From assembly GCA_030154225.1 (NCBI GenBank), contig JASKKI010000024.1, positions 1-33,124 of the forward strand: a stretch of DNA of 33,124 nucleotides. Direction: 5' to 3'. The first letter of the stretch is position 1, and each line of letters begins with the position of its first letter. A model generated the notes under the pieces. The model was not told the origin of the DNA. It saw only the letters and a program-made list of their open reading frames with translations, and did not search any database. Shown here in pieces: positions 1 through 33,124 of this stretch. Both the position numbers and the translations under genes were made by a program. Source of the DNA: Clostridia bacterium. GTDB lineage: Bacteria; Bacillota; Peptococcia; Peptococcales; BICA1-8.

Positions 1-96
1 AGAAAAACCGACTTCGTCGGTCTTTCAGAACCTACAGTAGCTACAGTGCTACCGTGCTACAGGAAATAAAAGATTAAGATTGAAGGTTAGCCCAAA
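1..96. repeat. Terminal direct repeat, left copy (96 bp)
   Basis: Bases 1-96 are identical to 33029-33124. The repeat starts with a compact hairpin (ACCGAC, loop TTC, GTCGGT, at 7-21) with an A-run on one side, so on the minus strand it reads as a rho-independent terminator. Next comes a short imperfect tandem array of a CTACAGTG-like 8-9-mer (about 31-62), then unstructured sequence. The match runs exactly to both window ends, so its true length is unknown. It may be a dispersed intergenic repeat that stopped the assembly, or a circular-closure overlap. Confidence 0.95.
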
Positions 97-117
97 AGTA
101 ATATTTTCTTTAAAGTT

Positions 118-143
118 AAAAAAAGAGCCTTTTGGCTCTTTTT
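118..143 (-). terminator. Rho-independent terminator of the Na/Pi symporter gene
   Basis: A perfect 9-bp stem (AAAAGAGCC / GGCTCTTTT) with a 4-base loop is followed on the minus strand by a T-run. It begins inside the stop codon of the symporter gene, whose transcript it should end. Confidence 0.85.
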
Positions 144-1806
144 ACCGTTCACCTAATACATATCCCGCTATATTAACAGAATGATCACCTATTCTTTCCA
201 AATTGCTTAAAATATCCAGGTAAACCGCCCCAGCACTCCCATTACAAGTACCTTCATTTAATCTGACAATATGGGCTCTACGTAAATCTTTTTCCATTTG
301 GTCAATAATATCATCACATGCTACTACTTTTCTAGCTAATTCTACGTTTTCAGCTTTAAGTGCTTCTAAAGACATTAAAAAGATTTGTTTTACTTGATCA
401 ACCATTTGCCGTAAGTCATCTACCGCTGTATCAGAAAACTTAACATTATTTTCCAAAGCATAATCCGTTAATTCCACCAGATTATCGGCATGATCGCCTA
501 CCCTTTCCAAATCACCTACAGCCTGTAAAACAATATAGCTGCGACCGGCCAATTCACTTGTTAGTTTTTTACCTGCAGAAGCTTGTACTACATATTCAGT
601 AATATCCTTTTCCAACTGGTCAACTATATCTTCAAGCTGCAGAGCTGTTTGTTTATTTTCCAAACGATGTTCAAAGAAATATTTAACTGCATTTTCAAAA
701 GTTTCACCGGCAATTTTCCCCATCCTTAATAATTCTCTACTAGCATTAGCTAACGCAACAGGAGGATTACCCAATAAACGGGGTTCCAAATACTGGGGTT
801 TCTTATCAATTTCCGTTTCAACACCGGGAATAATTTTACTAACTAGAGCTGCTAATAGACCCACGAAAGGAAGTTGAATAATAGTATTAGTTATATTAAA
901 TACACCATGAGTTTGAGCAATCTGCATTTTAATATTTAGAGTTTGCCAAGTTCCCTCAAAACCGGGAAGTAAAATATAAATATAATCGGTAAATAATTTG
1001 ACGATTTCTGTAAAAACACCTGTTAAAAATAAGGGTAAAAAGATAAGTGTGCCTATGATATTAAATAAAAAATGGGTTAAGGCTGCTCTCCTGGCAGCTA
1101 CAGATGCCCCGATACCAGCCAATAAAGCGGTTACAGTAGTTCCTATATTATCTCCAAATAAAATAGGAATGGCTTGATAGTAGGTAACGACTCCTTGGTT
1201 TGCCAGTTCTTGTAAAACACCAATTGTCGCACTACTGCTTTGAACAATGGCAGTAAAAATTGAACCTATTAAGACACCTAATAAGGTATTATTTTCTACA
1301 TTAGTCATTAATCCAATAAAGAAAGTAGAGTTTCTTAAAGGTTTCATACCATGTCCCATTACATCCATTCCGTAAAATAAAAGTCCAAATCCCAATAAGG
1401 TTTGTCCAATGTAATTTATCCGTTTATTTTTAAAGAAAAACAAGAAAAAAACACCTAAAGCAATAATTGGTAAAGCATATTTACTTAACTTAAAACCGAT
1501 TAAATAAGCCGTAATTGTTGTCCCAATATTTGCTCCCATTATGACCCCAATAGCTTGTCTAAGTGGCAAAAGTCCCGCATTAACTAAACCAACGGTTAAC
1601 ACTGTCGTACCACTACTACTTTGAATCAGAGCTGTAACCAATGTACCAGTTAAAACACCCCTAAAAGGTGTTTTGGTGCCTTTTTCCAGAATCAATCTCA
1701 ATCGGTCACCGGCAACAGCTTGTAAGCCTTCAGACATAGATTTAATACCAAATAAGAATAACCCCAAACCACCTAAAAAACTAAACAACATTTCAGAAAC
1801 AGACAT
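142..1806 (-). CDS. Na+/phosphate symporter (NptA/YjbB type) with C-terminal PhoU-like domain
   Basis: A membrane carrier predicted to move inorganic phosphate with sodium. The N-terminal 330 or so residues are strongly hydrophobic and hold the two inverted Na/Pi-cotransporter repeats, each with the family QSSS signature (residues about 62-65, QSSSGTT, and 188-191, QSSSATI) and a following GxNIGTT / GDNIGTT motif. The remaining 200 residues are a helical cytosolic PhoU-like domain with repeated ERxGDHxxN motifs (LERVGDHADN, LERIGDHSVN). I chose the ATG at 1806, which has GGAGGG six bases upstream; an upstream in-frame TTG at 1836 would add ten residues but lacks a comparable site. Length 554 aa, normal for the fused family. 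It appears monocistronic. Transport direction (uptake or export) cannot be told from sequence. Confidence 0.93.
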   Translation of the reverse strand: MSVSEMLFSFLGGLGLFLFGIKSMSEGLQAVAGDRLRLILEKGTKTPFRGVLTGTLVTALIQSSSGTTVLTVGLVNAGLLPLRQAIGVIMGANIGTTITAYLIGFKLSKYALPIIALGVFFLFFFKNKRINYIGQTLLGFGLLFYGMDVMGHGMKPLRNSTFFIGLMTNVENNTLLGVLIGSIFTAIVQSSSATIGVLQELANQGVVTYYQAIPILFGDNIGTTVTALLAGIGASVAARRAALTHFLFNIIGTLIFLPLFLTGVFTEIVKLFTDYIYILLPGFEGTWQTLNIKMQIAQTHGVFNITNTIIQLPFVGLLAALVSKIIPGVETEIDKKPQYLEPRLLGNPPVALANASRELLRMGKIAGETFENAVKYFFEHRLENKQTALQLEDIVDQLEKDITEYVVQASAGKKLTSELAGRSYIVLQAVGDLERVGDHADNLVELTDYALENNVKFSDTAVDDLRQMVDQVKQIFLMSLEALKAENVELARKVVACDDIIDQMEKDLRRAHIVRLNEGTCNGSAGAVYLDILSNLERIGDHSVNIAGYVLGER

Positions 1807-2002
1807 CAAAAACCCTCCAAACATATATCTCTCCAAATAACATTAGACTAAATTAAGCAAAATTTAATAAACTTCACACAAATTTAATATTAACACAATT
1901 TGTTTATTTATTTAAATAGTATTTTTGTAATAATTTATGGTAATTTGCACCTTTTTTTAACTAACCTAGTAATACGTTACTTTCAATGACTGCATGGATA
2001 AA

Positions 2003-3094
2003 CTAGGCGACTTCAATGGTTTTAAAGCGAGTTAGCTTTATTTTTAAAGAAGCAATCATTTCTTCAAAGAATACATCAGGTGCCAAGCCATACCTAAGCA
2101 TACTTTCATATAGGGTTAACTGAACCAGTTGGTTGTGGGTTAATCCAGCACAACTAGCCATAAAGTTTAATGAGCCTTTTGGGGATAAAGAAGGTGTACC
2201 ATTAACATCAATTACATAAATATTACCCAATTGGTCCTCCTTAAGGTCTATCCGAATCAGGTCATTAGCGTATACAGCATCAAAAGTTTTAACACCTATT
2301 TCTAAGAGGATATTAAATCTTAAATCAGTTTCATTAATTATCTCAAACTGTTCCCGTAATTTATATTCCATCTTTTTAATATTTGTATCCCTTACCCCCA
2401 AATTTTTCGGAAAACCGATAATAGGTAAAATATATTTTTCTTTATTACCCAGAATCCCGATAGTATATTCTTGGCCAGGTAAGTATTTTTCTATGATCAA
2501 AGTACCGTGACCCAATTCTTTTTGAATAGCAATAATTTGTTCTTTTAATTGTATAAAATTATATACCACTGATTTTGGAGAGATACCAATACTATTCCCT
2601 CCCCCTGAAGGTTTTATTATAACCGGGAAGCCAATTTCTTCTACTTCGGCAAGTAATTTTTCAACATTTTTTAAGAAAATGGTTTCAAAAACTATATATT
2701 CAGGTACTAAAATCCCGTTTTCTCTCAACCTAGCATAAGTAATATCTTTATTACGGCATATTTCCATACTTTCAAAACTGGAATGGGTACAGGGAATATT
2801 ATGTTTCCTCAAAAGCTTACGTACTAATGCCGCCCCATGACCATTATAAAGAGTATGAGGTAATGTCTTAAATCCTTCAGCTATAACAAAGGCCAGGTCA
2901 ATAGGTTGATTATTGGTAACAAAATCCTCTATTTGTTCAGGAGTATAGATATCTAAAGGTAAAACATGATTATTACTTCTTTCTAACCCTTCTTTTATTG
3001 CTTCTACGTCTCTTTTTAATGCACATTCACTAAAAGCTCCTGTACGTTCCCCTTCACTTACCTGATTATATACAAACAATATTCTTTTCGGCAT
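2003..3094 (-). CDS. D-alanine-D-alanine ligase-like ATP-grasp protein
   Basis: A 363-residue ATP-grasp enzyme of the Ddl type, predicted to join a carboxylate to an amine with ATP through an acyl-phosphate. Visible landmarks are the N-terminal MPKRILFVYN strand, the ATP-binding lysine and glycine loop KPSGGGNSIGI (161-171), IEKYLPGQEYTIGI (201-214), the acidic Mg-binding strand RIDLKED (281-287), and the C-terminal DVNGTPSLSPKGSLN (296-310) where a true Ddl has an E-x-N-T-x-P-G segment. The Asn and Pro are kept but the surroundings differ, so the substrate is probably not simply two D-alanines. AGGAGG lies before the ATG. It stands alone, without murF or other wall genes, which also argues against the housekeeping ddl. 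Confidence is high for fold and low for substrate. Confidence 0.8.
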   Translation of the reverse strand: MPKRILFVYNQVSEGERTGAFSECALKRDVEAIKEGLERSNNHVLPLDIYTPEQIEDFVTNNQPIDLAFVIAEGFKTLPHTLYNGHGAALVRKLLRKHNIPCTHSSFESMEICRNKDITYARLRENGILVPEYIVFETIFLKNVEKLLAEVEEIGFPVIIKPSGGGNSIGISPKSVVYNFIQLKEQIIAIQKELGHGTLIIEKYLPGQEYTIGILGNKEKYILPIIGFPKNLGVRDTNIKKMEYKLREQFEIINETDLRFNILLEIGVKTFDAVYANDLIRIDLKEDQLGNIYVIDVNGTPSLSPKGSLNFMASCAGLTHNQLVQLTLYESMLRYGLAPDVFFEEMIASLKIKLTRFKTIEVA

Positions 3095-3231
3095 ACAATA
3101 CCTCCTAATAAATCAAATACTGTTAAATACGAGGATTAAATACAACCTACTTAAATTATCTAATGAATACTGCCCCTACACCCATTATATTCAATCTTGC
3201 TTTGTCTATAAAGTAAAAAAATTAATTATTA

Positions 3232-4329
3232 TTATAATTTACCATGTTTACCCATAACTAAAATTAATTCGTCTGGTCTAACTAAATATTGCTGTTCTCT
3301 TTTTTCAACAAATAAAGAGATTTTCTCTTCATAATTCTTACCACTATCTAACTGGTACCATTCAATTTCAACAAGAAATTCATTAACTGCCAACCCCTTA
3401 CGAACGCAATTAATTTTCAAACTGGCTACTGTATGCATATAGTTAAGAAGCTTACTTATGTTTTCATTTAAAACAAAACTTAAAGATACTAATTGTGGAT
3501 CATTTTGACTAAATGCTGTTAAGGCAATGGCGATCATTTCTTCTGCTGATCTTTGTAATAAATAATCTTCTATTAAACCAGCAGCCTTCCAAACCATCAA
3601 TTGATGTGCTAAATTCACATTACCGGAATGGGTTTTAGTATTATAAAAATGTAAACAAAAATGACCGGGAAAATCATTTCCCTTTATAGCTCCCTGTCCA
3701 TGGGGCATTCCATTCATAGATGTGGCAATTTTGTAACCATCCTTTTCTAATATTGCAGCCCTTCGCTTCCAGCTCCATTTATCTCCATATATCTGTTTTA
3801 GTTTTTTGGTATCTGAAGCAGTTAATGGTTGGACATCTGCATGTTTACTACCTGCTCTCCTTTGAATATTTAGAGTTAAACCTGTTTCCAAATCTCTTAA
3901 TTGGGCTTTTGCCATTCTAGGAAATATTTGATCCACTTCTTCCCAGGTCATCAATTTTCCAAAAGGATTATCTTTTTCAACTTCCACTAAATATTTTTGC
4001 AAAACTTTCTTCATTACAGGCGTTGTTTGAAAATAAACATTATTTTGAAAGTCAAATAAACGTTCCGGTTCAGTAAACTGGTAATAGGTATTATTATTTT
4101 TTCCGGTAATCTTTAATAAATACCAGTAACTTGTAGGAATTGGTTGTTCCCTAGTTTCTACTGATTTTTTTAGTTCCCTAATAACATCTTTACTTTCAAT
4201 TATTTCTACCTGTGCTGGATATTTCAACGCTATAATTTCCGCTTTTGTAAATTGTTTAAACTCATTAAAAAATATCATGAAAATTAAAATAAAAATAATT
4301 AATATAAAAATTAAGATTAGTTTTTTCAT
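3232..4329 (-). CDS. Membrane-anchored extracytoplasmic protein with L,D-transpeptidase-like His/Cys motif
   Basis: A 365-residue protein with one N-terminal hydrophobic helix (about residues 2-22) and no lipobox, so probably an anchored extracytoplasmic protein. A middle segment (about 150-250) resembles a conserved domain I recall in Clostridia surface proteins: QRRAGSKHADVQPL, then WSWKRR, then NGMPHG (His about 210), then GHFCLHF (Cys about 225), then TKTH and an AHQ triplet. The spacing of MPHG and the Cys-containing motif recalls the YkuD-type L,D-transpeptidase active site (HG...GC), so a peptidoglycan role is possible but inferred. The last 100 residues form a beta-rich tail I do not recognise. 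The ATG at 4329 has GGGAGG eight bases upstream and is preferred over an upstream in-frame start. Confidence 0.7.
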   Translation of the reverse strand: MKKLILIFILIIFILIFMIFFNEFKQFTKAEIIALKYPAQVEIIESKDVIRELKKSVETREQPIPTSYWYLLKITGKNNNTYYQFTEPERLFDFQNNVYFQTTPVMKKVLQKYLVEVEKDNPFGKLMTWEEVDQIFPRMAKAQLRDLETGLTLNIQRRAGSKHADVQPLTASDTKKLKQIYGDKWSWKRRAAILEKDGYKIATSMNGMPHGQGAIKGNDFPGHFCLHFYNTKTHSGNVNLAHQLMVWKAAGLIEDYLLQRSAEEMIAIALTAFSQNDPQLVSLSFVLNENISKLLNYMHTVASLKINCVRKGLAVNEFLVEIEWYQLDSGKNYEEKISLFVEKREQQYLVRPDELILVMGKHGKL

Positions 4330-4381
4330 TTGAAATCCTCCCTTCAATTACCACATACGAAGAAAGGAAGATAAATATACC

Positions 4382-4412
4382 AAAAAAAAAAATCAAGCAA
4401 TGCTCGATTTTT
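4382..4412 (-). terminator. Terminator after the cysteine-rich small gene
   Basis: An 8-bp stem (AATCGAGC / GCTTGATT on the minus strand, one G-U pair) with loop ATT is followed by a nine-base T-run. It lies just after the stop codon of the 45-residue gene and separates it from the downstream membrane protein gene. Confidence 0.8.
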
Positions 4413-4422
4413 AGGTTAGATT

Positions 4423-4560
4423 TTAACAACACCCACTAACATCTATATCTTGTGTTCTTTGTCTTAACATAATTTCACAAGATTCACGATTTAATTGAGA
4501 AAGTCCTTTACAATCATTAGTAACAAATTTAGTACATTTCTTACATTTATTACTTACCAT
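4423..4560 (-). CDS. Small cysteine-rich protein, 45 aa
   Basis: A short reading frame supported by a strong ribosome site (AGAGGTGG seven to eight bases before the ATG) and a good terminator directly after it. The product has six cysteines: C6-x2-C9, C17, C28 and a terminal CC pair (C44, C45), in an otherwise charged, soluble sequence without a signal peptide. The CxxC and later Cys residues could form a small zinc or metal knuckle, or be redox-active. I do not recognise the family. It lies 57 bp after the rhomboid protease gene on the same strand and could share its transcript. Confidence 0.75.
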   Translation of the reverse strand: MVSNKCKKCTKFVTNDCKGLSQLNRESCEIMLRQRTQDIDVSGCC

Positions 4561-4617
4561 AATGAACCACCTCTTTTTACCTATTATCTTTATTAGTTTT
4601 TCTCCAGCTTTATCCCA

Positions 4618-5295
4618 TTATTCCAAATAAATAAAATTTCTTTTTTTAATAAATAGCCTTATTAAAATAAATCCACCTAAAAAACCACCAATATGTGCCC
4701 ACCACGCAACTGAATTCCCAACAGCACCCAAACTAAAAATACCATTAAAAACCTGGAGAATAAACCAGAAAATGATAAAAAAGGATGATCTAACCTCCAT
4801 TAGTGTAAAGAAAAAGAAAATAGGAATTAGTGCTAAAATTTTTGAACGGGGAAAGCTTATATAATAGGCACCTAAAATTCCTGCAACTGCTCCGCTGGCT
4901 CCAATAATCGGTACTGTTGATTCCGGATTAGCTAAAACTTGGGCAATATTTCCCAGCACTCCGACCAGTAGGTAAAAAATAAGGTAGCTAAAATGACCTA
5001 CTCTATCTTCAATATTGTCGCCAAATACCCATAAAAATAACATATTACTAATAATATGTAACCAACCACCATGTAAAAAGGTAGACGTAGTTAAAGGAAT
5101 AATAGCTTCCACTTGACCTGACTGTATGGTTTGTAAAAACCAATTTGGTACCAGTCCAAACCGATAATATAATTCTGTAAGTTCCATTTGAGTTAAAGAA
5201 ATTTCTCCAAAAAATATTAAAACATTAACAATTATTATGGCCATATTAACATAAGGAAAAGTCCTCGATTTTACAGTATCGCGCAAAGGAATCAT
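4618..5295 (-). CDS. Rhomboid family intramembrane serine protease
   Basis: A 225-residue membrane protein predicted to cleave transmembrane segments of other proteins inside the bilayer. It has the typical opening MIPLRDTVKSRTFPYVN, about six hydrophobic helices, the HGGWLHIISNM segment (His75, His80), the catalytic serine in GASGA (Ser134) and the catalytic histidine in WWAHIGGFLGG (His201), so the Ser-His dyad is intact. GGAGG lies before the ATG. The small cysteine-rich gene follows on the same strand. The substrate is unknown. Confidence 0.93.
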   Translation of the reverse strand: MIPLRDTVKSRTFPYVNMAIIIVNVLIFFGEISLTQMELTELYYRFGLVPNWFLQTIQSGQVEAIIPLTTSTFLHGGWLHIISNMLFLWVFGDNIEDRVGHFSYLIFYLLVGVLGNIAQVLANPESTVPIIGASGAVAGILGAYYISFPRSKILALIPIFFFFTLMEVRSSFFIIFWFILQVFNGIFSLGAVGNSVAWWAHIGGFLGGFILIRLFIKKRNFIYLE

Positions 5296-5373
5296 ATTAT
5301 GCCTCCATTTTTTATTTCTTTATTTGTATTACTTCCTATTGTATAGTGTTCCTCTTACCCTTTATCTCATACC

Positions 5374-5417
5374 GGAAAACAAAATACCTTCCCGTAAAGT
5401 GAATTATTTTGTTTTCC
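5374..5417. repeat. 12-bp perfect inverted repeat before the rhomboid gene
   Basis: GGAAAACAAAAT (5374-5385) and ATTTTGTTTTCC (5406-5417) are exact inverted repeats separated by 20 bases, about 80 bp upstream of the rhomboid start. There is no T-run typical of a terminator. It could be an operator or a short mobile-repeat remnant. Confidence 0.55.
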
Positions 5418-5483
5418 TACAGGAACGAGAAGATATATTTTTTATCTACTTTAACTCTTGTTAATAAGTTGTTAAAATTAAAA

Positions 5484-5611
5484 ATAGGTTGTTCAAAAAC
5501 GAGTATAAAAAAGGCTCAATAAGAGGCCAAAACCGGAGGCGTATACTTAATACGTTGAGGTTTTTGGCCCCTTATTGGAACGCAGTAAGACGACGTTTTT
5601 CAACAACCTAT
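5484..5611. repeat. 128-bp near-perfect palindromic element (MITE-like)
   Basis: The whole stretch folds on itself around a centre at about 5547. The outer 18-bp arms (5484-5501 and 5594-5611) pair with one mismatch, inner arms CAATAAGAGGCC / GGCCCCTTATTG pair with one mismatch, and the tip is CGTAT-ACTTA-ATACG. It carries no reading frame. Its right end is the last base of the rodA stop codon. It fits a small non-autonomous palindromic repeat, and as RNA it would form a long hairpin able to end or protect the rodA transcript. With the rest of 5296-5610, which holds the 12-bp inverted repeat and AT-rich sequence, it accounts for this gene-free stretch. Confidence 0.8.
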
Positions 5612-6735
5612 CAAAAGATAATTTTTTGCCGACGAATATAGATATTGAGTAACAACCCCAACCCTATCATATTAGTGAGTAGAGAGCTTCCACCATAGCT
5701 CACAAAGGGTAGAGGAATTCCTGTTACAGGCATAATTCCCATAGCCATGCCCACGTTTTCAATAATATGAAACAAATACATGGAAACAATACCGGTAGCA
5801 ATTAAACTTCCATACAAATCTCTGGATACAGCAGCAATTTTAAGACCGCGATATATTAGAATAAAAAAGAAAATTAACAACAACCCTGCACCAATAAATC
5901 CCATCTCTTCAGCTAATACTGCAAAAACAAAATCTGTCCATTGTTCAGGCAAGAATTGACCCATACTTTGGGTTCCCCCGCCTAATCCTTTACCAAAAAG
6001 ACCACCGCTGCCTATGGCAATCTTGGACTGCCAGACATTCCACCCTGCTCCCCTGGGATCAATACTGGAATCAAAAACTACAAGAATACGGTTAAGCTGG
6101 TAAGTTTTTAATGGAATCCACCAACCAAACTTTAAATGTCCTAAGACATAGCCTATTGCCGCCAGTGAACCTCCTCCAAAAATCCCTAAAAGAAGCATTG
6201 GGTTTGCTCCAGCTACAAAAAGCATCCCAACCATAATAGCTATGAAAACTAGGGCAGTGCCTAAATCAGGTTGTTTTAATATTAAAAGCAAAGGTATCGC
6301 CACAAAGATGAAAGAAGGAATCAGATCCCTAAATGTTGTTAATTCCCCCTGTTTATGTACTAAATAATGGGCAAAAGTAACAATTAGCAGTAACTTAGAA
6401 AATTCAGATGGTTGAATACTGCCTATCCCAGGTATTACAATCCAGGATTGGGCACCTTTTACTTCTGTTCCTAAAAAAAATACAGAGGTTAATAATACTA
6501 TATTCAAAATATACAAATATCTGGTATATTTTGTTATTACACTATAGTCTAAACGTAAAAAAGCCAATAATACAAATATACTTATAATAATCCACATTAT
6601 TTGCTTTTTTAAATAAGAAGTTGAAAGATGAGCAGTTGCACTGTTTAAAATAAACAGGCTCATCACAAGGATGAGCAAAACAGCACCTATCAATGTATAA
6701 TCAAGCTTGTTCAAGATTTTTTTATAAAAACCCAT
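5611..6735 (-). CDS. rodA: RodA, lipid II polymerase of the elongasome (SEDS family)
   Basis: A 374-residue SEDS glycosyltransferase with about ten hydrophobic helices that polymerises lipid II into glycan strands for lateral wall growth, working with a class B PBP. Recognisable segments are the early NSATAHLS, GAQSWIVIPGIGSIQPSEFSK, KQPDLGTALVF, the loop with GLFGKGLGGGTQSMGQFLPEQWTDFVFAVLAEE split over two helices, and the C-terminal GIPLPFVSYGGSSLLTNM. Location after minCDE and near mrdA and mreBCD favours RodA over FtsW or SpoVE. The ATG at 6735 has GGTGGGGG upstream; a longer frame to 6771 runs through a simple GTG-rich repeat and is unlikely. Its stop codon (TGA) is completed by the first base of the palindromic element. 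Confidence 0.9.
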   Translation of the reverse strand: MGFYKKILNKLDYTLIGAVLLILVMSLFILNSATAHLSTSYLKKQIMWIIISIFVLLAFLRLDYSVITKYTRYLYILNIVLLTSVFFLGTEVKGAQSWIVIPGIGSIQPSEFSKLLLIVTFAHYLVHKQGELTTFRDLIPSFIFVAIPLLLILKQPDLGTALVFIAIMVGMLFVAGANPMLLLGIFGGGSLAAIGYVLGHLKFGWWIPLKTYQLNRILVVFDSSIDPRGAGWNVWQSKIAIGSGGLFGKGLGGGTQSMGQFLPEQWTDFVFAVLAEEMGFIGAGLLLIFFFILIYRGLKIAAVSRDLYGSLIATGIVSMYLFHIIENVGMAMGIMPVTGIPLPFVSYGGSSLLTNMIGLGLLLNIYIRRQKIIF

Positions 6736-6857
6736 TATAACTGCCCCCACCATATAAGTGTGAAAGTGCAAGAGTGTGTAAGTGTTTTAGAAAAATTAAT
6801 AATGCTTCAAATTATATTATATTGAATCCAACCGCCCTAGTCCATATATAAATACTG

Positions 6858-7130
6858 GCAGGTGATTCAAAGAAACATTTTTGGTCTGACGTATACCTTA
6901 GTAACATTTGTGGTCTGACATCTACTTACAGGTTATTTAGTGGGTCTGACATACCTGGCAACCAACTTTTTGCGTCTGACACAAGCACTACATGCTAAAA
7001 TAATTGTCAAACGGAAAATGTTACCCGGAGAGTTGTCAGACGCTCAATGTTGACCTGGTAGTACTGTCTGACGCATAATGTTCACCTAGAAGTATGTCAG
7101 ACGAGATATATTCACATGAAAGTAATTTAG
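6858..7130. repeat. Phased GTCNGAC array, copy 1 (two inverted half-arrays, eight sites)
   Basis: Eight copies of a 7-mer GTCTGAC/GTCAGAC (one variant, GTCAAAC) start at 6884, 6913, 6944, 6974, 7006, 7035, 7066 and 7096. The steps are 29, 31, 30, 32, 29, 31 and 30 bp, about three helical turns each. Between them the linker is loosely conserved (GGTnAACATT-like): on the plus strand in the first four units and on the minus strand in the last four, so the element is two head-to-head half-arrays. It fills the gap between rodA and minE and has no reading frame. Possible identities are the fused ends of an IS21-like element with internal sites, or a multi-site protein-binding region. Bases 6736-6857 hold a GTG-rich simple stretch and AT-rich sequence. 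Confidence 0.85.
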
Positions 7131-7412
7131 TCATGCTTTTGCATCTTGGTATGTACGCTTCATTTTAATAATAGGTATATTGGCAACAAGGGCAACTGAA
7201 TCGTCTTCTCTGTTTAATTGTACATCTAGAGTTTTTTCATCAATTTCCATGTAATTGGAAATAACACGAATTAAGTCTTCTTTTAAACTTTCCAATAAAT
7301 GAGGTGATACAGTAGCTCTATCATGTACTAATACTAAACGCAAACGTTCTTTGGCTAGATTTTTACTACCTGGAGCTTCCTTTCCCAATACACTCTTGAG
7401 GAAGTCAATCAT
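7131..7412 (-). CDS. minE: MinE, topological specificity factor of cell division
   Basis: A 93-residue protein that stimulates the MinD ATPase and drives Min oscillation, keeping the septum at mid-cell. It shows the usual plan: an amphipathic membrane-targeting N-terminus (MIDFLKSVLG), the MinD-binding helix KNLAKERLRLVLVHDRA (about 18-34), and a C-terminal dimerisation part ending in IPIIKMKR. GGAGG lies before the ATG, 13 bp after the minD stop, so it is cotranscribed with minC and minD. MinE rather than DivIVA/MinJ marks a Clostridia-type Min system. Confidence 0.95.
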   Translation of the reverse strand: MIDFLKSVLGKEAPGSKNLAKERLRLVLVHDRATVSPHLLESLKEDLIRVISNYMEIDEKTLDVQLNREDDSVALVANIPIIKMKRTYQDAKA

Positions 7413-7425
7413 TTTTAAACCTCCT

Positions 7426-8223
7426 TTATCCTTTAAAGCCTAATAAGCGCTTAAGTTTGTTTACAATACCTTCTTCATAATCTAAATTTATTAAAGGAAC
7501 TTCTGCACCAGTTAATCGTTTTGCTATATTCCGGTAGGCTTGTCCTGCTCTCGAATCCATATCAAGAACCGCCGGTTCCCCTTTGTTGGTTGATACTACA
7601 ATATATTCATCTTCAGGAACCACACCTATTAGATCAATAGCCAGGATATCTATCATATCCTCAATATTCATCATATCCCCGCGTTTTACCATATCTGGGC
7701 GAATTCTATTTATTATTAGTTTAGGCCCGGGTAAATTATTAGCCTCTAATAATCCAATAATTCTGTCAGCATCTCTTACCGCAGAAACTTCCGGTGTGGT
7801 TACTATTAATGCTTTTTCTGCCCCAGCAATTGCATTTTTAAAGCCTTGTTCAATACCTGCAGGACAATCAACTAATACAAAGTCAAATTCTTCTTTTAAA
7901 GTGCAACATAATTTCTTCATATCTTCTGCAGTTACAGCCGTTTTATCTTTGGTCTGAGCCGCCGGCAAAAGAAATAATCCATCAAAACGTTTATCTTTAA
8001 TTAATGCTTGCTTTAGGCGACAATGTCCCTGGGTAACATCTACCAGGTCATATACTATTCTATTTTCTAATCCCATAACAACATCCAAATTTCTCAAACC
8101 GATATCAGTATCTATTAATACTACCCTTTTACCTAATGCTGCTAGCCCTGTCCCTATGTTAGCTGTAGTAGTGGTTTTACCAACCCCACCTTTACCCGAT
8201 GTAATAACAACAACCTCTCCCAT
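7426..8223 (-). CDS. minD: MinD, septum site-determining ATPase
   Basis: A 265-residue deviant Walker-A ATPase that binds the membrane in its ATP form and recruits MinC to block FtsZ assembly near the poles. It has the P-loop GKGGVGKTTTT at about residues 10-20, the switch segment VLIDTDIGLRNLDVVMGLENR, VLVDCPAGIE, and a C-terminal amphipathic membrane helix (NKLKRLLGFKG). AAGGAGG lies before the ATG. It sits between minC (11 bp upstream) and minE (13 bp downstream). Confidence 0.97.
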   Translation of the reverse strand: MGEVVVITSGKGGVGKTTTTANIGTGLAALGKRVVLIDTDIGLRNLDVVMGLENRIVYDLVDVTQGHCRLKQALIKDKRFDGLFLLPAAQTKDKTAVTAEDMKKLCCTLKEEFDFVLVDCPAGIEQGFKNAIAGAEKALIVTTPEVSAVRDADRIIGLLEANNLPGPKLIINRIRPDMVKRGDMMNIEDMIDILAIDLIGVVPEDEYIVVSTNKGEPAVLDMDSRAGQAYRNIAKRLTGAEVPLINLDYEEGIVNKLKRLLGFKG

Positions 8224-8234
8224 GACTAACCTCC

Positions 8235-8888
8235 TTATTTTTGCATGTATTTTTCAATTACTACCATTTCATCTTTTATCCGTGCTATTTCTGGTTCCAA
8301 GGGAACCAGAACTTCTTCATCAGGAGCTCGTGTTATAAAATTAGCAATTCGCAATTGCGTTGGCTGTAATCTAGAGGCAAATACTACCGCCCGGGTATCC
8401 CCCTTCGCCCCTGCGTGGGCAATACCCCGTAAATTACCAATTACTAGAATATGACCAGTTGCAATCACTTCAGCTCCTGGATTTACATCCCCTAAAATTA
8501 TTATAGTACCATCGTGAAAAATGCTTTGTCCTGAGCGCAAATTCTTTCTAATTATTAAAGCAGGTCCTTGGGCTAAAAAGCGAGTATCATCTATTACAAC
8601 TTGGGGAACAGGTATATCTTTAAGGACCTCCTCTTGGTTATTAACTTCGGGAATAAATTTTTTGATACCTAATCCTAGGGAATCCAAAAGATCTCTAAGC
8701 TGCTGGGCTTGTCCAAAGTTAAATGCTACTGAACCTGAATTAATAATTACTTCTGTTTTATTTCCCAAAAATGTATCAGCGGCTTTAATTTTAGCCTCAA
8801 TTCTTGCACATAACTCATTAAAATCTAGGTTACAGTCTAAATGAACAACAACCCCTTCACGGTTACCTTTTAGAATTACTGGCTCCAT
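8235..8888 (-). CDS. minC: MinC, septum site-determining inhibitor of FtsZ
   Basis: A 217-residue division inhibitor. The N-terminal half (about 1-100) is the FtsZ-binding domain (MEPVILKGNREGVVVHLD). The C-terminal half is the right-handed beta-helix that dimerises and binds MinD, with the recognisable SGQSIFHDGTIIILGDVNPGAE and GNLRGIAHAG segments (about 120-165). The ribosome site AGGAG precedes the ATG. It is first in the minCDE operon, 160 bp after mrdA, and that gap holds a terminator for mrdA, so minCDE probably has its own promoter. Confidence 0.95.
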   Translation of the reverse strand: MEPVILKGNREGVVVHLDCNLDFNELCARIEAKIKAADTFLGNKTEVIINSGSVAFNFGQAQQLRDLLDSLGLGIKKFIPEVNNQEEVLKDIPVPQVVIDDTRFLAQGPALIIRKNLRSGQSIFHDGTIIILGDVNPGAEVIATGHILVIGNLRGIAHAGAKGDTRAVVFASRLQPTQLRIANFITRAPDEEVLVPLEPEIARIKDEMVVIEKYMQK

Positions 8889-8913
8889 CTTTCTGCTCCT
8901 CTATGTTAAAGTA

Positions 8914-8941
8914 ATTTTAGATGAGAAAATTTATTGTTAAA
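8914..8941 (-). promoter_or_regulatory. Possible sigma-A promoter of minCDE
   Basis: TTTAAC (8936-8941) and TAAAAT (8914-8919), read on the minus strand, are 16 bp apart, between the mrdA terminator and the minC start. The -35 match is weak; position is the main support. Confidence 0.3.
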
Positions 8942-8978
8942 TTCTACAAAATCAAGTATTATCCCTGCTTCAAATAAT

Positions 8979-9007
8979 AAAAAACGGGGGTTTTTTTCCC
9001 CGTTTTT
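8979..9007 (-). terminator. Terminator of mrdA
   Basis: The arms AAAAACGGGG and CCCCGTTTTT with an eight-base loop form a strong symmetric hairpin bounded by A and T runs, 40 bp after the mrdA stop. Confidence 0.85.
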
Positions 9008-9048
9008 CAATCAATTCTAGACAAATATCCATTATTTTACAGATAATT

Positions 9049-11064
9049 TCAATCTAAACTAAAAGATTCGACATAACTTGTAGAATTATTGCCCTTTTTA
9101 TCTTTTTCTTTTAAACCAAAATACTCTTCAAAAACTGCTTTAGCAATCCTACCGGCTGAACCCCCTCCGCTGTAACCAAATTCCACCACACCAGCAAAAA
9201 CAATCTCCGGGTCATCGGCGGGAGCAAAGGCTACAAATAAGCCGTCATAATATTGTTTATCACCTACCCGGTAACCAGCCTGCCCGGGTTGAGCAGTTCC
9301 TGTTTTGGCTGCAACTTTTATTTCCTTGGGAAATTTACTAAATAAGGAATAAGCTGTCCCTCCAGGTTGGGTGGTTTGGATCATAGCTTTTTTTATCACA
9401 TCAAAAGTTTTCGGGGAAATATTTGCTTTACCTATTATCTCCGGTTTAAATTCTTTTATTATTTTTCCGTCAGGACTAATTATCTTTTCAGCAACATAAG
9501 GTTTATACCTAATACCATTATTAGCAATTGTAGCTACATAGTTGGCTATCTGCAAGGGAGTATAGTTTTGTCGCCCCTGACCAATGGCAATATTAAATGT
9601 ATCAACATCATGCCAACTAGTATTCCATTTTAAATCTATTTCCCACTGAGCTTTTAATCTTTTAATTTCATTTTCCTTTTTCCATTCAAGTTTTTCTTTT
9701 TCTGTACTATCTTCTGTTTGGGCAATTAATTTGTTGTATTCTTCCTCCGCTTTTTTGATTTTTCCTTCATAACGTTTATTAACAATCATCGCCGCCCAAT
9801 CAAAATATTCTAGCCTTTTTTCAATAGTTGGTAAACCTTGTAAAGGAGATACTCCCTGGTTTTCAAAAGGCAAATCAATACCCGTCGGTTTATCCAGACC
9901 TAATTCCGAACCAATTCTAGCTATAGCATCTATACCTACCCGACGTCCCATCTCTTGAAAGTAAACATTATCAGATTTGGCGATGGCAGAATAAAAATTA
10001 ATTGGTCCCACCGGCGCAACACTTTTAATATAAGGGGGATACCAATATCTTCCGGGATTATAGATAATCTCTTCAGGGGTTACTTTACCTTCTTCCAAAG
10101 CAGCTATACCTGTTACCATTTTAAAGGTTGAACCAGGAATATACCTGCCTTGAATTGCCTTGTTTTGTACTGTAATTCTATCATCAGGCCGTGTAGACAT
10201 TGCCAGTACTTTTCCTGTCTTTACATCCAGCAAAATAGCAGCACCAGCATTAGCTTTATCTGACTTGGGGTTTTTCTGTAATTCCGCTAAAACGTTATCA
10301 AAAGCTTCATCCATAGCTTTCTGTAGATCAAAATCAATGGTTAAAATGACATTATTACCCGGTTTAGGAGAAATAGTTGTAACTTCCCTAATGGGTCGGT
10401 TTTTTACATTTACCTCAACCTGGCGAAAACCATTTTTTCCTCGTAAGTATTTATCATACTCTTTCTCAATACCTATTTTACCTATTAAATCCCCCAGTTT
10501 ATATTCTTCATAACCTTCTTTACCAAGTTCTTCATTTATTTCACTTAAGTAGCCTAAAACATGGCCTGCTAGGTTACCGTAAAGGTATTTACGCTCAGGT
10601 GCAGGTTCAATTGTCACCCCTGGTAATTCCCCTCTTCGAGTTTCGATAGCTGTAACAGTTTCGATGGAAAGGTTTCTTTTCACCACAATAGGTTCATACA
10701 AACGGTATTTATGTTCTTTAATTAAGTTATTAATATACTCAGGAGTAATTTCCGGATCATTTAAAATCTCTGCCAGTCGATTCACAACCTGATCTTGATT
10801 TTTTAAACCAAGATACGTAATAGAAACTTGAAAAGAGGGATGATCAGTAGCTATTACTACACCATCATTGGTAATAATATTACCCCTGGTAGCAGGAATA
10901 GTAATCAACCGCATCCTGTTATCCTCGGCTTTGGTACGATAGATATCTACCTCAACTAATTGCAGCCAGCCAAGACGAATAAATAATACAAAAAAAATCA
11001 GCATTACAATTCGTTTATAAATATTTATATCATTCTCCAGAGCTTTACGCCTCTTCCCATTCAT
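9049..11064 (-). CDS. mrdA: Penicillin-binding protein 2 (class B transpeptidase of the elongasome)
   Basis: A 671-residue, single-pass membrane transpeptidase that cross-links peptidoglycan during elongation with RodA. It has one transmembrane helix (about 17-36), the PBP dimer/pedestal domain beginning at PATRGNIITNDG (57-68), and the transpeptidase domain with the serine in STFK (312-315), SDN (364-366) and KTGTAQ (587-592). Between the second and third motifs lies an unusually long charged, probably coiled-coil segment (about 414-487, rich in K, E and W). It has a G-rich ribosome site before the ATG, lies 288 bp after mreD, and ends at its own terminator. Confidence 0.95.
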   Translation of the reverse strand: MNGKRRKALENDINIYKRIVMLIFFVLFIRLGWLQLVEVDIYRTKAEDNRMRLITIPATRGNIITNDGVVIATDHPSFQVSITYLGLKNQDQVVNRLAEILNDPEITPEYINNLIKEHKYRLYEPIVVKRNLSIETVTAIETRRGELPGVTIEPAPERKYLYGNLAGHVLGYLSEINEELGKEGYEEYKLGDLIGKIGIEKEYDKYLRGKNGFRQVEVNVKNRPIREVTTISPKPGNNVILTIDFDLQKAMDEAFDNVLAELQKNPKSDKANAGAAILLDVKTGKVLAMSTRPDDRITVQNKAIQGRYIPGSTFKMVTGIAALEEGKVTPEEIIYNPGRYWYPPYIKSVAPVGPINFYSAIAKSDNVYFQEMGRRVGIDAIARIGSELGLDKPTGIDLPFENQGVSPLQGLPTIEKRLEYFDWAAMIVNKRYEGKIKKAEEEYNKLIAQTEDSTEKEKLEWKKENEIKRLKAQWEIDLKWNTSWHDVDTFNIAIGQGRQNYTPLQIANYVATIANNGIRYKPYVAEKIISPDGKIIKEFKPEIIGKANISPKTFDVIKKAMIQTTQPGGTAYSLFSKFPKEIKVAAKTGTAQPGQAGYRVGDKQYYDGLFVAFAPADDPEIVFAGVVEFGYSGGGSAGRIAKAVFEEYFGLKEKDKKGNNSTSYVESFSLD

Positions 11065-11090
11065 CCGACTGACCCCCCTCTCATCAGCTT

Positions 11091-11274
11091 ACTAAATTAC
11101 TTTCGTGTAAATATATCTCGTCTGACATACTTCTAGGTGAACATTATGCATCTGACAGTATTACTGGGTCAATATTGAGCGTCTGACAATTATTTTAGCA
11201 TGCAATGCTTGTGTCAGACGCAAAAGTGTAGCTCCTTGGTATATCTGACCCAATAGTTAACCTGTAAGTAGATG
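11091..11274. repeat. Phased GTCNGAC array, copy 2 (inverted relative to copy 1)
   Basis: Sites at 11120, 11150, 11181, 11213 and 11243 are 30, 31, 32 and 30 bp apart. The sequence from 11092 to 11274 aligns closely with the reverse complement of 6919-7128, including flanking CTAAATTACTTTC, but lacks exactly one 29-bp unit and the two outermost units. It fills most of the 288-bp gap between mreD and mrdA, so the two copies bracket the minE-minD-minC-mrdA block in opposite orientation. Bases 11290-11335 hold a short CACTGG/CACTGACC-type simple repeat. No gene is seen in this gap. Confidence 0.85.
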
Positions 11275-11352
11275 CCTGCTGGGCACTGTTAACTAATCAC
11301 CAGTCACTTGTCACTGGCCACTAACCACTGACCTAATAATAAAATTAAGCTC

Positions 11353-11841
11353 TTACGCCTTAAGAATGCCTTTCGTACTGGCTTTATAAAAGCGTCCATA
11401 GATAAATGGTGCAAAGCAAGTATTGTAAATAGCCATAGGAAGAGCAATTTTCAATAAACGCCCGAAACTCAAAGGATAACCTACCATACCGGAATAAATG
11501 AAATAAATTGCACAATAAATTAAAGAACCAAAAAATAGTCCTAGAACTGGCACCAAAAAATTATCTTTATACATCCGTTTTTCCATAAAACCAACAATTA
11601 ACCCAATAGTAAATTTGCTTATTGCATTCAAACCAATATATTTGGCTAAATATATATCTTCCAAGAGTCCTAATCCTAGACCAACTAATGCACCTTGCCG
11701 CGGGCCATTAAATAAGGCAAACAATATCACTATTACTAAAACTAAATCAGGTTTAACACCTGCAATAATCAGCTCATTAAATATAGTCGATTCCAAAATA
11801 AGGCTTAAAAAACCCAAGAGGGCTAGAACAAAATACCTCAC
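11353..11841 (-). CDS. mreD: MreD, rod shape-determining membrane protein
   Basis: A 162-residue integral membrane protein with about five hydrophobic helices, part of the MreBCD-RodA-PBP2 complex that directs lateral wall growth. Typical features are the N-terminal helix followed by GVKPDLVLVIVILFALFNG, GLGLGLLEDIY and the tail FAPFIYGRFYK. The start is GTG at 11841, overlapping the mreC stop by four bases (GTGA), with GAGGGGG inside the end of mreC. Confidence 0.9.
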   Translation of the reverse strand: MRYFVLALLGFLSLILESTIFNELIIAGVKPDLVLVIVILFALFNGPRQGALVGLGLGLLEDIYLAKYIGLNAISKFTIGLIVGFMEKRMYKDNFLVPVLGLFFGSLIYCAIYFIYSGMVGYPLSFGRLLKIALPMAIYNTCFAPFIYGRFYKASTKGILKA

Positions 11842-12725
11842 TGTTCAGATGCCCCCTCTCTTTGTTCTCTAAGTTCTTCTTGAATGTTATAAGTATCACT
11901 TACTTCTAAAATAACCAGTACTTCTTCCAAACGGGAAAAATTAACAAAAGGTTCAATGGTAGCCTGTTTCATTAAACCAGATGCTTCTTCCTTTATTTCA
12001 ATTACTTTGCCAATTCTAATTCCTGGTGGAAAAAGCCCACCCAATCCGGAAGTTACTATGGTATGTCCAACCTCTATTTGGGCATCATGGGGTAAATGAA
12101 TCATAGAAAGAAAATCATCAGTATCACCTTTACCCTCTACAACACCGGGTGTTTCTCTGGTCTCCCATACCCTACCCCCTACTGCACCTTCCTGATCCAG
12201 AATTAATAAAACTTCACTTGCTCTGGAAGTGACATTAATTATTCGACCCACTAGACCCTGATGGGTAACAACAGCCATATCTTTTCTTACACCATCATTA
12301 GTACCCCTGTTGATGGTGATAGTACTATACCAATTACTGTGATCCCGGGCAATAACCTGAGCTGATAAAAATTTAAAGTTATTGGCATGAACTTGTTTAT
12401 ATTCCAGGAGATTACGCAAACGAATATTTTCTAAACCATAATCTTTTAAATGATTAATTTCCTGATTTAATTCACTTACTTTCTTTTTAAGTAAAGCGTT
12501 TTCTTTACGTAATTCTTTAATTTCTGCAAACATCCCAAAAAAGTCTTTTGCTTTTTGGATAACACCAGTAGCCCCGCTTTCTAGCGGAGCTACCATACTT
12601 TTAATAATCCTTTCTACAGGACTAAGTTTAGTGCGTTCTATACCCGTATATCTAGCCAGTCCTAACATTAGTCCCATAATACACAACACCAAAACTACAT
12701 TACGTAAAACTTTATATTTGGTCAC
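11838..12725 (-). CDS. mreC: MreC, rod shape-determining protein
   Basis: A 295-residue bitopic membrane protein that links MreB to the periplasmic-side wall enzymes and activates PBP2. It has a short cytosolic start, one membrane helix (about 8-25), a coiled coil (about 65-105, EIKELRKENALLKKKVSELNQEI split over the limit) and the double beta-barrel domain with SNWYSTITINRGTNDGV and GLVGRIINVT. The start is GTG at 12725 with GGTGGT before it. It lies 15 bp after the mreB stop and overlaps mreD. Confidence 0.95.
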   Translation of the reverse strand: MTKYKVLRNVVLVLCIMGLMLGLARYTGIERTKLSPVERIIKSMVAPLESGATGVIQKAKDFFGMFAEIKELRKENALLKKKVSELNQEINHLKDYGLENIRLRNLLEYKQVHANNFKFLSAQVIARDHSNWYSTITINRGTNDGVRKDMAVVTHQGLVGRIINVTSRASEVLLILDQEGAVGGRVWETRETPGVVEGKGDTDDFLSMIHLPHDAQIEVGHTIVTSGLGGLFPPGIRIGKVIEIKEEASGLMKQATIEPFVNFSRLEEVLVILEVSDTYNIQEELREQREGASEQ

Positions 12726-12740
12726 TTTTGACCACCATTC

Positions 12741-13781
<1,041 letters not shown>

Positions 13782-13919
13782 TTAGTACGTTCAGGGTTTT
13801 ATGCAAAGTTAATAGCCTCTCTTTAATTAGCAGCAAGTCCAGTGACAATTAACTGTTAACCGTTAGCTTAAAGTATATATTATAACTTATATGAATTTAC
13901 ATTTTATTACTATTATTAC

Positions 13920-14615
13920 CTAAATTATGCCTTTTTCCTTCATACTATAATAAATTTTATCCCCTATAATAATATGATCTAATATTTCTATACCCAATAA
14001 TTTACCTGCATCTAACAGGCGTTTTGTTACTTCAATATCTTCCCGGCTAGGTATAGGATCTCCACTGGGATGATTATGTAATAACACCAGGGCCTGAGCG
14101 CTTCGTTTAATGGCAACCTTGAAAAGTTCTCTAGGATGTACTAAAGAACTATTTAAGTTTCCAATGGAAATTGTTTCACAGCTTAATACCTGGTTTTTAG
14201 CGTTAAGAAGCATTGCTCGAAAGTGTTCCCGATCTAGAAAACGCATATCTTCCATCACTAAATTACATACATCTTCAGGGGATTTAATAATTGGCCTAAA
14301 ATCGCCCCCTTGCAGGTTAATTCTTTTTCCAATTTCGATAGCAGCTAAAATCCGGGCAGCTTTACCAAGACCAACACCATTAAAACTAGCTAATTCTTCA
14401 ACAGCGAGGTTTACAATACCTTTTAGCCCCTGGTATCTGGTTAGTATTTGGTCAGCAATATCCAATGCAGTAGCTTCTCTAGAACCGGTTGTTAATAGGA
14501 TTGCAATCAGTTCACCATCAGTTAAGGCCTGTACTCCTAACCGACAAAGTCTTTCCCTGGGTTGAAGTTCAACTGGATATTCTTTTAAGGTCAATTTATA
14601 CTTCGGCGAAGTCAT
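13920..14615 (-). CDS. radC: RadC family JAB/MPN-domain protein
   Basis: A 231-residue protein with an N-terminal helix-hairpin-helix segment (about residues 75-90, FNGVGLGKAARI) and a C-terminal JAMM-type metalloprotease-like fold with the metal motif HNHPSGD (His180, His182, Asp186). The name DNA repair protein is historical; the biochemical role is unsettled. It has GGAGG before the ATG and overlaps the end of maf by 20 bp. The order maf-radC-mreB is the same as in Bacillus. Confidence 0.95.
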   Translation of the reverse strand: MTSPKYKLTLKEYPVELQPRERLCRLGVQALTDGELIAILLTTGSREATALDIADQILTRYQGLKGIVNLAVEELASFNGVGLGKAARILAAIEIGKRINLQGGDFRPIIKSPEDVCNLVMEDMRFLDREHFRAMLLNAKNQVLSCETISIGNLNSSLVHPRELFKVAIKRSAQALVLLHNHPSGDPIPSREDIEVTKRLLDAGKLLGIEILDHIIIGDKIYYSMKEKGII

Positions 14616-15186
14616 TTAGAACCTCCATGCCAAATTTTTTTAAACCTAGAGCTAACTTATTTAAAGGTAATCCTACTACGTTGAAGTAACAACCTGTTAT
14701 TCCTTCAACTAACAAGGCTCCAAGACCTTGAATACCGTAGGCACCTGCTTTATCCATTGGCTCACCACTGGCAACATAAGAATAAATTTCTTGTTCAGTT
14801 AAGTTCCGAAATTTAACTGTAGTAATTTCAACATCGGTAAATATTCTTTGGTTAACAGCATTAACTATTGCTATTCCCGTCATTACTTGATGTGTAGAAC
14901 CTGAAAGGAAATTCAGCATAGACATTGCTTCTTCCGAAGTCAACGGTTTACCCAAAACCCTGTTTTCTTTAACAACAACAGTATCAGCCCCTATAACCAG
15001 TCCTTCGTCAATAGATTGAGCCACGTCCAGGGCTTTTTCTAGGGCTAAATTTTGAACCCAATTCTGCGGTTTTCCCATTTTAATTTTATTTTCATTTATC
15101 TTGCTTACTTGAACTGTAAAGGGAATTTTAATTTGTTTTAATAACTCATAACGCCGTGGAGAGGCTGAAGCTAATATAATTTTCAC
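14596..15186 (-). CDS. maf: Maf family nucleoside triphosphate pyrophosphatase
   Basis: A 196-residue pyrophosphatase of the Maf/YhdE family, which hydrolyses non-canonical or canonical nucleoside triphosphates to monophosphates and is linked to septum control in Bacillus. Family marks are the opening KIILASASPRR, IGADTVV with the catalytic Asp, GKPLTSEEA, SGSTHQVMTG, and DKAGAYGIQG. The start that matches the family is GTG at 15186, with AGGAGG 12 bases upstream, a rather long spacing; upstream in-frame codons encode no conserved sequence. It overlaps radC and follows the DUF4321 gene by 16 bp. Confidence 0.93.
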   Translation of the reverse strand: MKIILASASPRRYELLKQIKIPFTVQVSKINENKIKMGKPQNWVQNLALEKALDVAQSIDEGLVIGADTVVVKENRVLGKPLTSEEAMSMLNFLSGSTHQVMTGIAIVNAVNQRIFTDVEITTVKFRNLTEQEIYSYVASGEPMDKAGAYGIQGLGALLVEGITGCYFNVVGLPLNKLALGLKKFGMEVLNDFAEV

Positions 15187-15202
15187 TATGAATGGGGACC
15201 TC

Positions 15203-15454
15203 CTAGAGACGGAAATATATAAAGAGGGCAAGTAGAAAACCTACTATACTTGCTACATTTATTTTTATAATCAGACCAAAGGTAATTGTTAAAACCACCA
15301 GATTAATAGTCGTCGGTTCTAAACCGATTGGTTGAAAACATGTTTTTAATATAGGTAGATACTGTCCGAGGGTTTGTCCCAAAAGTGTTCCAATTAATCC
15401 ACCTATTACCAGTAAGATAATTAAAATCCACGGGCTTTTAAAACCATGTCTCAA
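15203..15454 (-). CDS. Small membrane protein, DUF4321-like
   Basis: An 83-residue protein with two hydrophobic helices (about 9-30 and 50-80) and a GQTLGQYLP segment between them. It looks like the DUF4321 family, small proteins often found before maf in Clostridia; this is from memory of the neighbourhood. The start is TTG at 15454, with GGAGGG six bases before it. It is first in a likely DUF4321-maf-radC transcript. Function unknown. Confidence 0.75.
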   Translation of the reverse strand: MRHGFKSPWILIILLVIGGLIGTLLGQTLGQYLPILKTCFQPIGLEPTTINLVVLTITFGLIIKINVASIVGFLLALFIYFRL

Positions 15455-15490
15455 TAAAAACCCTCCTCATTACCATTCTTCCATAAATTT

Positions 15491-15519
15491 AGTTTATCAC
15501 CCTACTAGGTGATATACAA
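15491..15519 (-). promoter_or_regulatory. Promoter with an operator-like palindrome in its spacer, before DUF4321-maf-radC
   Basis: On the minus strand TTGTAT (15514-15519) and TAAACT (15491-15496) are exactly 17 bp apart, a good sigma-A promoter. The spacer is filled by a near-palindrome (15495-15514, TATCACC on one side and GGTGATA on the other), a placement typical of repressor operators. Confidence 0.55.
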
Positions 15520-15580
15520 GGAAGAACCTTTTTGTAATTGTTGGAATAACTTAGTTCAGACTTCTTAGTTTATAATAAAA

Positions 15581-16126
15581 TCAATCCAATTTTATCCTTT
15601 CTAAGTTTTCTGTTAAGAATAGTTTGAGCCAGTCTAGAACAAGGGGATTATTTATCGGTACATCTTCCAATGTCTCTTTAATCTCTTCGGAATTAAAAGT
15701 AAATTCCTGACCGTTAATGTTATGCTTATATATTAATTTTAAACTAGGATTTACTGCTAAAATACTGATTATTGTACGCACCATATCACCCAGGGGAACT
15801 CGATCTATATGACTTATTTGGAAAGAAGCATATACTGTCGTTCCTTTACCTAATTGAGAAGATATAGTAAAATTTCCGTTACAAGCCTCTGCATTTGCTT
15901 TAAAAAGTGGTATACCTAAACCTACTTTACGGGTAGTGCGGCTGGTAAAAAAGGGGTCAATAACCTTTTTTATTTCTTCTTGAGACATCCCTTTACCGTT
16001 ATCCTTAATAATAATTTCTAAAATATCTTCTTTAATATTTTCATTGATAGATACTTCTACAATACTGGCCCCTGCCGCCAAAGAATTTTGTACTATATCT
16101 AAAACATGTAATGACAATTCCCTCAT
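15581..16126 (-). CDS. HATPase_c-domain protein (histidine kinase-like ATP-binding protein)
   Basis: A 181-residue protein made almost entirely of a GHKL ATPase domain: N-box LHVLDIVQNSLAAGAS, G1 box DNGKGM, F-box DPFFTSR, and G2-like GLGIPLFKANAEACNG. It has no histidine phosphoacceptor domain, sensor or membrane segment, so it is a stand-alone ATP-binding module. The ATG at 16126 is four bases after the PHP gene stop. It is last in the five-gene cluster. In related Clostridia, as I recall, a similar gene precedes the NuoE-like subunit of an electron-bifurcating hydrogenase; here DUF4321 follows instead. Confidence 0.85.
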   Translation of the reverse strand: MRELSLHVLDIVQNSLAAGASIVEVSINENIKEDILEIIIKDNGKGMSQEEIKKVIDPFFTSRTTRKVGLGIPLFKANAEACNGNFTISSQLGKGTTVYASFQISHIDRVPLGDMVRTIISILAVNPSLKLIYKHNINGQEFTFNSEEIKETLEDVPINNPLVLDWLKLFLTENLERIKLD

Positions 16127-16130
16127 TAAG

Positions 16131-16913
16131 TTAATCCCACTCTTCCTCAAAAATCTTATAAGGGTTATTTTCCTCTTTGTAGGTCAAATATCTCCCCTGT
16201 TCCCCTTTTAAGGCCATCTTTAATTCATTTACAGTAAATTTCTCTATGCTCCCCCACATAAAAGGTCCTGAAATTTGGTTTAACCAATGGGCGTCAGAAG
16301 ATAGCAATACGCCTAAACCTTTCTCCCTTATAAACTGGATCTGTTCCTTTTTACGTTTAAGGTGAGGGGTTAGCTCTACTCCCAATAGTCCTAATTCTTC
16401 AGGTATAAAACCTAAATTCATCCATAAACTGAAAGCTGGACGATCAATGTGAGCTGGAATAGCTAAGCCACCAATTCCATGCACATATTTTACAATATCA
16501 TCTAAAGAAATATTAGTTGCTGTTAATAGTAATCTATCATTTTCTGCAATAACATTACCTTGCCAATCTAATATTTCCTGATGTCCGAAAACTTCTTTAT
16601 TATTTTGAATTTCAGGAAGATAGTTATATACTAATTGTTGGCACATTAAAACCTGTTCCAATGTATCAAAAATACAGAGAATGTGTACATCTTCCCTGGA
16701 TTGTACCTCAATACCCGGCAAAATTTGCATATTCATTCTTTTTCCACATTCAAGGAAGGCTTCCTGATTTTCAGCACTATTATGATCAGCTATAACCAAA
16801 GCACCTAAACCTACCCTTCGGGCCTGTTCCATAATTTTAGGAGGAGTCATTTCTTGACCACCACAAGGAGATAATGCAGAATGGATATGAAGGTCCATAC
16901 CAATTAACTTCAT
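16131..16913 (-). CDS. PHP-domain metal-dependent phosphoesterase
   Basis: A 260-residue PHP-family protein predicted to hydrolyse a phosphoester at a multi-metal centre. The N-terminal motif DLHIHSALSPCGG (7-19), ADHNSAEN, the later EVQSREDVHI, IPAHIDRP and SSDAHWL supply the expected His/Asp/Glu ligands, so it looks active. The substrate is not evident. It starts five bases after the upstream DRTGG gene and ends four bases before the HATPase gene, so it is cotranscribed. Confidence 0.88.
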   Translation of the reverse strand: MKLIGMDLHIHSALSPCGGQEMTPPKIMEQARRVGLGALVIADHNSAENQEAFLECGKRMNMQILPGIEVQSREDVHILCIFDTLEQVLMCQQLVYNYLPEIQNNKEVFGHQEILDWQGNVIAENDRLLLTATNISLDDIVKYVHGIGGLAIPAHIDRPAFSLWMNLGFIPEELGLLGVELTPHLKRKKEQIQFIREKGLGVLLSSDAHWLNQISGPFMWGSIEKFTVNELKMALKGEQGRYLTYKEENNPYKIFEEEWD

Positions 16914-16918
16914 AAAAA

Positions 16919-17260
16919 TTATGACCCTCGTAAACCCATTTCATATAACTTGCCTGCTAGATTAAAAGCTCCTTCAGGTGATTTTAAGATAATGATTCCT
17001 TGAGCTTTTGCTTTCTCTATGGTTGTAGCATCAGGAAGTAAATTCTCAGGTAAAAGAATAGCCGAAAAATTTAATAAGGAAGCAACAGCCAAAATATTTT
17101 GATGGGTTTGAATTGTAATCCATAAGTCATCCTGTTGACCATGGGCCATAACATTACTCAATAGATCACAAATATAAACTCCTTTAACACTTTTACTTTC
17201 TAGATTTTCTCCAACGATTACTTCTAAGTTTAAGGACTTTACAATTTCATTTACATTCAT
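16919..17260 (-). CDS. DRTGG-domain protein (second in cluster)
   Basis: A 113-residue single-domain protein. The pattern GVYICDLLSNVMA, then WITIQTHQNILAVA and a final hydrophobic IIILKSPEGAF strand fits the DRTGG fold, and it aligns loosely along its length with the other cluster member at 18136-18495. DRTGG domains in CBS-type pyrophosphatases help bind adenine nucleotides, which suggests a ligand-sensing or docking role here. The ATG at 17260 with AGGTGGG upstream is chosen over one four codons earlier. Confidence 0.8.
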   Translation of the reverse strand: MNVNEIVKSLNLEVIVGENLESKSVKGVYICDLLSNVMAHGQQDDLWITIQTHQNILAVASLLNFSAILLPENLLPDATTIEKAKAQGIIILKSPEGAFNLAGKLYEMGLRGS

Positions 17261-17272
17261 AAAACATCCCAC

Positions 17273-18139
17273 CTAAAAAAATATTTCAATATGGAGTTCT
17301 GTCCCTTTTCCGAGGGTAGAATTTATTTTAAAGATATCACTGGATTTTTTAATATTTGGTAAACCCATTCCCGCCCCAAAGCCCATTTCTCTAATTTGAT
17401 CTGGAGCAGTAGAATAGCCAATTTGCATTGCTTTCTCGATATCTTCAATACCAGGACCCTGGTCTGTAATAAATAATAAAAGTTTTTCCGGGGAAATTTG
17501 AGCTTTTAATATACCTTCAACAGCATGGATAACTACATTCATTTCTGCTTCATAGGCGGCTATGGCTGCCCTGCGAACTATTTGGGCATTAATTCCAAGA
17601 TCTAATAATTTCTTTTTTAAAGAACTGGCTGCTAAACCTGCTTTTTCAAAGTCTCCACCTTTTATTTCAAACTCAAGGGTGTGGGTTTCATCTATTACCA
17701 TATTACTGATATGAGCTTCATTAATTTCATCTAACTTAAGGAAATTAGCCAATCTTTTTACAATATCGTTAGGTGTTATGATACCAACTACCAAGTTTGT
17801 ATCATTTACCACTGGTAGACGACTATACTGATATCTTCTAAATAAAGATAATGCTAAATTAATGGAATCATAAGGTTTTACTGTACAGACATTTAACGTC
17901 ATCCTATCCTTAACTTTTTCATCCAATTTCTGATCATCTAAAGCTTGAATTACATCGGCTATAGTGACAATACCTATCAACTTCTTTTTATCATCTATTA
18001 CAGGCATACCAGAAATATTTTTCAGCCGCATTATTTCTTTTGCTTCTCGCATGGTCATTTCCGGGGAAACAGTAATAACACACGTACTCATCATATCTTC
18101 AATAATTAATTTTGACTGGGAATCATGAAAATTATTCAA
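17273..18139 (-). CDS. CBS-pair and RsbW-like HATPase fusion protein
   Basis: A 288-residue fusion. Residues about 13-130 form two CBS domains (SGMPVIDDKKKLIGIVTIAD and SRLPVVNDTNLVVGIIT), which usually bind adenine nucleotides. Residues about 150-288 form a GHKL domain of the anti-sigma/serine-kinase type, with N-box EAEMNVVIHA (197-206), DQGPGIED (226-233) and GAGMGLPNIKK (255-265). The natural reading is a kinase or switch whose activity depends on nucleotide bound by the CBS pair; its target is not encoded nearby. The start is TTG at 18139, overlapping the upstream stop (TTGA), with GGAGG ten bases before it. Confidence 0.88.
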   Translation of the reverse strand: MNNFHDSQSKLIIEDMMSTCVITVSPEMTMREAKEIMRLKNISGMPVIDDKKKLIGIVTIADVIQALDDQKLDEKVKDRMTLNVCTVKPYDSINLALSLFRRYQYSRLPVVNDTNLVVGIITPNDIVKRLANFLKLDEINEAHISNMVIDETHTLEFEIKGGDFEKAGLAASSLKKKLLDLGINAQIVRRAAIAAYEAEMNVVIHAVEGILKAQISPEKLLLFITDQGPGIEDIEKAMQIGYSTAPDQIREMGFGAGMGLPNIKKSSDIFKINSTLGKGTELHIEIFF

Positions 18140-18495
18140 ATATCATCCGCCTCCACAAGGCCAAGCCCTTCTTTATAAAGGCAGCCACAGGAATGGTACA
18201 TTGATAATTCAGTTGCTAAAAGAGGTAGTCCGTGTTCCGATGCCATTTTTATTACTTCTTGGGGCGGAACTTTACCACGGACAAATACAATTGCTTTTAT
18301 ATCTAACATTTCAGATGTACGGACAACCTGAGGGTATATTAAGCCTGTTAAAAGTAAACTTTTCTCCTTAGCAAAGGCTAAAACATCACTCATCAAATCT
18401 GCACCACAGGCCGTTTCAACTTCTACATTTTCCCAGGGAAGCCCTTCCGTTAATACCTTTGCATGCAAAAGTTCTCGTACCTTTTTTAATTTCAT
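18136..18495 (-). CDS. DRTGG-domain protein (first in cluster)
   Basis: A 119-residue soluble protein with the DRTGG-like core TACGADLMSDVLAF, LLLTGLIYPQVVRTSEM and KAIVFVRGKVPP, related to the second DRTGG protein of the cluster. It adds a C-terminal tail with a CGC triplet (YHSCGCLY) that the paralogue lacks, which could be redox-active or bind metal. It is the first gene of the operon, with AAGGGAAG before the ATG. The role is inferred from neighbours only. Confidence 0.75.
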   Translation of the reverse strand: MKLKKVRELLHAKVLTEGLPWENVEVETACGADLMSDVLAFAKEKSLLLTGLIYPQVVRTSEMLDIKAIVFVRGKVPPQEVIKMASEHGLPLLATELSMYHSCGCLYKEGLGLVEADDI

Positions 18496-18555
18496 GGTTT
18501 GTCTTCCCTTTCTTACATACTATTAATAATATAATTACCCTAATAAAGTTATTTG

Positions 18556-18584
18556 ATAATAAAACAAATGTGAACAATTGTGAA
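18556..18584 (-). promoter_or_regulatory. Promoter of the DRTGG/CBS-HATPase/PHP cluster
   Basis: TTCACA (18579-18584) and TATTAT (18556-18561), read on the minus strand, are 17 bp apart, about 60 bp before the first start codon. A second TTCACA copy lies ten bases downstream inside the spacer. Confidence 0.5.
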
Positions 18585-18595
18585 ATATATAGCAA
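18578..18595. promoter_or_regulatory. Candidate Rex operator
   Basis: TTGTGAAATATATAGCAA has a perfect left half of the Rex site (TTGTGAA) and a partial right half ending in CAA with the right 18-bp length. It covers the -35 box of the cluster promoter and lies about 95 bp beyond the 3' end of rex. The imperfect right arm keeps confidence moderate. Confidence 0.4.
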
Positions 18596-18666
18596 TTATA
18601 CACCATTCAAGAGGCAAGAAACAAGAAGCTAGAAACCGGAATAGGAAGAATTCTTTCTGACACTTT

Positions 18667-18692
18667 AAAAAGACGCCACTAGTGGCGTCTTA
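18667..18692 (-). terminator. Terminator of rex
   Basis: AAGACGCCAC and its near-exact complement form a 10-11 bp GC-rich palindromic stem beginning in the rex stop codon, followed on the minus strand by a T-run. It separates rex from the DRTGG cluster. Confidence 0.85.
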
Positions 18693-19328
18693 GTTTTTAT
18701 CTTTCTGTAATTCTAAATTAAATGTTAATATTTCAAGATTAACAGCCAGGTCAACATTTCTCAGCTCAACTTCTTCTGGAACCGATATCACTACAGGCGC
18801 AAAATTTAAAATAGCATTAATGCCACTTTCCACCATAGCATCAGCTACATCCTGGGCATAAGGAGCTGGCACAGCAATAATACCAATATCGACCTGCTTT
18901 TTTTTAACTATCTCATTTAATTTTGATACTGGATAGATAGGTATTCCATTCAGAGTTAGTCCTACTTTATTAATATCATTGTCAAACACCGCTATTACAT
19001 CAAACCCTCTTTCTCGGAAACCTTTATATTGGGTTAGAGCTGAACCTAAATTACCAGCTCCAACGATAATTACCTGCCAATTTTTATTTAAACCTAAAAT
19101 TCTTATTATATGTTGATTTAAATCTCTCACATTATATCCTACGCCACGGGTACCAAACTCACCAAAATAGGCTAAATCTTTTCTAACCTGAGCAGGGCTT
19201 CCCCCTACTCCTTCAGCAATTTCCCCTGAAGAAATATTAGTAATACCTTTTTTATCAAGCTGGGTTAAATAGCGGGAATAAACAGAAAGTCTAATAATAG
19301 TCGCTTCTGGAATTTTTAGGGTTTTCAA
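18690..19328 (-). CDS. rex: Rex, NADH/NAD+-sensing transcriptional repressor
   Basis: A 212-residue repressor that leaves DNA when NADH is high and thus controls fermentation, hydrogenase and respiration genes in anaerobes. The N-terminal winged helix (about 1-80) contains the conserved SGEIAEGVGGSPAQVRKDL and FGEFGTRGVGY segments. The Rossmann domain has the dinucleotide motif GAGNLGSAL (90-98) and AVFDNDINKVG. The C-terminal helix that swaps between subunits is present. The start is TTG at 19328 with AAGGAGGGG upstream. It has its own terminator and lies directly upstream of the redox cluster it may control. Confidence 0.96.
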   Translation of the reverse strand: MKTLKIPEATIIRLSVYSRYLTQLDKKGITNISSGEIAEGVGGSPAQVRKDLAYFGEFGTRGVGYNVRDLNQHIIRILGLNKNWQVIIVGAGNLGSALTQYKGFRERGFDVIAVFDNDINKVGLTLNGIPIYPVSKLNEIVKKKQVDIGIIAVPAPYAQDVADAMVESGINAILNFAPVVISVPEEVELRNVDLAVNLEILTFNLELQKDKN

Positions 19329-19351
19329 ATATTATCCCCTCCTTCGTGAAT

Positions 19352-19381
19352 AGTATAGCATATACTAAAAGATATCAACAA
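19352..19381 (-). promoter_or_regulatory. Promoter of rex
   Basis: TTGTTG (19376-19381) and TATACT (19352-19357) on the minus strand are 18 bp apart and end about 24 bp before the TTG start codon, leaving a short leader with the ribosome site. Confidence 0.45.
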
Positions 19382-19428
19382 TATTTTTATATTTTTTCAG
19401 GACATAATATAAGAATATACTTAATACT

Positions 19429-20250
19429 TTAATTTGTGCCAAGTTTTTCGTTGGTATTGGTAATTAAATTATGATAAGCAGCAATTAACTCTAATAAATG
19501 ACCTTGACTATACAAAACTGCTTCATCACTTTTTGATTTTAAAATAAGATTCAAGCTTTGACCATAACTTATGGCTTTTTCTTTAAGGTTTAATAGTTCC
19601 CGATGATAATCTTTACTTTCTTCCATTTCTTTAAGGTTATCTAAATATGTTACCGCTTCACTAATTTCAGATTGAACTTTTGTTATCATATTTTCCCATA
19701 GATCTAAGCTATATTCAGAGATCTTGGGAGATCTAAACATTTTTATCGAATGTCTTAAAACAAGGTCATATTTTCCTAATAAAGGAGCAAATTTTTCCTT
19801 CATAAATATATTATTACTTGGAAATTTTAGAGCCCTATCATTAATAAGTCCTTTGCCTCTAAAGGCATCAAAGCCTTGTTGTTTTAAAGCATTTTCTAGC
19901 TCTTTACCTAAAGATATTTCACCAAAACAACCTACCCAAATTTTGAAGGGAGGCTCTGATGATACAAAAGGTCTTAAACCCAGGTTAACCAGCTTATCAA
20001 TACTGGACTGAGCAGATTTAACTTCCGGATAAATCCCCACTTGTATGGTATAGAAATCTATCGGCTCTAAACGTAATACTTTCCTTTTTTCCATTGGAGT
20101 TGCTTGTAATTTAACCTCTTTATGTTCAAGGGAAAGGTTGTCCCCTACTAAAAGATTATAAATATAAAAACCTCCCAAAAGCTGTCCAAATAAAATAGAA
20201 ACTATTAAAACGGTAATAGTAGCAATTACAAGAGTAAATAGTTTCCTCAT
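19429..20250 (-). CDS. SPOR-domain membrane protein, SpoIIB-like by position
   Basis: A 273-residue protein with an N-terminal membrane helix (about 5-30) and a SPOR domain (about 62-135, starting FYTIQVGIY and containing PFKIWVGCFG), which binds denuded peptidoglycan. The rest is a helical tail without recognised motifs. It lies between folC and rex-maf, the slot held by spoIIB in Bacillus (folC-comC-spoIIB-maf), where the SPOR protein speeds septal wall thinning during engulfment. The equivalence is by position and domain, not by overall similarity. The ATG at 20250 has GGGGGAAGG just upstream. Confidence 0.8.
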   Translation of the reverse strand: MRKLFTLVIATITVLIVSILFGQLLGGFYIYNLLVGDNLSLEHKEVKLQATPMEKRKVLRLEPIDFYTIQVGIYPEVKSAQSSIDKLVNLGLRPFVSSEPPFKIWVGCFGEISLGKELENALKQQGFDAFRGKGLINDRALKFPSNNIFMKEKFAPLLGKYDLVLRHSIKMFRSPKISEYSLDLWENMITKVQSEISEAVTYLDNLKEMEESKDYHRELLNLKEKAISYGQSLNLILKSKSDEAVLYSQGHLLELIAAYHNLITNTNEKLGTN

Positions 20251-20262
20251 ACCTTCCCCCCA

Positions 20263-20308
20263 CTTAAGAAACACAAAGTCTATACTCTATGAGCCTAGAC
20301 TTTATGTG
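20263..20308 (-). terminator. Probable terminator of folC
   Basis: On the minus strand an imperfect stem (CACATAAAGTCTA / TAGACTTTGTG) with a 13-base loop is followed by TTTCTT. It lies about 90 bp after folC and just before the SPOR gene ribosome site, so it could also act as an attenuator. Bases 20309-20400 hold no gene. Confidence 0.5.
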
Positions 20309-20400
20309 CTACAGTAAATCCAGTTCTACAGATTTTGTTTTTGGTCATAAATTAAGAGTTTACGATGGCACAGTAACACTAATTTATTATGATTATATCT

Positions 20401-21711
20401 TTATTTATTGTATGTGAAGGAAAAGGTATTTAGAACATACTCACGACTTTCCCCTAACAGATACAGTGAACCGGTAATACAAACCAGATCATTTTTTTGG
20501 CCTAATTTAAAAGCCAAATTAATAGCCTGTCGGTAGTCTGCTTCTATATAAACTTCCTTGTTATATTTCTTCAATAGTTCAATTAAATTTTGCCAATCTC
20601 CAGCCCTTGAATTAGGCGGCTTGGTAATTATAAAAACATCTCCTAAAGGCCCTAAAAAGTTTATTATTTCCTTTTTATCTTTATCTTCTAGAACTCCTAA
20701 TACCATTATTAATTTATCATAATCCAAAAATTTAGGTATAGCCCTGGCTAAGACTTGCGCACCTTCAGGGTTATGAGCTCCATCCAACAATACCTGGGAT
20801 TTTAATTTTAAATATTCAAGACGACCAGGCCACTTTACTGTTGCTAATCCTTGATAAATGTGTTTTTCAGTAATTAACCAGCCTAAGGATTGTAGTAACT
20901 CAGTACAGGTTATTGCAGTTATTGCATTTTCAATTTGATGGTCACCTAACAAAGAAAGATTTAGATCGGCATATTTTTGTGTATTTGTTATAAGATTAAA
21001 CCTTTGTCCCATTGAACCAAAACTTGTTTGTTCATACTGAAAATCTTTTATCAAATAAACAGGACTGTTTAGCTTTTTCGCTTTTTCTAATATTACTCTT
21101 TCTACAACCTCATCTTGTAATGAGCAGACAACGGGAATTCCAGGTTTAATAATACCTGCCTTTTCTCTTGTAATATCCTCCAGTGAAGAACCTAAATAAT
21201 CCACATGGTCAGTACTAATACTTGTTAGAACCGAAATTTCCGGAGTTAGTACATTAGTTGAATCTAACCTTCCCCCCATCCCTACTTCAATAATGGCAAT
21301 ATCCACCTTTCGCCAAGCAAAATAATTAAAGGCCAGGGCTGTTAAAATCTCGAATTCTGTAGGATTTTCACCGGTTTTTTTCAAAACCTCTGGAACAATT
21401 AATTTTAACCTCTCCATTCCCTTAGTAAAATCTTGCCGGGATATATCTACTCCATTAATACGTATTCGTTCCGTATAACTGTGTAAATGGGGAGAGGTAT
21501 ATACACCTACTTTCAATCCTGCGGCTTGTAAAATATTTGCCAGTATTGCTATCGTTGACCCTTTACCATTTGTACCTGCTACGTGGATAGTTTTTATCTG
21601 TGAATGGGGATTACCTAATAAATTGAGTAATTTATTAATCCTGTTTAATCCTAGGTTAATACCAAACTTACACAATTCATGCAAATAATCTAATGATTCC
21701 TGGTAATTCAT
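20401..21711 (-). CDS. folC: FolC, folylpolyglutamate/dihydrofolate synthase
   Basis: A 436-residue Mur-ligase-family enzyme that adds glutamate to folates, and in many bacteria also makes dihydrofolate from dihydropteroate. It has the P-loop AGTNGKGST (45-53), YTSPHLHSYTERIRING (75-91), the metal/Mur motif EVGMGGRLDSTN, SISTDHVDYLG and the C-terminal LLDGAHNPEG. Full length, with GGAAGGTG before the ATG. It starts 17 bp after valS, a pairing conserved in Firmicutes. Confidence 0.95.
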   Translation of the reverse strand: MNYQESLDYLHELCKFGINLGLNRINKLLNLLGNPHSQIKTIHVAGTNGKGSTIAILANILQAAGLKVGVYTSPHLHSYTERIRINGVDISRQDFTKGMERLKLIVPEVLKKTGENPTEFEILTALAFNYFAWRKVDIAIIEVGMGGRLDSTNVLTPEISVLTSISTDHVDYLGSSLEDITREKAGIIKPGIPVVCSLQDEVVERVILEKAKKLNSPVYLIKDFQYEQTSFGSMGQRFNLITNTQKYADLNLSLLGDHQIENAITAITCTELLQSLGWLITEKHIYQGLATVKWPGRLEYLKLKSQVLLDGAHNPEGAQVLARAIPKFLDYDKLIMVLGVLEDKDKKEIINFLGPLGDVFIITKPPNSRAGDWQNLIELLKKYNKEVYIEADYRQAINLAFKLGQKNDLVCITGSLYLLGESREYVLNTFSFTYNK

Positions 21712-21728
21712 AGAGGCACCTTCCTAAT

Positions 21729-24371
21729 TTATGCTTTAAAGGCATTTATTCTTGATAATAAAGCATCTTTATTGGCCTGATAATTTGCCAGTTTTTCTTT
21801 TTCTTTATTAATTACATCTTGGGGAGCCTTGGCTAAAAAGCCCTGGTTGTTTAACTTTTTCTCCAGTCTTTCTATTTCCTGATTAACCTTTCCTAAATCT
21901 TTTTCCAAACGAGCAACTTCTTTATCAATATCAATTAACCCTTTAAGGGGCAAAAATATTTCTACCCCTTGTACAACAGCAGTAACAGCTTGTTTCGGTT
22001 TGTCATTAGTTTCTAATTCCAGTTCTAAATTACTAACTTTAGCTAAAGATTTAATATAGCTCTGTCCTTTATTAATAATTTCAAGGTAATCTTTTTTATT
22101 AGCAACTATCACAACCTCTGCCTCTTTACCAGGAAGCACATTTATTTCACTGCGCAAATTTCTAATAGCCCGGATTATATCCATGATCAGAGCCATTTCC
22201 TCTTCAATTTTTTTATTAATTAAATTTTCTTGCACCTTTGGCCAGTTGGCTAGCATGACGGTTTGACCTTGGTGGGGTAAATGTTGCCAGATTTCTTCAG
22301 TAATAAAAGGCATAAAAGGATGTAATAACTCCATGGTGTTTTTTAACACCTCAGCCAGCACCTTTTGAGCTGTTCTTTTACTTTGATCTTCTTTACCATA
22401 TAATCTTGGTTTGACTAGCTCGATATACCAGTCACAAAATTCGTTCCAGATAAAATCATATAGTTCACGACCTGCCTCACCTAATTCATATTTCTCTAAT
22501 AATCTAGTTACCCGGTTAGCAGTAGAATTAAAACGACTTAAAATCCATTTGTCAGCCATATTATAATTTGGTTCAGCTACTTCTTGATAATCTTCTAAAT
22601 TCATTAAAACAAATCTGGCCGCATTCCAAATCTTATTGGCAAAATTTCTAGCAGCTTCCAGACGTTCAAGTTGAAAGCGTAAATCATTTCCTGGAGTGTT
22701 TCCTGTAATAAGCATAAATCTTAAGGTGTCTGCTCCATATTCATCAATAACTTCAATAGGGTCTACTCCATTACCAAGGGATTTACTCATTTTCCGTCCC
22801 TGGGCGTCCAGGACTAAACCATGAATAAAAACATCCCTAAAAGGAACATCCTTCATAAACTCCAGAGCTGAAAAAATCATTCTAGCTACCCAGAAGAAAA
22901 TAATGTCTCTACCTGTTACCAATACACTTGTTGGGTAGTACCTTTTTAAATCTTTAGTATCTTGAGGCCAGCCTAAAGTAGAAAAAGGCCATAAACCGGA
23001 ACTGAACCAGGTATCCAAAACATCCGGATCCTGTTCTAATTTATCCGAATTACATTTAGTACAGGATTCTGGCTCTTTTTTACTGCAAATCACTTCTCCA
23101 CAATCTTGGCAGTACCAGACTGGTATGCGATGACCCCACCATAGTTGCCGGGAAATACACCAGTCTCTGATATTCTCCATCCAGTCTAAGTAAATTTTGG
23201 TGAACCTCTCCGGTACAAACTTTACACTACCCTCTTTGGCAGCTCTGATGGCAGGTTCAGCTAAAGGTTTCATTTTTACAAACCACTGCTTTGAAACCAT
23301 TGGTTCAATAACTGTATCACACCGGTAACAGTGCCCAACAGCATGCCCATGTTCTTCAATTTTTTGCAGAAATCCTTGATTTTCTAAGTCTTTAACAATT
23401 CTCTTGCGGCACTCATACCTATCTAAACCTTGATAAGGACCTGCATTTTCATTCATAACAGCATTTTTATCCATAACTACAACTTCGGGCAGGTCATGAC
23501 GTCTGGCCACTTCAAAATCATTAGGATCATGGGCAGGGGTTATTTTCACTGCACCAGTCCCAAACTTACTATCAACATATTCATCTGCAATCACCGGAAT
23601 AATTCTTTTAATAATAGGCAGTACGAGATTGGTACCAATCAAGTGAGCATAGCGTTTATCATCAGGGTGAACGGCAACTGCAGTATCCCCCAGCATTGTT
23701 TCCGGACGAGTTGTCGCAACTTCAATATAATCAGTACCATCTTCCGTATGATATCTTAAATGATATAATTTTCCCTGTTCATCAGTATGTTCAACCTCGA
23801 TATCAGAAATAGTTGTTTGACATTTAGGACACCAGTTAATAATATAATTATCCTGATAAATTAGACCTTTTTCATATAAGCGAACAAATACTTCTTTAAC
23901 AGCTTCTGAACATCCTTCATCCATTGTAAATCTTTCTCTATCCCAATCACAGGAGGTCCCTAATTTTCTTAATTGCTGAGTAATTCTATTTCCGTATTGT
24001 TCTTTCCAAGCCCAGGCCCTTTCTAAGAATTTTTCCCTACCTAATTGATGCTTATTAGTTCCTTCCTTAGCAAGTTGTTCTTCAACCTTAGCCTGAGTAG
24101 CTATTCCGGCATGATCAGTACCCGGTAGCCAGAGGGTATTATACCCTTGCATTCTCCTCCAGCGGGTTAAAATATCTTGTAGTGTATTATCCAAAGCATG
24201 TCCTAAATGTAAAGAGCCGGTAACATTGGGTGGTGGCATGACAATGGAAAAATGAGGACTTTCCATATCTACCTCAGCATGAAAAAACTTATGTTCTTCC
24301 CAATAGGTATACCACTTTTCTTCAACCTGTTTAGGATCATAAACCTTTGATAAATTTTTACTTTCTTCCAT
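21729..24371 (-). CDS. valS: Valyl-tRNA synthetase
   Basis: An 880-residue class I synthetase that charges tRNA-Val. The ATP-binding HIGH-type motif is HLGH (55-58, in PPPNVTGSLHLGH) and the KMSKS motif (GRKMSKSLGNG) is near residue 525. The editing domain lies between them (TTRPETMLGDTAVAVHPDD), and two CxxC pairs (WCPKC, WYCQDC with CTKC) suggest zinc sites. The C-terminal 70 residues are the tRNA-binding coiled coil. The start is ATG at 24371 after AAAGGAG. Regulated by a T-box leader; followed by folC. Confidence 0.98.
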   Translation of the reverse strand: MEESKNLSKVYDPKQVEEKWYTYWEEHKFFHAEVDMESPHFSIVMPPPNVTGSLHLGHALDNTLQDILTRWRRMQGYNTLWLPGTDHAGIATQAKVEEQLAKEGTNKHQLGREKFLERAWAWKEQYGNRITQQLRKLGTSCDWDRERFTMDEGCSEAVKEVFVRLYEKGLIYQDNYIINWCPKCQTTISDIEVEHTDEQGKLYHLRYHTEDGTDYIEVATTRPETMLGDTAVAVHPDDKRYAHLIGTNLVLPIIKRIIPVIADEYVDSKFGTGAVKITPAHDPNDFEVARRHDLPEVVVMDKNAVMNENAGPYQGLDRYECRKRIVKDLENQGFLQKIEEHGHAVGHCYRCDTVIEPMVSKQWFVKMKPLAEPAIRAAKEGSVKFVPERFTKIYLDWMENIRDWCISRQLWWGHRIPVWYCQDCGEVICSKKEPESCTKCNSDKLEQDPDVLDTWFSSGLWPFSTLGWPQDTKDLKRYYPTSVLVTGRDIIFFWVARMIFSALEFMKDVPFRDVFIHGLVLDAQGRKMSKSLGNGVDPIEVIDEYGADTLRFMLITGNTPGNDLRFQLERLEAARNFANKIWNAARFVLMNLEDYQEVAEPNYNMADKWILSRFNSTANRVTRLLEKYELGEAGRELYDFIWNEFCDWYIELVKPRLYGKEDQSKRTAQKVLAEVLKNTMELLHPFMPFITEEIWQHLPHQGQTVMLANWPKVQENLINKKIEEEMALIMDIIRAIRNLRSEINVLPGKEAEVVIVANKKDYLEIINKGQSYIKSLAKVSNLELELETNDKPKQAVTAVVQGVEIFLPLKGLIDIDKEVARLEKDLGKVNQEIERLEKKLNNQGFLAKAPQDVINKEKEKLANYQANKDALLSRINAFKA

Positions 24372-24392
24372 ATTTATTTACTCGCTCCTTTC

Positions 24393-24672
24393 AAAAACTA
24401 TAATGCCTCCTCCATCCATAAGGACGAAAGAGGCATCTTCCGCGGTACCACCTTAGTTTCACAATAAATGTGACACTCATCCTAAGCTATAACGGGCTTT
24501 CCCGATAAAACCTACTCCAATTTGCTACTAGTTGTTAGTATTTTGTATGTTTCGGCTTTATTCCTCCAGGGCTACCTTCAGGTTTTAGCTGCCAGGGAAT
24601 TTTTCAGCCTGAGAATTCCCCTCTCTTTGGAGCCGATAGACCTTACTCCTCCCCTTCCTCGGAAATCATCTT
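24393..24672 (-). ncRNA. T-box riboswitch leader of valS
   Basis: The minus-strand leader contains the T-box core AAGGTGGTACCGCGG (24440-24454), which pairs with the uncharged tRNA acceptor end, followed by a terminator stem (24403-24436, GCCTC-type arms) and a T-run. Upstream is a long Stem I with the AGAGAGGGGAA and GGCTGAAAAATTCCC elements of the distal part. The likely specifier codon is GUA (24573-24575 on the plus strand, TAC), matching valine. Uncharged tRNA-Val should favour the antiterminator and so valS expression. Confidence 0.95.
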
Positions 24673-24705
24673 ATAAAAATATTTTCATAAAAATAATATA
24701 CAAAT

Positions 24706-25212
24706 TCAATTACCCCTGTCAAGTTCTCCAAACCGTTCTCTTTTAGCTTCTTTAAAAGAATATCCTTTACGATCCCTTCTTAATCTTAAAACTCTTTGCC
24801 CTACTAGACCACCCGAGGTTCCTAGAATAACAGCGGCTACCCACTGAAATACTACTTGCTGCCAGGCAATAATGGTTGGAACTATTTCCAGTAGAAATAT
24901 TACCGAAAATAACCCCAAAAATAAACCAACCCAAAGTCCATGCTGCCATCCTTTAAATCCTGCCTTATATGCCGCAATAAAACCTCCGAGGAAAAATATC
25001 GTCCAGGTTACAAGCTTCAGCAATCCTACCATTGAATATATTGTTCCTTTAGTCAAGGTTAATATTCCCAAGATGCCTAAACCAACTAGGCCTATCCACA
25101 TAATACCTGAAACTAATATCCCATACCATAAAGCCGAAAAACTTAATCCAACGTTTTCATCATAAACCCATCTTTTAATTTTACCAGATACAGTTTTAAA
25201 ATTTTTTCTCAC
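24706..25212 (-). CDS. Four-helix membrane protein, TIGR04086-like
   Basis: A 168-residue integral membrane protein with about four hydrophobic helices between residues 25 and 140 and basic ends (a KIKR stretch before, RVLRLRRDRKG after). The GFIAAYKAGFKGWQHGLWVGLFLGL segment (in two parts about 96-120) resembles TIGR04086, a membrane family in sporulating Firmicutes; this is a tentative match. The start is GTG at 25212 with GGAGGGG before it. It ends about 35 bp before the valS T-box leader, with no clear terminator between. Function unknown. Confidence 0.6.
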   Translation of the reverse strand: MRKNFKTVSGKIKRWVYDENVGLSFSALWYGILVSGIMWIGLVGLGILGILTLTKGTIYSMVGLLKLVTWTIFFLGGFIAAYKAGFKGWQHGLWVGLFLGLFSVIFLLEIVPTIIAWQQVVFQWVAAVILGTSGGLVGQRVLRLRRDRKGYSFKEAKRERFGELDRGN

Positions 25213-25365
25213 TTCATCCCCTCCATTTTCTAATCTTATTAATTTTTACTTAATTATTAGCGGAAGTATTCAAATCAAATATATTTATGGCAAATTTTAT
25301 TCATTTAATCCTATATTTTAGGAATATATATTATAAACTAACCATATAGTAGGAGGCCCCACTAA

Positions 25366-26406
25366 ATGAAAAATAAAAAAATATATGTTACTCTATTTAT
25401 AATAATATTAATCTTGAATATGCTAGTAGCTGCCTGTAAAACGCAAAAAGAACAGCCCGTTAAAACCCTCCACTTAAAAGAAGTTGCTCATTCTATACTC
25501 TATGCACCAATCTATATTGCAATATCTCAAGGATTTTTCGAAGAAGAAACTCTTAATGTTAAAATAGAAACTCTCACCGATAATGAAGAAATTATTGCTT
25601 CCCTCTATGCAAAAAATTCAGATATTATTCTTGTCGGTCCCCAAACATCAATTATACTTTTTAAAGAAAACCTAGAAGAAAAATTAGTCAATATTGCCCA
25701 ATTAGTTCAAAGGGACCCTTCCTATTTAATGTCTCGGGAGCCTAAACCAAACTTTAAATGGAAAGATTTGAAAAAGAAAATTATTATAGGTGGGATTCAG
25801 ACTTCTACACCAGAAATACTCTTAGAATATGTATTACTCAAAAATGATTTAAGCCCTTACAAAGAGGTAGATATCATTAATAATATTCCTAAAGATGCTT
25901 CCATAGGAGCATTTAAAGGAGGGGTAGGTGACTATATTCATTTATTAGAACCGGAGGTTTCTCATCTGGAAAATAGTGGTAGTGCTTATTTAATAGCATC
26001 TTTAGATAATGAAGTAGGGGAAATAGCATATACCAATTTTTTGACTACTGATTCTTATCTTAATAAAAATCCTATTATAGTCCAAAAATTCGTTAACGCT
26101 CTATACAAAGCTCAGCTATGGTGTAATTATCACAATCCGGAAGAAATTGCTAAAACTTTACAAGATTCTTTCCCTGAATATAAATTAGACCTTATAATCA
26201 AAGTAGTTACTCGCTATAAAAATCAAAAAATCTGGGCAGTAAACCCCATTATTGAACTACAAGCCTTTGATAAATTCCAGCAAATATTAATTGATAGTGG
26301 AGCATTAGGTGAAAAAATCCCTTTAACAAGTATTCTGGATAACTCCTTTGCTGAAAAAACAGTAAAAGAAATTCCCATCCCTAAAGAATACCTGAAAAAG
26401 AAATAA
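25366..26406 (+). CDS. Orphan ABC-type substrate-binding lipoprotein (SsuA/ThiY-like)
   Basis: A 346-residue secreted lipoprotein: signal peptide with lipobox LVAAC, Cys24 being the lipidated residue. The mature protein follows the NMT1/SsuA fold: HSILYAPIYIAISQGFFEEE at its start, split near IAISQGFF, a DIILVGPQTS segment, and GGIQTSTPEILLEY. Such proteins capture taurine/sulfonates, nitrate, or pyrimidine precursors of thiamine, so the ligand cannot be named. No permease or ATPase gene is next to it. First gene of the plus-strand island, with TAGGAGG before the ATG. It is divergent from the gene at 25212 across a 153-bp AT-rich region. Confidence 0.85.
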   Translation: MKNKKIYVTLFIIILILNMLVAACKTQKEQPVKTLHLKEVAHSILYAPIYIAISQGFFEEETLNVKIETLTDNEEIIASLYAKNSDIILVGPQTSIILFKENLEEKLVNIAQLVQRDPSYLMSREPKPNFKWKDLKKKIIIGGIQTSTPEILLEYVLLKNDLSPYKEVDIINNIPKDASIGAFKGGVGDYIHLLEPEVSHLENSGSAYLIASLDNEVGEIAYTNFLTTDSYLNKNPIIVQKFVNALYKAQLWCNYHNPEEIAKTLQDSFPEYKLDLIIKVVTRYKNQKIWAVNPIIELQAFDKFQQILIDSGALGEKIPLTSILDNSFAEKTVKEIPIPKEYLKKK

Positions 26407-26544
26407 TAATTTAATTAATATAATTACTGGAAATAATTAACATTTTAAAGCTAGGTGAGAGATAGTGATATAGCACCTTTTGCATTTTTATGATAGAATT
26501 TTTAGTGCGGCATAATTAGTTAATATTATTGGAGGTAAAATACT

Positions 26545-27390
26545 TTGCATCCATTACTTGCTGATTTATCTCTTCTCCTGGTGGCTTTAATGTGGGGATT
26601 AACTTTCCCGGCCGTCAAAGGAGCTTTAGCGGGAATTTCACCCTTTGCTTTTCTGACTATAAGATTCAGTATTGCCTGTATTTTTTTAGCTCTTTTTTAT
26701 CCAAAGAGCTTATTACATATAAATAAAAATACTATAAAAGCTGGAGTTATTATCGGTACAGTTTTATTTGCCGGGTATGGATTTCAAACGGTGGGGCTTA
26801 AATATACTACCGCGTCAAATGCTGCATTTATTACCGGTCTGGCTGTCGTCTTGGTCCCTCTAATTAACATACCTTTCAATAAAAAACTTCCCAATAAAAT
26901 TACACTAATGGGTGCCATCAGTGCAGCTATAGGTTTAGGATTATTAACTCTAAATAATGATTTTACAATAAATATAGGTGATTTATTAATCTTCTTTTGT
27001 GCTATTTCCTTTGCGACACACATTGTCCTGGTCAGTAAATACGCACCCCAGATGGATTCTGGGTTACTGGCAATTATTCAAATTGCTGTAGTAGCTATAT
27101 TTAGCGAAATTGTAACTCTAAATATAGAAACTTTCCCCTCCAGTTTTACCAAAGAAGTTTGGATTGCCCTTGCAATTTGTGCTATCCCTGGAACTTCTTT
27201 AGCATATTGGATTCAAAACAAAGTACAGCAATATACTTCTCCTACCCGTACAGCTATTATTTTTTCAATGGAACCTGTTTTTGGGGCATTATTCGCATAT
27301 CTTTGGATGGGTGAAATTCTTACTAACCGCGGACTAATAGGTAGTGGATTTGTTTTACTTGGAATACTTATAGCAGAATTAAAAAGTTAA
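26545..27390 (+). CDS. EamA/DMT-family transporter
   Basis: A 281-residue membrane protein with about ten helices in two EamA repeats (first LLVALMWGLTFPAVKGAL; second ending IIFSMEPVFGALFAYLWMGE). These DMT proteins typically export amino acids or metabolites. The start is TTG at 26545 with GGAGG nine bases upstream, in keeping with common TTG use here. The small membrane protein gene follows 22 bp later and is probably cotranscribed. Confidence 0.88.
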   Translation: MHPLLADLSLLLVALMWGLTFPAVKGALAGISPFAFLTIRFSIACIFLALFYPKSLLHINKNTIKAGVIIGTVLFAGYGFQTVGLKYTTASNAAFITGLAVVLVPLINIPFNKKLPNKITLMGAISAAIGLGLLTLNNDFTINIGDLLIFFCAISFATHIVLVSKYAPQMDSGLLAIIQIAVVAIFSEIVTLNIETFPSSFTKEVWIALAICAIPGTSLAYWIQNKVQQYTSPTRTAIIFSMEPVFGALFAYLWMGEILTNRGLIGSGFVLLGILIAELKS

Positions 27391-27412
27391 ATTTTCAATT
27401 GGGGGGATAAAA

Positions 27413-27709
27413 TTGCGATACAGTCAAATACTTATTGTGATCATGGCTTTAGTTTGGGTTCTTATTCCTTTAGACCAAGCCAATCGAATGCTTTTACTGG
27501 GTTTTATTGCCATATATTTAAGCGTTCATAATTTCATAGGTTATGTCTTAGCTAATAAGGGAACACTTTCTTTAAAAAAATACGAACAGATGAAGAAAAA
27601 AATGGGCCTGAAATGGGGCCCACCCGCTTATCTAATCTTATTTGTTTTCCTACCTTTAGCTTTGGGTTTATACGTGGCTATAACAAGTATGCTGCTGCGA
27701 ATTACTTAA
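27413..27709 (+). CDS. Small membrane protein of unknown function, 98 aa
   Basis: A 98-residue protein with three hydrophobic helices (about 4-20, 26-46 and 72-95) separated by a basic loop (LKKYEQMKKKMGLKWG). The start is TTG at 27413 with GGGGGGAT before it. It follows the EamA gene closely and ends at a bidirectional terminator. I do not recognise the family. Confidence 0.7.
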   Translation: MRYSQILIVIMALVWVLIPLDQANRMLLLGFIAIYLSVHNFIGYVLANKGTLSLKKYEQMKKKMGLKWGPPAYLILFVFLPLALGLYVAITSMLLRIT

Positions 27710-27710
27710 A

Positions 27711-27750
27711 ATAAGCCCAAGACCGGTTGTCCCAAGTCTCGGGCTTTCTT
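27711..27750. terminator. Bidirectional terminator between converging genes
   Basis: The stem AAGCCCAAGAC / GTCTCGGGCTT (one mismatch, a G-U pair on the minus-strand RNA) has T-rich flanks on both sides. It serves the plus-strand island on one side and engB on the other. Confidence 0.8.
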
Positions 27751-27757
27751 AAGTTAG

Positions 27758-28360
27758 CTAAGCTTGACATTTAAAGCTTTCGATTCTCTGTTCTACCCAA
27801 TTTTGGACCTCAGGTACACCTTCTCCCGTCACTACAGAAAAAATAACTATTTCCTGGTCTTTGGTCAATTTCATTTTTTCCTTTATCTGCTTCAAATGTT
27901 TTTGGTACTGACCTCTAGAAATTTTATCCCCTTTGGTAGCTACAACCAAGGTGGGGATTTGAAAATGCCGCAGCCAATCATACATGATCACATCATCATT
28001 GGTAGGTGGATGACGGATATCAACAATATGGATAACTCCTTTTAATACATCCCTATTATTTAAATATTCCTCGATAAATTTTGCCCACTGTTCTTTAACA
28101 TTTACGGAAACTTTTGCAAATCCATATCCAGGTAAATCCACAAAGAAAAATTCGCCATTTATTAAATAAAAATTTAATGTTTGCGTTTTTCCTGGTTTTC
28201 CACTGGTCCTGGCTAAATTTTTGCGATTGATTACTTTATTAATTAAAGATGATTTGCCTACATTGGATCGTCCTGCTAAAGCTATTTCCGGTAAACCTTC
28301 TTGAGGGTACTGTTTTTTACTAACAGCACTGATCACAAATTCAGAACTTCTAATAATCAC
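27758..28360 (-). CDS. engB: EngB/YsxC ribosome-biogenesis GTPase
   Basis: A 200-residue essential GTPase needed to assemble the 50S subunit. All G motifs are visible: G1 GRSNVGKSS (30-38), G2 region with GKTQT, G3 DLPGYG (75-80), G4 TKGDK (142-146) and a G5-like FSVVTGEG. The start is GTG at 28360 with GGAGG seven bases before it, two bases after the lon stop. The lonA-engB pairing is conserved in Firmicutes. Confidence 0.96.
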   Translation of the reverse strand: MIIRSSEFVISAVSKKQYPQEGLPEIALAGRSNVGKSSLINKVINRKNLARTSGKPGKTQTLNFYLINGEFFFVDLPGYGFAKVSVNVKEQWAKFIEEYLNNRDVLKGVIHIVDIRHPPTNDDVIMYDWLRHFQIPTLVVATKGDKISRGQYQKHLKQIKEKMKLTKDQEIVIFSVVTGEGVPEVQNWVEQRIESFKCQA

Positions 28361-28362
28361 AA

Positions 28363-30681
28363 CTAATCCTCCACTAAAGCTTTGTTTAAAACCTCATCCA
28401 TATGTTCCACTAGAAAGAATTCCAGCTTTCTTTTAATATTAGCCGGGATATCTTCTAAATCTTTTTCATTTTCTTTTGGTAAAATAATGATCTTACTACC
28501 GGCACGATGGGCAGCCAATACTTTTTCTTTAATACCACCGACAGGTAATACCCTGCCCCTTAAGGTAATTTCTCCAGTCATGGCTACATCTTTTCTTATT
28601 TTTCTTTTTGATAAAGCTGAAGCTAAAGCAGTAGCCATGGTAATTCCTGCCGAAGGACCGTCTTTGGGTATTGCACCTTCAGGAACGTGAATATGTATAT
28701 CATATTTTTCATGGAAATCTTTTTCAATGTTTAATTCAGTAACTTTGCTTCTAACATAGCTAAAGCCTGCCTGAGCTGATTCCTTCATAACTTCTCCTAG
28801 TTTACCGGTTAGGAGAAGTTTGCCCTTACCAGACAATAGAGAAACTTCAATTTGCAAGATATCCCCGCCTACTTCTGTCCAAGCTAACCCTGTAGCAACA
28901 CCTATTTCATTATCTTTCTCGGTAGTACCATACCTGTACCTGGGTATACCCAAGTAATTTTGTAGATTTTGAACAGTAACCCTTACTATCTTATCAGGAT
29001 TTTTAACAATTTCTTTGGCAGCCTTTCGGCAAATACCTGCAATTTCTCTTTCCAAACTTCTAACACCGGCTTCTCGGGTATATAACCTGACTATTTGTAA
29101 AAGAGTATTTTCCGAAACTTGTAATTGTTCTTCCTTTAAACCATGTTCTTTCATCTGTTTAGGTAATAAATACCTTTCGGCAATTTTGACCTTTTCTTCT
29201 TCTGTATAACCTGATATTCTAATTAATTCCATTCTATCCAGTAGTGGTCTTGGAATATTATAAATAACATTTGCCGTTGTAACAAACATTACATTAGAAA
29301 GGTCAAAGGGGACCTCTATATAATGGTCACTAAAACTATTATTCTGCTCCGGGTCTAAAACTTCTAATAATGCTGCCGAAGGATCACCCCGAAAATCCAT
29401 GCTCATCTTATCAATTTCATCTAATAAAAATACCGGATTTTTTGAACCAGCATTTCTCATACCCTGAATAATTCTCCCAGGCATTGCACCAACATATGTA
29501 CGGCGATGTCCCCTGATTTCAGCTTCATCTCTAACACCACCCAGTGATATACGGACAAATTTACGTTCCAAAGCCCTTGAAATGGATTTGGCAAGAGATG
29601 TTTTTCCCACACCTGGTGGTCCAACTAAGCATAGTATAGGACCTTTAATTTTTTCAGCCAGTTGCCTTACTGCTAAAAATTCCAGAATCCTTTCTTTAGC
29701 TTTTTTTAAACCATAATGATCTTCATCAAGTATTTTTTCAGCTAAATCAATATCTAAACGATCTTCAGTGGTCTCATTCCAGGGTAAGGCTAGGAGCCAG
29801 TCCAGGTAATTCCTGATAACAGATGCTTCAGCAACCATAGGGGGCATTTTTTCTAAGCGTTCTACTTCCTTTAAGGCTTTTTCTTCTACTTCCGATGGTA
29901 ATTTGGCCTCGGCTATCTTTTCCCTTAATTCATCAGCTTCAGCACCCCGTTCATCTTTTTCACCCAGTTCTTTTTGAATTGCTTTTAATTGTTCCCTTAG
30001 GTAATATTCTTTTTGGGTTTTTTCCATTTGTTTTCTAACCCGGGAATTAATCTTTCTTTCTAACTCTAAAATTTCTAACTCCTTAGTAAGTATAGAATAT
30101 AATTTTTCCAATCGTTTTTTTAAACCTATTGCTTCCAGGATTTGCTGTTTATCAGAAACTTTTAAGGTAAGATGAGAGGCAATGACATCAGCCAATCTTC
30201 CAGGTTCTTCTAATGTAACAACAGCAATTACTGTTTCAGGTGGTATTTTTTTACTTATTTTCACATATTGTTCAAACTGAAATGTTACGCTACGCATTAA
30301 GGCTTCAATTTCTGGACTTTTTTCTTCTTCTTCCTCGAATTCCTCCAACTCTGCTTTAAAATATGGATCAGTGGCCACAAGTCTTAAAGACTTGGCTCTA
30401 TGTAATCCTTCAACCAGCACCCTAATGGTACCACCAGGAAGTTTAAGAATTTGTTTAATCTCTGCTACTGAACCTACATTATAAATATCATCTTCTGTCG
30501 GTTCATCAGTTTCTGCTTCTTTTTGAGTTGCTAGAAATATTTGTTTTTCCTGAATCATCGCTTCTTCAATAGCCTGAATTGACTTTGGTCTACCTACATC
30601 CAAATGAATTACCATATAAGGAAAAACTAAAACACCTCTTAAAGGTAGAACAGGTAAATAGCGAGTATTTTTCTCAGACAT
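28363..30681 (-). CDS. lon: ATP-dependent Lon protease (LonA)
   Basis: A 772-residue AAA+ serine protease that degrades misfolded and regulatory proteins in the cytosol. The N-terminal substrate domain ([14 protein letters not shown]), a coiled coil (about 190-250), the AAA+ module with GPPGVGKTS (354-362) and Walker [11 protein letters not shown], and the C-terminal protease domain with the serine in PKDGPSAG (near residue 675) and the lysine about 43 residues later are all present. The ATG at 30681 has AGGAGGTGA upstream. It lies between lonB and engB. Confidence 0.97.
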
Positions 30682-30849
30682 AAACTTCACCTCCTAGAAT
30701 ATCCACATTTAAAATTTTGTGACACTTTATATATTTCTGCCAGCAGCATCTTACTCCTTCTTATAATACATTAAAATATTAATTTGTAGTTAAATTTACC
30801 CGAAAAACCTTTCGACAAAACTGCAAGCCACAATTCCGGCAACTTTATT

Positions 30850-32553
30850 TTACATTAATGGAACCACAGGGTTATTTAATCCAAGAGTAGGGGTAGCTTC
30901 TATATTATTAGCATCAGCACCTTTAATAAGCGCTAACTCTAAAACTTCTTCCAATCTCTCTACAGAAATTACTTTAATCCCCTCTAGGTTTTCAAATACT
31001 CTCTGCCAATTTTCTTGGGGAATTAAAACTCTGGTAGCACCTGCCTGTCTGGCAGCTTCTACTTTAGCGACTACACCACCTACGGGTTTAATATGTCCTC
31101 TAATTGAAACTTCACCAGTCATTGCAATCTTATTATCAATAGGAATATTTTTAATAGCCGAGTATACCGCTGTAGCTATGGCAACACCCGCTGAAGGCCC
31201 ATCATTGGGAATTCCACCTGGAAAATTAACATGAATATCGTAATCCCTTGGATCAACATCCATGTTTCTTCTTAATACAGTTAAGACATTCTCTACAGAA
31301 CTTTTGGCCATACTTTTTCTGCGTATTTTTTGTCCCCCCATACCATTAAGTTCTTCTTCTTCTACTATTCCTGTAACTATTATTTTACCCTTACCTTTTT
31401 CAGTAGTAATAACACTTACTTCTATTTCGTTAATAATTCCCATATTAGATCCATAAACAGCCAACCCATTCACTAAACCGACCTGGGCGTAAGGAGCAAT
31501 TTTCTTTTCAGGACGTGGAGAATATTGCCCACTATTGACAACCCATTCAATATCTGTACGGGATATTTCATTTCTACCTTCTATTAAAACTAAACCTGCT
31601 GCAATTTGGATAATATTGACAGCTTCTCTGCCATTAGTAGCATATTTTTGAACTACCTCAACTGCCTCATCGTTAATAGGAAAATTAACTTTATCGGCAG
31701 CATTTCTAGCTATTTTTCCAATTTCCTCAGGTAATAATCCTCTAAAAAAGACCTCCAAGCAACGGGACCGGATAGCCGGAGGAATTTCCTGAGGTAATCT
31801 GGTAGTAGCTGCTACCAGACGAAAATCAGCAGGTAATCCATTTTGAAAAATATCGTGGATATGGGTGGGGATATTATTATCTTCCGGACTATAATATGCA
31901 CTTTCTAAAATTACCTTTCGATCCTCTAAAACTTTTAATAATTTATTAATTTGAATGGGATGGAGCTCACCTATTTCATCAATAAATAAAATTCCTCCAT
32001 GAGCTTTAGTTACAGCACCAGGCTTGGGTTGGGGAATGCCTGCCATGCCCATTGCTCCTGCACCCTGATAGATTGGGTCATGAACAGAACCAATTAAAGG
32101 ATCAGCAATACCCCTTTCATCAAAACGGGAAGTTGCTCCATCTACTTCGACAAACTTAGCATCAGTTTTAAAGGGAGAATGGCTATTTTTTTTGGCATGC
32201 TCTAAAACCAACCGGGCCGCTGCTGTTTTGCCTACTCCCGGAGGTCCGTAAATAATAACATGTTGGGGATTAGGTCCACATAATGCTGCAACTAAAGTTT
32301 TTATTCCCTCTTCCTGTCCAATAATATCCTCAAATTTTTTAGGACGTGTTTTTGAGGCAAGAGGTTCTGAAAGTTTTATTGATCTCATTTGTTCCAGTTT
32401 ATCCAATTCTTTTCTGGATTCTTTTTGAACAGCAATTTTATTACCTTGCTGACTTTTTAATAAATTCCAGAAATACATTCCAATTACTATAGCAAAAAAT
32501 ATTTGAATAAAACCAAGGATACCGCCTAAATTTCCACCAAACATAAAAAACAT
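30850..32553 (-). CDS. lonB: LonB, membrane-anchored sporulation-associated Lon-like protease
   Basis: A 567-residue protease with an N-terminal membrane helix (about 9-33), AAA+ ATPase ([11 protein letters not shown], 103-113; Walker B ILFIDEIGEL) and a Lon-type protease domain (Ser in PNDGPSAG near residue 453, Lys in GGVVAKVEAA). It lacks the large N-terminal domain of LonA. In Bacillus, LonB is made in the forespore. Two in-frame ATGs (32553 and 32544) share one GGGAG site; the first has short spacing, so the second may be used. It lies 160 bp upstream of lonA; that gap contains no clear terminator. Confidence 0.93.
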   Translation of the reverse strand: MFFMFGGNLGGILGFIQIFFAIVIGMYFWNLLKSQQGNKIAVQKESRKELDKLEQMRSIKLSEPLASKTRPKKFEDIIGQEEGIKTLVAALCGPNPQHVIIYGPPGVGKTAAARLVLEHAKKNSHSPFKTDAKFVEVDGATSRFDERGIADPLIGSVHDPIYQGAGAMGMAGIPQPKPGAVTKAHGGILFIDEIGELHPIQINKLLKVLEDRKVILESAYYSPEDNNIPTHIHDIFQNGLPADFRLVAATTRLPQEIPPAIRSRCLEVFFRGLLPEEIGKIARNAADKVNFPINDEAVEVVQKYATNGREAVNIIQIAAGLVLIEGRNEISRTDIEWVVNSGQYSPRPEKKIAPYAQVGLVNGLAVYGSNMGIINEIEVSVITTEKGKGKIIVTGIVEEEELNGMGGQKIRRKSMAKSSVENVLTVLRRNMDVDPRDYDIHVNFPGGIPNDGPSAGVAIATAVYSAIKNIPIDNKIAMTGEVSIRGHIKPVGGVVAKVEAARQAGATRVLIPQENWQRVFENLEGIKVISVERLEEVLELALIKGADANNIEATPTLGLNNPVVPLM

Positions 32554-32653
32554 TTCTCCCTTCTGCTAAAAGATAAGCTGATAGTTAATAGATTTCTATT
32601 TAATAAACAAAAAAAGAAAAGAGTAAACTATAAACTAATTTAGTAACTATCTT

Positions 32654-32683
32654 TAGTATGTTCTTTGTTATATTTTTTTATCA
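32654..32683 (-). promoter_or_regulatory. Candidate forespore (sigma-G/F-type) promoter of lonB
   Basis: On the minus strand a perfect sigma-G-type -10 (CATACTA, 32654-32660) lies 17 bp downstream of TGATAA (32678-32683), which partly matches the -35. It is about 100 bp before lonB. Confidence 0.4.
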
Positions 32684-32750
32684 GAAGTTTTTAATGTTTT
32701 TACCAACAATTTTTTAATAATTTTATAATTTTTGGGGCAAAATTATATTA

Positions 32751-32986
32751 AGTCAGATTAGTCTAAAAATAACTCAAAAATGAGGAGGTTATATATTTGG
32801 CACGCCGAAGTATAATGTCGGACGGGTTAAAATATGAGATTGCAAAAGAACTAGGCTTTTATGATACTATTGTAAGAGATGGCGACTTTGGAAACGTCTC
32901 TTCCCGTAACTGTGGATATATGGTGAGAAAAGCTATAGAAATGGCCGAACGTTCTTTAATGCAAAAATAACCATACTAATCTGACT
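32751..32986. repeat. 12-bp inverted repeat flanking the SASP gene
   Basis: AGTCAGATTAGT (32751-32762) and ACTAATCTGACT (32975-32986) are exact inverted repeats lying 34 bp before the start and 4 bp after the stop of the SASP gene. They could pair in the mRNA if the transcript starts upstream of 32751, or be a recombination scar. Confidence 0.6.
32797..32970 (+). CDS. Alpha/beta-type small acid-soluble spore protein (SASP)
   Basis: A 57-residue DNA-binding spore protein that coats spore DNA and protects it from damage. The family core is clear: DGLKYEIAKELGFYDT (9-24), including the germination-protease cleavage region around YEIAKE, then SSRNCGYMVRKAIEMAERSL (35-54). It begins with TTG at 32797, with GAGGAGG seven to eight bases upstream, and ends before a strong terminator. 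It is divergent from lonB, and both fit forespore expression. A 12-bp inverted repeat flanks it. Confidence 0.92.
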   Translation: MARRSIMSDGLKYEIAKELGFYDTIVRDGDFGNVSSRNCGYMVRKAIEMAERSLMQK

Positions 32987-32988
32987 AA

Positions 32989-33018
32989 AAAAGTCTAGGT
33001 ACTTTGCCTAGACTTCAA
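32989..33018 (+). terminator. Terminator of the SASP gene
   Basis: A perfect 9-bp stem (AAGTCTAGG, CCTAGACTT) with a seven-base loop is followed by TCAATTT, 20 bases after the SASP stop. Confidence 0.8.
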
Positions 33019-33028
33019 TTTATGATTA

Positions 33029-33124
33029 AGAAAAACCGACTTCGTCGGTCTTTCAGAACCTACAGTAGCTACAGTGCTACCGTGCTACAGGAAATAAAAG
33101 ATTAAGATTGAAGGTTAGCCCAAA
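33029..33124. repeat. Terminal direct repeat, right copy (96 bp)
   Basis: Identical to bases 1-96 in the same orientation, including the ACCGAC-TTC-GTCGGT hairpin and the CTACAGTG-like short tandem repeats. It follows the SASP terminator directly and runs to the window end. Confidence 0.95.

What the first reader, a model, noticed from the sequence alone, without database searches (positions are those of the whole stretch)
15581..18495. Five-gene putative nucleotide/redox-sensing switch: DRTGG, CBS-HATPase, DRTGG, PHP, HATPase
The genes overlap or lie 4-12 bp apart. CBS and DRTGG domains, joined in one chain in regulatory CBS pyrophosphatases where they bind adenine nucleotides, are here split across neighbouring proteins, with the CBS pair fused to an RsbW-like kinase domain. 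Adding a PHP phosphoesterase and a second stand-alone GHKL protein gives the parts of a reversible phosphorylation switch gated by AMP/ADP/ATP or dinucleotides. No STAS anti-anti-sigma partner is visible, so the target is unknown. I know of no experimental description.
Basis: partly seen in the sequence, partly recalled or inferred. Interest (0 to 1): 0.8.

Follow-up and report, generated by a model that had tools for sequence, protein, structure and literature searches.

The report
Five-gene regulator of bifurcating redox enzymes
Five neighbouring genes form a widespread, co-inherited signalling cassette that elsewhere sits in one operon with an H2-sensing hydrogenase-like protein and with enzymes that move electrons between NADH and ferredoxin, so they are the best candidates for the unknown signalling partners of that H2 sensor.

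Summary
In detail: five minus-strand genes (DRTGG, CBS-kinase, DRTGG, PHP, GHKL) lie end to end behind rex. They are not isolated. Relatives in at least 17 phyla carry the same genes, usually in one operon with the NADH/ferredoxin core of HydABC-like bifurcating (Bfu) enzymes, sometimes with Rnf. In many Bacillota the operon reads rex-DRTGG-kinase-group D 'sensory' [FeFe]-hydrogenase-DRTGG-PHP-NuoE-GHKL-2Fe2S-HydB-HydA. In this genome it is split over three contigs. Gene fusions pair DRTGG1 with the kinase, the hydrogenase with DRTGG2, and PHP with the second GHKL protein. All 18 of 46 class genomes with the kinase also carry DRTGG2, PHP and GHKL; 24 carry none, and 23 of those still have HydA, so the cassette is optional rather than an assembly factor. 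Kinases without CBS always adjoin the sensory hydrogenase (46/46); CBS-fused ones rarely do (4/83), although few independent changes underlie this. Best reading: an ATP-dependent switch with an H2/redox or adenine-nucleotide input that tunes bifurcating or Rnf enzymes. Association is strong; kinase activity, ligand and target are inferred. Published work noted the kinase beside the hydrogenase and calls its signalling partners unknown; I found no paper describing the whole cassette.

The parts
18136..18495 (-). DRTGG1: stand-alone DRTGG-fold protein, probable partner of the kinase; D33 and S36 invariant in 80 relatives
   Evidence: fused to the kinase in 8 relatives
17273..18139 (-). CBS pair plus SpoIIAB/RsbW-like GHKL kinase domain (residues ~154-286); N-box E197/N201, DxGxG 226-230 and ATP lid 253-259 conserved; CBS nucleotide motifs G56-x2-T59-x2-D62 and G119-x2-T122-x2-D125 conserved
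   Evidence: model pLDDT 88; fold match AcuB and SpoIIAB
16919..17272 (-). DRTGG2: second DRTGG protein, subfamily with invariant W51, H57 and N59; fused to the group D hydrogenase in two relatives
16131..16913 (-). PHP-family phosphoesterase; H9, H11, C17, D43, H44, E69, E74, H155, D207, H209 invariant and H77 98% conserved in 95 relatives
15581..16150 (-). HATP2: stand-alone GHKL ATPase with a conserved C-terminal alpha-beta extension (SHIDRxPLGD); probable start ATG at 16126
   Evidence: fused to PHP in 7 relatives
18690..19328 (-). Rex NADH/NAD+-sensing repressor, directly upstream; the module follows rex in many relatives
   Evidence: (NF003993, 3.5e-98)
18556..18602 (-). Promoter region of the module: a block of about 26 bp (GTGTATAATTGCTATATATTTCAcAA) conserved with G002 (one mismatch), overlapping a -35/-10-like match and a degenerate Rex-type palindrome
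18670..18691 (.). Terminator-like hairpin between rex and the module
   Evidence: 1 found, shuffles give 3.1 on average, so weak alone

Best explanation
The five genes are a cytoplasmic ATP-dependent signalling cassette that tunes NADH/ferredoxin-coupled enzymes (HydABC-type Bfu complexes or Rnf) to H2/redox state and adenine-nucleotide charge. Proposed working: the CBS pair (or, in relatives, the group D sensory [FeFe]-hydrogenase) is the input; it controls the SpoIIAB-like kinase, whose cognate protein is DRTGG1, occupying the place that STAS proteins hold beside SpoIIAB. DRTGG2 couples the sensory hydrogenase to the cassette. The PHP/GHKL pair forms a second ATP- and phosphate-handling unit that acts next to the diaphorase subunits NuoE/HydB, as a reversing or effector arm. 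Output is most likely a change in activity of the bifurcating complex. SHOWN by sequence: gene content, order, co-inheritance, operon context, fusions, intact ATP-binding and metal-binding residues. INFERRED: phosphotransfer, nucleotide ligand, direction of signal, final target.
For: Operon context: among 80 CBS-kinase loci from a genome-wide scan, neighbours include DRTGG2 in 63, PHP 61, NuoE 58, HATP2 55 and NuoF 55; across all held CBS loci with at least 7 kb downstream, 45 of 64 have a Bfu core or RnfC within 9 kb. Complete operons in Bacillota: rex-DRTGG1-kinase-FeHyd441-DRTGG2-PHP-NuoE-HATP2-Trx2Fe-HydB-HydA (L188-L195). Fusions: PHP-HATP2 x7, DRTGG1-kinase x8, FeHyd441-DRTGG2 x2 (Pfam-checked). 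Co-inheritance: 18/18 genomes with the kinase have DRTGG2, PHP and HATP2; 24 genomes have none. FeHyd441 carries group D hallmarks: Ala or Ser before the L1 Cys, all four H-cluster Cys, and a C-terminal Cx2Cx4Cx16C cluster (compare PMC6984386, PMC11803613). Perfect Rex sites TTGTTAAN4TTAACAA precede rex-module-hydrogenase operons in L188, L189, L192, L195 and L198; this genome's HydABC operon has a 1-mismatch site. ATP and metal residues are nearly invariant. The CBS part matches AMP/ADP/Ap4A-binding AcuB structures.
Against: No biochemical data. The phosphoacceptor is not identified: invariant Ser36 of DRTGG1 may be purely structural. In this genome the block is not next to HydABC, and in Acidobacteriota/Aminicenantes only DRTGG plus the CBS-kinase occur, without Bfu genes nearby. 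19 of 64 CBS loci show no Bfu/Rnf within 9 kb. CBS against hydrogenase adjacency rests on few independent changes (2-7). The Rex-like site before the module here is degenerate (3 mismatches).
Confidence: 0.6

Rival explanations
1. Transcriptional partner-switch: the kinase acts as an anti-sigma-like or co-regulator (through DRTGG1 or Rex) that sets expression of the hydrogenase/Bfu/Rnf genes rather than enzyme activity.
For: SpoIIAB-like fold (TM 0.83 to 1til); rex directly upstream with Rex sites before the whole operon in relatives; the group D hydrogenase literature favours regulation of gene expression (PMC8163306).
Against: No sigma factor or DNA-binding protein belongs to the conserved cassette apart from Rex, which already has its own NADH input; only two STAS genes in the genome, neither near; HATP2 and PHP are interleaved with diaphorase subunit genes, hinting at protein contact.
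Confidence: 0.22
2. Assembly or maturation factor: the GHKL ATPases and PHP protein help build or repair Bfu complexes or the sensory hydrogenase.
For: Interleaving with NuoE, Trx2Fe and NuoF genes; HATP2 resembles MutL/Hsp90-type GHKL ATPases as much as histidine kinases.
Against: 23 genomes of the class have a HydA homologue (E below 1e-60) but none of kinase, DRTGG2, PHP or HATP2, so the complex can be made without it; CBS and H2-sensor inputs suit regulation better.
Confidence: 0.1
3. Unrelated nucleotide-metabolism genes that happen to be clustered (housekeeping block near mreB/maf/folC).
For: In this window the flanks are housekeeping genes; PHP proteins can hydrolyse nucleotides or RNA.
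Against: Co-inheritance p below 3e-09, repeated fusions and the shared Bfu/Rnf context across at least 17 phyla.
Confidence: 0.04

Closest known systems
Group D (M2e) putative sensory [FeFe]-hydrogenase neighbourhood (TamHydS, Thermoanaerobacter mathranii)
   Same: A histidine kinase-like ATPase directly beside the M2e hydrogenase, upstream of a bifurcating HydABC; described in PMC8163306 and PMC3561251
   Different: Here the CBS is fused to the kinase, the hydrogenase is absent from the block, and the DRTGG/PHP/GHKL partners are recognised as one co-inherited cassette that also accompanies non-hydrogenase Bfu enzymes and Rnf
SpoIIAA-SpoIIAB / RsbV-RsbW partner switching
   Same: SpoIIAB-like GHKL kinase with a small alpha/beta protein encoded immediately upstream and overlapping
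   Different: DRTGG replaces STAS; no sigma factor, no PP2C phosphatase in the conserved block; kinase fused to CBS or DRTGG
CBS-DRTGG regulated family II pyrophosphatases
   Same: Uses CBS pair and DRTGG domains together
   Different: Domains lie in separate proteins, CBS joined to a kinase; no pyrophosphatase
AcuB (CBS energy-charge sensor, PMC13121692)
   Same: Best fold match for the CBS pair; binds AMP/ADP/ATP/Ap4A
   Different: AcuB has no kinase domain and controls a deacetylase
Bfu family electron-bifurcating enzymes (PMC9304861)
   Same: The genes that accompany the cassette in most relatives are Bfu subunits
   Different: That paper's text does not mention kinase, PHP, DRTGG or CBS neighbours

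Membership tests
SpoIIAB/RsbW partner-switching kinases | GHKL serine-kinase fold with catalytic Glu and Asn in the N-box | tested here: met
   E197 98%, N201 100% of 91 sequences; TM 0.83 to SpoIIAB
SpoIIAB/RsbW partner-switching kinases | Cognate STAS phosphoacceptor encoded next to it | tested here: not met
   Neighbour is DRTGG; only two STAS genes in the genome, both on other contigs
SpoIIAB/RsbW partner-switching kinases | Cognate sigma factor encoded next to it | tested here: not met
   None among the window neighbours; none noticed in the operons listed
Two-component histidine kinases | HisKA/DHp phosphoacceptor domain | tested here: not met
   Neither GHKL protein has HisKA in Pfam
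CBS-type adenine nucleotide sensors | Conserved G-h-x-T/S-x-x-D motif in both CBS domains | tested here: met
   G56/T59/D62 and G119/T122/D125 at 90-100%
CBS-type adenine nucleotide sensors | Measured nucleotide binding | not testable with these tools
   needs ITC or nanoDSF
Group D sensory [FeFe]-hydrogenase module | Group D hydrogenase encoded next to the kinase | tested here: not met
   Absent from the window; present on contig C65 beside a CBS-less paralogue
Bfu-associated cassette | Operon with NuoE/NuoF core | tested here: inconclusive
   Met in most relatives, not in this genome, where HydABC is on contig C108
PHP phosphoesterases | Intact His/Asp/Glu metal site | tested here: met
   H9, H11, H44, E69, H77, H155, D207, H209 at 98-100%; invariant C17 lies near the place of the usual Asp, by my recall of PHP motifs
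Rex regulon | Rex operator before the transcription unit | tested here: inconclusive
   Perfect sites in relatives; 3-mismatch conserved site here

The most novel reading that the evidence does not exclude
A previously undescribed, phylum-spanning signalling system dedicated to flavin-based electron bifurcation, in which one kinase core takes interchangeable inputs (H-cluster H2 sensor or CBS energy-charge sensor) and uses DRTGG proteins in place of STAS proteins to switch Bfu or Rnf enzymes on and off after translation.
Probability: 0.35. Interest if true: 0.85.

Novelty: new variant of a known kind. Interest (0 to 1): 0.66.

Why it matters
Group D sensory hydrogenases have been studied as purified enzymes since 2019, and the 2026 work states that finding their interaction partners is critical (PMC13104023). 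The cassette names candidate partners, and fusions predict which protein touches which. It also suggests that bifurcating enzymes and Rnf, central to fermentation, acetogenesis and H2 exchange in many anaerobes, share a dedicated control layer beyond Rex.

Tried and rejected
Split CBS-pyrophosphatase origin: rejected, because close kinases lack CBS and no pyrophosphatase is involved. Hydrogenase-only association: rejected, because in Chloroflexota, Planctomycetota and others the HydA-like subunit lacks H-cluster motifs and carries molybdopterin or pyridine-nucleotide oxidoreductase domains instead, and in several Bacillota the neighbour is Rnf. Redox-active Cys in DRTGG1: looked conserved in Bacillota but is absent in distant members. 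Statistically independent CBS/hydrogenase swap: Fisher 1e-30 on raw counts, but the tree gives only 2-7 independent changes, so it is reported as a pattern. A Rex consensus scan with 4 mismatches is uninformative. PDB search with the DRTGG profile gave mostly spurious designed beta-propellers. Fold search found no clear parallel for the HATP2 C-terminal extension. The relative orientation of the CBS and kinase domains is unresolved (pTM 0.51). One Pfam call failed on wrong coordinates, one paper search was rejected for a sign in a term, and the Ruminococcus albus HydS paper is not held.

Full report
WHAT IS THERE. The five reported genes are real and run on the minus strand from 18495 to 15581, nearly without gaps. 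Domain calls are right: DRTGG, CBS-CBS-GHKL, DRTGG, PHP, GHKL. Upstream lies rex, then an SPOR-like gene (my naming; no Pfam hit) and folC; downstream DUF4321, maf, radC and mreB. A weak terminator-like hairpin follows rex, and the only well-conserved stretch between rex and the block in a sister genome is about 26 bp holding a promoter-like match and a degenerate Rex-type palindrome, so the block probably has its own promoter.

IS IT MORE THAN CHANCE? Yes. The same five genes in the same order and place occur in five other genomes of the class at 46-70% identity. Across the 46 class genomes held, all 18 with the kinase family also carry DRTGG2, PHP and HATP2; 24 carry none; four carry a partial set. 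Presence varies together within families f1, f6, f7 and f11, so the pattern is not one deep split.

WHERE RELATIVES PUT IT. A scan of one genome per species gave at least 562 relatives; the best 80 were read. Next to the CBS-kinase stand DRTGG2, PHP, NuoE-like, HATP2, 2Fe-2S and NuoF-like genes in most loci, in at least 17 phyla. These are the subunits of HydABC-like bifurcating enzymes, the Bfu family (PMC9304861). Their third subunit in Chloroflexota, Planctomycetota and others lacks H-cluster motifs and holds molybdopterin or pyridine-nucleotide oxidoreductase domains, so the cassette is not specific to hydrogenases. In some Bacillota the cassette sits beside the Rnf operon.

THE MISSING PIECE. 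In most Bacillota examined the kinase lacks CBS and the next gene is a ~440 aa [FeFe]-hydrogenase-like protein with two N-terminal 4Fe-4S motifs, all four H-cluster cysteines, Ala or Ser in place of the proton-transfer Cys, and a C-terminal Cx2Cx4Cx16C cluster. These are the hallmarks of group D (M2e) putative sensory hydrogenases such as TamHydS (PMC6984386, PMC8163306, PMC11803613). In this genome that protein lies on contig C65 with its own DRTGG and CBS-less kinase (57% identical to the window's kinase domain), and HydABC on contig C108. The canonical operon is thus split in three here, and the window's kinase is the CBS-fused paralogue.

WHO TOUCHES WHOM. Fusions link DRTGG1 to the kinase (8 genomes, one clade), PHP to HATP2 (7, in Bacillota and Planctomycetota) and the group D hydrogenase to DRTGG2 (2 genomes, one family). 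46 of 46 CBS-less kinases adjoin the hydrogenase; 4 of 83 CBS-fused ones do. This looks like exchange of input modules, but the tree allows only 2-7 independent changes, so it remains a pattern.

MECHANISM. Shown: ATP-site residues of both GHKL proteins and the PHP metal site are nearly invariant; the CBS part folds like AcuB, an AMP/ADP/ATP/Ap4A sensor (PMC13121692), and the kinase part like SpoIIAB; HATP2 is a GHKL ATPase with a conserved C-terminal extension. Inferred: CBS nucleotide charge or the H2 sensor sets the kinase; DRTGG1 stands where a STAS protein would; DRTGG2 couples the hydrogenase; PHP/HATP2 form a second arm near NuoE/HydB; the output is activity of the bifurcating or Rnf enzyme. 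An assembly role is less likely because 23 genomes have a HydA homologue without the cassette. A transcriptional output remains possible; Rex sits upstream and perfect Rex sites precede the whole operon in five relatives.

KNOWN OR NEW. Earlier papers noted a kinase next to M2e hydrogenases upstream of bifurcating HydABC (PMC3561251, PMC8163306) and asked how the signal is passed on; in 2026 the partners were still to be identified (PMC13104023). Nine paper searches found no description of the DRTGG-kinase-DRTGG-PHP-GHKL cassette or of its CBS form; only open-licence papers were searchable. The domains are known; the system as a unit appears undescribed.

VERDICT. Observation confirmed; interpretation partly supported and extended: a conserved control cassette of bifurcating and Rnf redox enzymes. 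Confidence in the association is high (about 0.9); in the specific mechanism moderate (0.6 overall).

Noticed in passing
L073 3937-5847 (and L067, L068, L076): A ~637 aa fusion of an [FeFe]-hydrogenase domain with an MCP chemoreceptor signalling domain (Pfam-checked in L073 only) near the kinase/group D hydrogenase genes, with CheW adjacent in L067, L073 and L076: a candidate H2 chemoreceptor.
   Followed up: partly
window 18556-18602: About 26 bp nearly identical to a sister genome in an otherwise diverged intergenic region; promoter-like with a degenerate Rex palindrome.
   Followed up: partly
L154, L157, L159: Acidobacteriota/Aminicenantes carry only the DRTGG plus CBS-kinase pair; in L159 it is followed by an ORF resembling a Ser/Thr protein kinase.
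   Followed up: no
L038 (own genome, contig C30) 4105-9384: Two further [FeFe]-hydrogenase-like proteins (508 and 569 aa) with a second Rex-like gene (40% identical) alongside.
   Followed up: no
L201, L202, L213: HydB/HydA-like genes divergent from the cassette, with the HydA-like subunit split in two ORFs (311 and 354-358 aa) without H-cluster motifs.
   Followed up: no
own genome C108:1128-1145 (L037): Near-perfect Rex-type site TTGTGAATTTACTCACAA just before the HydABC operon.
   Followed up: yes
TamHydS neighbourhood in PMC8163306: The 'AraC family transcriptional regulator' reported beside TamHydS may be the DRTGG2 protein under a wrong database name; not tested.
   Followed up: no
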